Assembly: GCA_031269735.1 (NCBI GenBank)
Contig: JAISYS010000043.1
Span: forward strand, 1-46,255
Length of the DNA: 46,255 nt
Direction of reading: 5' to 3'
From: Candidatus Endomicrobiellum cubanum
Lineage (GTDB): Bacteria > Elusimicrobiota > Endomicrobiia > Endomicrobiales > Endomicrobiaceae
Part shown: positions 1-46,255 of the stretch, piece by piece
How positions within the stretch are numbered: position 1 is the stretch's first letter
How the letters are laid out: every line of letters starts with the position of its first letter
Translations under genes and position numbers: made by a program
The notes under the pieces: generated by a model
Told to the model about the DNA's origin: nothing
Database searches by the model: none
What the model saw: only the letters and a program-made list of their open reading frames with translations

Positions 1-141
1 CCAAGGGGAAGAATAAACATCTATTTTCCCACACTCAGGATTAGAAGAGTCAGTAATAGTACTATTGCCAGAGATGTTGTAATTAGGACTATTAGTGATA
101 TTAATAATTTGAGCAAAAGCAAAGGAATATTTGTTAATTTG
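1..141 (-). pseudogene. N-terminal stump of a secreted protein, runs off left edge
   Basis: A minus-strand frame is open from 141 to the window edge. It reads as the end of a signal peptide (SFAFA|QIINITNSPNYN) followed by an Asn/Ser/Thr-rich stretch (NISGNSTITDSSNPECG), the style of bacterial surface or autotransporter proteins. No usable ATG lies in this frame: a TAG at 142-144 closes it upstream, and the nearby ATG is in another frame. The 5' end therefore looks frameshifted. The family cannot be named from 47 codons. A chance open frame is possible, but the peptide looks protein-like. Confidence 0.3.
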
Positions 142-145
142 CTAT

Positions 146-167
146 AATCATAATGTTTATTATGATT
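146..167. promoter_or_regulatory. AT-rich perfect palindrome with T-run
   Basis: AATCATAAT and ATTATGATT form a perfect 9 bp inverted repeat around a 4 nt loop, followed by seven T residues. It overlaps a TATAAT at 143-148 and lies about 40 bp before the next plus-strand gene. It could be a weak terminator or a palindromic operator; the sequence alone does not decide. Confidence 0.35.
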
Positions 168-205
168 AATTTTTTTACTAGATTGATTGATAAATCGAGG
201 GGTAC

Positions 206-916
206 ATGGAAAATTTGAGACAACATTTGGAAATGTTATATGATTTACAAAGTTATGATAATAAAATAAATAATTTAAACAAACAGATACAGGAAGCTAT
301 TCTAGATATTGAAAGAAAAAAGGAAGATTTACAAAATAGACGTACAGAACTAGATAACATAAAAAGGTCTTTTGTTGAAATAAATTCTATAAAGAAAGAA
401 AAAGAGGCATTTCTTAATTCTAAGGAAGAATTAATATCTAGACATTCTCTAGAATTAAATACAGTAAAATCTAATGAAGTATATAAAGCTCTTCTATTAG
501 AAATAGAAAAAATTAAAGCAGATAAAAGTATAATTGAAGATGAAATTTTGCAACTTATGGATACAGTTGATAAAGAAGCTTTAGTTATAAAAAATTTAGA
601 AAAAGACTTTCAAGATTTTGATAGCAAAATAAAAAGAGATATTTTAGAAATAGAATCTTTAATTGAAAATAAAAAAAAAGAAATAGCAATAGTGGAAGTT
701 GATAGACAAAAACAAGAATCTAAAATAAATAAGTCTATATTTTTGCAGTATGAAAGGTTGAGGGAGGGACGTGATGGAATTGGTCTTGTTTTAGTTGATG
801 GAGAAAGTTGTGGAGCTTGTGGTATGGTTTTAAGACCACAGTTAATTAACCAAGCTCAAAAAGCACAAGAATTAGTTTTTTGCGATAATTGTTCTAGAAT
901 ATTGTTTAAAAAATAA
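206..916 (+). CDS. Coiled-coil C4 zinc-ribbon protein (PF02591 type)
   Basis: This 236-residue protein has a long charged heptad-rich coiled coil (about residues 5-180) and a C-terminal four-cysteine zinc ribbon, CGAC then CDNC about 22 residues later. That architecture matches the bacterial zf-RING_7/DUF164 family, a predicted nucleic-acid-binding group of unknown exact role. The ATG at 206 follows a GAGGGG ribosome binding site. The RNase P RNA gene starts about 30 bp after its stop. Length and Cys spacing are normal, so it should be intact. Binding to RNA or DNA is inferred from the family only. Confidence 0.8.
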   Translation: MENLRQHLEMLYDLQSYDNKINNLNKQIQEAILDIERKKEDLQNRRTELDNIKRSFVEINSIKKEKEAFLNSKEELISRHSLELNTVKSNEVYKALLLEIEKIKADKSIIEDEILQLMDTVDKEALVIKNLEKDFQDFDSKIKRDILEIESLIENKKKEIAIVEVDRQKQESKINKSIFLQYERLREGRDGIGLVLVDGESCGACGMVLRPQLINQAQKAQELVFCDNCSRILFKK

Positions 917-948
917 AAAAGTTTTTATAGAGATCAAAATACTCCTAT

Positions 949-1298
949 AAAGATGGGTATGCAATCGCTTTATGCTATAGTTTAATTACTATAGATGTAA
1001 AGAGGAAAGTCCGAACTTTAACTATGTATATTAATTATGCATAGTAAACGGTAATAGGTAATCCCTATCGCTTGTAAGAGTAGAGGTGCGAACAGAGACG
1101 CTTTTTATAGAAATGTAAAAAGTATCCTTGTAATAGGATAAGTTTTGTAGTAATACAAAATGTGAAACGGCTAAATCCTTACCGGAAAGCAAGGCTGAAT
1201 TTTGGCCGCTTGATCGTTAAAAGCGATTTTAACGACAGAGAAATGATTGCACTTTTAATTATTATTAAAAGACAGAATTCGGTGTACAATCCATCTTT
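949..1298 (+). ncRNA. rnpB: RNase P RNA
   Basis: The region carries the universal bacterial RNase P RNA blocks. These are GAGGAAAGTCCGAAC near 1001, the ACAGAGAAATGATTGCAC block near 1235 and the 3' ACAGAATTCGGTGTACAA block near 1272. The ends pair as P1: AAAGATGG at 949-956 with CCATCTTT at 1291-1298. This ribozyme removes 5' leaders from tRNA precursors. The length of about 350 nt is typical. Exact ends are inferred from the P1 helix. Confidence 0.93.
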
Positions 1299-1329
1299 AA
1301 TTAGGCAATAGTTTTAAAGGTATGATTTT

Positions 1330-1683
1330 ATGGAAATAGTTATTTGTATAGTTACAGGTTTTTTGGGCGGTTTTTTTGGTGGTATTTTTGGTGTGGGTGG
1401 AGCAAGTGTTTTAATCCCTCTCATGCTTATACTTTTAAAAATGAGTCAACATCAGGCTCAAGGGACGTCTCTTGCTGTAATAGCTTTAAGTTTTTTTTCT
1501 ATGCTAGTATATTATAAAAAGGGGCATGTAAACCTTACAGTAGCTGCTTTAATAGGACTGGGATTTGTGATAGGCGGTTTTTTTGGTGCGAGCATTGCTG
1601 ATATGTTGCCAGAAAATATTTTAAAGAAATGTTTTGCAGTAGTACTTTTATTTACTGCCGTAAAAGTATTTATATCCAAATAA
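1330..1683 (+). CDS. Half-size TauE/SafE (TSUP) membrane permease
   Basis: The 117-residue protein is almost wholly hydrophobic, with about four predicted membrane spans. It opens with the glycine-rich TauE/SafE signature (GGFFGGIFGVGGASVLIPLML, about residues 13-33). The family exports sulfite, organosulfonates or other small anions. Full-length members have about 240 residues, so this is one repeat unit; half-size members exist and may act as dimers. The ATG is preceded by AAAGG about 9 nt upstream. No partner half is present in the window, so a truncated relic is also possible. The substrate is unknown. Confidence 0.7.
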   Translation: MEIVICIVTGFLGGFFGGIFGVGGASVLIPLMLILLKMSQHQAQGTSLAVIALSFFSMLVYYKKGHVNLTVAALIGLGFVIGGFFGASIADMLPENILKKCFAVVLLFTAVKVFISK

Positions 1684-1697
1684 GGTCTTAACAATAA

Positions 1698-2573
1698 ATG
1701 TATCATATTTCTGTAATGCCTTTAGAAGTATCAAGTTATTTAGTTAATAAGTTAGATGGTTTATACGTTGATTGTACTTTCGGTGGTGGAGGACACACTT
1801 CTTATCTTCTTGATAAATTTCCTAACATAAAAATTATTGCTTTTGACTGGGATGAAGATGCTTCTAATCAATTTGTTGAAAATAAAAAAGACTTTGACAA
1901 CAGAGTAACTTTTATAAGAGACAACTTCAAAAATATTAAACAAGCTCTATCAAACATAGATGTTTACAAAGTTGATGGTATTTTAGCTGATATAGGGGTT
2001 TCATCTAAGCAATTTGATGATTTGTCTAGAGGATTTTCTTTTAATGCTAATGTTTTAGACATGAGAATGGATATAAGAAACCCATTGACAGCCAAAGAAG
2101 TAATTAACACTTATTCTAGTAAAGATTTAGCAGATATTTTTTATAAATATGGGCAAGAATATAGGTCAAGGCAGATTGCAGATGCTATTTGCGTTAGAAG
2201 GCAAAGAGGTCTAATAAATACAGCTATAGAATTACGTGATATAGTATGTAGTGTTAAAAGGCAAGAAGGGAAAGTAAATCCTGCTACAAAAGTGTTTCAA
2301 GCTTTAAGGATATTTGTTAACGATGAACTTTCAAATTTAGATAATTTGTTGTTAAATATTCCAGAAGTTTTAAATCCCTATGGGCGCGCTGTGGTGATAA
2401 GTTTTCATTCTCTTGAAGATAGAATAGTTAAATTAAATTTTAAACAAAATGCAGATAATAAAATTTATAAAATACTTACTAAGAAAGTTGTTACAGCTAG
2501 TGACGAAGAGATAAAAAGAAATCCTAGAAGTAGAAGCGCAAAAATAAGAGTATGTGAGAAGACTGATGCATAA
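1698..2573 (+). CDS. rsmH: 16S rRNA (cytosine1402-N4)-methyltransferase RsmH/MraW
   Basis: This SAM-dependent enzyme methylates N4 of C1402 in 16S rRNA and is usually the first gene of a dcw cluster. The 291-residue length is slightly short but within the family range. Visible motifs are the SAM-binding DCTFGGGGHTSYLL (about 25-38), DGILADIGVSSKQFD (about 93) and the C-terminal SFHSLEDRIVK (about 235). Its end overlaps the start of the FtsL-like gene, as expected in this operon. It appears intact. Confidence 0.95.
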   Translation: MYHISVMPLEVSSYLVNKLDGLYVDCTFGGGGHTSYLLDKFPNIKIIAFDWDEDASNQFVENKKDFDNRVTFIRDNFKNIKQALSNIDVYKVDGILADIGVSSKQFDDLSRGFSFNANVLDMRMDIRNPLTAKEVINTYSSKDLADIFYKYGQEYRSRQIADAICVRRQRGLINTAIELRDIVCSVKRQEGKVNPATKVFQALRIFVNDELSNLDNLLLNIPEVLNPYGRAVVISFHSLEDRIVKLNFKQNADNKIYKILTKKVVTASDEEIKRNPRSRSAKIRVCEKTDA

Positions 2574-2817
2574 ATCGTTTTTTTTCATTTTGCTTTTAAT
2601 TATTAGTGTTTTTGTGTATTTGTGGCAACAAAACACTTCACTGAGATTTGCATATAAAATAAGCGCTTTACAAACAGAGTATAATAATATTATTGCTGAG
2701 AACGATAATTTAAGATTGAAAATAAATTCTATGCTAGCTCTTGAAAAAATGTATAAAATAGCTAAAGATAAAAATTTTATTACCGCAGATGAACAAAATA
2801 TAGTATATATTGAATAA
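2554..2817 (+). CDS. ftsL: FtsL/DivIC-like septum protein
   Basis: This 87-residue bitopic protein has a short cytoplasmic tail, one membrane span (about residues 8-25) and a predicted extracytoplasmic coiled coil. That is the architecture of FtsL, which joins FtsB/FtsQ in activating septal peptidoglycan synthesis. Sequence identity in this family is always low, so the call rests on architecture and on its place between rsmH and ftsI. The GTG at 2554 overlaps rsmH by 20 bp. An ATG at 2566 with GAGAAG just upstream is an equally good start, giving 83 residues. Confidence 0.75.
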   Translation: MRRLMHKSFFFILLLIISVFVYLWQQNTSLRFAYKISALQTEYNNIIAENDNLRLKINSMLALEKMYKIAKDKNFITADEQNIVYIE

Positions 2818-2830
2818 ATTTGAATGTAAA

Positions 2831-4552
2831 ATGAGAAGAAATATAAAAAAACATATTAACAGAAAGACTGTTTTAGTGCTTATGGTACTGGCAGTTTTTT
2901 TTCTTTTATTTACAAAGCTTGTATATATACAAATTTTTTTACATGATAAAATACGTTGCAATGTTGATAAGATGGTAAATCGTCAAATTGTTGAAATCTC
3001 AAAGCGAGGGGATATTTTAGATACAAAAGGTAATATACTTGCTACAAGTGTAAAAAAATATAATATTTTTTTAGATCCACAAGTTATAGAAGACTTTTCT
3101 AATGTAAAGGATAGTTTATTCACAAATGGAATACAAATTAAAGAGAAAGATTTAAATGATTTTGGAAATAGGGCTTATGTTCCTATTGTTTATAATGTAG
3201 ATTCTAGTATAGCAGATAATATAAGGAGTACGAAATTAAAAGGTGTTGGCTTTGAAAGTAAATATGTTAGGAGTTACCCGGAAGGGAAAATGCTTTCTAA
3301 TATTTTAGGTATAACTGGATGTGATGGTAACGGTTTAGAAGGAATAGAAAAGATATGTAACAATTGTCTTTTAGGAAGTCGTGTTACGTCAAATATGCAT
3401 AGAGATGGAAGAGGCTATATAATACAGAATAAAGTTATTGACCAATCCAAAATTTGCGGACAAAATGTAATTTTAAGTATAGATAGAAATATACAATATA
3501 TAGCAGAACAAGGGCTCAGAAAAAGTTTTGAAAAATATCAAGCAAAAAAAGCTATATGCATTGTACAAAATCCCAAAACAGGTAGTATTTTAGCTATGGT
3601 GTCTTTACCTGATTTTGATCATTTAGAAAAAATTAAAGACTTAAAAGTTTTAAGAAATGCTGCAATTAGTGATATATATGAACCTGGATCCACATTTAAA
3701 ATAGTTACAGTTGCATCAGCTTTAGAGGAAGGAAAAGTTAAACTTTCAGATACTTTTTATTTAGAAAATGGAAAACTTAAAATAGCAGATCACATAATAA
3801 AAGACGACCATAAAATAGATGGGATGGTATCTTTAAGTAGAGTTATGGAGATGTCTTCTAATATTGCTATGGTTAAAATTGCAAAAAAGTTGGGGAACAA
3901 TGATTTTTATGAATATATAAGAAAGTTTGGTTTTTATTCTCTAACAGGTATTGATTTGCCTGGTGAAGCAAAAGGACTTTTGTTAGATATAAAAGAGTGG
4001 AATGCTTTAACGCTTCCAACAATTTCTTTTGGACAGGGTATAGGTGTGACTGCTTTACAGATGATAAATGCTTTCAGTGCTATTGCAAATGATGGTGTAC
4101 TTTTAAAGCCTTATATAGTTCAAAAAATATGTAACTGTAATGATGACAGCCCTCAAAAAATTTTTAATCCTATGGAAATAAGAAGAGTAGTTTCTAAAGA
4201 AACAGCGTATACGATAAAAAAAATATTAAAAAACGCTGTTGATTTAGGAACAGGAAAAAGTGCAAAAGTTAAAGGATATACTGTAGCTGGTAAAACTGGT
4301 ACTGCTCAGAAGATAGATCCGTTAACAAAAACATATTCTAAAAAATTTTACACGGCTTCTTTTTGTGGGATGCTGCCAGCCATGGAGCCTGAATTTGTTA
4401 TACTTGTGATAATTGATGAGCCGAAAGGTCAAAGTTATTATGCTTCTTCTGTAGCATCCCCGGTTTTTGCTTCTATTGCACAATCTATTGCACAGTACCT
4501 AGAAATTCCTAAGGATGATTTAGGTGATAAAAAGGTAAACAGAAAGTTTTAG
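2831..4552 (+). CDS. ftsI: Division transpeptidase FtsI (class B penicillin-binding protein)
   Basis: FtsI cross-links septal peptidoglycan in the periplasm. The protein has an N-terminal membrane anchor (about residues 12-37), a pedestal region, then the transpeptidase domain. All catalytic boxes are present: SxxK as STFK at about residue 287 (nucleophile serine), SxN as SSN at about 342, and KTG as KTGT at about 488. At 573 residues it has the usual length. I chose the ATG at 2831; a TTG at 2810 would add seven residues and overlap ftsL. murE normally follows directly, but here about 3.8 kb of unrelated, mostly broken genes intervene. Confidence 0.93.
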   Translation: MRRNIKKHINRKTVLVLMVLAVFFLLFTKLVYIQIFLHDKIRCNVDKMVNRQIVEISKRGDILDTKGNILATSVKKYNIFLDPQVIEDFSNVKDSLFTNGIQIKEKDLNDFGNRAYVPIVYNVDSSIADNIRSTKLKGVGFESKYVRSYPEGKMLSNILGITGCDGNGLEGIEKICNNCLLGSRVTSNMHRDGRGYIIQNKVIDQSKICGQNVILSIDRNIQYIAEQGLRKSFEKYQAKKAICIVQNPKTGSILAMVSLPDFDHLEKIKDLKVLRNAAISDIYEPGSTFKIVTVASALEEGKVKLSDTFYLENGKLKIADHIIKDDHKIDGMVSLSRVMEMSSNIAMVKIAKKLGNNDFYEYIRKFGFYSLTGIDLPGEAKGLLLDIKEWNALTLPTISFGQGIGVTALQMINAFSAIANDGVLLKPYIVQKICNCNDDSPQKIFNPMEIRRVVSKETAYTIKKILKNAVDLGTGKSAKVKGYTVAGKTGTAQKIDPLTKTYSKKFYTASFCGMLPAMEPEFVILVIIDEPKGQSYYASSVASPVFASIAQSIAQYLEIPKDDLGDKKVNRKF

Positions 4553-4581
4553 GATCATGAAAACATTGTTTAATCGTACCA

Positions 4582-4615
4582 AAATGATACAATTATGACA
4601 TAAAAATGATACAAA
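4582..4615. promoter_or_regulatory. Two direct repeats upstream of the Fic remnant (possible operator)
   Basis: AAAATGATACAA occurs at 4582-4593 and again at 4604-4615. The 22 bp period is about two helical turns, placing both copies on one face of the DNA, just before the broken Fic gene. Because that gene begins with a winged-helix domain, the repeats could be its operator. This is inference from spacing only. Confidence 0.3.
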
Positions 4616-4632
4616 TTGAGGGCATTTGTTAT

Positions 4633-5580
4633 ATGTACAGTAGGCGTCAAGATTTAATTTTAAATTATGTAAAAAAACAAAAAACAGCTTCTAGAAATGA
4701 CATTCAAGCATATATATCTAAAAGTATACCAACTAAAAACTCAAAAGTTATTTAAATATTCTCATTCAAAACGGAAAAATTAAAAAAATAGGAAATACAA
4801 AAAATATAACTTATACGTATATTGTTTCACCAATTCTTGAACGAATAAACGTTGCAAAATATTTTAAAAGACATAGATGAACGCGTTTTAAAATCTAAAT
4901 ATTTTAATTTTGGACGCATTTACACAATTTGCTTACAGATAAGGAGAAACTAGAGCTTGCTAAGCTTAACGATCAGTATATAAAAAACAAAAATACATTA
5001 ACATCGACTTTATTGCAAAAAGAATTGGAACGGTTGACCATAGAATTTTCATGGAAATCATCTCAGATAGAAGGCAATACCTATTCTTTACTAGATACTG
5101 AACGTTTACTTAAAAAAATGTGCAAGCTAAAGGAAAAAAAACAGAAGAAACTATTATGATTTTAAACCATAAAAAAGCGCTAGATTTTATTTATGCAGAT
5201 CCTAGATATTTTAAACAATTATCCATTTCCAAAATAGAAGATGTCGACAGGTTAGTTGTCAATGAGCTTAATATTTATCTAGGATTAAGAAAAAATAGAG
5301 TTGGCATTACAGGGACAAATTATAGACCCATTGATAATATACATCAAATAAGACAATCTGTAGAACATCTTGTAGAAATAATCAATAAAACCAAAAACTC
5401 TCTTAAAAATCTCTAATTGCTATGTTAATGATTTCTTATATACAACCTTTTGAAGATGGTAACAAACGTTCGGCAAGAATATTAGGTAACGCTTTACTTT
5501 TAGCAAATGATTATTGTCCATTGTCATATAGTAGTGTTAATGAAACTGAATATAAAAAAGTATTTCTAAGATCTATCTAA
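4633..5580 (+). pseudogene. Fic-family protein with N-terminal winged helix, frameshifted
   Basis: Fragments in several frames together follow a standard Fic protein. Residues from ATG 4633 form a winged-helix segment (MYSRRQDLILNYV), ended by TAA near 4753. A segment around 4930-5155 holds the inhibitory-helix motif SSQIEG, matching (S/T)xxxE(G/N). The 5150-5416 segment ends near GITGTNYRPIDN. The tail from about 5417 has the Fic motif as QPFEDGNKRSARIL. Fic enzymes usually transfer AMP to proteins. At least four frame breaks or stops and a missing C-terminus (stop at 5580) show that it is dead. The Gln in place of the motif's first His also occurs, as far as I recall, in intact relatives, so it need not be decay. 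Confidence 0.8.
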
Positions 5581-5601
5581 TAAATGAAGATCTCTTACGG
5601 A

Positions 5602-5742
5602 TTAATGCTTAATTAGTTTTGTATTGAATATACCTAATGCTGCAAAACATACCGTTAAGTGTGCCTCTATGCTATCTCTTGTCTGATGGAACACTGGTCT
5701 TGCCATCAAATCACTCTTTGTCATCCTAAAGCTCCTTGACAT
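5602..5742 (-). mobile_element. C-terminal remnant of an IS4/IS1634-type transposase
   Basis: The last 46 codons of the open frame that ends at 5602 do not belong to TrpD. They read SFRMTKSDLMARPVFHQT then RDSIEAHLTVCFAALGI, the conserved C-terminal signature of DDE transposases of the IS4/IS1634 group. It is fused in frame to the end of the trpD remnant, so an insertion or deletion brought the two together. No inverted repeats or other transposase parts are visible beside it. The exact IS family is uncertain. Confidence 0.6.
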
Positions 5743-6732
5743 CTCTTTTAACTCATTTAACTTCTTAAGAGCTTTACCACTATCAATTATTTTTCTTGCA
5801 AGTTTTATGCCCTCTTTAAAGTCAGTTGCTTTACCACCAACCATTAACGCACCTGAAGCATTCAGAAGTATTGCATCTTTATGCGGACCTTTTATAGATC
5901 CATCAAACACACCTATTATTGTTTGTGCATTTACTTGAGGAGATCCTGTTTTAATATCTTCTAATGTGCAACGTGTTAACTCAAACAGTTCCGGAGAAAT
6001 TTCAAAACTTTTAATATTGCCATTTTTAAGTTGATTTATACGAGTTTTACCTAGAAGAGAAATTTCATCTAATCCGTCTAACCCATGTACAAACATTGCA
6101 TTTGTATAACCTATCTTTTTTGCAACGTATGAAACATCGTTTAAAAGCTTTGGTTTATATACTCCTAAGTAAATGACGTGGAGCAAAAGCTGGATTTATC
6201 AATGGTCCAATAATTGTGTAGAAAGTTGTTTTAATTCCAAGTTCTGCTTTAGGAGGTAAAACTTTACACATAACAGGAAGAAATAGAGGAGCATACAAAA
6301 CGCTATACCGATTTCTTCAATCATCTTTTTTACGTTTTCAGGAGTTAAATTGATATTTACACCTAAAGCCTCTAAAACGTCTGTGCTTCCTGACAAACTA
6401 CTGATGAACGACTTCCATGCTTTGCAATAGGAATACCACTTGCTGTCGCCACAATTGCTGTTGCTGTTGAAATGTTAAACGTAGATAATCCTGCAAGTGT
6501 CTATAAGGTCGGCATTTTGCTTGGTTTTAATAGGCACACAATTGTCGCTCATTGCCCGTGCCATATACGATATTTCTTTTAAATTTGTCCCTTTCGATTA
6601 AAAGGGCAACTTGGAACCCGGCAATTTGTGGGTCAGGTACTTTATTATCTGCAATTGCTTTAATTAAATTTGAAACTTCTTCTTGTGATAATTCTTGTTT
6701 AGTTTTAGCTTTCCTAAAATTGTTTTATACAC
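5743..6732 (-). pseudogene. trpD: Anthranilate phosphoribosyltransferase TrpD, frameshifted
   Basis: TrpD joins anthranilate to PRPP in tryptophan synthesis. The remnant starts at a GTG at 6732 with its own AAGGAG site (6740-6745). It continues through QELSQEEVSNLIKAIADNK and [19 protein letters not shown] (6199-6396 frame) to a long open C-terminal half with VHGLDGLDEISLLGKT and DAILLNASGALMVGGKA. At least four frame changes or stops separate the parts, and the GTGGD phosphate-binding region is scrambled. Its last residues are replaced by a transposase tail. It cannot make a full enzyme. Confidence 0.85.
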
Positions 6733-6745
6733 TTATATGCTCCTT

Positions 6746-7196
6746 TATCTCCCAAAACCCCATACGATATACGTTTAATGCTTGGCGTTTTATATCTTCT
6801 TGCTCCATAAAAATCTCGCATTCCATACCCATGATTGCTGCTATAGTTGCTGTTGCTACCCCATGTTGCCCTGCTCCAGTTTCAGCAATAACTCTTTTCT
6901 TTCCCATTTTTTTAGCAAGCAAAACTTGCCCTAAACAATTATTGATTTTATGCGAACCTGTATGGTTTAAGTCCTCGCGTTTAAGGTAAACCTTTGCTCC
7001 GCCTAAATCTTTATGTCACTTTTTCAGCATAATATAGAATAGATGGACGACCTGCATAATTTAACAACAAATCGTTTAATTCAGTTGTAAAGGCGCTGTT
7101 TTTATAATATTTATATGCTTTTTCAAGTTCTTGCACAGCCCATCATAAGCGTTTCGAGTATATACGTCCGCCATATTTACCAAATCGTCCTAACAT
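6746..7196 (-). pseudogene. trpB: Tryptophan synthase beta chain TrpB, N-terminal third only
   Basis: The start is a normal TrpB: MLGRFGKYGG at 7196, preceded by AAGGAGG and overlapping the trpF stop. Later fragments are [37 protein letters not shown] (with the PLP-lysine region) and [16 protein letters not shown]. Frames are broken several times, with in-frame stops. The sequence stops after about 125 residues ([10 protein letters not shown]), directly before the ribosome site of trpD. The remaining two thirds, about 270 residues, are deleted. The enzyme would condense indole with serine; this copy is dead. Confidence 0.88.
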
Positions 7197-7756
7197 AAAT
7201 TTGTTAACCTCCTTACTTTATTTTCATCTAGTTTTCCATTTGTTCTTGCGCCGGATAAAACATCAATAGCCCAATGGTTATAGGTAATTGCAAGTTTTGC
7301 ATTTTCAATAGTAATTCCATCAGCCAGTATAAATGGTTTATTGATATTGCTTAACAAAGTCCAGTCAAACATTTTGCCTTGTCCACCTATGCCTCCATCA
7401 AAAAGTATAAAATCTGCAACTGTATCAAAATTTATATCCTTTTGCGACTCAACTTTAATACCTTTAATAACCGGGACATTAACACTTTTTTTTGCTTTAA
7501 CAATAAAGTCTTCGTCTTCATGAATTTGCACCATATCAACAAATTTACTGACTTCTATAATTTCGTCTATCATATTGCCTCTAAATACAGCGATCGTTTT
7601 TATTTTAGGAGACAATTTGGTCAATAAGACTTTTACATAGCTAACCGACACATGCCATCGCGAATCAGCAAATACAAACCCTACAAACCTGGGAAACGTT
7701 TTATTTAATATTTCAATTTCTTTTATAGTTTTTATTCCACATACTTTAAGTTGCAT
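7190..7756 (-). CDS. trpF: Phosphoribosylanthranilate isomerase TrpF
   Basis: TrpF isomerises phosphoribosylanthranilate, the third step of tryptophan synthesis. The 188-residue frame is complete and starts at the ATG at 7756 behind AAGAGG. It shows the KVCGIK N-terminus with catalytic Cys, the GGQGKMFDW loop, FILADGI and the phosphate-binding DVLSGARTNG. Several motif positions differ from the usual form: GFVFADSRWHVS for GFVFAPxSPRxV, and DVLSG for DVSSG. The protein may be starting to decay. It is the only unbroken enzyme gene left in this trp operon and follows the attenuator directly. Confidence 0.85.
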   Translation of the reverse strand: MQLKVCGIKTIKEIEILNKTFPRFVGFVFADSRWHVSVSYVKVLLTKLSPKIKTIAVFRGNMIDEIIEVSKFVDMVQIHEDEDFIVKAKKSVNVPVIKGIKVESQKDINFDTVADFILFDGGIGGQGKMFDWTLLSNINKPFILADGITIENAKLAITYNHWAIDVLSGARTNGKLDENKVRRLTNLC

Positions 7757-7779
7757 AAATCCTCTTAAAAAATAAAAAT

Positions 7780-7809
7780 GACGCAAAAGGCACATACTAC
7801 CCTTGCGTC
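7780..7809 (-). terminator. Second hairpin between trp attenuator and trpF
   Basis: On the minus strand GACGCAAGG (7809-7801) pairs with CCTTTTGCGTC (7790-7780), with a 2 nt bulge, followed by ATTTTTATTTTTT. It looks like a second weak terminator in tandem. Its 3' arm (TTTTGCGT) can also pair with the 5' arm of the first terminator (ACGCAAA), so it could take part in alternative pairing. No function is shown. Confidence 0.45.
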
Positions 7810-7810
7810 A

Positions 7811-7850
7811 AATAATAAAAAAACGCAAAGTGAGCGGATCACTTTGCGTT
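7811..7850 (-). terminator. trp attenuator terminator
   Basis: A perfect 12 bp stem (7822-7833 with 7839-7850) and a 5 nt loop are followed, in the minus direction, by an uninterrupted T-run and a T-rich tail. This is a canonical intrinsic terminator. It lies 26 bp after the stop of a Trp-rich leader peptide and 66 bp before trpF, the arrangement of transcription attenuation by ribosome stalling. Confidence 0.88.
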
Positions 7851-7875
7851 ATGTATAATTGGTTTAATTTATATA

Positions 7876-7965
7876 TCAATCATCCGTAGGCAAAAACCGC
7901 CCAAGCACATGCCAAGTACGCCACCAACAACCTCGGCCATTAACTACATATGCGATTTTTACCAT
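7876..7965 (-). CDS. trpL: trp operon leader peptide
   Basis: A 29-codon frame, MVKIAYVVNGRGCWWRTWH followed by VLGRFLPTDD, holds three tryptophan codons within five positions (WWRTW). It starts 42 bp after the -10 element of a strong promoter and ends 26 bp before a perfect terminator hairpin. Scarce charged tRNA-Trp would stall the ribosome at these codons and favour an antiterminator, opening the operon. GGAG and AGGGA sequences lie upstream of the ATG. The call rests on Trp codon density and placement, because leader peptides are not conserved in sequence. Confidence 0.85.
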   Translation of the reverse strand: MVKIAYVVNGRGCWWRTWHVLGRFLPTDD

Positions 7966-8006
7966 TGATAATTTCCCTGCAAATCTCCTTTTACAAATAT
8001 GTCACA

Positions 8007-8034
8007 AATATAATATAAAATTAAAATTTGTCAA
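8007..8034 (-). promoter_or_regulatory. trp operon promoter
   Basis: Read on the minus strand, TTGACA (8034-8029), a 16 bp spacer and TATATT (8012-8007) form a near-consensus sigma-70 promoter. It faces the leader peptide and attenuator. Confidence 0.75.
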
Positions 8035-8250
8035 CACACACAACGTGACTCAGGCCCCATATTAACATATAATTCTGGCGGTTTTTTTTGCTACTTGTTT
8101 GAGACCAAACAAAAAATTTTTAAGTATTATTTAGAAAATTTTAAATCTTTTTTTAATTGCAAACAAGGTTTCATGAATTAAATTTTGTAAAACAATTTCA
8201 ATAAAAAAATTAAAAAGGTATAATGTAAACAATAACGCAAGCATTTATAA

Positions 8251-8355
8251 TATCAATGGAATACTAGCAAGGAAGACGAATACGATAAGCCATGGATAGA
8301 TAACATGAAAGTGTATCCAGAAGCAAGCAAGGCAAAGCTAAAATTATTGGAATAA
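8251..8355 (+). other. Unrecognised short reading frame just before murE
   Basis: A 34-codon frame without an ATG start reads, near its end, KPWIDNMKVYPEASKAKLK. Its stop lies 3 bp before the murE ATG, the spacing of translationally coupled genes. It may be the 3' end of whatever gene preceded murE before the cluster was interrupted. It does not resemble the C-terminus of the FtsI present here. A TATAAT at 8219-8224 may be a murE promoter element, though no good -35 is visible. The rest of 8040-8250 holds only AT-rich sequence that I cannot assign. Confidence 0.25.
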
Positions 8356-8358
8356 AAA

Positions 8359-9888
8359 ATGAACTTAAAAAAGTTTTTACCAGTTTTGGATGGAATGCTT
8401 TTTGGTAAAGAGGACGTAGATATTTTAGGTGTTTCTTACAATTCAAAAGAAGTTAAATCTGGTTTTGCTTTTTTTGCCTTGTCTGGGCAAAATACAAATG
8501 GAAGTAAATATATTAATGATGCTGTAAGTAATGGAGCAGCTGTAATTATTCGTACTGAAAAACAAGAAAATTGTCCTGTAACACAGATTATTGTTAAAGA
8601 TATTTTAAAGTTTATGGCTGTTTTTTGTGCTAGATTCTATGATTATCCTGATAGAAAACTGAATGTTATAGGCATAACTGGTACAAATGGAAAAACTACT
8701 ATTTCTTATATGATAGAAAGTATATTTAACTACTCTAACATAGATTGTGCAGTTATGGGGACTATTAACTACAGATACAAAGGAAATATTATAAAAGCGC
8801 CCAATACAACTCCTCAATCTTTAGATATTTATAAGTTTATGAGAAGTGTTGTAGATAGTGGTGTAAAGAATATAGCAATGGAAGTTTCTTCTCATGCGTT
8901 AAGTTTATATAGAGTTTATGGTATAGATTTCGATATAGCAATTTTTACAAATCTCACACAAGACCATCTGGATTTTCATAAAAACATGGATGAATATTTT
9001 AATGCGAAGTCTGTTTTATTTAAAAATTTAGGGAACAACGACGATAAAAATAAAAAGTATGCTATACTTAATTTTGATGATAAGTACGGGAAAAAACTTG
9101 CAAAGCTTGTAGCAAATGCGCAAGTCAAATTTTACTCTACGGTCAAAAACACAAATTCTGACTTTACAGCATTAAATATATCTATTGAAAATAATGGGAC
9201 AAGTTTTGATTTAATTTTTGATGGACTAAAAGAAAAAGTAAATATTAAACATATTGGACTACATAATGTTTATAATGCTTTAGCTTCTTTTGGTGCGGCT
9301 ATTTGTAGTGGCATTTCTTTTAAGGCAGTAATAGAAGGTATAAATAATTCTGCTCAAGCTCCTGGAAGACTTGAAAGAGTTGATATAGGAGGTTTAGAAT
9401 TTGATGTTGTTGTAGACTATGCACATACTAGCGATGCATTAGAAAATGTTTTATCTGCAATAAAAAAATTAAAACCAAAACGAATTATTACTGTTTTTGG
9501 TTGTGGTGGCGATAGAGATAGAACTAAGAGGCCTATAATGGGCAAAATTGCCGTTGAAATGAGTGATTTTGTTTTTGTAACTTCAGATAATCCAAGAACG
9601 GAAAATCCAAATGAAATTGTGCTAGACATAGAAGTTGGAATAAAAAAATCTTATAAAGATAATTATAAAGTTGTCGTGGCTAGACAAGAAGCTATAAAAG
9701 AGGCAGTGTTTATGGCTGGTAAAGGTGATATTGTTTTACTTGCAGGAAAAGGCCATGAAGTTTACCAAATTGTTGGCACACAAAAAATACATTTTAGCGA
9801 TGTAGAAATGGCAAAGAAATATATTGTTTTAAAAAAGCAAAAAGAGAATGTTCAATCAGAAAGTGTTCAAAAGGAGTTTTCTTTCTAA
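8359..9888 (+). CDS. murE: UDP-MurNAc-L-Ala-D-Glu:meso-DAP ligase MurE
   Basis: MurE adds the third amino acid of the peptidoglycan stem peptide in the cytoplasm. The 509-residue protein has the Mur-ligase P-loop GITGTNGKTT at about residue 105, the central ATPase domain (EVSSHAL, FTNLTQDHLDFH) and the C-terminal domain. The DNPR motif at about 410-413 marks specificity for meso-diaminopimelate rather than lysine, so the wall is DAP-type. The murF ATG overlaps its stop codon, indicating coupled translation. It looks intact. Confidence 0.96.
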   Translation: MNLKKFLPVLDGMLFGKEDVDILGVSYNSKEVKSGFAFFALSGQNTNGSKYINDAVSNGAAVIIRTEKQENCPVTQIIVKDILKFMAVFCARFYDYPDRKLNVIGITGTNGKTTISYMIESIFNYSNIDCAVMGTINYRYKGNIIKAPNTTPQSLDIYKFMRSVVDSGVKNIAMEVSSHALSLYRVYGIDFDIAIFTNLTQDHLDFHKNMDEYFNAKSVLFKNLGNNDDKNKKYAILNFDDKYGKKLAKLVANAQVKFYSTVKNTNSDFTALNISIENNGTSFDLIFDGLKEKVNIKHIGLHNVYNALASFGAAICSGISFKAVIEGINNSAQAPGRLERVDIGGLEFDVVVDYAHTSDALENVLSAIKKLKPKRIITVFGCGGDRDRTKRPIMGKIAVEMSDFVFVTSDNPRTENPNEIVLDIEVGIKKSYKDNYKVVVARQEAIKEAVFMAGKGDIVLLAGKGHEVYQIVGTQKIHFSDVEMAKKYIVLKKQKENVQSESVQKEFSF

Positions 9889-11309
9889 TGGAACCTTGTT
9901 ATCTTAGTGAATTATTACCTTGTTCAAGTAGCTTTCAAAACATTTTAGTAAGAGGCATATCTATAGATTCTAGGACTATACTTAAAGATGAAATTTATTT
10001 TGCAATAGAAGGTAATCGTTACGATGGACATGACTTTATAAAAGACGCTATCTCTAAAGGAGGATGTGCTGTAGTTTATTCAAAATACATGTGTTTTGAT
10101 GATCAAAGTATTAGTCATTTAAATAAAGTTGCTATGTTAAAAACAAAAGATACTCTTGTTGCGCTTGGAGAAGCTTCTAGAAGTTACATTGAGAAATTTA
10201 AAAATGTTAAAAAAGTTGGTATAACAGGTTCTAATGGAAAAACAACTACAAAAGAAATGTTATCTTCAATTTTACAAAACAATGGGAAAACTCTTTCAAG
10301 TAAAGGAAATTTTAATAATAGAATAGGCCTTCCTTTATCTGCTTTTAATTTGGCTTCGGATATTGATTATTCTGTTTTTGAAATGGGAACATCTGTTTTT
10401 GGCGAAATAAACATATTGTCAAGTATTGTAAAACCAGATATTGGGGTTATTACAAACATAGGGGTTTCTCATATTGAAACGTTTGGATCTTTAGAAAGGG
10501 TTTTAAATGAAAAAATAGACTTATTTTATAATGTAAATAAAGATGGGACGATAGTTATTAACAATGACGATAAAAATTTAAAAAACTTATTACATAAAAA
10601 ATTTAAAGCTAAGAAATTTGTTAGTTATTCTTTAGAGGATATAAATTCAGATGTTTATGCGAAAAACATAAAAATGTCAGAAAATGGAACTAACTTTACT
10701 CTCTCTCATAATAAAGATTCAATAAATGTCTTTATTCCGGTAAGGGGTATTTTTAATGTTTCAAATGCATTAGCTGCAGCATCTTGTGCAGTTGGTTTAG
10801 GTGTGCGGCTTTTAGATATCAAAGCAGGTTTAGAAAATTTTAATCCTCCTAAAATGAGAATGAGTGTTCAAACTACATCTAATGGGTGCATCCTAATTAA
10901 TGATGCTTATAATGCAAATCCGAGCTCTGTAAAAGCTTCTATTGAAACTACTTTAGATTTATATCCTAACAAACAAATTAATCTTGTTTTAGGAGATATG
11001 CTTGAGCTGGGAGTAGATTCAGATAAATTTCATTTTGAGATGGGTAAGTTTATTGCTGCTAAAAATATAAATTCTGTTAGTCTTTTAGGGGAAAAATCTG
11101 TAAATATAAAAAATGCTATAAATAATAAAAATGTTTTTTATGCCAAAAACAAGGAGGAACTTTTTTTGCATTTAAAAACCCTTTTAGTAAATAATGCTGT
11201 TTTTTTATTTAAAGCTTCAAGGGGTATAAAGTTAGAAGAAGTTTATGAGAAATTTTATAATGAGTTTTTAGACAGACCTACTATTTGTAAAGAGAGGCGA
11301 ACTAATTAA
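9888..11309 (+). CDS. murF: UDP-MurNAc-tripeptide:D-Ala-D-Ala ligase MurF
   Basis: MurF attaches D-Ala-D-Ala to complete the UDP-MurNAc-pentapeptide. The 473-residue protein shows the P-loop GITGSNGKTTTKEM at about residue 111, GNFNNRIGLPLS, EMGTSVFGEI and the C-terminal INDAYNANPSS. Order, length and motifs are standard. It overlaps murE by one base and mraY by one base (TAATG), so the three genes are translationally coupled. Confidence 0.95.
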   Translation: MEPCYLSELLPCSSSFQNILVRGISIDSRTILKDEIYFAIEGNRYDGHDFIKDAISKGGCAVVYSKYMCFDDQSISHLNKVAMLKTKDTLVALGEASRSYIEKFKNVKKVGITGSNGKTTTKEMLSSILQNNGKTLSSKGNFNNRIGLPLSAFNLASDIDYSVFEMGTSVFGEINILSSIVKPDIGVITNIGVSHIETFGSLERVLNEKIDLFYNVNKDGTIVINNDDKNLKNLLHKKFKAKKFVSYSLEDINSDVYAKNIKMSENGTNFTLSHNKDSINVFIPVRGIFNVSNALAAASCAVGLGVRLLDIKAGLENFNPPKMRMSVQTTSNGCILINDAYNANPSSVKASIETTLDLYPNKQINLVLGDMLELGVDSDKFHFEMGKFIAAKNINSVSLLGEKSVNIKNAINNKNVFYAKNKEELFLHLKTLLVNNAVFLFKASRGIKLEEVYEKFYNEFLDRPTICKERRTN

Positions 11310-12394
11310 TGCTGTATCACATATTTTATAATTTGAGTAATGTTTTTACCCCTTTTAACCTTTTTGGATATATTACGTTTAGAGCAGGCGGTGCCATTTT
11401 AACAAGTCTTTTAATATGTTTTATATTTGGTCCATATATCATAAAAAAGCTAAAAAATTTTAAAGCTAAGCAAATTGTTAGAGAATATGGACCTGCTCAA
11501 CATTTAAGCAAAAATGGTACTCCTACCATGGGTGGACTTATTATAATAATATCTGTTGTAGTGGCAACTCTTTTGTGGGCAAGGCTTGATAATAGATTTA
11601 TTATTTGGTTTTTGTGCGGGATAATATGGTTTGGACTTTTGGGTTTTTTAGATGATTATTTAAAATTAAAAAAACATAGCTCAGATGGCCTTTCTGCTAA
11701 AAGTAAACTTTTTGGACAAACTGTTTTTGCCGCAGCTATTGCTGCATATTTAAATTTTTCTCCTTCAAATCCAGACTATGTGACACTTGTCAATATTCCT
11801 TTTTTTAAGAGTTTATTTGTGAACTTTTCTTTTTTTTATATAGTTTTTGTAATAATCACACTTGTTGGTAGTTCTAATGCAGTTAACTTAACAGATGGTC
11901 TAGATGGCCTTGCAATAGGCAATATAATAATTGTTGCGTTTACTCTTGCATTATTTTCTTATTTTGCAGGTCATATAAAAATAGCTGATTATTTAAAAAT
12001 TATCCATGTTTCCGGAGCTGGAGAAATTGCGGTATTTTTAAGTGCTATTGTAGGTTCTGGACTTGGGTTTTTATGGTATAATTCTCACCCTGCAGAAATT
12101 TTTATGGGCGATACAGGCAGTTTGTTTTTAGGAGGAATTTTAGGTATGACTGCAGTGTTTATAAAACAAGAACTTATTTTAGTATTGCTTGGAGGTATTT
12201 TTGTTATAGAAGCTTGCTCTGTATTACTCCAAGTTTTTTATTATAAAAAAACAAAAAAAAGAATTTTTAAAATGGCACCTATACATCATCACTTTGAGAT
12301 GCTTGGACTTTCTGAAACTAAAGTTACGATAAGGTTTTGGATTATAGGTATAATACTTGCAATACTTTCTTTTGCTTCTTTGAAATTGAGGTAG
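11309..12394 (+). CDS. mraY: Phospho-MurNAc-pentapeptide transferase MraY
   Basis: MraY transfers phospho-MurNAc-pentapeptide to undecaprenyl phosphate, making lipid I in the inner membrane. The 361-residue protein has about ten membrane spans. It carries the family boxes: GTPTMGG near residue 70, catalytic Asp pair LDDYLK at 115-116, NLTDGLDGLA near 193, FMGDTGSL near 270 and PIHHHFEMLG near 325. All key residues are present. Confidence 0.96.
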   Translation: MLYHIFYNLSNVFTPFNLFGYITFRAGGAILTSLLICFIFGPYIIKKLKNFKAKQIVREYGPAQHLSKNGTPTMGGLIIIISVVVATLLWARLDNRFIIWFLCGIIWFGLLGFLDDYLKLKKHSSDGLSAKSKLFGQTVFAAAIAAYLNFSPSNPDYVTLVNIPFFKSLFVNFSFFYIVFVIITLVGSSNAVNLTDGLDGLAIGNIIIVAFTLALFSYFAGHIKIADYLKIIHVSGAGEIAVFLSAIVGSGLGFLWYNSHPAEIFMGDTGSLFLGGILGMTAVFIKQELILVLLGGIFVIEACSVLLQVFYYKKTKKRIFKMAPIHHHFEMLGLSETKVTIRFWIIGIILAILSFASLKLR

Positions 12395-12398
12395 TTTG

Positions 12399-13718
12399 AT
12401 GAAAAAAAATATTGGAATTTTAGGACTTGGTAAAAGTGGTATTTCTGTAGCAAATCTTGCTCTTAAGTTAGGCAACAACGTTTTTGCTAGTGAGACTGCA
12501 ACAAAGACAAAGGAAATAAAAAAATTAAGTAAAAAAATTTTAGTAGAGCTTGGTGGGCATTCAGATAAAATTTTAAATTCAGATATAATTATTAAAAGTC
12601 CTGGTTTATCTCCAGATATTCCTATTTTGAAAAAAGCTAAAAATAAAAAAATAAAAATACTGAGCGAATTATCCTTTGCACTTTTAAACTCTAAATATAA
12701 AAAGATTATAGCTGTTACAGGCACAAATGGAAAAACTACGACTACTGATTTAATATCTAAGATAATAAAATCGAAACACAAAGATTCTATTGTTGTTGGA
12801 AATATAGGTCTCCCGTTGTCAGCTAAGGCCTTAACAACCACAAAAAATACTTATATAACCATGGAACTTTCGAGCTATCAGTTAGAAGATTCGCCTAATT
12901 TTAAGGCAAATATATCAGTACTGCTCAACATTAGTCCAGACCATCTCAGCCATCACAAAACAATGAAAGCTTACATAAGAGGGAAAGAAAATGTATTCGT
13001 TAATCAAAATAAAAATGATTTTTTAATAGTAAATTACGACGACAAAATATGTCGCAAGTTGTCTAAAAAAGCTAAATCAAACGTAATTTTTTTTAGTAAA
13101 AAACCTTTAAAAAATGGAATATTTTATGATGATGGGAAAATAGTTATACAAATTGGTAAAAAATATTTTCAAATAAAACCTAAGATTAATATTGTTGGGA
13201 TGCACAATATAGAAAACATTTTAGCTTCAGTATCAGCAGCTTACTTTGCAGGGATACATTTGAAATCAATAGAAAAAGTTATTTCAAAGTATAAAGGCGT
13301 TCCGCACAGAATAGAATTTGTAAAAAATATAAATGGTGTTAGTTACTATAACGATTCCAAAGCTACAAATGTTGATTCTACAAGGGTTGCTTTAGAATCT
13401 TTTGATAAAAACATTAATCTGATTATGGGTGGTCAAGATAAAGGGTTTCCATATACTTCGTTAAAACAGCTTATAAAAAAGAAAGTAAAAGCAGTATTTC
13501 TTATAGGAGAAGCTTCAAATGAAATTAAGAAAGATTTACGTGGGGTTAGCACATTTTTTGATTCTAAAAGTTTAGAACAAGCTTTAAAACAAGCTTCTAT
13601 GAATTCTAAGACCGGAGATATAGTTTTATTTTCTCCTGCTTGTGCATCTTTTGATAGTTTTAAAAACTTTGAAGAGAGAGGTAATATTTTTAAATGTCTT
13701 GTAAATAAGGGTTTTTAG
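12399..13718 (+). CDS. murD: UDP-MurNAc-L-Ala:D-Glu ligase MurD
   Basis: MurD adds D-glutamate to UDP-MurNAc-L-Ala. The 439-residue protein has an N-terminal Rossmann-like GLGKSGIS, the P-loop AVTGTNGKTTTTD at about 105, SPDHLSHH, and the C-terminal NDSKATNVDST and GGQDKG. The ATG at 12399 follows GAGGTAG and is preferred over the TTG at 12396. Its last codons and TAG stop lie in a sequence matching the terminal repeat of the dispersed elements in this window. The coding length is normal. Lys codons are very common, as in neighbouring genes. Confidence 0.95.
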   Translation: MKKNIGILGLGKSGISVANLALKLGNNVFASETATKTKEIKKLSKKILVELGGHSDKILNSDIIIKSPGLSPDIPILKKAKNKKIKILSELSFALLNSKYKKIIAVTGTNGKTTTTDLISKIIKSKHKDSIVVGNIGLPLSAKALTTTKNTYITMELSSYQLEDSPNFKANISVLLNISPDHLSHHKTMKAYIRGKENVFVNQNKNDFLIVNYDDKICRKLSKKAKSNVIFFSKKPLKNGIFYDDGKIVIQIGKKYFQIKPKINIVGMHNIENILASVSAAYFAGIHLKSIEKVISKYKGVPHRIEFVKNINGVSYYNDSKATNVDSTRVALESFDKNINLIMGGQDKGFPYTSLKQLIKKKVKAVFLIGEASNEIKKDLRGVSTFFDSKSLEQALKQASMNSKTGDIVLFSPACASFDSFKNFEERGNIFKCLVNKGF

Positions 13719-13725
13719 ATAGCCC
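13709..13725. repeat. Terminal-repeat-like sequence spanning the murD stop codon
   Basis: GGGTTTTTAGATAG shares its 14 bases exactly with the right terminal repeat of the element at 40110-40260. It continues with CCC, giving a GGG...CCC palindromic look. It contains the murD TAG (13716-13718). It could be a relic of the dispersed element or a coincidence. Confidence 0.45.
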
Positions 13726-13750
13726 TTTAAGTTAGATAAATAGGTTTTTT

Positions 13751-14854
13751 ATGTTTAAAATTGATTTTGCAAAGTACGATTATATTTTAATGATAATAAT
13801 TTGTACATGTATTATTTTTGGTTCTTTTATGGTATTTTCTTCTAGTGTTGTGATGGCTGATATAAGGTGGGCAAGTCCTTATAAATTTTTTATTAAACAA
13901 GTATTGTGGGTTTGCTTGGGTTTTGTTGCTATGTTTATTACGAGTTTTTTAATAGATTATAAGTTTTATCAAAAGTATTCTAAAATAATATATTTTCTTA
14001 CATTAGTGTTTGTAGTAATAGTCTTATTTGTTGGAGTATCTAGACTTGGAGCCAAAAGATGGTTGTTTATATCCTTTTTTACTGTACAACCTTCAGAGAT
14101 TGCTAAAGTTTCTATGATTATAATAATAGCTGATTTTATATCAAGAAAAAAAGATTTAATGGATAAGTGGATAGCTCTTTTAGCGCCTAGTGTTATTATT
14201 TTATTAATGCTTGTTCCAATAGCTTTAGAGCCGGATTTAGGTACACCTATCTTAATAGCTGGTGTTTGTTTTACAATGCTTTTTTGTGCTGGTATTAAAA
14301 TAAAAGCTATACTTTTAGGTCTTGTAAGTATAATGATTTTAATGGTAGAAGAGATTGTAAGAAAACCTTATAGGTTAGTGAGATTTAAAGACTATGTTGC
14401 TTCTTTTATAAATATAGACGCATCTTCGTATCAAGTAAAACAATCTTTGAATGCGTTAGGTTCTGGCGGATTTTTTGGGAAAGGTATTGGGAAAAGTCAA
14501 TTGAAACTTATGTATTTGCCAGAAGTGCATACTGATTTCATTTTCCCTGTTATTGGTGAAGAATTAGGCTTTGTTGGGTCAAGTTTTGTTATTATTTTTT
14601 TTATGTATATATTTTTTAAAGGCTTAAAAATGAGTAAATATATGCCGGACACTTTTACTAAATATTTGTGTTTGGGCATAACTTGTTTAATAGTATTTCA
14701 AGCAATTATAAATTTATCTGTTACTACAGGAGTTTTCCCTGCAAAAGGAGTGCCTCTCCCTTTTATTTCTTTTGGAGGCACGTCTTTAGTTATTAATATG
14801 GCAGCTGCAGGTATATTAATTAATTTATCGCAATATTCTAAAAGAATTCTATGA
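13751..14854 (+). CDS. ftsW: Septal peptidoglycan glycosyltransferase FtsW
   Basis: FtsW is the SEDS-family polymerase that works with FtsI at the septum. This 367-residue protein has about ten membrane spans and SEDS motifs: RLGAKRW, FTVQPSEIAKVSMI, LEPDLGTPI, a late AFxG-type loop region and the C-terminal LPFISFGGTSLV. The position between murD and murG identifies it as FtsW rather than RodA. It overlaps murG by 4 bp (ATGA). Confidence 0.93.
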   Translation: MFKIDFAKYDYILMIIICTCIIFGSFMVFSSSVVMADIRWASPYKFFIKQVLWVCLGFVAMFITSFLIDYKFYQKYSKIIYFLTLVFVVIVLFVGVSRLGAKRWLFISFFTVQPSEIAKVSMIIIIADFISRKKDLMDKWIALLAPSVIILLMLVPIALEPDLGTPILIAGVCFTMLFCAGIKIKAILLGLVSIMILMVEEIVRKPYRLVRFKDYVASFINIDASSYQVKQSLNALGSGGFFGKGIGKSQLKLMYLPEVHTDFIFPVIGEELGFVGSSFVIIFFMYIFFKGLKMSKYMPDTFTKYLCLGITCLIVFQAIINLSVTTGVFPAKGVPLPFISFGGTSLVINMAAAGILINLSQYSKRIL

Positions 14855-15924
14855 AATATAAAAATATAATTATCGCTTCAAGTGGTACAGGTGGACATAT
14901 TTATCCTGGTATTGCTTTAGCAAAAGAATTTGCAAAGAATGGTTATAATCCAATTTTTTTTATAACCAATAATGAAATTTCTATTGAGATTTTAAGAAAT
15001 AATGGTTTTAAATATATTTTGTTTAATCTTTCTGGAATGCCTAGAAAGATTTCTTTTTCGTTTTGGGTATTTTTAAGCAGGTTATTTTTGTCGTTTTTAA
15101 AAGCTTTAAAAAATATTGCGATATTAAAGCCAGTGTTTGTTATTGGTACTGGTGGTTATATATCTGTGCCTGCTCTTGTTGCAGCAAAAATTTTGAAAAA
15201 TAAAACTTTTATACATGAACAAAACACTATCCCAGGCAAAGCAAACATAGTTTTAAATAAAATAGTTGACAAAACTTTTATAAGTTTTGAATATTCAAGA
15301 AAATACTTTAAAAATGCTAATATTGTTTTTTCTGGGTATCCTGTAAGAGAAGAGATTTTGCATGCGTCTAAAACAAAAGCTTTGGAAAATTTAGATATAG
15401 AGAATGATATTTTTACAATTTTAGTTTTTGGTGGTAGTTTGGGTGCAGTAAAACTTAATGAGGTTGCTTGTAAAAGTCTATTAGATTTGTCCAAAAGCAA
15501 ACAAGTACAAGCAATACATATCACAGGTTACAAAAGTTATTCTAACATCTTAAAACTAGTAGAATTAAATAAAAATTATCAAGTTTTTAAATATATGCAT
15601 AATATATCTGATGCTTATGCTGTAAGCGATGTTGCTATATGTCGTTGTGGAGCAGGAACAGTTTTTGAAATAAAAGCTTTAAACAAGCCTGCAGTGTTTG
15701 TACCATATCCTTATGCAACTGACAATCATCAGTATTGGAATGCAAAAGAAGTAGAAGAAGATAATAAATTTATACTTATAGAAGAGAAAGATTTAACTGA
15801 AAAAAAGTTAAAAGAAACTATAGAAATTTTACTTTCAAATCCAAAAAAAAGTGGTGATATTTGTTTTTCTAAATTGCCTCAAACTTTAATATTTAAGGAA
15901 ATAATACAATGTATAAAATCTTAG
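14851..15924 (+). CDS. murG: Lipid II synthase MurG (GlcNAc transferase)
   Basis: MurG transfers GlcNAc from UDP-GlcNAc to lipid I at the inner face of the membrane. The 357-residue GT28 protein has the N-terminal GTGGHIYPGIALA loop, GTGGYISVPAL, HEQNTIPGKAN, the second glycine loop FGGSLGA and the donor-site RCGAGTVFEI with PYPYATDNHQYWNA. It is intact. murC and murB, which usually follow, are absent; a truncated surE overlaps its end. Confidence 0.95.
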   Translation: MKYKNIIIASSGTGGHIYPGIALAKEFAKNGYNPIFFITNNEISIEILRNNGFKYILFNLSGMPRKISFSFWVFLSRLFLSFLKALKNIAILKPVFVIGTGGYISVPALVAAKILKNKTFIHEQNTIPGKANIVLNKIVDKTFISFEYSRKYFKNANIVFSGYPVREEILHASKTKALENLDIENDIFTILVFGGSLGAVKLNEVACKSLLDLSKSKQVQAIHITGYKSYSNILKLVELNKNYQVFKYMHNISDAYAVSDVAICRCGAGTVFEIKALNKPAVFVPYPYATDNHQYWNAKEVEEDNKFILIEEKDLTEKKLKETIEILLSNPKKSGDICFSKLPQTLIFKEIIQCIKS

Positions 15925-16064
15925 TATCTAATGATGATGGTATAAATGGTCCAGGTCTTAAACCTCTTATAAAGGAATTATCTAAAATTGCAAAAGTCTA
16001 TGTAACCAAAACATCAGTAGTTCCACCACCCAGACCTCCCGTCACACCAGCAATGCCGTTTTAA
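15909..16064 (+). pseudogene. surE: surE N-terminal stump fused to a proline-rich peptide end
   Basis: The first 32 codons (MYKILVSNDDGINGPGLKPL...KVYV) are the start of SurE, a 5'-nucleotidase of about 250 residues; NDDG includes metal-binding Asp residues. At about 16003 the sequence switches to a proline-rich tail, TSVVPPPRPPVTPAMPF, then a stop. That tail and the DNA after it resemble the 3' end of the peptide gene at 18433-18582 (both give a PF-stop and TTTTAATTT). The surE part is dead. The tail looks like a second, truncated copy of the peptide core. Confidence 0.75.
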
Positions 16065-16108
16065 TTTTATGCGATGATAGATAAAAATGCCTTGATTATT
16101 TTACATCT

Positions 16109-16139
16109 ATAAAAATAAAAGGGGCACTTTCGTGTCTCT
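16109..16139 (-). terminator. Terminator of the AAA-ATPase gene
   Basis: On the minus strand AGAGACAC-GAAA-GTGCCCCT forms an 8 bp stem (two G-U pairs) with a GAAA tetraloop, followed by TTTTATTTTTA. It lies about 70 bp after the stop of the minus-strand ATPase gene. Confidence 0.65.
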
Positions 16140-16211
16140 TCCTTACATTCATAGCTATTTTCTAAAACTGCTTAAGTCTACATACAACAACTTCTTTCAA
16201 TTCGTCTCTTT

Positions 16212-17765
16212 TTACTCAAACTTACAGCCTATTTCTTTATTTCCTCCAAACGCTATTGCTAACAACCTTACTTCACTACTTGCATACTTCTCATAATATT
16301 TCCTCTCCTTTATCTGTTCCATCCCTTCTTTTAGCAGCTGCTCCACTTTTCTTCCTTTCCCATGCTTTATTTCCACTACTATTACTTCTTTCCCCTTTTT
16401 TAATACTACATCTATCCTTCCTTTATTTGTATTTACTTCCCCCTCTACTTCATACTCTACTGCTATCATTAACATCATAAACATCGAGTGATAATATGCT
16501 TCTAAGCTTATATGCAAATTATTCGGAATATTCGCAAACACTTTCCTTAAACTTTCTTCTAGTCCTTTGTCATCCTTATTTCTTACTTGCTCTAATAGTT
16601 TGCTTACTACACTATTTATTTCATTTGACTGTCTATTACTGTAATTCTCTATTACATTTGTTAAAAATGCTGTCCTTACTTCCATATTTGGAAAGTCTAT
16701 TGTATACTGCGGTCTATTATTTTCTAGCTCTTTCTTTTTTATTGTCAAATATCCTGTCTGAAACAATAATGCTATATTCTCTATGCTAGTATCGCCTCTG
16801 CCCCTTAAAGAGTTCGAATCTACTACTTTTGGCCCTATAAATAATTCTAAATCATCGCGCTGTCTTATTTGCTCTATTAAAAATGTCGGTGTGCCCGTCG
16901 CAAACCAATAACTCTCAAATTCTTTCTTTCTAAAAAACGCTAATGTCGAAAATGGATTATACACAAGCGTCTTTCCATCCCACGAATACCCGTTGTACCA
17001 TCTCTTTATTTCTGACAACAGTTTCTTAACTGTCATTTTATTTGCTTTAGTAGCATTTTGTATATACTCCTTAAAATTACTTTCTAATTCTTTTTGCGTA
17101 TATCCACATATTCCTGTGCTTTCTTCCTCCATAGTTATATCTATCAAATTATTTAACCCGGAAAATATAGACAGACCTGAAAACCTTGATACCCCTGTTA
17201 AAAATACAAACCTCAAATGCTCATCACTTGCCTTTATCACTTGATAAAAGTCATGTAATGTCCTTTTTACTTCGGGATATACTTCATTCTTACTAAGATT
17301 GTCTATCAATGGTTTGTCGTATTCATCTACCAAGATTACTACTCTGTCTCCCGCTTTCTCGTGTAATTTCTCTATTAACTGCGCAAATCTGCTTGGTAAA
17401 GCGCTGTTAGTTAATTCAACTTCATATTTTGATGCTAGTGAATTTACATAATCTAATAATGAATTTTCTAGCATGCTAGACGTCTTGTACCCTATCTCCG
17501 TAAAGTCTAAATGTATTACTGGATTTGTTTTTATCCAGTCCCATTTGTCATATATATATAATCCTTCAAATATCTTTTTATTGCCTTTGAATAACTCTTT
17601 GAATGTACTTATCAGCAATGATTTTCCAAAGCGGCGGGGTCGCGATAAAAAATATACACTACCACTATTTATCAAATTATATATATGTTCTGTCTTATCT
17701 ACATATATCTTGTTGTCTTCTATCAACTTTGAAAACGATTGTGTGCTTAATGGTAACTTTTTCAT
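16212..17765 (-). CDS. AAA-ATPase-like / PD-(D/E)XK nuclease family protein
   Basis: This 517-residue protein matches the PF09820 plus PF08011 architecture common in anaerobes and gut symbionts. The N-terminal ATPase region has VYFLSRPRRFGKSLLIST (P-loop variant, about 38-55) and a Walker B-like VVILVDEYDKP (about 143). The C-terminal PD-(D/E)XK fold shows GRIDVVLKKGKEVIVVEIKHGK (about 445-466). The biological role is unknown; such genes are often multicopy and may be mobile or defensive. The gene is intact although its surroundings are decayed, and it lies between two copies of the peptide 3' end, so it probably arrived by insertion. Confidence 0.85.
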   Translation of the reverse strand: MKKLPLSTQSFSKLIEDNKIYVDKTEHIYNLINSGSVYFLSRPRRFGKSLLISTFKELFKGNKKIFEGLYIYDKWDWIKTNPVIHLDFTEIGYKTSSMLENSLLDYVNSLASKYEVELTNSALPSRFAQLIEKLHEKAGDRVVILVDEYDKPLIDNLSKNEVYPEVKRTLHDFYQVIKASDEHLRFVFLTGVSRFSGLSIFSGLNNLIDITMEEESTGICGYTQKELESNFKEYIQNATKANKMTVKKLLSEIKRWYNGYSWDGKTLVYNPFSTLAFFRKKEFESYWFATGTPTFLIEQIRQRDDLELFIGPKVVDSNSLRGRGDTSIENIALLFQTGYLTIKKKELENNRPQYTIDFPNMEVRTAFLTNVIENYSNRQSNEINSVVSKLLEQVRNKDDKGLEESLRKVFANIPNNLHISLEAYYHSMFMMLMIAVEYEVEGEVNTNKGRIDVVLKKGKEVIVVEIKHGKGRKVEQLLKEGMEQIKERKYYEKYASSEVRLLAIAFGGNKEIGCKFE

Positions 17766-17848
17766 TATTTTTCCTTATTTAAGAATTTATTATTTACACT
17801 TACTTGTCAATACGTCAATCTTGTTACTTTTTTTCTTAGAATAATCAA

Positions 17849-18031
17849 TTGACGTCCTACATTGCTACTTTTCTTTTATCTGTAATATTTATATTTATAC
17901 CTTTATCTCTTTTTATCTTTTCTCAAACAGCTTTTTATGCCCAACAGTTAAGATTCAATCCTTCTTTTTTGCCAAATTTTTTATTTGTTTTATATTATTT
18001 TGGAACACATAATATGTTTTTATTATATTAA
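17849..18031 (+). other. Possible remnant with signal-peptide-like start
   Basis: A 60-codon TTG-initiated frame starts with a hydrophobic segment (YIATFLLSVIFIFIPLSLFIF) then FYAQQLRFNPSFLPNF, which resembles a signal peptide and mature start. No ribosome site or family match is evident and it stops in AT-rich sequence. It may be a relic or a chance frame. Confidence 0.15.
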
Positions 18032-18056
18032 TTAGCTTTCTAAATAATATAATATA

Positions 18057-18309
18057 TTATCTTGTAATTATCAATACAATCTGCAAGCTCAGCTTGCTAA
18101 TGCAAGAGTCGCTGTTGTTTACGAAAGCAAAGCAAAAAAAGAAGTTATATCTTGCCGTTAAGTCTTTTAAAAAATAGGGAAAGAAGTTGCAACATACAGG
18201 GTCGTTGTTTGTCTTTTCGATTCTTTTTATCTTTGTGGACAAGTCGGCAAAGCAGTAAATAACAGAAATAAGTTTATGGGAGTAGAATTAGTAAAATTAA
18301 GCAATGAAA
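18057..18309 (+). other. Unassigned, apparently decayed stretch
   Basis: Short open segments in one frame read QAQLANARVAVVYESKAKK and, after two stops, VNNRNKFMGVELVKLSNEK. They look like protein but I cannot place them in a family. I see no RNA gene, repeat or clear promoter. The stretch separates the ATPase gene from the IS30 remnant. Confidence 0.25.
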
Positions 18310-18432
18310 AAATACAGGAGAATAAGCAGCGGAGCGCAATGAAATAGAAATAGTAGTGCGATTATCCGCTATGTCTTGCCTAAAGAAACTAATTTTGATA
18401 CCATAACAGATGACGAACTTGCAAAAGTGGAA
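18310..18432 (+). mobile_element. IS30-family transposase C-terminal remnant
   Basis: The frame reads NRNSSAIIRYVLPKETNF then DTITDDELAKVE. This follows the IS30 C-terminal consensus NENTNGLIRxYLPKGTxF...TDEELxxVE up to the point where the IS30 NNRPRK motif should begin. A TGA interrupts it near 18340. The rest of the transposase is missing. It is fused in frame to the peptide gene that follows, so the element or a deletion replaced that gene's 5' end. Confidence 0.6.
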
Positions 18433-18582
18433 ATTTTACATCTTACAAAGTTAGATTATGAAGATTACAAGTTAAATGACGATGAATGTGCTTGTGCAGG
18501 TTATGAAGGATATTGTGCCACATTAGTTTCGCCACCACGACCCCAACCTTCCCTTCCACCACCAAGTCCACGGCCATTTTAA
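18376..18582 (+). CDS. Proline-rich RiPP precursor-like peptide, 5' end replaced by IS30
   Basis: From about 18433 the frame encodes roughly 49 residues. An acidic leader-like part (TKLDYEDYKLNDDE) is followed by a Cys/Gly/Tyr patch (CACAGYEGYC) and a proline-rich end (LVSPPRPQPSLPPPSPRPF). It lies directly before a radical SAM/SPASM maturase and an ABC exporter, the standard layout of a RiPP locus, and a hairpin separates it from the maturase. A second copy of the core end lies at 16003-16064. The native start is lost to the IS30 fusion; the TTG at 18376 is only the computed start. I know of no named RiPP family with this core. The precursor role is inference. Confidence 0.55.
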   Translation: MPKETNFDTITDDELAKVEILHLTKLDYEDYKLNDDECACAGYEGYCATLVSPPRPQPSLPPPSPRPF

Positions 18583-18597
18583 TTTGTAGATATTATG

Positions 18598-18638
18598 ATA
18601 AATGCCTCATGGTGCTTTCTGTACTATGAGGCATTTAT
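18598..18638 (+). terminator. 13 bp hairpin between peptide gene and maturase
   Basis: ATAAATGCCTCAT (18598-18610) and ATGAGGCATTTAT (18626-18638) form a perfect 13 bp stem with a 15 nt loop. No T-run follows, so it is more likely a transcript-stabilising or partial-readthrough hairpin than a full terminator. Such hairpins are common between short peptide genes and their downstream enzymes. Confidence 0.6.
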
Positions 18639-18652
18639 TCAGGAGATTGTAT

Positions 18653-19988
18653 ATGCAAAAAATTAAGATTTCTCAGTATAATTTTGTTGTTAATTTAGAT
18701 AGAGATAATTTATTGCTTTATAATAGTAAAAATAATAATTTAGTTAAATTAAAACTTTGATTATGTAATAAAAGTCAATAGTAACAGTATTGCTAATTTA
18801 GGAATTGATAATGATTTTAAAAAACTTTGTGAATTAGGTTTTTTTGTAAATTGTAATAGAGATGAAAAAAATGAAGTTATAATTAATTTTGAGAAAAATA
18901 GATATTATTATAATAGCCTAAATTTGACTATAGCGGTTACAAATGAATGTAACTTGAATTGTATATTTTGTTATGTAAATAAAAAGAAAATATATAAGTT
19001 TTCATTTGAAACTCATAAGAATATTATTGGTTTTATAAAGTATTATTATGAAAAATATAAAATTAAAAAATTATTTATAACATGGACGGGAGGAGAACCA
19101 CTAGTTGAATTCGATAATATTGTAAAGTTGTCTGAAGAAATTATTAACTTTTGTTGTATAAATGATATTAGATTTTGAGTCTAACATTATAACAAATGCT
19201 GTTTTATTAAATGAAACTGTTATAAAAAAATTAAAAGAAATAAATATTACTAATATACAAATTTCTATAGAGCCAACAGAAATTTTAGATTTACTGAGTA
19301 GACCTATTAAAAATACAAATAAATCAAATTTTAATAATACTTATGAGAACATAAAAAATGTAGCTGGATTAATACCAATTGTTTTAAGAATTGCCTTGTC
19401 AAAAAGAAATTTCACTCAAATTGTCAACTTTGCTATAAGATTAAAAAACGACAATTTATTATCCAATAATGTAAACTTCGCTTTAGGACCTTTACATATC
19501 CCTTACCTAAATTCAAATTTAGATTTTAGTATTCTAAGCGATGTCTTAGATTCTAGAGATTATTCTAGAATATATTTTAGTATTTATGAGGAATTACTTA
19601 ATAAAAACATCATTAAATTTACTCCTTATCCATCATTATATAATGAATGCGGAGCTTATAAAAGCAATGTGTTTAGCGGGGATGCTAAAGGAGATATTTT
19701 AAATGTTTTGAAAATGTATTTGAAATGTCAGAATCTATAGGAAATATTAGAAATAAAAATATAAGCTTAATTTATAAACGTACCGACTGGATAAAGAAAG
19801 CTTTTGATTTTGAGAAATTAGAATGTTATCATTGTAAACTATTGCCAGTATGCAAAGGTGGATGTAATATGGTAAGGAGATTTAAAAATGAGAGTAATAT
19901 AGGAAATTTTTTAGAACTGGGTTGTAATGAATGGAAGTATGAGAAAGGATTGAAGTTATACTATAAAAGTATAAAAGAAAATGCCTAA
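18653..19988 (+). pseudogene. Radical SAM/SPASM peptide maturase, three frameshifts
   Basis: The start is ATG 18653 behind AGGAG. Joining frames gives a protein of about 445 residues. An N-terminal peptide-binding-like region comes first, then the radical SAM core with CNLNCIFCY (CxxxCxxC, from 18948) and TWTGGEP, then a SPASM domain (NECGAYKSN, an FKCF region, CYHCKLLPVCKGGC, and a final Cys in LGCNEW). Such enzymes use SAM radicals to crosslink or epimerise peptides. Frame breaks lie near 18757, 19176 and 19698; two look like single-base losses in T or A runs. All iron-sulfur cysteines survive across frames, so inactivation is recent, or the breaks are sequence errors. It overlaps the exporter gene by 8 bp. 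Confidence 0.82.
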
Positions 19989-21600
19989 AATTAATATTAT
20001 ACTTAGTCTTTTTAAAAATTACAAAATAGAAGTTTTGCAGTATTTTTGTATTGACATTTTGCTGAAATTTATAAATATAGTAACTGCTTTTTTTATGATG
20101 ATTTTTGTAGACACAATTAATATTAGCACTAGTTTTATTTTGGCTTTTGTGATTTTATATATTTCTGTATTAATTTTTAGTTCAATTTCTACGTTATTTA
20201 AAACGCTTACTTTATATTTATTAGAAAACAAAGTTTTGTTTGATTTTAGAAAAATAATTTTAACAAAATTCTTAAACTCTAAATACGACAGGAGAAGTAC
20301 TTTCAATAAAGGGCCATATTTGTCTCAGAGAATCTTAAGTGACACAGGGCTTGTGAATAGTTTATTTATAGAGCCGATAGCAAAAAGTCTAAGTTCAATA
20401 ATTTTTTTAAGTATCCTACTGCCAATTTTTTTACAATTTAATTTTTTAATTATTTTATTAGTTATTTTAAGTGCTGTTTTCCCTTACCTATTTTCTTCTT
20501 TTTTTAATAGAAAAAATCGGTATTTTACATATAAATATCAAGAAGCATATGCTTTATATTCTTCAAAATTATCGGACACGATAGATTCTACTAAAGAAAT
20601 CAAACTTTTTAATATATATCAAAAAGAAATAGATAAATTTGATTCTGCTACTGAAAATCTTATTTCAATGAATACAAATGCCCTTTTTTGGGGATATACA
20701 TCTGGACAATTTAGTGTAGCTTTACAACATGTTATTATTGGAATTTTGCTTGGATTTTTAGGGTATCAAGTTCAGGAAAAAGTTATTAGTTTAGGTCAAG
20801 CAATCTTTATTTGTGGTATATCTAATAATCTTTTTTACGTTATTAGTGATTTTTGGCAATTTTATTTTTTAACCAAAAACTCTAAAGTACCTTGAAAAAG
20901 AATTAAAAAAATATTGCTTGTAGAGCATGAAAATGAGAGTTTTAGAAATAATGGATTTAACTACAAAATTAAAAAGATTGAAAATATAATCTTTAAACAT
21001 GTTGTAGTAGAAAAAAAAGATAAGGTTATATTGAGAAATTTAAATTTTAAAGTTAATTTGAATGATAAAGTTGCTTTAATTGGGCGCACTGGAGCTGGTA
21101 AAACTACAGTTTTAAATCTAATGCTATTTTTTGATAGGATATCATCTGGGGAGATTTTAATAAATGATATAGATTTATATGATATAAATATTAAGAACCT
21201 TAGGTCTAAAATATCATATTTTACGCAAGATTCTTTTTTATTTAATAGAACTATAAAAAAAAATATTTTATTATATTTAGATTATAATAATCCGATAATA
21301 TGTCAAAAATATTTAGAAGTTTTAAAAATATGTGAACTTGACAATTTGGATGATAGCAAAGTTGTAGGCAATAGAGGAGTTTTTGTGTCAGGGGGAGAAA
21401 AACAAAGGATAGCTTTAGCAAGATGTTTAATGAAAGATTTTGATGTTTTAGTGTTAGATGAATTTGGAAATTCTATTAACGAAAATATGGGAATAGAAAT
21501 TTATAAGAACTTAATTGATTTTTATAAAGACAAGATTATTATTGCAGTTTCTCACAGAGCAAATATTGCTAATTTATTTCAAAAAAAGATTCAATTATAA
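19981..21600 (+). pseudogene. Peptide-type ABC exporter (TMD-NBD) with one in-frame stop
   Basis: A single frame of 540 codons encodes an exporter half-transporter. About six membrane spans occupy residues 1-300. The NBD has Walker A GRTGAGKTT, Q-loop FTQDSF, signature VSGGEKQR, Walker B VLVLDEFGN and H-loop SHR. Only a TGA at 20893-20895, between the two domains, breaks it. The flanking frame is unchanged, which indicates one point mutation rather than an indel. No C39 peptidase domain is present. Its place after the maturase suggests export of the modified peptide. Reinitiation at 20914 could still make a free NBD. Confidence 0.85.
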
Positions 21601-21616
21601 AATTTTTGGAGAGCAA

Positions 21617-21934
21617 GTGATCCAAAAGAAGCTATTTTTTCTAAATAATTTTGTTATAGCAGTATCTATAGTTTTTATGATTATTTTTTTTATTCCAATA
21701 TTTAGAGTTGATTTACCATTAGATTATAAAATTAATGATAGTAAGTTGATAATAAATATAGAAAGATTAGATATAGAAAAAGATTTATTTGTAAACTTTA
21801 AAAATAATGAAATGATTATAATAAGTCGGGATAATGGTAATTTAAAAATTGATAAATCTGATATTTGTAATAATCAAATTATTTTAGATATACAGCAATT
21901 GAACATAGAAAATGAGTTGAAAAGTTTATTATAA
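21617..21934 (+). CDS. Small membrane-anchored protein of the peptide locus
   Basis: A GTG at 21617 behind TTGGAGAG starts a 105-residue protein. One membrane span (about residues 10-31) is followed by an extracytoplasmic region rich in Ile, Asn and Asp with short beta-like repeats (LIINIERLDIEK, NGNLKIDKSD, ILDIQQLNIE). I do not recognise the family. Position right after the exporter suggests a transport accessory, like a short membrane-fusion-type protein, or an immunity protein. Both are guesses. It appears intact. Confidence 0.55.
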   Translation: MIQKKLFFLNNFVIAVSIVFMIIFFIPIFRVDLPLDYKINDSKLIINIERLDIEKDLFVNFKNNEMIIISRDNGNLKIDKSDICNNQIILDIQQLNIENELKSLL

Positions 21935-21998
21935 ATTTAAAAAAAGTGTTATGGATTATATTATAAAAAGTAGAAGAAAAATATGAAATTAGCAAAAA

Positions 21999-22052
21999 GG
22001 GTATCTCTAAACCTCCTAATAAGAATATGCGTTAAGGTTTTTAGAGACGCCC
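21999..22052. repeat. 54 bp internally deleted copy of the dispersed inverted-repeat element
   Basis: It begins GGGTATCTCTAAACC and ends GGTTTTTAGAGACGCCC, so the ends are inverted repeats. Its reverse strand shares 26 consecutive bases with the left end of the element at 43042 (TCTAAAAACCTTAACGCATA and the next six bases). It lies 22 bp before uvrB. Confidence 0.75.
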
Positions 22053-22074
22053 AAATAATAATGGATTTGTAAAA

Positions 22075-24084
22075 ATGGAAAAATTTAAGTTAGTTTCTAA
22101 ATTTAAGCCGTCTGGGGATCAGCCACAGGCAATAGAGAAACTGTACAATAATTATTTAAACGATAAAAAATCTCAAGTATTGCTTGGTGTTACAGGATCT
22201 GGAAAAACTTTTGTTATGGCAAACCTTATTGAAAAACTTCAAAAACCAACATTAATAATATCTCCAAATAAAATTTTAGCAGCTCAAACTTACGCTGAGT
22301 TTAGATCCTTTTTCCCTAATAATGCTGTAGAGTATTTTATATCTTATTATGATTATTATCAACCAGAAGCTTATATACCATCAAGCGATACATATATAGA
22401 AAAAGACGCTTCAATAAATGATCATATAGATAGACTGCGCCTTAAAGCTACTACCTCACTTCTTGAAAGAAAAGATGTCATAGTAGTAGCTTCTGTTTCT
22501 TGTATATATAATTTAGGTTCTCCTAAAGATTATCAGAATATGTGTATTGAAATAGTTGTTGGTAAAGATAAACCAATGGATGCGCTTTTAAATGAACTTA
22601 TATCTTGTCACTATGAAAGAAACAATGTAGAGTTTATTAGAGGAAAATTTAGAGTAAAAGGTGACACAATAGAAATTTTTCCTGCATATCTTGAGACAGC
22701 ATTAAGAGTTGAATTTTTTGGAGATACTATAGAAAGTATAAAAGATTTTAATCCAGTTACAGGAGAAATTATTTCTAAAAAAGAAAAAGCATATATTTAT
22801 CCTGCCAAGCTTTTTGTAGTTAGTAAAGAGAAAATTGATAAAGCTATAAAAACTATAGAAATTGAATTAGAAGAACGCCTTAAAGTATTAAGATCTAAAA
22901 ATAAACTTTTAGAAGCTCAACGTTTAAAACAAAGAACTAAATATGATATGGAAATGTTAAAAGAGACTGGTTTTTGTAATGGTGTTGAAAATTATTCAAG
23001 GCATCTTTCTGGGAATTTACCTGGAGTTAGGCCAACTACTTTAATAGATTATTTTTTGCAAGAAAGTGACGATTTTTTAATGATAGCTGACGAATCTCAT
23101 ATTTTGATACCTCAAATAAGAGGGATGTATGAAGGGGATAGAAGTAGAAAACAGACTCTTGTTGATTTTGGTTTTAGATTGCCGTCAGCTTTAGATAATA
23201 GGCCTATGAGGTTTGAAGAATTTGAGAGTTTAATAAGAAAATTTATGATGGTTTCTGCTACTCCAGGTGCCTATGAGTTAGGAAGAAGTAAGAATAATAT
23301 AGTAGATTTAATTATTAGACCTACAGGCTTGATAGATCCAGAAGTTATTATACGTCCTATAAATGGGCAAATACATGATTTAATGGATGAAATTAAAAAA
23401 ACTGTTACTAAAAAACAAAGAGTGTTGGTAACTACTCTAACAAAAAAAATGTCGGAAGATTTGACTGCTTATCTTAAAGAAAAAAATTTTAGAGTAGAGT
23501 ATTTACACTCAGAAATAGATGCTTTGACAAGAATAGAATTACTTAAAAATTTACGTCTTGGAAAATTTGATGTTTTAGTAGGAATAAATCTTTTAAGAGA
23601 AGGTTTAGATTTGCCAGAAGTTTCGTTAGTTGTAGTTTTAGATGCAGATAAAGAAGGTTTTTTGCGCTCAGAGTCAACTTTAATACAGATTTGTGGAAGA
23701 GCAGCAAGAAATATTGATGGACGCGTAATCTTTTATGCCGATACTATAACAGGTTCAATGCAAAAAGCGTTAACTGAAATGGCAAGGCGTAGAGCAAAAC
23801 AATTAGACTATAATAAACAAAATAATATTAAACCAACAACAATAATTAAAGCTGTTAATGAACTTGAAGAGTTTAAAAACTTGTCAAAAAAAGAATCTCT
23901 TACACATATGTTGTCTGAAGAAAAGTTTGATTATAAAGTTACTAAAAAAAATATAGATTCAATAATTAAAGATTTAGAAGTACAAATGAAAGCAGCAGCA
24001 GAAAGTTTAGATTTTGAGTCTGCTGCTATTTTAAGAGATAGAATGTTAGAGCTTAAGGATATGAAATCTAGTAAACAAAAATAG
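22075..24084 (+). CDS. uvrB: Excinuclease ABC subunit B
   Basis: UvrB is the damage-verifying helicase-like subunit of nucleotide excision repair, loaded by UvrA and partnered by UvrC. The 669-residue length is normal. It shows Walker A GVTGSGKT at about residue 38, the damage-probing beta-hairpin YYDYYQPEAYIP near 91, Walker B DESH, the helicase motifs VGINLLREGLDLPE and QICGRAARN, and a C-terminal UVR motif (AAESLDFESAAILRD). Its TAG stop lies inside a terminator stem. Confidence 0.97.
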   Translation: MEKFKLVSKFKPSGDQPQAIEKLYNNYLNDKKSQVLLGVTGSGKTFVMANLIEKLQKPTLIISPNKILAAQTYAEFRSFFPNNAVEYFISYYDYYQPEAYIPSSDTYIEKDASINDHIDRLRLKATTSLLERKDVIVVASVSCIYNLGSPKDYQNMCIEIVVGKDKPMDALLNELISCHYERNNVEFIRGKFRVKGDTIEIFPAYLETALRVEFFGDTIESIKDFNPVTGEIISKKEKAYIYPAKLFVVSKEKIDKAIKTIEIELEERLKVLRSKNKLLEAQRLKQRTKYDMEMLKETGFCNGVENYSRHLSGNLPGVRPTTLIDYFLQESDDFLMIADESHILIPQIRGMYEGDRSRKQTLVDFGFRLPSALDNRPMRFEEFESLIRKFMMVSATPGAYELGRSKNNIVDLIIRPTGLIDPEVIIRPINGQIHDLMDEIKKTVTKKQRVLVTTLTKKMSEDLTAYLKEKNFRVEYLHSEIDALTRIELLKNLRLGKFDVLVGINLLREGLDLPEVSLVVVLDADKEGFLRSESTLIQICGRAARNIDGRVIFYADTITGSMQKALTEMARRRAKQLDYNKQNNIKPTTIIKAVNELEEFKNLSKKESLTHMLSEEKFDYKVTKKNIDSIIKDLEVQMKAAAESLDFESAAILRDRMLELKDMKSSKQK

Positions 24085-24113
24085 CGCTAGCCAATAAAAA
24101 TCTAGCGCTATTT
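24079..24113. terminator. Terminator shared by uvrB and the convergent secreted-protein gene
   Basis: AAATAGCGCTAG (24079-24090) pairs perfectly with CTAGCGCTATTT (24102-24113), a 12 bp stem with an 11 nt loop. A-rich and T-rich flanks on the two sides allow use in both directions between convergent genes. Confidence 0.75.
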
Positions 24114-24129
24114 TAAAATTTAGTTAATA

Positions 24130-24450
24130 TTAAGATTTCTTTGAAAATGCTCTTTTTATGAATTCATAAAAAGAGCAACATGTATCGACTGCTTCAGCTG
24201 CCTGTGTTATAACTTGTTGACCTTGTTCTAGGATTTGTTGTCCAGTTTGGAAAGCATTTGTCACATCTTGGATGTCTAGGCTACGGTTAAGTTCACTATC
24301 TACCCTTGCCGGGTTTACGATTGTGATATCTCCACCTGCAAGTAGAAGATCCCCATTTTCATTTATTGTGCCATCTTGTCCTGGGCCGCCCGCAAAAGAG
24401 ATAGAACACGCAAAAGCTACGGAGGAAAGTACAGATACAAATTTAATCAT
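24130..24450 (-). CDS. Small secreted protein of unknown function
   Basis: The 106-residue product starts at the ATG at 24450 behind a strong GGAGG site; the longer upstream frame is unlikely. Residues 1-21 are a signal peptide (MIKFVSVLSSVAFACSISFA). The mature part begins GGPGQDGTINENGDLLLAGGD, then has a Gln-rich helical stretch (about 66-88) and a C-terminal CC pair in DTCCSFYEF. I recognise no family. It may be a surface or periplasmic protein specific to this lineage. Confidence 0.65.
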   Translation of the reverse strand: MIKFVSVLSSVAFACSISFAGGPGQDGTINENGDLLLAGGDITIVNPARVDSELNRSLDIQDVTNAFQTGQQILEQGQQVITQAAEAVDTCCSFYEFIKRAFSKKS

Positions 24451-24563
24451 TTTGAGCCTCCTTGTTAAAATTAAACTCAAAAATCTCAAAAGCGGCACCT
24501 GTGCTAGTATCATAATCTAAAAATAAAAAAATGCCAAGTAAATTTATTGCGAAATTTACTTTA

Positions 24564-24582
24564 AGGGTTTTAGACAGACCCT
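24564..24582. repeat. Solitary terminal repeat of the dispersed element
   Basis: AGGGTTTTAGACAGACCCT matches the right-end repeat of the elements near 36931 and 40243 and is itself nearly palindromic. It lies about 34 bp before a promoter. Confidence 0.5.
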
Positions 24583-24615
24583 ATACATTTTTAGTTGATG
24601 TTATAACGATAACAT

Positions 24616-24644
24616 TTGACATGTTTTTATATTTATGTTAAAAT
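24616..24644 (+). promoter_or_regulatory. Strong sigma-70-type promoter
   Basis: TTGACA (24616-24621), a 17 bp spacer and TAAAAT (24639-24644) are near consensus. The next ATG is at 24651, only 6 bp past the -10 element, so the transcript would have almost no leader. Confidence 0.75.
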
Positions 24645-24650
24645 CAAAAA

Positions 24651-24926
24651 ATGAAATGTGGTGAGTTGATATTAATTATTGTACTTAGTATCATAGCTAT
24701 ATCTGTAGTTATTGGCGTAGTTTATTTTATCTTGGCGTTAGCTCAGATTAAAAAAACTGCTATAGAGATTGAAATGGCTGCTAAGAAGATTAATATTGAA
24801 CTTGATCTTGTAAATAAAGTTTCTTGTAAGGTTGCTTCAATAAGTGAAAAGATGTCATCTCCAGTTGCTTCAATAATTTCTCTTCTTTTTTACGCTGTTT
24901 CTAGTATTAATAAAAAGAAAAAATAG
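24651..24926 (+). CDS. Small membrane protein, DUF948-like
   Basis: This 91-residue protein has an N-terminal membrane span (about 5-30) followed by an amphipathic helical region with a basic C-terminus (NKKKK). It resembles the short DUF948-type proteins often paired with YtxH-domain proteins, which is the next gene here. Function is unknown; envelope stress roles are suggested for relatives. No Shine-Dalgarno precedes the ATG, and the promoter -10 ends 6 bp upstream, so translation may be leaderless. Confidence 0.6.
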   Translation: MKCGELILIIVLSIIAISVVIGVVYFILALAQIKKTAIEIEMAAKKINIELDLVNKVSCKVASISEKMSSPVASIISLLFYAVSSINKKKK

Positions 24927-24941
24927 GTATAAGGAGAAATG

Positions 24942-25226
24942 ATGAGTGATAATAAAGGTACGTTCTTAGCTTTTATTTTAGGTGGAATAATTGGCGTAGC
25001 AGTCGGGGTTTTATATGCTCCTAAATCTGGTAAAGAAACTAGAAAAAGTATTAGAAGGTTAAGTGAAGATATTGTTGATAATGTAAATGATTTGGGTGAA
25101 GATATTGCTAAAGCTGGGAAAAGAATTTATGAAGAAGGTCGTGAGAAAGTTTTGTCAGGTAGAGATAAGGTAAGTGAAGCATTTGATGTTGGCAAAAAGG
25201 CTTTTGAAAAATATACTAAAAGTTAA
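24942..25226 (+). CDS. YtxH-domain protein
   Basis: The 94-residue protein has one glycine-rich N-terminal membrane segment (FLAFILGGIIGVAVGVLYAPKSGKETR), the YtxH signature, and a long charged helix. The ATG at 24942 is 5 nt from AAGGAG and fits better than the ATG at 24939. It is likely co-transcribed with the preceding small membrane protein. The exact function is unknown; family members are linked to stress in other bacteria. Confidence 0.8.
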   Translation: MSDNKGTFLAFILGGIIGVAVGVLYAPKSGKETRKSIRRLSEDIVDNVNDLGEDIAKAGKRIYEEGREKVLSGRDKVSEAFDVGKKAFEKYTKS

Positions 25227-25237
25227 ATAGACTTTAT

Positions 25238-25310
25238 GCTGAGGTAGCTCAGTCGGTAGAGCACAGGTCTGAAAAACCTGGTGTCGACAGTTCGATTCTG
25301 TCCCTCAGCA
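25238..25310 (+). tRNA. tRNA-Phe (GAA)
   Basis: A 73 nt cloverleaf: acceptor GCTGAGG pairs with CCTCAGC, D-arm AGCTCAGTCGGTAGAGC, anticodon stem CAGGT/ACCTG with loop CTGAAAA (anticodon GAA), and T-loop TTCGATT. The 3' CCA is not encoded. It lies 12 bp after the YtxH gene. Confidence 0.96.
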
Positions 25311-25332
25311 TGTTTTTTTATTTTGCCTTTAT

Positions 25333-25405
25333 GCCGATGTAGCTCAGCTGGTAGAGCAATTGCTTCGTAAGCAATGGGTCGGAGGTTCAAATCCTCTCAT
25401 CGGCT
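25333..25405 (+). tRNA. tRNA-Thr (CGT)
   Basis: A 73 nt cloverleaf: acceptor GCCGATG pairs with CATCGGC, anticodon stem ATTGC/GCAAT with loop TTCGTAA (anticodon CGT, reads ACG), and T-loop TTCAAAT. CCA is not encoded. It is 22 bp after tRNA-Phe and probably shares its transcript. Confidence 0.95.
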
Positions 25406-25420
25406 GTTTATATAAAAATT

Positions 25421-25449
25421 CTTCGTCATTTTTGACGAGGTTTTTTTTA
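25421..25449 (+). terminator. Terminator of the tRNA pair
   Basis: CTTCGTCA and TGACGAGG form an 8 bp stem (one G-T pair) with a TTTT loop, followed by eight T residues. Confidence 0.85.
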
Positions 25450-25547
25450 TTTGGCTTTTAAATCCTTAAAATTTTTCAAAAAGGTATTTTCAGCTAGTTT
25501 TATTTATAGGTTTACCAAAATAATAGTAGAAGTAAATTTTTATTTAA

Positions 25548-25601
25548 TTGACAAAACTATGTGTATGTTGTAGTATTGTTTGTAATACTACATATAGTGT
25601 A
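25548..25601 (+). promoter_or_regulatory. nrdR-nrdJ promoter with two NrdR boxes
   Basis: TTGACA (25548-25553), a 17 bp spacer and TAGTAT (25571-25576) form a promoter. TACTACATATAGTGTA (25586-25601) closely fits the NrdR box (ACACTATATATAGTGT-like). A weaker match, AACTATGTGTATGTTG, lies 31 bp upstream (25555-25570) inside the spacer. Paired boxes about three helical turns apart are the known NrdR operator arrangement. Repressor bound here would cover the promoter, giving autoregulation. Confidence 0.7.
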
Positions 25602-25650
25602 TTTTAAAGCAAATATGGTTTTTAGAGAAATCCAAGAGTAAGGAAAAAAC

Positions 25651-26124
25651 ATGAAATGTCCTTTTTGTGGTAGTACTAATGATCAAGTACTAGATTCTCG
25701 TCCTGTTGAGCATACATCAGCTGTTAGAAGGCGTAGAGAATGTTCTAACTGCAAAAAAAGATATACCACTTTTGAACGTCCAGAAGAAATAGTACTTATG
25801 GTTGTTAAATCAAACAGCTCTAGAGAGCCTTTTGATAGAAAGAAGATTTGGGTTGGCATAGATAGAGCTTGCAAAAAATGTCAAATTTCTGCTGAAACTA
25901 TAGATAGACTTGTAAGTGAAATAGAGAATGAAATACTTAGTGAATATATAATGGAAATTTCATCTACAATTATAGGTGAAAAAATTTTAGAAAAACTTTG
26001 GGATATTGACTTAGTGGCGTATGTAAGGTTTGCCTCTGTTTATAGAAAATTTAGTGATATAGATACTTTTATGGAGGAACTAAAAAAATTAAAAAAAGAA
26101 CATATAAAAAGACAGAAAGTATAA
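25651..26124 (+). CDS. nrdR: Transcriptional repressor NrdR
   Basis: NrdR senses ATP/dATP and represses ribonucleotide reductase genes. The 157-residue protein has the N-terminal zinc ribbon (CPFCGS at 3-8 and CSNCKKRYTTFE near 31-42) and an ATP-cone domain starting VVKSNSSREPFDRKKI. Length is typical. It sits directly before nrdJ, 27 bp away, and paired NrdR boxes overlie its promoter. Confidence 0.96.
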   Translation: MKCPFCGSTNDQVLDSRPVEHTSAVRRRRECSNCKKRYTTFERPEEIVLMVVKSNSSREPFDRKKIWVGIDRACKKCQISAETIDRLVSEIENEILSEYIMEISSTIIGEKILEKLWDIDLVAYVRFASVYRKFSDIDTFMEELKKLKKEHIKRQKV

Positions 26125-26151
26125 AAGCTTGGGTTATTTAAGGAGTTTTTT

Positions 26152-28440
26152 ATGGCAACTGCAAAATTAGATGATTTATTAAAAAACAAAGTAAAACTAG
26201 AAAAAAATGCTTTAACAGTTTTACAAAAGCGTTATTTAAAAAAAGATGAAAATGAAAATATAATTGAAAACCCTGAAGATTTATTTTTCAGGGTTGCATG
26301 TAATATTGCAAAGGCAGATATTAATTATGATAAAAATGCAGATATCAATGCAGTTGTAAAAGAGTTTTATCTTGCAATGTCAAATTTGGATTTTTTGCCA
26401 AATTCTCCAACGCTGATGAATGCTGGAAGGCATTTACAACAATTATCTGCATGTTTTGTTTTGCCAATAGAAGATTCCATGGATTCTATTTTTGAAACTT
26501 TAAAGAACACTGCGCTTATACATAAGTCTGGAGGAGGGACAGGTTTTTCTTTTTCTAAGCTGCGTCCTAATAAAGATGTTGTAAAAACTACTTGTGGAGT
26601 TTCTTCTGGGCCTGTGTCTTTTATGCATGTTTTTAACTCCGCTACAGAAGCCATAAAACAAGGTGGTACTAGACGAGGGGCTAATATGGGTATGCTTCGC
26701 ATAGACCATCCTGATATTTTAGAATTTATATCTTCTAAAGATAAAAATGATAGTTTAAATAACTTTAATATATCTGTCGCTATAACAAAAGAATTTATGG
26801 GTGCTTTAGAGGCCAATAAAGATTATAATCTCTATAACCCAAGGAATGGTGAAGTTTCTGGAGTTTTAAATGCAAGAGCTATTTTTGATAGGATTGTTGA
26901 ACAATCTTGGAAAAATGGTGAACCTGGCGTAGTTTTTATTGATAGTATAAATGACAAAAATCCCACTCCAGAAGTAGGTAAAATAGAGTCCACCAATCCT
27001 TGTGGGGAACAACCTTTACTTCCTTATGAATCATGTAATCTAGGATCTATTAACTTGGGTCATTTTGTAAAAGATAAAGATGTGGATTGGAAAAGATTAG
27101 AAAAAGTTATTAAGGCTGCCGTGCACTTCTTAGATAATGTTATAGACATGAATAATTATCCTATAGAGAAAATAGCTGAAGTTACTCGTTCCAATAGAAA
27201 GATAGGACTTGGGGTAATGGGTTGGGCAGATATGCTTTTAAGTTTAGGTATTGCTTATGGGAGCCAAGAATCTTTAAATCTTGCAGAGAAACTTATGGGT
27301 TTTATTCAAAACAAATCTCATCATTTTTCACAAGAACTTGCAATAAAAAGAGGAGCATTTGCAAATTTTGATAATAGTATTTATAGTGAGGGGAATTTAA
27401 TAAGAAATGCTACAACTACTACAATTGCTCCGACAGGAACAATTGGTATTATAGCGTCTGCTTCAGGTGGAATAGAACCTATTTTTGCTATTGTTTACAA
27501 AAGAGCGCAATGTTTAGACAATGAAGAAATGTATGAAGTCAATCCATATTTTGAAAAGTTAGCAAAAGAAAAGGGCTTTTACTCTGAGGAGCTTATGGAT
27601 AAAATTGCCCAAAAAGGCAGTATTCAAGATTTTAATGAAATTCCTGAAGATATAAGAAAAATATTTGTTACATCGCATGATATTTCTCCTGAGAGTCATG
27701 TAAAAATGCAAGCGGTTTTTCAAAAATTTACTGATAATGCTGTTTCAAAAACCGTAAATTTTCCAAATAATGCTACAAAAGAAGATGTAAAAAAAGTTTA
27801 TATTCTTTCTTATAAAATGGGTTGTAAGGGTGTTACTGTTTATCGTGATGGGAGCAGAGAAACACAGGTTTTAAACATTGCAAATAAAAAAGAAGGAGAG
27901 CTCTCTGCAAAAGGGACAAACCCACCTAGAATTCGTCCTAATAGGACAGTGGGTTTTACGTTTCTTATGCATACTGGTTGTGGAAAAATGTATGTTACGG
28001 TAAATGAAGATGATAATGGCGTATGCGAAGTGTTTACTCAACTTGGGAAGTCTGGAGGTTGTACATCTTCTCAGGCTGAGGCTATAAGTCGTTTAATTTC
28101 TTTAGCATTGCGTTCTGGAATTGATCAACAAGCAATTATAAAACAAATAAAAGGAATAAGATGTCCTTCTCCTACACTTGCAGAAGGAGGAGCTATTTTG
28201 TCTTGTGCTGATGCAGTTGCAAAAGCTTTAGAAGCTTATAACAAAGAAAAAATGTCACCAGATTTATTTATGCAAAAAGCCTTACATAATTCTGGTACAA
28301 ATAAAGAAAGACAATATTCTTTTGATCCTGATGCAAATGTGTCTGGAGCTTGTCCACAGTGCCCTGAATGCGGAGAGATGTTAACTTTTGCTGAAGGGTG
28401 TGTGGTTTGCAGAGAATGCGGTTATTCTAAATGTTTTTAA
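26152..28440 (+). CDS. nrdJ: Adenosylcobalamin-dependent (class II) ribonucleotide reductase
   Basis: NrdJ makes deoxyribonucleotides using a radical from adenosylcobalamin, without need for oxygen. The 762-residue protein has NSPTLMNAG with LSACFVLPIEDS (active-site Cys), GGGTGFSFSKLRP, GGTRRGANMG, NPCGEQPLLPYESCNLGSINL, ATTTTIAPTGTIG and a C-terminal cysteine cluster (CPQCPECGEM...CVVCRECGYSKCF) used for metal binding or re-reduction. It follows nrdR and precedes dcd. B12 uptake and adenosylation genes at 39.6-42.9 kb would supply its cofactor. The reading frame is intact. Confidence 0.96.
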   Translation: MATAKLDDLLKNKVKLEKNALTVLQKRYLKKDENENIIENPEDLFFRVACNIAKADINYDKNADINAVVKEFYLAMSNLDFLPNSPTLMNAGRHLQQLSACFVLPIEDSMDSIFETLKNTALIHKSGGGTGFSFSKLRPNKDVVKTTCGVSSGPVSFMHVFNSATEAIKQGGTRRGANMGMLRIDHPDILEFISSKDKNDSLNNFNISVAITKEFMGALEANKDYNLYNPRNGEVSGVLNARAIFDRIVEQSWKNGEPGVVFIDSINDKNPTPEVGKIESTNPCGEQPLLPYESCNLGSINLGHFVKDKDVDWKRLEKVIKAAVHFLDNVIDMNNYPIEKIAEVTRSNRKIGLGVMGWADMLLSLGIAYGSQESLNLAEKLMGFIQNKSHHFSQELAIKRGAFANFDNSIYSEGNLIRNATTTTIAPTGTIGIIASASGGIEPIFAIVYKRAQCLDNEEMYEVNPYFEKLAKEKGFYSEELMDKIAQKGSIQDFNEIPEDIRKIFVTSHDISPESHVKMQAVFQKFTDNAVSKTVNFPNNATKEDVKKVYILSYKMGCKGVTVYRDGSRETQVLNIANKKEGELSAKGTNPPRIRPNRTVGFTFLMHTGCGKMYVTVNEDDNGVCEVFTQLGKSGGCTSSQAEAISRLISLALRSGIDQQAIIKQIKGIRCPSPTLAEGGAILSCADAVAKALEAYNKEKMSPDLFMQKALHNSGTNKERQYSFDPDANVSGACPQCPECGEMLTFAEGCVVCRECGYSKCF

Positions 28441-28455
28441 AGAGGATATAATGTA

Positions 28456-29004
28456 ATGGTAAAAAACGATATATGGATAAATAAGATGGCCTTAGAGCAA
28501 GGCTTAATAGAACCATTTGAGCCAAATCAAGTTAGGAAAGGAAATATTTCTTTTGGTACTTCTTCGTATGGATATGATATGCGTGTTTCAAATGAATTTA
28601 TGATTATGGACATTAATGCTAAAGTCCTTGATCCTAAGAATTCTGTAAATGTATTTAAATTGGTTACAGTTGCAGATTTTATAGAAGTACCTCCAAATTC
28701 TGTTATTTTAGGAAAAACAATAGAATATTTTAGAATACCAAGAGATATTGTTACAATAGCATTCGGAAAGTCAACATATGCTAGATGTGGTATTTTTGTA
28801 AATGTTACTCCTTTTGAGCCTCAGTGGGAGGGATATGTTACGCTTTCTATAGCAAATACAACGTCTTTGCCTGTTAAAGTTTATGCAAATGAAGGAATTG
28901 CGCAAGTGTTATTTTTAGAAGCAAGCGAAGTTTGTAAAACTTCTTATGCAGATAGAAAAGGCAAGTATCAGACCCAAAAAACTATAACTCAAGCAAAAAT
29001 TTGA
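28456..29004 (+). CDS. dcd: dCTP deaminase
   Basis: Dcd converts dCTP to dUTP, the usual start of dTMP synthesis. The 182-residue trimeric dUTPase-fold protein has [28 protein letters not shown], the catalytic [23 protein letters not shown] and a Gln-rich C-terminal segment. AGAGGA precedes the ATG. It forms a nucleotide operon with nrdR and nrdJ. A bifunctional deaminase/dUTPase cannot be excluded from sequence alone. Confidence 0.93.
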
Positions 29005-29048
29005 TACAATGTTAACGCATAATAGATTGGTAATTTTAAAGGACTACA

Positions 29049-30578
29049 ATGATTTTAATACTAGATTTTGGTTCGCAATACACACAATTGATTGCAAGAC
29101 GTATAAGAGAAGAAAAGGTTTATTGCCAGATATATCCAGGAAATAAATCTTTAAATTCTTTTTCAAATTTGGAAGGTGTAAAGGGTGTAATCTTTTCAGG
29201 TGGGTATGGTAGCGTTTATGCTAAAAATGCTCCTTGGCCTGATCCAAAGGTTTGGAAGTTAGGTGTGCCTATTTTGGGTATTTGTTATGGTATGCAGCTT
29301 ATTGCGCAGCATTTGGGCGGGAAAGTTTTGCCGTCAAAGTATAGAGAGTTTGGACTTGCAAATGTTGATGTAGAATGCGATTGCTATTTGTTTGATGGTT
29401 TAAATTCAAAAGAGACTTTATGGATGAGTCATGGTGATAAGCTATCAAAAATGCCAAAAGGTTTTAAGATTACTGCAAAGTCAGATAATTCTCCAAATGC
29501 AGCTATTGAAGATGTTTCAAATAATATATATGGGGTGCAATTTCACCCAGAAGTAAAACACTCTGTAAATGGGAAAAAAATTATTCAAAATTTTGTATTT
29601 AAAATTTGTGGTTCAAAAAGAGATTGGACCATGAAGTCTTATATAACAGATGAAATAAAAAGAATTAAGTCACAAGTTGGAAAAAGTAAAGTTTTGTGTG
29701 CTTTATCTGGCGGAGTAGATTCTTCAGTAGCTGCAGTTATGTTGCATAAAGCTATAGGAAAGCAAATTTTTTGTATTTATGTTGATCACGGACTTCAAAA
29801 ATTGGGGGAAACCCAAAGAGTAAAAAAAGTTTTTGGGAAAGTATTTAAAAAAAATCTTGAAATTATTGATGCAAAAAAAATATTTTTATCAAAACTTAAA
29901 GGGGTGGTTGATCCTGAACAAAAAAGGAAAATTATAGGGAAAACATTTATAGATGTTTTTGAAAGAGAATCTAAGAAACTTAAAGGTGTAGACTTCCTAC
30001 TTCAGGGAACAATTTATCCAGATATTATAGAAAGTGTTTCAATAAAAGATGCAAAGACTCCAATCAAAAGTCACCATAATGTTGGCGGTCTTCCAGAAAA
30101 GATGAAAATGAAACTTGTAGAACCTTTAAAGTTTTTATTTAAAGATGAAGTTAGAGCATTAGGAAGAGAATTTAAAATTTCTGCAGAAATTTTAAATAGA
30201 CAACCTTTCCCTGGTCCAGGTCTTGCAGTCAGGGTTCTTGGAGAAATAACTCAAGAAAAATTAAGTATTTTAAAAGAAGCAGATAGTATAGTAACAGAAG
30301 AAATTATGAAAGCTGGCTTTTATGAGAAAGTTTGGCAATCATTTGCGATAATGTTGCCTGTTAAAACTGTTGGAGTTATGGGAGATGTCAGGACGTATGA
30401 GTATGTTATAGCTATAAGGGCTGTAAATTCTGATGATGCAATGACTGCAGATTGGGTAAAACTGCCTTATGAATTACTTGAAAAAATGTCTTCAAGAATT
30501 ATTAATGAAGTTAAAGGTGTTAACAGAGTAGTTTATGATATTTCTAATAAGCCTCCGGCAACAATAGAATGGGAATAA
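29049..30578 (+). CDS. guaA: GMP synthase (glutamine-hydrolysing)
   Basis: GuaA converts XMP to GMP using ammonia from glutamine. The 509-residue protein has a class I amidotransferase domain (GICYGMQ with catalytic Cys near 79, FHPEV with His), the PP-loop ATP pyrophosphatase motif ALSGGVDSSVAAV near 218, and the C-terminal dimer domain ending RVVYDISNKPPATIEWE. All catalytic residues are present. Its TAA overlaps the pstS ATG (TAATG). Confidence 0.96.
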   Translation: MILILDFGSQYTQLIARRIREEKVYCQIYPGNKSLNSFSNLEGVKGVIFSGGYGSVYAKNAPWPDPKVWKLGVPILGICYGMQLIAQHLGGKVLPSKYREFGLANVDVECDCYLFDGLNSKETLWMSHGDKLSKMPKGFKITAKSDNSPNAAIEDVSNNIYGVQFHPEVKHSVNGKKIIQNFVFKICGSKRDWTMKSYITDEIKRIKSQVGKSKVLCALSGGVDSSVAAVMLHKAIGKQIFCIYVDHGLQKLGETQRVKKVFGKVFKKNLEIIDAKKIFLSKLKGVVDPEQKRKIIGKTFIDVFERESKKLKGVDFLLQGTIYPDIIESVSIKDAKTPIKSHHNVGGLPEKMKMKLVEPLKFLFKDEVRALGREFKISAEILNRQPFPGPGLAVRVLGEITQEKLSILKEADSIVTEEIMKAGFYEKVWQSFAIMLPVKTVGVMGDVRTYEYVIAIRAVNSDDAMTADWVKLPYELLEKMSSRIINEVKGVNRVVYDISNKPPATIEWE

Positions 30579-31444
30579 TGAAAAAATTAGTTTTGTACTG
30601 CATAATGTCTATTTTACTGTTGTTTGCTTGTTCTAGTCATGGTAACAAAGCAAAGATAGAATCTATACAGATAAAGGGATCTGATACTATTGTGAATCTT
30701 ATACAGGTTTGGGCTGAAAATTTTATAAAATCTCATCTTAACTTAAATATCAGCATCACAGGTGGTGGCTCTGGCACTGGATTTGCTTCTTTAATAAATA
30801 AAACCTGTGATATCGCTATGTCTTCTAGAGAAGTAGAAGACATAGAAGTTGCTTTAGCCAAACAAAATAATGTTAATCCTATAGGCTTTAAAGTAGGTTT
30901 AGATGGTCTTGTTGTTATTGTTAATCGAGATAATCCCGTTACTCAATTGACTTTAACTGAACTTAAAAATATTTTTATGGCAAAGATTACGAATTGGAAA
31001 GAAGTAGGTGGTCAGGATAGAAAAATAGTTATTCTTTCTCGGGAAGCTAATTCTGGCACTCATATGTTTTTTAAAGAACGTGTTATAAGAAGTGGTTATG
31101 CGAATTCTTCAGAGGAATTTTCTGTACATTCTTTAATGATGCCATCGTCTCAAGCTGTGTATGATGAAGTTTTGCAAAACCCTAATGCATTAGGCTATGT
31201 TGGGATGGGGTTTGTTGATAATAAAATAAAAGTTATATCCGTTGCCGTGGATGAAAATAGTAAGTATATTTATCCGACCCGAGATACAGTTGTTAATGGT
31301 TCTTATCCAATTTCTAGACCTTTATATTTGTATACTAATGGTAAACCTGAAGGTATAATAGAGATGTTTATTGATTATGCTGTATCTGATGAAGGGCAAA
31401 AGATTGTTGTTGACACAGATTTTGTTCCAATTAAGAAGGACTAA
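30578..31444 (+). CDS. pstS: Phosphate-binding lipoprotein PstS
   Basis: The 288-residue protein starts with a lipoprotein signal and lipobox LLFAC (Cys18). It has the phosphate-binding elements KGSDTIV, ITGGGSGTGFASL, AMSSREV, SREANSGTHMFF and a GYVGMG segment. It captures phosphate outside the inner membrane for PstCA. I chose the ATG at 30578, which overlaps the guaA stop, rather than the one nine bases earlier. It is the first gene of a pstSCABB-phoU set. Confidence 0.92.
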   Translation: MKKLVLYCIMSILLLFACSSHGNKAKIESIQIKGSDTIVNLIQVWAENFIKSHLNLNISITGGGSGTGFASLINKTCDIAMSSREVEDIEVALAKQNNVNPIGFKVGLDGLVVIVNRDNPVTQLTLTELKNIFMAKITNWKEVGGQDRKIVILSREANSGTHMFFKERVIRSGYANSSEEFSVHSLMMPSSQAVYDEVLQNPNALGYVGMGFVDNKIKVISVAVDENSKYIYPTRDTVVNGSYPISRPLYLYTNGKPEGIIEMFIDYAVSDEGQKIVVDTDFVPIKKD

Positions 31445-31445
31445 A

Positions 31446-32315
31446 GTGAGAGAATATTTAGATTATATTATTGAAACAATAGTTTTTATATGTGGTATGT
31501 TGTCAATAGTTTTTGTTGTTTTAATTTTTTCATTTTTGCTTAAAGAAGGTTTATCTTTTTTTAAAGATTTTAGTTTTGTAAAGTTTATTACAAATCAGTT
31601 TTGGTATCCAAGTTCTACTCCTCTATCTTTCGGCATATTGTCTCTAATATGCGGTTCGGTTTTGGTTACATTAGGGGCTTGTTTAATAGCTGTTCCAATT
31701 GGTGTAATGTCAGCCCTTTTTATAGCTGAGATTGCTCCTAAAGGAGTTAGAGATATATTAAAGTCTTTAGTTGAACTTATGACTGCAATTCCTAGTGTTG
31801 TTATTGGTTTTGTAGGTATGGTAACAGTAGTTCCTTTAGTTAAAAATATTTTTAATCTTCCAACAGGACTTAGCGCTTTTTCTGGTTCTATAATGCTTGG
31901 CTTTATGGCAATGCCTACAATTGTTACGATATCTGAAGATGCTATAAGATCTATTCCTTGGCAATATAAAGAGGGAGCTCTTGCTTTGGGTGCTACAAAA
32001 TGGCAAGCGCTAAGAAGAATAATCTTAAAGGCTGCCATGCCTGGCATAATAGCTGCTATTATGCTTGGGATAGGTAGAGTAATAGGAGAAACGATGGCTG
32101 TTATGATGATAACAGGGAATGCTGCTCATGTGCCACATTCAATTTTTGATCCAATAAGAACAATGACGGCTACAATAGCTGCTGAAATGGGTGAGACTGT
32201 GCGAGGTGGCGTTCATTATAAATCGTTGTTTGCTATAGGTCTAGTACTTTTTTTAATTACTTTTGTAGTAAATTTTGTAGCAGATTTGTTTTTAGGTAAA
32301 AATAAAAATTTATGA
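31446..32315 (+). CDS. pstC: Phosphate ABC permease PstC
   Basis: The 289-residue membrane protein has about six spans and the importer EAA-loop EGALALGATKWQALRRIILKAAMPG. The GTG at 31446, one base after the pstS stop, gives a normal N-terminus; an earlier in-frame ATG would run through pstS. It overlaps pstA by 4 bp. Together with PstA it forms the phosphate channel. Confidence 0.92.
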   Translation: MREYLDYIIETIVFICGMLSIVFVVLIFSFLLKEGLSFFKDFSFVKFITNQFWYPSSTPLSFGILSLICGSVLVTLGACLIAVPIGVMSALFIAEIAPKGVRDILKSLVELMTAIPSVVIGFVGMVTVVPLVKNIFNLPTGLSAFSGSIMLGFMAMPTIVTISEDAIRSIPWQYKEGALALGATKWQALRRIILKAAMPGIIAAIMLGIGRVIGETMAVMMITGNAAHVPHSIFDPIRTMTATIAAEMGETVRGGVHYKSLFAIGLVLFLITFVVNFVADLFLGKNKNL

Positions 32316-33166
32316 TAAGACTTAGCCCTAAATTATCTCAAAAACTTTCATATATACTTCTTTTTATGGCAACAATATTAGCTATTGTTCCTGTTTTGGT
32401 AATTATGTTTTTAATTGTAAAAAATGGTGCTTCTGCTATTAGCTGGGAATTTTTAACTTCTATGCCAAAAGATGGTATGCGTTCTGGAGGAATACTGCCT
32501 GCAATAGTGGGTACTTTTGCTATAGTTATGTGTGCGGTTGTTATTACTCTCCCTATAGGAGTTTGCGCTGCAATCTATTTAAATGAATATGCAAAAGATA
32601 ACTTCCTTACTAGAGTAATTAAACTTGCGATTGTAAACTTAGCTGGCATTCCTTCTGTGGTTTATGGTCTTTTTGGGCTTGGGATTTTTGTCATGTTTTT
32701 TAAACTAGGTGTTTCTATTATAGCTGGAGCTTTAACTTTATCTATAATGGAGCTTCCCGTTATTATAACTACTTCTAGAAATGCTTTAAATAGTGTTCCT
32801 AAATCTTTTAGAGAAGCAAGCTTATCTCTAGGTGTGAGTCGTTGGCAAACTATTAGGCACATTGTATTGCCAAATGCTCTCCCTGGAATTTTAACTGGAA
32901 CAATTCTTAGTATAGCAAGAATTTCTGGCGAAACTGCTCCTATACTTTTTACTGCAGCGGCTTTTTATGTGCCGCATTTACCGAAATCTATATTTGATCA
33001 AGTGATGGCTTTACCTTATCATTTGTATATAATTTCAACACAAATACCTAATATGCCAAAAAATATTATATACGGAACGGCTCTTGTTTTAATGATGATG
33101 GTTTTAAGTATAAGTTTTGTTGCAATTTTTGCAAGAGTTTATTTTAGGAAGCACAGGAAATGGTAA
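32312..33166 (+). CDS. pstA: Phosphate ABC permease PstA
   Basis: The 284-residue protein has about six membrane spans and the EAA-loop REASLSLGVSRWQTIRHIVLPNALPG. It also has the typical PstA segment SGGILPAIVGT and a conserved ARISGETAPILFTA. It overlaps pstC and the first pstB, indicating a tightly coupled operon. Confidence 0.93.
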   Translation: MIRLSPKLSQKLSYILLFMATILAIVPVLVIMFLIVKNGASAISWEFLTSMPKDGMRSGGILPAIVGTFAIVMCAVVITLPIGVCAAIYLNEYAKDNFLTRVIKLAIVNLAGIPSVVYGLFGLGIFVMFFKLGVSIIAGALTLSIMELPVIITTSRNALNSVPKSFREASLSLGVSRWQTIRHIVLPNALPGILTGTILSIARISGETAPILFTAAAFYVPHLPKSIFDQVMALPYHLYIISTQIPNMPKNIIYGTALVLMMMVLSISFVAIFARVYFRKHRKW

Positions 33167-33912
33167 ATAAAATTGAAGTAAAAAATTTAAGTTGTTTTTA
33201 TAATAAAAAGTGTGTTTTGGATTCTTTAAGTATTAATGTTGTAAAAAATGAGATTTTAAGTGTTATAGGTCCTGCAAATAGTGGAAAAACAACATTTCTA
33301 AGAACTTTAAATAGAATGAGTGATTTAGATGTATCATTTAGTAGAATGGGGGAAGTTTTCCTTGATGGTGAAAATATTTTTAATGTGAATATGGAATCTT
33401 TAAGAAGACGCGTGGGGATGCTTTTTGCTATGCCTATACCTCTTCCTATGAGTGTATATGATAATATTGTGTATGCTCCTAAAAGACTTGGATTAATTAA
33501 TAAAAAATCTGATATAGATGCTCTCGTTGAACAATCTTTAAAAGATGCTTCTTTATGGAACGATGTAAAAGATAGACTGCATACGTCTGCAATGAAAATG
33601 TCTGGAGGACAGCAGCAAAGACTTTGTATAGCAAGAATTCTTGCTATTAACCCTGAAGTTATTCTTTTTGATGAACCTTGTTCAGGTTTGGACCCTGTGT
33701 CAACCGCAAAAGTTGAAGAATCTATGTTAGAACTAAAACAAAAATACACAATAGTGCTTGTAACTAATAATGTAAAACAAGCATCTCGTGTTAGTGATAG
33801 AACTGCTTTTTTTCTTATGGGAAAACTCATAGAGGTTGATAAAACAGGAGAATTATTTGTTTCTCCAAAAGAAAAGCAAACAGAGGGCTATATAACAGGA
33901 AGATTTGGCTAA
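33160..33912 (+). CDS. pstB: PstB-type ATPase with degenerate Q-loop and H-loop
   Basis: The 250-residue ATPase is PstB-like throughout (LNRMSD, RLCIARILA, DEPCSGLDPVST, ASRVSDRTAFFLMGKLIE). Walker A is GPANSGKTT (37-45), the signature MSGGQQQR (about 147) is canonical and the Walker B Glu is present. The Q-loop glutamine is lost (FAMPIPLPMS instead of FQxPxPFPMS, about residue 90). The switch histidine is replaced by Asn (VTNNVKQA instead of VTHNMQQA, residue 203). It overlaps the second pstB by one base. It probably pairs with that subunit. Confidence 0.88.
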   Translation: MVNKIEVKNLSCFYNKKCVLDSLSINVVKNEILSVIGPANSGKTTFLRTLNRMSDLDVSFSRMGEVFLDGENIFNVNMESLRRRVGMLFAMPIPLPMSVYDNIVYAPKRLGLINKKSDIDALVEQSLKDASLWNDVKDRLHTSAMKMSGGQQQRLCIARILAINPEVILFDEPCSGLDPVSTAKVEESMLELKQKYTIVLVTNNVKQASRVSDRTAFFLMGKLIEVDKTGELFVSPKEKQTEGYITGRFG

Positions 33913-34667
33913 TGTCAAAAATTGTGATAAAAAATTTTAATCTTTATTATGGAAACTTTCATGCTCTTAAAGATGTAAATATTTATATAGAAGAGAACAG
34001 AATTACAGCTATGATAGGACCGTCTGGCTGCGGAAAGTCTACATTGTTAAGATCTATTAATAGAATTAATGATATAATAGAAGGAGTAAAAACAGCAGGA
34101 GAAATAAATATAGACGGTGCCAATATTTATGATAGAAATATCGACGTTGATTTTTTACGTAGAAGTGTTGGAATGGTTTTTCAAAGACCTAACCCATTTC
34201 CAATTTCAATTTATGAAAATGTTGCTTTTGGTTTGCGAGTTAACAGGATTACGTCAAATAAAAATATTATTAACGAAACAGTTGAAAAGAGTTTAAAAGC
34301 CGTCTTGTTGTGGGATGATATAAAAGATAAATTGCGTAAGTCAGCACTTACTTTGACGCTAGAGCAGCAACAAAGACTTTGTATAGCAAGATTAATTGCT
34401 GTTGCTCCCCGTATTATTTTGTTAGATGAACCTTGCTCTTCTTTAGACCCTGTTGCGACAAGAAAAATAGAAGAGCTAATGATGCAGTTAAAAAAAGATT
34501 ATACAATTGTAATAGTTACTCATAACATGCAACAAGCTGCTAGAGTTTCCCAAGATACAGCATTTATGCTTTTAGGTAAACTTATAGAATTTAATAAAAC
34601 TGATAAAATATTTACAAATCCGTCTGAGAAAGAAACTGACGACTATGTAAGTGGCAGATTTGGCTGA
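33912..34667 (+). CDS. pstB: PstB-type ATPase with degenerate signature motif
   Basis: The 251-residue ATPase has a standard Walker A GPSGCGKST, Q-loop VFQRPNPFPIS (Gln91), Walker B IILLDEPCSSLDPVAT and H-loop VTHNMQQAARVS (His204). The ABC signature is lost, however: SALTLTLEQQQRL replaces the usual xxLSGGQQQRL. These losses are the mirror image of those in the upstream copy. One complete ATP site could form from this subunit's Walker/Q/H motifs and the other's signature. Confidence 0.9.
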   Translation: MSKIVIKNFNLYYGNFHALKDVNIYIEENRITAMIGPSGCGKSTLLRSINRINDIIEGVKTAGEINIDGANIYDRNIDVDFLRRSVGMVFQRPNPFPISIYENVAFGLRVNRITSNKNIINETVEKSLKAVLLWDDIKDKLRKSALTLTLEQQQRLCIARLIAVAPRIILLDEPCSSLDPVATRKIEELMMQLKKDYTIVIVTHNMQQAARVSQDTAFMLLGKLIEFNKTDKIFTNPSEKETDDYVSGRFG

Positions 34668-34681
34668 TTAAAATATTAAAA

Positions 34682-34709
34682 AGTCTCTCTAAATGTTTTT
34701 AGAGAAACT
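34682..34709. repeat. Short hairpin derivative of the dispersed element
   Basis: AGTCTCTCTAAATG is followed by TTTTTAGAGAAACT, two arms that pair over about 11 bp. The arms match the terminal repeats (TCTCTAAA/TTTAGAGA) of the 54 bp copy at 21999. It lies between pstB and phoU and may act as a transcript hairpin. Confidence 0.5.
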
Positions 34710-34733
34710 CAATGTCTTAGTTTAGGAGATGTT

Positions 34734-35405
34734 ATGCGTCATTTTGATATTGAAATGAACGATTTACAAAATCGTCTTCTTGACATGGCCAGTCTTGTTC
34801 AAGAAATGATTAGAGCTGCTACTGTAGGGCTTTCAGGGAAAGATTTAAAACAAGTAGAAAAGGTGTATTCTTTAGAAAAAAAAGTTAATATACAAGAGAT
34901 AGTTGTAGATGATAAATGTTTAAAACTTATAGCTTTAAACCAACCGGTTGGTACGGATTTAAGGTTTATAACTTCCGCTATGAGAATTAATAGCGATCTT
35001 GAAAGAATTGGTGACGAAGCTGTAAGTATCAGTAGAATGGCAAAAGACTTAGTAAAATATAAAGAGTTAAAGCCTCTTGAAGATATCCCTAATATGGTTC
35101 TAGCTGTTGAGAATATGGTTGTAGAATCTATTAAAGCATTTAATACAAGTGATGCCGACCTTGCTTTTACAATACTTAAAAAAGATGATGAAGTTGATAA
35201 ATTAAGGGATAAAATTATTGATGATATTAAGAATATAATAGCAAGTTCTTCAAGTTCTGAACTTATCCAAAAAGCCGTAGATTTGATTTTTATTGCGAAA
35301 AGTATAGAAAGAATTGGAGATCATGCTACAAATATTTGTGAAGATATTATTTTTATGGTACATGGCAAAGATGTACGTCATCCGAGGGCAAATAATAAGA
35401 TGTAA
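34734..35405 (+). CDS. phoU: Phosphate-uptake regulator PhoU
   Basis: The 223-residue all-helical protein has two PhoU repeats with metal-binding signatures (ERIGDEAVSISRMA near 92 and ERIGDHATNICEDI near 193). It links Pst transport to signalling and limits phosphate uptake. GGAG precedes the ATG. No phoR/phoB genes are in the window. Confidence 0.94.
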   Translation: MRHFDIEMNDLQNRLLDMASLVQEMIRAATVGLSGKDLKQVEKVYSLEKKVNIQEIVVDDKCLKLIALNQPVGTDLRFITSAMRINSDLERIGDEAVSISRMAKDLVKYKELKPLEDIPNMVLAVENMVVESIKAFNTSDADLAFTILKKDDEVDKLRDKIIDDIKNIIASSSSSELIQKAVDLIFIAKSIERIGDHATNICEDIIFMVHGKDVRHPRANNKM

Positions 35406-35407
35406 TA

Positions 35408-35443
35408 TTAGACAGACCTGTTAATGTTTTTAAGAGACACTGG
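35408..35443. repeat. Short derivative of the dispersed element
   Basis: TTAGACAGACC at the left and GTTTTTAAGAGACAC at the right match the terminal repeats of the family (compare 24564-24582 and 34682-34709). It fills most of the phoU to binding-protein gap. Confidence 0.4.
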
Positions 35444-35451
35444 AGTAAACT

Positions 35452-36729
35452 ATGAATCATTTTAAACTAATAGTATGTTTGTTGCTGGTGTTTGTTTTTT
35501 TTGGCGCTTGTAGAAAAAATGTTATAAGTACTAAATATGATGTAGTTGTTTGGCATTGGATGCCAGAAAAGCAAAAAGCTTTTGAAGTTCTTGCAAAAAA
35601 ATATCTTCAAGAAACAGGCATAAGAGTTGTTTTTAAAAATTACTATCCAAAGGATGTATATAGAAATAAGGTATCGATGGCGCAAGCGGCAAAAGAACTT
35701 CCTGAGATATTTAGCCCTCTAGCAGACAAAATAGAAATTGCTTCATTTATACAAGAAGGTTTTATTGCTAACCTTTCTAAAGATTTAAATGAAGAGTCTT
35801 GGAAAGATGTGTTTTTTGAGGAAGCTTTAGTAAAAGATTATTATGAAAATGGAAATGAGTGGAATATAGACCCTGGAATTTATAGTATTCCATTAGATAT
35901 GCAATCTTTAATAATTTTTTACAATAAAGACTTATTTGCTAAAGCAGGACTTGATCCTAACATCCCACCTTCTATTTGGCAAGAATTCATTGAAATTGGG
36001 AAAAAATTGAAACAGGCCAATATAAAACCTTTTGTTAGTGGTTTTGCTCAAGGCTGGTTCATTGGATCTTTTGCTAAATTTTATGAAATGGATATTTTGG
36101 GCCAGAAAGGTATTTTAGAAACAATAAATGGTAAGCTTGCATATACAGATGAAAAGTGGGTTAAAATATTTAATCTTTTTAAAGATATGCAAGATAACGA
36201 TTTTTTTGCACCAAGTATAATGAATATGACTAACAATGAAGCAGAAAAAGAATTTGCATCAGGAAAAGCTGCAATGATATTTGGAGGTTCATGGGCATTG
36301 CCTATGTATGCAGATGCTAAGAAAAAAATTAATTTAGGCATATTTTTACCTCCTCCAGTCTCTAAAAGTTCTTATGTTAAAAGCTTTACCTCTGGAGGAA
36401 CATATTTTTATGTAAATCAGTCTTCTCCTAATAAACAAAAAGCTATAGATTTTTTAAAATGGTTGACTCAAATCTCTCAGCAGGTCCTTCTTTCTCAAGA
36501 AACTTTAAGTATTCCTGCAAATAAAGAAATAAAAGAACAGCTTCCTAAAATATTAAATATTTTTTACGATAATGCAAAAAATGCTTATCCTCCTTTACCA
36601 AAACAGGAAAGTTGGCAAGTAACTAATTATTTTAGTACAAATTTACAAGCTATTATAATTGGAGAGAAATCTCCTGTTGAAGCAGCTAAATATGTTCAAG
36701 TAGAAAAACAGAAACAAATAAAAAATTAA
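35452..36729 (+). CDS. Sugar-type ABC solute-binding lipoprotein
   Basis: This 425-residue family 1 solute-binding protein starts with a lipobox (VFFGAC, Cys20). It has the usual features of this family: VVVWHWMPEKQKAFEVLAKKY, IPLDMQSLIIFYNKDLFAKAGL, PSIWQEFIEIGKKL, FASGKAAMIFGGSWALP and a late FLKWLTQ. Relatives bind oligosaccharides. No permease or ATPase gene is adjacent, so it is an orphan here and its transporter must be elsewhere or lost. The substrate cannot be told. Confidence 0.85.
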   Translation: MNHFKLIVCLLLVFVFFGACRKNVISTKYDVVVWHWMPEKQKAFEVLAKKYLQETGIRVVFKNYYPKDVYRNKVSMAQAAKELPEIFSPLADKIEIASFIQEGFIANLSKDLNEESWKDVFFEEALVKDYYENGNEWNIDPGIYSIPLDMQSLIIFYNKDLFAKAGLDPNIPPSIWQEFIEIGKKLKQANIKPFVSGFAQGWFIGSFAKFYEMDILGQKGILETINGKLAYTDEKWVKIFNLFKDMQDNDFFAPSIMNMTNNEAEKEFASGKAAMIFGGSWALPMYADAKKKINLGIFLPPPVSKSSYVKSFTSGGTYFYVNQSSPNKQKAIDFLKWLTQISQQVLLSQETLSIPANKEIKEQLPKILNIFYDNAKNAYPPLPKQESWQVTNYFSTNLQAIIIGEKSPVEAAKYVQVEKQKQIKN

Positions 36730-36741
36730 ATGGTTGATAAA

Positions 36742-36950
36742 TAACCTTGTGCACATAATTCTTGTAAATTTTTTAACAAGGCAAGGCAAGGCAAGGCAAG
36801 GCAAGGCAAGGCAAGGCAAGGCAAGGCAAGGCAAGGCAAGGCAAGGCAAGGACATAGGGTTTATCGTGTGATAAACACAAGTTTTCTAATGCAGCAGAAT
36901 CCAAAATGGAGCACTAAGGATATAAGTTAAGGGTTTTAATAGTAGACCCT
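36742..36950 (-). repeat. Full-length dispersed element, expanded by a 5 bp repeat
   Basis: The reverse strand aligns over its length with the element at 43042-43191. The shared core includes AACTTGTGTTTAT and ACGATAAACCCTATG, then CCTTGCCTTG and AAAAAATTTA. The outer repeat AGGGTTTTAATAGTAGACCCT is at 36930-36950. It is longer than the roughly 150 bp relatives because of the tandem repeat at 36781-36850. It lies between the binding protein and the HAD gene. It encodes no protein and so resembles a MITE. Confidence 0.75.
36781..36850. repeat. Tandem 5 bp repeat, (GCAAG)14
   Basis: Fourteen perfect tandem copies of GCAAG, preceded by one imperfect copy. The related elements at 40110 and 43042 have only one to three similar units at the same place, so the array grew inside the element. 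Copy number probably varies by strand slippage. The minus-strand LPCLA peptide frame here is an artefact of the repeat. Confidence 0.97.
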
Positions 36951-36969
36951 AAAGGAAGAGATTAGTTTT

Positions 36970-37587
36970 ATGTCTGATAAAATTATAATTTTTGACTTGG
37001 GTAATGTTATATTTAAATTCGACCTGTTTAGATTTATCAAATTGTATATTAAGAAAGTCCCAGATGATAAGAAAATAACGGATTTTAACGCACTAAGTCC
37101 AAATTGTTTAAAAACTGCTCAGCTGTATGAAACTGGAGATATATCATCTTTGGATTTTTATGATCAGCTTGCAAAAGAAATGCATTATACAGGCACATAT
37201 AATGAATTTGCAGTTGTGTGGAATAATATATTTGAACTTATTCCAGAAACTGTAGATGTTATAGCTTCTTTATCTGGCAGATATCATTTGGGGATATTAT
37301 CAAATACCAATGAACTTCACTTTAATTTTTTAAAAGAACGATATCCTCAAGTTTTTTCTTTGTTTGATAAAATATTTCTTTCTTATGAAATGCGCTTACG
37401 TAAGCCTGACCGCGAAATATTTGAAAATGTGATAAAACATTATAATGTTTTGCCGTCAAAAATATTTTTTTCAGATGATTTAGAAAGGAACATACATGCC
37501 GCACAAGAAACAGGCATAAAAGCATATGTTTATACAAATACTATGGAACTTGTAAAGCAACTTAAACAGGAACAAATTGAAATATGA
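36970..37587 (+). CDS. HAD-superfamily hydrolase (subfamily IA, YihX-like)
   Basis: The 205-residue protein has motif I FDLGNVIFKFD (nucleophile Asp), a helical cap, motif II LSNTNE (LGILSNT), motif III Lys in RKPDREIFENVI and motif IV FSDDLERNI. This pattern matches the glucose-1-phosphate phosphatase-like group. The natural substrate is unknown. Its stop overlaps the start of the next, broken gene (ATGA). Confidence 0.85.
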   Translation: MSDKIIIFDLGNVIFKFDLFRFIKLYIKKVPDDKKITDFNALSPNCLKTAQLYETGDISSLDFYDQLAKEMHYTGTYNEFAVVWNNIFELIPETVDVIASLSGRYHLGILSNTNELHFNFLKERYPQVFSLFDKIFLSYEMRLRKPDREIFENVIKHYNVLPSKIFFSDDLERNIHAAQETGIKAYVYTNTMELVKQLKQEQIEI

Positions 37588-37998
37588 TAGATTTTGGCGT
37601 AGGCGTAGCATTAAAGAAGCAAAATGAACTTGAAAAAAAATTTGAAAAATATAATATTAAAAGAGTGACATCAAAGAAGAATTCATAAGGTCTACAGGTA
37701 AAGGTGGCCAAAATGTCAATAAAGTTTCAACAGCTGTTTATTTGAAGCACATTCCTTCCGGAATAGAAATAAAATGTTCTAAAGAAAGAAGTCAAGGTAA
37801 AAATAGATTTTTTGCAAGACGTTTGTTAGTTGAAAAATTAGAAAATCAAGTTTTAGGGATTATTTCTTCTAAGCGTAAAGAAATAAAAAAATACGTCAAC
37901 AAAAAAAGAAGCGTTCTAAAAGAGCAAAAGAAAAAATTTTACAATTAAAAAAGAAAACTTCTATAAAAAAAGAGATGAGGAAAAAAGTAACTTGTTAA
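37584..37998 (+). pseudogene. GGQ-type peptide-chain-release-factor-like protein, two frameshifts
   Basis: Joined across frames it reads MIDFGVGVALKKQNELEKKF, then DIKEEFIRSTGKGGQNVNK with the catalytic GGQ and HIPSGIEIKCSKERSQ, then a Lys-rich tail (KRSKRAKEKILQLKKKTS). That is the whole of a codon-independent release factor of the ArfB/PrfH type, which frees peptides from stalled ribosomes. Frame shifts lie near 37666 and 37910, each a net -1. The start overlaps the HAD stop. The first break has no RF2-like CTTTGA site, so decay is more likely than programmed frameshifting. Confidence 0.75.
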
Positions 37999-38696
37999 AA
38001 AATACAAGTAATATAAAGTTACATTGTGAAGGGCATAGGAAAAGATTAAAAGATAAGTTTTTTTCGAATGGTTTGTATAATTTAGCAGATTATGAAGTTT
38101 TAGAACTGGTTTTGACATACGTTGTTTTAAGAAAAGATGTGAAAATTTTGGCAAAAGAACTAATTTTTAATTTTGGAAGTTTAAAACAGGTTTTTGATGC
38201 AAGTCTCAAAGATCTAATAAAAGTTAAGGGAGTTTCAGAAAACATTGCGACGTTTATAGTATTTTTAAAAAAGTTTGCTTCTTTTTACTGTTTCTTAGAT
38301 ATAAAGAAAAAAAATGTTTTAGATTCTCCAGAAAAAGTTTATAGTTATTTAATGTCGTCTATAGGTACAGAACAAGTTGAAAAATTTTATATTTTAAATT
38401 TAAACTCTAAAAATGAAATTTTATCTTGTTTAGAATTAGAAATTGGAACTGTAAATAAAACATATTTAAACACTAGAAAAATTGCAGAACTTGCTTTAAA
38501 ACATAATGCAGTATCTGTTATAATAGCTCACAATCACCCTTCAGGAATTCTTGTTCCTTCTAAAAATGATGTACATTCTACTTATAGCATAAAAAAAGCT
38601 TTAGAAATTATAGATGTTTTTTTACTTGACCATATAATAGTTGCAAACAATAAATATTTTAGTTTTAAAGAACATAATCTTCTATGCAAAAGATGA
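37992..38696 (+). CDS. radC: RadC family protein (JAB/MPN domain)
   Basis: The 234-residue protein has an N-terminal helix-hairpin-helix part (GHRKRLKDKFFSNGL, DYEVLELVLTYVV, LIKVKGVSENIA) and a C-terminal JAB domain with HNHPSGILVPSKND, the metal-binding site of the family. Despite its name the role of RadC is unclear; it is not proven to be a repair protein. The start at TTG 37992 overlaps the preceding pseudogene. Confidence 0.9.
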   Translation: MLKNTSNIKLHCEGHRKRLKDKFFSNGLYNLADYEVLELVLTYVVLRKDVKILAKELIFNFGSLKQVFDASLKDLIKVKGVSENIATFIVFLKKFASFYCFLDIKKKNVLDSPEKVYSYLMSSIGTEQVEKFYILNLNSKNEILSCLELEIGTVNKTYLNTRKIAELALKHNAVSVIIAHNHPSGILVPSKNDVHSTYSIKKALEIIDVFLLDHIIVANNKYFSFKEHNLLCKR

Positions 38697-38818
38697 GTTG
38701 TAAGTATAATTTATTATATGTCAATGTTAGTATATAAAAGAAAAAATCGCTACATTGCCAGGGTAGCGTGTTATTATGCATTACAATAACTGTGTTTACA
38801 CTGTAAAAGGAGAGTAGA

Positions 38819-39097
38819 ATGATAAAACACGTAGAGGGTTCAAATGACAAACACTCAGTTTTTCTTTACACCTTGAGTACTTGTGTTTGGTGTAAGAAAA
38901 CAAAGCAGTTTTTGCTTGATATGGGTATTAAATATAGTTACATTGATGTAGATTTGCTTGAAGGTGCTCAGCAAAATAAGGTCATGTCAGAGATTTCTGC
39001 AGTTAATCCACAAGGGGGATTTCCTACTATACTTATAGATAAAGTAAAGACTGTAGTAGGCTACCAGCCTGAAGCGATAAAAGAAATTTTACAATAG
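38819..39097 (+). CDS. Glutaredoxin-like disulfide carrier
   Basis: The 92-residue thioredoxin-fold protein has the dithiol motif CVWC (23-26), the cis-Pro segment GGFPTILID and GYQPEAIKEIL. It is preceded by GGAGAG. The next gene, 7 bp away, is a ferredoxin:thioredoxin-reductase-like protein, so it is probably that enzyme's partner. It could feed electrons to ribonucleotide reductase or peroxidases; this is inference. Confidence 0.88.
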   Translation: MIKHVEGSNDKHSVFLYTLSTCVWCKKTKQFLLDMGIKYSYIDVDLLEGAQQNKVMSEISAVNPQGGFPTILIDKVKTVVGYQPEAIKEILQ

Positions 39098-39104
39098 AGG
39101 ATAT

Positions 39105-39581
39105 ATGGAAAATATAAAATCACCGCAAGAATTGAGAGTATTTTTAGAAACAAATGCTAAGGATAAAGGTTATTATTTAAACCAGGATACTTCTTTTGTT
39201 AATGCTTTGTTAGAGGGCCTTATAAGAAATTTAAATCGCTATGGCTATTCTTCTTGTCCGTGTAGATTGTCTACGGGAGACTACGCGTTAGATTCAGATC
39301 TTATATGTCCTTGTAGGTATATGGAAAATGATATACAAAAGTATGGATCATGTTTTTGTGCTTTATATGTATCAAAAGATGTATATGAAAATAAAAAAAC
39401 AATTTCATCTATTCCTGAGAGTCGTCCAAAAGAAAAAAATTTTGATGTTAACTATTCTCATGTTAGTTCTAAAACTAATGCAAAAGAATGGAAATGTGCT
39501 GTTTGTGGTTATAAGTATTTAGGTGATAACCCTCCAGAAAAATGCCCTAAATGTGGTGCATCGAGGAAATTTTTTAAGTAG
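39105..39581 (+). CDS. Ferredoxin:disulfide reductase (FTR beta-like) fused to rubredoxin
   Basis: The 158-residue protein joins two domains. Residues 1-95 match the catalytic subunit of ferredoxin:thioredoxin reductase, with CPCR, CPCRYME and CFC (4Fe-4S plus redox disulfide). Residues about 127-158 are a rubredoxin-like domain (CAVCGYKYLGDNPPEKCPKCGA). A similar FTR-rubredoxin fusion is known as ferredoxin:disulfide reductase in methanogens. The last motif is CFC rather than the plant CHC. Pairing with a glutaredoxin supports a ferredoxin-to-thiol electron path. Confidence 0.87.
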   Translation: MENIKSPQELRVFLETNAKDKGYYLNQDTSFVNALLEGLIRNLNRYGYSSCPCRLSTGDYALDSDLICPCRYMENDIQKYGSCFCALYVSKDVYENKKTISSIPESRPKEKNFDVNYSHVSSKTNAKEWKCAVCGYKYLGDNPPEKCPKCGASRKFFK

Positions 39582-39592
39582 GTTGATTTGTT

Positions 39593-40108
39593 ATGATAAT
39601 AGTAAACACAGGAAATGGTAAAGGTAAAACAACTGCAGCTATTGGTCAAGTTGTACGTGCTTTAGGACATAATTTTAAAGTGTGTATAATACAGTTATTT
39701 AAGAGCGATATATTTTATGGTGAGCAAGGTATCTTAAAAAATTTAGATGGCTTAGATTTTTTTAGTTTTGCAAAAGAACATCCATATTTTAACCATGGTA
39801 TAAGTTTAGATACTGTTTTGAAACAGTGTTTAGAGGCTTTAGATAAAATAAGAGAAATTTTAAAAGGCAACAAAAAATACGATTTAATAGTATTAGAAGA
39901 ATTTAATATAGCCTTAAGAGACCAATTTATTGATATTAATATTTTTTTAAAATTATTAAAAGAACTATCTTATAATTCAAAAATTATTGTTACAGGTAGA
40001 GGAGCTCCTCAACAATTAATAGAAATTGCTGATTTGGTTACTGAAATGAAAGAAATTAAACATCCCTATAATATTGGCAGCAAATCACAAAAAGGTATAG
40101 AGTACTAA
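39593..40108 (+). CDS. btuR: Cob(I)alamin adenosyltransferase (CobO/BtuR type)
   Basis: The 171-residue P-loop enzyme adenosylates cobalamin or corrinoids to the coenzyme form. It shows NTGNGKGKTTAAIGQVVRALGH, VCIIQLFKSD, LIVLEEFN and a C-terminal TGRGAP...DLVTEM. Length is normal. It is followed by btuFCD, so salvage is the likely role, and NrdJ at 26 kb is an obvious consumer of the product. Confidence 0.93.
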   Translation: MIIVNTGNGKGKTTAAIGQVVRALGHNFKVCIIQLFKSDIFYGEQGILKNLDGLDFFSFAKEHPYFNHGISLDTVLKQCLEALDKIREILKGNKKYDLIVLEEFNIALRDQFIDINIFLKLLKELSYNSKIIVTGRGAPQQLIEIADLVTEMKEIKHPYNIGSKSQKGIEY

Positions 40109-40109
40109 A

Positions 40110-40260
40110 GGCTTGTCTAAAAACCTTAACGTATGTCCTTAGTGTGCATTTTTCGACACTGCCGATGGTGCTTATTATATGATAAGTTTTGCTGTTTTTG
40201 CCTTACTTTGTCAAAAAATTCACAATAATTATGTATGCATTAGGGTTTTTAGATAGATCC
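40110..40260 (+). repeat. Full-length dispersed inverted-repeat element (MITE-like)
   Basis: A 151 bp element with ends GGCTTGTCTAAAAACC (left) and GGGTTTTTAGATAGATCC (right), imperfect inverted repeats of each other. The interior aligns with copies at 36742 and 43042 (CCTTAACGTATGTCCTTAGTG, TTTGCCTTACTTTG, AAAAAATTCACA). It has no open frame. It fills the gap between btuR and btuF. Confidence 0.8.
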
Positions 40261-40272
40261 ATAATTTAAAAT

Positions 40273-41109
40273 ATGAACAGTAAAATATTTTTTATTATCT
40301 TGATGTTATTTTTATTTTTTTCTAAATCTTTTTGTAAAGAGTATAAAAGGATTATTTCTTTAGCACCATCTGTAACACAAAGTTTATATGAATTAGGCTT
40401 GGAATCTTTTGTTAAAGGCATAACTACATTTTCTAAAAAAGGTACTACAAAAAAAGAAATTGTAGGAAATTTGTTAGAGCAAGATATAGAAAAAATAATT
40501 TATCTTAAGCCCGACTTAATTATTGCAACTAAAGATGGAAATATTCAAAGAACAGTTGATACGCTAAAGCAACATAATTATAATGGGTTTGATATTTATG
40601 TAATGGAATCAGCCCAAAGTTTTGATGATATTTGCACTAATTTTTTAAAGTTGGCAGAAAAATTAGGAAAAATAGAGTATGCTGAAAATATCATAAAACA
40701 AGCAAAAAAATCTCTCAAAGAGTCTTATGATAAAATGAGTATTAATAAAAACCTAAATGTCTTTTGGCAAATAGGTGCAATGCCTTTATATACTTTAGGG
40801 AATAAAAGTTTTATAAATGATTATAATTATTACACAAAAACTAAGAATTTGTATGGGGATATAAACTTAAAATATTTTTCTGTTGATATTGAGAACGTTC
40901 TTGAACGTAATCCAGATATTATAATAATCATTAATATGGGTTATCTTGGTATTAAAGAAAAAGAGATTTGGCAAAAATATAAGTTGTTAAATGCTGTAAA
41001 GAATAATAAAATTTTTGTTTTAGATGAAAAAGATTTGTTCATGTTAACGCCTTTAACATTTTCAAAAAGTGTAGAAATTTTAATAAATATTATTTACAGG
41101 TCTGTATAA
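40273..41109 (+). CDS. btuF: Cobalamin-type periplasmic binding protein BtuF
   Basis: The 278-residue class III binding protein has a signal sequence (residues 1-21, ending SKSFC, possibly a lipobox), RIISLAPSVTQSLYELGL, LKPDLIIATKDGN and a long linker helix. It lies before btuC and btuD and after btuR, so vitamin B12 or a corrinoid is the likely ligand. Siderophore-binding proteins share the fold, so the assignment depends on context. Confidence 0.83.
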   Translation: MNSKIFFIILMLFLFFSKSFCKEYKRIISLAPSVTQSLYELGLESFVKGITTFSKKGTTKKEIVGNLLEQDIEKIIYLKPDLIIATKDGNIQRTVDTLKQHNYNGFDIYVMESAQSFDDICTNFLKLAEKLGKIEYAENIIKQAKKSLKESYDKMSINKNLNVFWQIGAMPLYTLGNKSFINDYNYYTKTKNLYGDINLKYFSVDIENVLERNPDIIIIINMGYLGIKEKEIWQKYKLLNAVKNNKIFVLDEKDLFMLTPLTFSKSVEILINIIYRSV

Positions 41110-41133
41110 AAACTAGCACAAAGGTTCTGTATA

Positions 41134-42138
41134 ATGTTTTTCAAAAAAAAGATGTTAGTAATTTTTATATGTTTAACTATTTTATTGATATTTTCAATGC
41201 TAATTTCTCTATGGATTGGAACAACTAGTATATCAATATTTGATATTAAACACTTATTTGCTGTGAGAAAAGATATAAATCTAGAAAGAACAATTTTTTA
41301 TATTCGTTTACCTAGAGTTGTTATGGCAGTTATTACAGGCGCAACTTTATCAGTAAGTGGTTGCGTTTTCCAATCTATATTAAAAAATCCGTTAGCTGAT
41401 CCGTTTACTCTGGGTATTTCTGGCGGCGCTGCTTTTGGTGCTGCGATAGCTTTTGTATCAGGATTGTTTACCGTAGCGTCTGCTATTTTAGTTCCCTTAT
41501 TTGCTTTAGGAGGTGTTTTAATTTCGGTTTTTATAGTTTATTTGTTAAGTTCTTATAAAAACTTTGATTCCAACTCTATGATATTGTCTGGAGTTGTTGT
41601 AAGTTATATATTCTCTTCTCTTGTAATGCTTTTATATGTTTTAGCGCCTTCTCAAAATGTACAGGCCGCTCTTATGTGGCTTATGGGGAATCTATCTTAT
41701 GTAGATATTAATATCCTTCCAGTTGTTTCTATTTTTGCTTTTATTGGCGTATTGCTTTTGACTTTTTATGGAAATATTTTAAATTTAATAGCTCTTGGTG
41801 GCGAAAAATCTAAAACAGTTGGTGTAAACATAAATCAAACTATAAAGATTTTATTTGCTATAGCATCGATTATGACAGCTATTACTGTTAGTATGTGCGG
41901 CGTGATAGGTTTTGTAGGACTTATAATACCTCATATAATGAAAAAAATTGTTGGAGTAAACAATACTGTTTTAATACCAGCGTGTGCGCTTTCCGGAGCA
42001 CTTTTCCTTTTAATTTGTGATACTGTGGCAAGAATTATAATTCTCCCTATACAAGTACCAGTAGGTGTTGTGACAAGCATTATAGGGGGAGTATTTTTCA
42101 TTTGTTTATTTGTTAGAATGAAAAAAGAGACAAAATGA
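41134..42138 (+). CDS. btuC: FecCD/BtuC-family permease
   Basis: The 334-residue membrane protein has about ten spans and family motifs: RLPRVVMAVITGATLSVSGC, QSILKNPLADPFTLGISGGAAFGA, VGVNINQTIK, GVIGFVGLIIPHI and PVGVVTSIIGGVFFI. It forms the transmembrane channel of a B12-type importer and overlaps btuD by 4 bp. Confidence 0.92.
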   Translation: MFFKKKMLVIFICLTILLIFSMLISLWIGTTSISIFDIKHLFAVRKDINLERTIFYIRLPRVVMAVITGATLSVSGCVFQSILKNPLADPFTLGISGGAAFGAAIAFVSGLFTVASAILVPLFALGGVLISVFIVYLLSSYKNFDSNSMILSGVVVSYIFSSLVMLLYVLAPSQNVQAALMWLMGNLSYVDINILPVVSIFAFIGVLLLTFYGNILNLIALGGEKSKTVGVNINQTIKILFAIASIMTAITVSMCGVIGFVGLIIPHIMKKIVGVNNTVLIPACALSGALFLLICDTVARIIILPIQVPVGVVTSIIGGVFFICLFVRMKKETK

Positions 42139-42911
42139 TAAGAATAGAAAATGTATCTGCAGGGTACTTAAAAAAGCAAATATTAAAAAATATTAATCTT
42201 AATATAGAAAAGAATAGTTTTTTTGGTATTATTGGTAAAAATGGTTCTGGCAAAAGCACACTATTAAAAGTTATAGCTAGAGTACTTAGACCTTACAGTG
42301 GTAATGTTTTTATAAATTTGCAAAATATAGATTCATTTTTAAGGAAAGATTTTGCACAGCAACTTTCATTTTTGCCACAATATGTAGACACATCATTAAA
42401 CTTGCCAGTAAAAGACTTTATAATGTTTGGAAGATATCCATATATGAAGGTTTTTAAAATTCCTACACAAAAAGATTATGCAGTAGTAAATAAAGTAGTA
42501 GATTTTTTAAAATTATCGCACTTTTTAAATAGGGAAGTTAACGAACTTTCTAGTGGAGAAAAACAGTTAGTTTTAATAGCTCAAGTTTTAGTACAAGAGA
42601 CAGATGTCATTTTATTTGATGAACCTACATCTTATTTAGACATAGGTAAACAAAATGCTGTTTTAGGGGTTTTAAGAGAGGTAAATATAAAATTTAATAA
42701 AACTATTATATTGAGTTTGCATGATTTAAATGCTGCTAGCGAATTTTGTGATAAGGTAGCATTAATGGAAAACGGCAAAGTCTATAAGTATGGAAAAACA
42801 AAAGAAGTTTTGAATGTGCAAAATATAGAGAAGATTTATGATGTTAAAGTTATTGTGGGTGAAAATCCCATCTCAAAAAAAACATTTGTGTTACCTATAA
42901 CTAATAAATAA
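42135..42911 (+). CDS. btuD: FecE/BtuD-family ATPase
   Basis: The 258-residue ATPase has Walker A GKNGSGKST, Q-loop FLPQYVDT, signature LSSGEKQLVLIAQ, Walker B VILFDEPTSYLD and H-loop LSLHDLNAAS. All are intact. It powers the BtuC permease. After it, 42912-43041 holds only AT-rich sequence. Confidence 0.92.
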   Translation: MIRIENVSAGYLKKQILKNINLNIEKNSFFGIIGKNGSGKSTLLKVIARVLRPYSGNVFINLQNIDSFLRKDFAQQLSFLPQYVDTSLNLPVKDFIMFGRYPYMKVFKIPTQKDYAVVNKVVDFLKLSHFLNREVNELSSGEKQLVLIAQVLVQETDVILFDEPTSYLDIGKQNAVLGVLREVNIKFNKTIILSLHDLNAASEFCDKVALMENGKVYKYGKTKEVLNVQNIEKIYDVKVIVGENPISKKTFVLPITNK

Positions 42912-43041
42912 AACAGTGATTAAGAATATATTTTAACTACTTGTTGTATGAAAAACAAAATGCTATCTAAAGTTTGCAGATATATTTAATCAAAAAAATC
43001 ATTGATATTTTTTTATACATTTTGTATTCTAAATAATACTA

Positions 43042-43191
43042 GGATGTTTCTAAAAACCTTAACGCATATTCTTACAATGCCTTTTTTGGCACTGCTGCGT
43101 TAAAAACTTGTGTTTATTAACGATAAACCCTATGTGCTTGCCTTGCTTTGAAAAAAATTTATAGCGATTATACACATTATGTATTAGACCC
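43042..43191 (+). repeat. Dispersed inverted-repeat element, degenerate right end
   Basis: It starts GGATGTTTCTAAAAACC and shares CTTAACGCATATTCTTA with the 54 bp copy at 21999. It also shares ACTTGTGTTTAT and ACGATAAACCCTATG with the reverse strand of the 36742 copy. The right end (TATTAGACCC) has decayed. The rest of the gap to 43373 is AT-rich, with AAAGGAG just before the phosphorylase start. Confidence 0.75.
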
Positions 43192-43373
43192 ACACTTTTA
43201 AAAGCATACTTACGTTTGTGTTTTAAATTAAAACATTTTTAGATTAGAATAATTTTCTTTTATTTTTCAATGATAAAATACTAGCAATATAAAAGTTGTT
43301 GTAATAGCATATCTGAATTTTTTACTTTACTATACTAATAAAATAAATAAAAAATCTTTTTAAAGGAGTTAGT

Positions 43374-45971
43374 ATGGATTTAGATTTGTTTAATGAAAAA
43401 CAAGAAGTTTATTTTGCTAATAATGCAAAAACTTTTATAGCAATACCTGACTTGCCTGAATCCTTGCAACCTCTAATTGACATTGCCAATAATATGTGGT
43501 GGTGTTGGAATAGTGATGCAGTAGAACTTTTTAGAAGAATGGATAGAGACTTGTGGGAAGAAACTTACCATAGTCCCAAAATAGTATTTGAAAAAATTTC
43601 TCAAGAAAAATTAATTGAATTATCTCAAGACGATAGCTTTATTTCACAAATTGAAAGAGTTAAAAATTCTCTTGATAGATATATGAATATGCGCACATGG
43701 TACGATCAAGAATGTACGGATTATTCTAATTTTAAGTTTGTGTATTTTTCTACAGAATATGCTATACATGAAAGTCTTCCTATATATTCTGGAGGACTTG
43801 GAATTTTATCTGGTGATCATTTAAAATCTGCAAGTGATATGGGACTTCCTCTTGTTGGAGTAGGCCTTTTATATAAATATGGCTATTTTAAGCAATTATT
43901 AAGTAGTGACGGACTTCAACAAGAAGAACATATTGAAAATAATTTTTTACATATGCCTTTACAAGTTGTAAAAAATGAAGATGGATCTGAGCTAATAATA
44001 GAAATAGATACCAACGTAGAAAAAATATATGCAAAAGTTTGGAAAATCCAAGTAGGCAGAATTCCTCTTTACTTATTAGACACATATCTAGACAAAAATT
44101 CTGATTATATGAAAAATATTACAGGACAGCTCTATGGTGGAGATAGGGATATGCGTATACGTCAAGAAATTGTTTTAGGCGTTGGAGGCATGAAACTATT
44201 AAGAGCTTTAAATATAGAACCTGATGTTATACATATAAATGAAGGACATTCTGCATTTTTACTTTTAGAAAAAATTAGACAATATATTAAAGATTTTAAC
44301 CTTTCTTTTGAGGCTGCTTTCCAAATGGTAAAGAGCACAAGTGTGTTTACAACTCACACCCCAGTACCAGCTGGAAATGAAGTTTTTTCAGCTGATTTAT
44401 TTCTTAAATATTTTGACAAACTTTGTAAAGAGATTGGAATCACAAAAGAACAGCTTTTGCAATTGGGAGCTTTTCCTACCAAAGATTATAAAAATTTAAA
44501 AGATTTTTCAATGACAATTCTCGCTTTAAAAACTGTAAATAAGGCTAATGGTGTAAGCAGATTGCATTCAACGGTTTGTAGAGATATGTGGCAAGGTATT
44601 TGGGCGAGTCTTCCAAGAAAAGAAATACCAATAACATACATAACAAATGGGATACATACCAACACTTGGATTTCCTATGAATTTTCAGGGCTTTTTAATA
44701 GATACCTTGGAGATGCTTGGAGAGATGAGCCTGCAAATCATGCTGTTTGGGATAGGGTTTGGCATATACCTGATGCAGAGTTGTGGAGAAGTCATGAAAG
44801 GAGAAGAGAACGCTTAGTTTCTTTTGCAAGGTCAAGACTATGTCATCAACTTGAAAGAAATGGTGCATCACAAAAAATGTTAAGTTATGCTGATGAAGTT
44901 TTAGATCCAGATGCACTTACAATAGGTTTTGCACGGAGGTTTGCAACATATAAGAGAGGTAATTTAATATTTAAAGATTTGCAAAGAATAAAGAAAATTC
45001 TTACTAATAAGTATTTTCCCGTTCAGATAATTATTGCTGGTAAAGCACATCCTCAGGATACTGCTGGTAAAGCAATAATACAAAATATAGTAGAATTATC
45101 TAAAGATCCAGAACTTGTACATAAAATAGTATTCTTAGAAGAATATGATGTAAATGTTGCTCACTACTTAGTACAAGGTACAGATATTTGGCTTAACAAC
45201 CCTTTAAGGCCGGAAGAAGCTTCTGGTACGAGTGGTATGAAAGCTGCAGTAAATGGTGTTATAAACTTTAGTGTTTTAGATGGTTGGTGGTGTGAAGGTT
45301 ATAATAAAAATAATGGTTGGACTATAGGTTCTATAAATTATTATACGGATAGAGCTTATCAAGATGAAGTTGAAAGTAATGATATTTATGAAGTTTTGGA
45401 AAAAGAAATTATTCCATTATTTTTTACGCGTGGACAAGATGGTATTCCTAGAGGATGGATACAAAAAATGAAATTTTCTATGCAAACTTTAGGCTCAGTA
45501 TTTAATACGAATAGAATGATTGAAGAATATACAAGAAAATTCTATATTCCAACTTCTATACAGCACAATAAAATGATGCAGAATAATTTTGAGCTTGCAA
45601 ATAAAAAAGCTCAATGGTTAAAAAATATATATACTAGTTGGGACAATGTTAAAATAATTTCATATAGTGATAATATGTCTAATGAGGTAAAAATATCCAA
45701 AGAAGTTACTATTAACGCTAAGGTATATTTAGGTGAACTTTCTCCAGATGATATATCTGTGCAAGTTTATAGTGGATATATAGATACAAACAAAGCTATA
45801 AATAGTGCTGTAGCAAATGAAATGTATTTAGTTAGTAAAGATGGCGATAATTATATTTTTGAGGCTAAGATCATAATTGATAAGGTTGGCAAAAATGGTT
45901 ATACAATAAGAATTTTACCTAACTATAATGGAGAGATTCAATATATACCTGAACTAATTAAATGGGTATAA
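43374..45971 (+). CDS. glgP: Alpha-glucan (glycogen/maltodextrin) phosphorylase
   Basis: The 865-residue protein releases glucose-1-phosphate from alpha-1,4-glucans. It belongs to the shorter bacterial/archaeal alpha-glucan phosphorylase group. It has an N-terminal NMWWCWNSDAVELFRRMD region, YFSTEYAIHESLPIYSGGLG, VIHINEGHSAFLLLEK, FTTHTPVPAGNEVF, YITNGIHTNTW, GFARRFATYKRGNL and the PLP site EASGTSGMKAAVNG (Lys at about 623). An AAAGGAG site precedes the ATG. No other glycogen gene is in the window. Confidence 0.95.
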   Translation: MDLDLFNEKQEVYFANNAKTFIAIPDLPESLQPLIDIANNMWWCWNSDAVELFRRMDRDLWEETYHSPKIVFEKISQEKLIELSQDDSFISQIERVKNSLDRYMNMRTWYDQECTDYSNFKFVYFSTEYAIHESLPIYSGGLGILSGDHLKSASDMGLPLVGVGLLYKYGYFKQLLSSDGLQQEEHIENNFLHMPLQVVKNEDGSELIIEIDTNVEKIYAKVWKIQVGRIPLYLLDTYLDKNSDYMKNITGQLYGGDRDMRIRQEIVLGVGGMKLLRALNIEPDVIHINEGHSAFLLLEKIRQYIKDFNLSFEAAFQMVKSTSVFTTHTPVPAGNEVFSADLFLKYFDKLCKEIGITKEQLLQLGAFPTKDYKNLKDFSMTILALKTVNKANGVSRLHSTVCRDMWQGIWASLPRKEIPITYITNGIHTNTWISYEFSGLFNRYLGDAWRDEPANHAVWDRVWHIPDAELWRSHERRRERLVSFARSRLCHQLERNGASQKMLSYADEVLDPDALTIGFARRFATYKRGNLIFKDLQRIKKILTNKYFPVQIIIAGKAHPQDTAGKAIIQNIVELSKDPELVHKIVFLEEYDVNVAHYLVQGTDIWLNNPLRPEEASGTSGMKAAVNGVINFSVLDGWWCEGYNKNNGWTIGSINYYTDRAYQDEVESNDIYEVLEKEIIPLFFTRGQDGIPRGWIQKMKFSMQTLGSVFNTNRMIEEYTRKFYIPTSIQHNKMMQNNFELANKKAQWLKNIYTSWDNVKIISYSDNMSNEVKISKEVTINAKVYLGELSPDDISVQVYSGYIDTNKAINSAVANEMYLVSKDGDNYIFEAKIIIDKVGKNGYTIRILPNYNGEIQYIPELIKWV

Positions 45972-45972
45972 A

Positions 45973-46060
45973 ATGATGAGCTATGATTTTTTGCTTTAGA
46001 TGGTACTTTAGTAGACTCTCAAATGGGTTTAACAATTATTGTAAATTTGATTAGAGCTGA
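45973..46060 (+). pseudogene. HAD phosphatase N-terminal stump
   Basis: After a frame break in a T-run, the sequence reads LDGTLVDSQMGLTIIVNLIRA, the motif I region of a phosphoglycolate-phosphatase-like HAD protein. The literal frame from the ATG stops after eight codons. Adding one T would give FALDGTLVDS, in which the nucleophile Asp is Ala. It starts 1 bp after the phosphorylase stop and ends after about 30 codons. Confidence 0.55.
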
Positions 46061-46126
46061 TTCTGTTAGGTGTAGAGCAAGTTAGGGCTTACTAAGGTAA
46101 ATTTTTACAAGCCAACAGGGGACATA

Positions 46127-46255
46127 TTATATTTTTACAGCAAACTTTTTGACTTGAGTTTTACCGGAATCAGTTTTTATAGTTATAAAATAAACACCAG
46201 GAGCAACTTTATCTCCATTCTCATTTCTCAAGTCCCATCTAAGTAACTTCTTGTT
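46127..46255 (-). CDS. C-terminus of a secreted protein with FlgD-Ig/T9SS-like tail, runs off right edge
   Basis: The last 42 codons of a minus-strand gene read WDLRNENGDKVAPGVYF then ITIKTDSGKTQVKKFAVKI and stop. The pattern WDxRNxxGxxVxPGVYFxxIKT...KTxxKKFxVxx is that of FlgD-like Ig or type IX-like C-terminal domains on large secreted or surface proteins. The body of the protein is outside the window. Confidence 0.75.
   Translation of the reverse strand, partial: NKKLLRWDLRNENGDKVAPGVYFITIKTDSGKTQVKKFAVKI

What the first reader, a model, noticed from the sequence alone, without database searches (positions are those of the whole stretch)
18376..21934. Candidate undescribed RiPP locus with a proline-rich core
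A short peptide gene is followed by a radical SAM/SPASM enzyme, an ABC exporter and a small membrane protein, with overlaps or short gaps. The peptide has an acidic leader-like part, a CACAGYEGYC patch and a proline-rich end (SPPRPQPSLPPPSPRPF). Known radical SAM RiPP precursors usually carry Cys, Tyr/Trp or repeat cores; a PRP-rich tail recalls proline-rich antimicrobial peptides of insects. I know of no named RiPP family with this combination. The system here is damaged, so a functional version should be sought in relatives.
Basis: partly seen in the sequence, partly recalled or inferred. Interest (0 to 1): 0.85.

Follow-up and report, generated by a model that had tools for sequence, protein, structure and literature searches.

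The report
Genus-specific radical-SAM peptide operon, decaying
This is the broken remains of an operon that made, chemically modified and exported a small cysteine- and proline-containing peptide; related copies exist only in one genus of Endomicrobium-like bacteria, and they look as if they have moved between species before falling apart.

Summary
The window carries a precursor gene (best start GTG 18427, end 18582), a terminator-like hairpin, a radical SAM/SPASM maturase (three frameshifts), a peptidase-less ABC exporter (one in-frame stop) and a ~120-aa one-TM protein (one frameshift). Relatives settle it: 7 of 42 genomes of the genus encode the same precursor family, MEILxVxKxDxExYELxxAxC[A/S]CAGYEG[Y/H/Q]CxxLV plus a hypervariable, proline-rich tail of 7-37 residues. 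In all six loci where both are visible it lies just upstream of the same maturase, with a hairpin between. Maturase and exporter evolved under purifying selection (dN/dS 0.12-0.24). The maturase matches no named family at its cut-off (nearest TIGR04463, Clo7bot) and the precursor matches none. Copies lie in several chromosomal contexts and are far less diverged at synonymous sites than housekeeping genes, implying horizontal movement. No complete intact operon was found on one contig. New precursor/maturase family within a known kind.

The parts
18427..18582 (+). RiPP precursor gene, GTG start; VEILHLTKLDYEDYKLNDDECACAGYEGYCATLVSPPRPQPSLPPPSPRPF
   Evidence: homologues in 6 other genomes of the genus; alignment A2
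18487..18516 (+). conserved motif CACAGYEGYC, with an internal CX3E (CAGYE)
   Evidence: three Cys and AGYEG kept in all six copies that reach the third Cys; the seventh (G020) is cut after GY
18529..18579 (+). hypervariable Pro-rich tail of the precursor
   Evidence: length 7-37 aa and sequence differ in every relative; Pro-richness kept
18597..18639 (+). terminator-like hairpin between precursor and maturase (19-bp stem)
   Evidence: MFE -28.3 kcal/mol, z -6.5; non-homologous hairpins at the same place in five relatives
18653..19988 (+). radical SAM/SPASM maturase pseudogene, three frameshifts
   Evidence: open homologues in G005, G025 and G036 as far as visible
19981..21600 (+). ABC exporter (ABC_membrane + ABC_tran, no C39 peptidase domain found) with one in-frame TGA at 20893-20895
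   Evidence: intact homologues in G039, G010, G017, G020, G033
21617..21934 (+). small membrane protein (one N-terminal hydrophobic helix), C-terminus lost to a frameshift
   Evidence: homologues of 119-122 aa in G039, G010, G017, G020, G033
16017..16098 (+). remnant of a second precursor gene: Pro-rich tail (VVPPPRPPVTPAMPF) and start of the downstream region, fused to truncated surE
   Evidence: alignment to the main copy scores 35 versus a maximum of 28 in 2000 shuffles; homology to surE of relatives ends at 16016
15909..16016 (+). truncated surE, left flank of the insertion (uvrB is the right flank, from 22075)
   Evidence: ftsW, surE and uvrB lie close together, without the operon, in G017 and G040

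Best explanation
This is a degraded operon for a ribosomally made, post-translationally modified peptide (RiPP), one copy of an undescribed family confined, as far as seen, to one Endomicrobium-like genus. Proposed working in an intact copy: (1) the ~51-71 aa precursor is transcribed in excess over the enzymes because of the hairpin after it (inferred). (2) The maturase, by its radical SAM CX3CX2C motif and full seven-Cys SPASM pattern, binds the short leader (MEILxVxKxDxExYELxx) and installs radical cross-links in C-x-CAGYEG-x-C. The most likely bond is a Cys-to-Glu thioether in the CX3E pair, as made by PapB (inferred, about 40%). (3) The ABC exporter secretes the product; no peptidase is encoded here, so leader removal, if any, is done elsewhere. 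(4) The fast-evolving one-TM protein is an accessory or immunity protein (inferred). (5) The hypervariable Pro-rich tail is the target- or recognition-determining part, or a spacer (inferred). A bacteriocin-like or signalling role fits the horizontal movement, rapid tail turnover and frequent loss. In this window the system is dead.
For: Precursor family next to the same maturase in six of six testable loci. Rad-SAM and SPASM motifs intact in relatives. dN/dS 0.12-0.22 for maturase, 0.15-0.24 for exporter, 0.16-0.56 for TM protein. Hairpins between precursor and maturase in six loci, four of them beyond all 200 shuffles. PapB makes Cys-Asp/Glu thioethers in CX3D/E (PMC9413430), and the maturase matches the PapB model along its length at 105 bits, below the cut-off. 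Similar gene order in the Clo7bot locus and Sarcina plasmid p5.
Against: No complete intact operon was found on one contig, so function in any living strain is not shown. The maturase is closer to TIGR04463, Clo7bot, FlmE/OhkG and CefB, whose chemistry I could not establish here, than to PapB. Structure predictions were too poor to use (pLDDT 50 for both). Bacteriocin versus signal versus other role is not testable from sequence.
Confidence: 0.85

Rival explanations
1. The short ORF is a regulatory leader peptide: ribosomes stall on its Pro-rich end and so control the terminator in front of the maturase genes (attenuation). It is not a substrate.
For: A Pro-rich end lies shortly before a hairpin in all six loci.
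Against: The best-conserved part is C-x-CAGYEG-x-C-xxLV, not the Pro codons, and the tail shrinks to seven residues in G040. Hairpin stems are not homologous between loci; an alternative antiterminator pairing was not tested in depth. Maturases of this class act on adjacent short peptides (established knowledge).
Confidence: 0.06
2. The peptide is a substrate but the product is a redox or metal cofactor or chelator, like PQQ or mycofactocin, rather than an antimicrobial or signal.
For: The conserved Cys residues with Y-E are cross-linkable side chains, and SPASM enzymes include PqqE-like maturases.
Against: The operon has an exporter, no oxidoreductase partner and no protease. The tail is hypervariable, and the locus is patchy and freely lost, unlike a cofactor pathway.
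Confidence: 0.12
3. The short ORF is a chance open frame beside a decayed maturase, and the Cys- and Pro-rich pattern is accidental.
For: The window copy lacks the usual start region and the genes downstream are broken.
Against: Six related genomes encode the same peptide, E down to 5e-32 with the profile, mostly with a ribosome-binding site, and five of them in the same place.
Confidence: 0.01

Closest known systems
TIGR04463 family radical SAM/SPASM RiPP maturases
   Same: Best NCBIfam match, along nearly the whole protein (184.6 bits); paired with Cys-containing peptides
   Different: Far below the 525-bit cut-off; separate long branch in a tree; precursor matches no model; the example locus has a large CefA peptide and a C-methyltransferase
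Clo7bot system (CtpM, Paraclostridium plasmid)
   Same: Short Cys peptides upstream of a SPASM maturase, then an ABC transporter; 175.8 bits
   Different: Several tandem peptides, most starting MKFIKKP, with many Cys and no Pro tail; a peptidase-like protein (by eye) lies between maturase and transporter; cut-off 600 bits not met
PapA/PapB ranthipeptides
   Same: CX3D/E cross-link motif (PMC9413430); CAGYE here is CX3E; maturase aligns along the PapB model (105.5 bits)
   Different: Six repeated motifs in PapA versus one here; cut-off 340 not met; extra N-terminal ~85 residues here; no chemistry tested
Sarcina sp. JB2 plasmid p5 and p8 loci
   Same: Tiny ORF, terminator-like repeat, SPASM maturase, then ABC (p5) or MFS (p8) transporter; p8 maturase 31% identical
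   Different: 20-residue peptides without the motif or a Pro tail
Insect proline-rich antimicrobial peptides
   Same: Proline-rich, PRP-containing tails in some copies
   Different: No homology tested or claimed; here the tail is attached to a Cys-containing head; no activity data

Membership tests
Radical SAM/SPASM RiPP system (general kind) | Maturase with CX3CX2C radical SAM motif and SPASM Cys pattern | tested here: met
   CNLNCIFC; C-X13-G-X4-C, C-X2-C-X5-C-X3-C and a last Cys in relatives; PF04055 and TIGR04085 above cut-off
Radical SAM/SPASM RiPP system (general kind) | Short precursor gene co-located with the maturase and conserved with it | tested here: met
   six of six testable loci
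Radical SAM/SPASM RiPP system (general kind) | Peptide actually modified and secreted | not testable with these tools
   needs expression and mass spectrometry
TIGR04463 maturase family | Score above the curated 525-bit cut-off | tested here: not met
   184.6 bits over 427 residues
Clo7bot (CtpM) family | Maturase above 600 bits | tested here: not met
   175.8 bits
Clo7bot (CtpM) family | Precursors of the Clo7bot Cys-rich kind | tested here: not met
   no NCBIfam match for the precursor at E <= 1; different sequence
PapB ranthipeptide family | Maturase above 340 bits | tested here: not met
   105.5 bits
PapB ranthipeptide family | CX3D/E motif in the precursor | tested here: met
   CAGYE in all seven copies
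PapB ranthipeptide family | Cys S to Asp/Glu side-chain carbon thioether | not testable with these tools
   chemistry
Proline-rich antimicrobial peptides | Proline-rich peptide that acts on bacteria | not testable with these tools
   tail is Pro-rich but of variable sequence; no activity data

The most novel reading that the evidence does not exclude
A new RiPP architecture: a small radical-cross-linked Cys/Glu head joined to a free, rapidly diversifying proline-rich tail that determines the target, carried by an operon passed between lineages of Endomicrobium-like bacteria, with tail turnover driven by competition.
Probability: 0.2. Interest if true: 0.8.

Novelty: new variant of a known kind. 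Interest (0 to 1): 0.5.

Why it matters
It gives a new precursor/maturase pair with a conserved CX3E-containing motif and a natural series of at least six diverged tails, which is testable in E. coli. It also suggests horizontal traffic of a peptide operon among Endomicrobium-like bacteria, a group known (background knowledge) largely as endosymbionts of termite-gut flagellates, where gene exchange is thought to be limited. It adds an Elusimicrobiota-restricted branch to radical SAM peptide maturases; I found no paper on such a system in this group.

Tried and rejected
Structure prediction of the TM protein (pLDDT 50) and maturase (pLDDT 50): too poor, so no fold searches were run. Precursor against Pfam, NCBIfam and plasmids: nothing significant. 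Viral contigs: one distant 25% hit. Phage collection: the best hit (H21) is an unverified fecal scaffold with agr-like ORFs, probably not a phage. The tree of the maturase with other families is weakly resolved apart from the genus clade and the other Elusimicrobiota clade.

Full report
Observation. The window region 18376-21934 was read directly and with ORF listing. Domain searches place a radical SAM core, a SPASM domain and an ABC exporter in the pieces. Mapping relatives onto the window by tblastn shows the precursor in one open frame, the maturase in frames 2, 3, 1, 3 (three frameshifts), the exporter colinear in one frame with a single stop (TGA, 20893-20895), and the last small protein with one late frameshift. 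The flanking genes ftsW, murG and uvrB are open at normal length, so this is local decay and not poor sequence.

Precursor family. The 68-residue ORF finds relatives in six other genomes of the genus (E 9e-18 to 1e-5; profile E down to 5e-32): G025, G036, G010, G039, G040 and G020. The aligned copies read MEILxVxKxDxExYELxxAxC[A/S]CAGYEG[Y/H/Q]CxxLV followed by a tail. Tails: SPPRPQPSLPPPSPRPF (window), APPPPIWVPPPMPRPFL (G025), APVPVPFPPFNPFPFPF (G036), PERPKPKPNPPPRPKPNPPPMPMPPPYHPPPFGPPFG (G010), VPPPRPF (G040), EQQKEIQQSRWQPPAAQPAPPPVIRVGL (G039). So the Cys/Gly/Tyr/Glu motif is conserved and the tail is not, except in being Pro-rich. G039 has a stop in the leader, G040 a frameshift in the leader, and G020 is cut inside the motif and runs into the next gene, an scpB-like ORF.

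Start of the window copy. Relatives start at MEIL (M-Y-K-V-L in G039), in several cases after sequences such as AGGAGGTAAGT. The window has GTG GAA ATT TTA at 18427 with no such site. DNA upstream of 18427 matches only scattered, unrelated stretches of other genomes.

Operon. In six of six loci where both can be seen, precursor and maturase are adjacent with a hairpin between; the stems differ in sequence (z-scores -6.5, -6.3, -4.4, -3.1, -2.0, -1.7). Where the 3' part is intact it continues with an exporter of about 535 residues and a 119-122 residue one-TM protein. Both are intact in G039, G010, G017, G020 and G033. Maturase states: G005 open from residue ~9 but missing its start and its precursor; G025 and G036 open up to the contig end; G017 open from the contig edge to its end codon; G039 one stop; G010 one frameshift; others worse. 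No complete intact operon on one contig was found.

Selection. Nei-Gojobori dN/dS is 0.12-0.22 for maturase pairs, 0.15-0.24 for exporter pairs and 0.16-0.56 for the TM protein. Maturase and exporter were thus under clear constraint until recently; the TM protein evolves faster, as an immunity or accessory protein would.

Distribution and movement. Maturase traces at E <= 1e-20 occur in 13 of 96 genomes of the class, all in the one genus. Across 295 sampled genomes of the phylum, only distant TIGR04463-like enzymes (at most 112 bits) appear elsewhere, and the three loci I read there have no such precursor nearby. Neighbours differ: surE/uvrB in the window, panD in G039, lpxB in G040 and G017, priA in G010 and G032, an oxoacid:ferredoxin oxidoreductase in G025, a MerR-like gene in G005 and G014 (gene names by eye). 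ftsW, surE and uvrB lie close together without the operon in G017 and G040, so the window copy is an insertion there. Synonymous divergence disagrees with housekeeping genes: G005-G025 maturase dS 0.18 against uvrB 2.36; G005-G039 0.61 against 1.95 (uvrB) and 1.36 (ftsW); window-G005 0.73 against 2.28 and 2.19. The sister pair G017-G040, which shares the lpxB site, agrees: 0.21 against 0.23 and 0.19. The window maturase is no closer to the copies of its nearest relatives (G040 0.94, G017 1.11) than to distant ones. Horizontal movement with repeated loss explains this; large dS values are near saturation and rough, and only two marker genes were used.

Second copy. At 16017-16098 the surE gene breaks off and a second Pro-rich tail with similar downstream DNA follows (score 35 against a shuffle maximum of 28 in 2000). 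The site therefore held at least two precursor genes.

Mechanism. Shown: gene content, motifs, conservation, selection, hairpins. Inferred from family knowledge: the maturase makes a radical cross-link, the exporter secretes the product. The specific proposal, a Cys-Glu thioether in CAGYE, rests on the invariant CX3E spacing, the PapB precedent for CX3D/E (PMC9413430) and a full-length but sub-threshold PapB match; I give it about 40%. The role of the tail and the biological activity are unknown; a bacteriocin-like or signalling peptide is my preferred guess because of the exporter, the fast tail turnover, the mobility and the frequent loss.

Relation to known systems. The nearest models (TIGR04463 184.6 bits, Clo7bot 175.8, FlmE/OhkG 159.4, CefB 155.0, PapB 105.5) are all missed by wide margins, and the genus maturases form their own long branch. 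It works like these systems but is not a member of any named one. Solved structures related by sequence are few and distant (5wgg, 6efn, 9gm3). Paper searches found nothing on such a system in this group; most subscription papers are not held.

Noticed in passing
L061 (Sarcina sp. JB2 plasmid p8) about 2350-2415; L064 (plasmid p5) 3661-3723: Unannotated 20-residue ORFs (MKLIGKSGLEVDSICGVQIG and MIILNEKKPLVLIDKCPARA) each followed by a terminator-like repeat and a SPASM maturase plus transporter: candidate tiny RiPPs.
   Followed up: partly
L074 5535-5642 and 5700-5807: Two small Cys-rich ORFs (...ECSHHVGGLCCLSGVCCKEEK; ...ECSHFAGACCLSGVCCKEER) right after a TIGR04463-like maturase in another Elusimicrobiota family.
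   Followed up: no
window 16212-17765, minus strand: A 517-residue intact ORF that looks like the AAA-ATPase/PD-(D/E)XK type (by eye) lies between the two precursor copies.
   Followed up: no
window 17954-18194: Short stretches of this intergenic DNA recur (78-80% identical) at several places in genome G009, suggesting a dispersed repeat or a decayed gene family.
   Followed up: no
window 36773-36913, minus strand: Open frame with a tandem repeat read as (ALPCL)n, apparently from a 15-base repeat.
   Followed up: no
L111 (MT836101.1, recorded as Bacteriophage sp.): A SPASM maturase 32% identical to the family beside agr-like and helix-turn-helix ORFs (by eye); the record looks more like a bacterial fragment than a phage.
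   Followed up: partly
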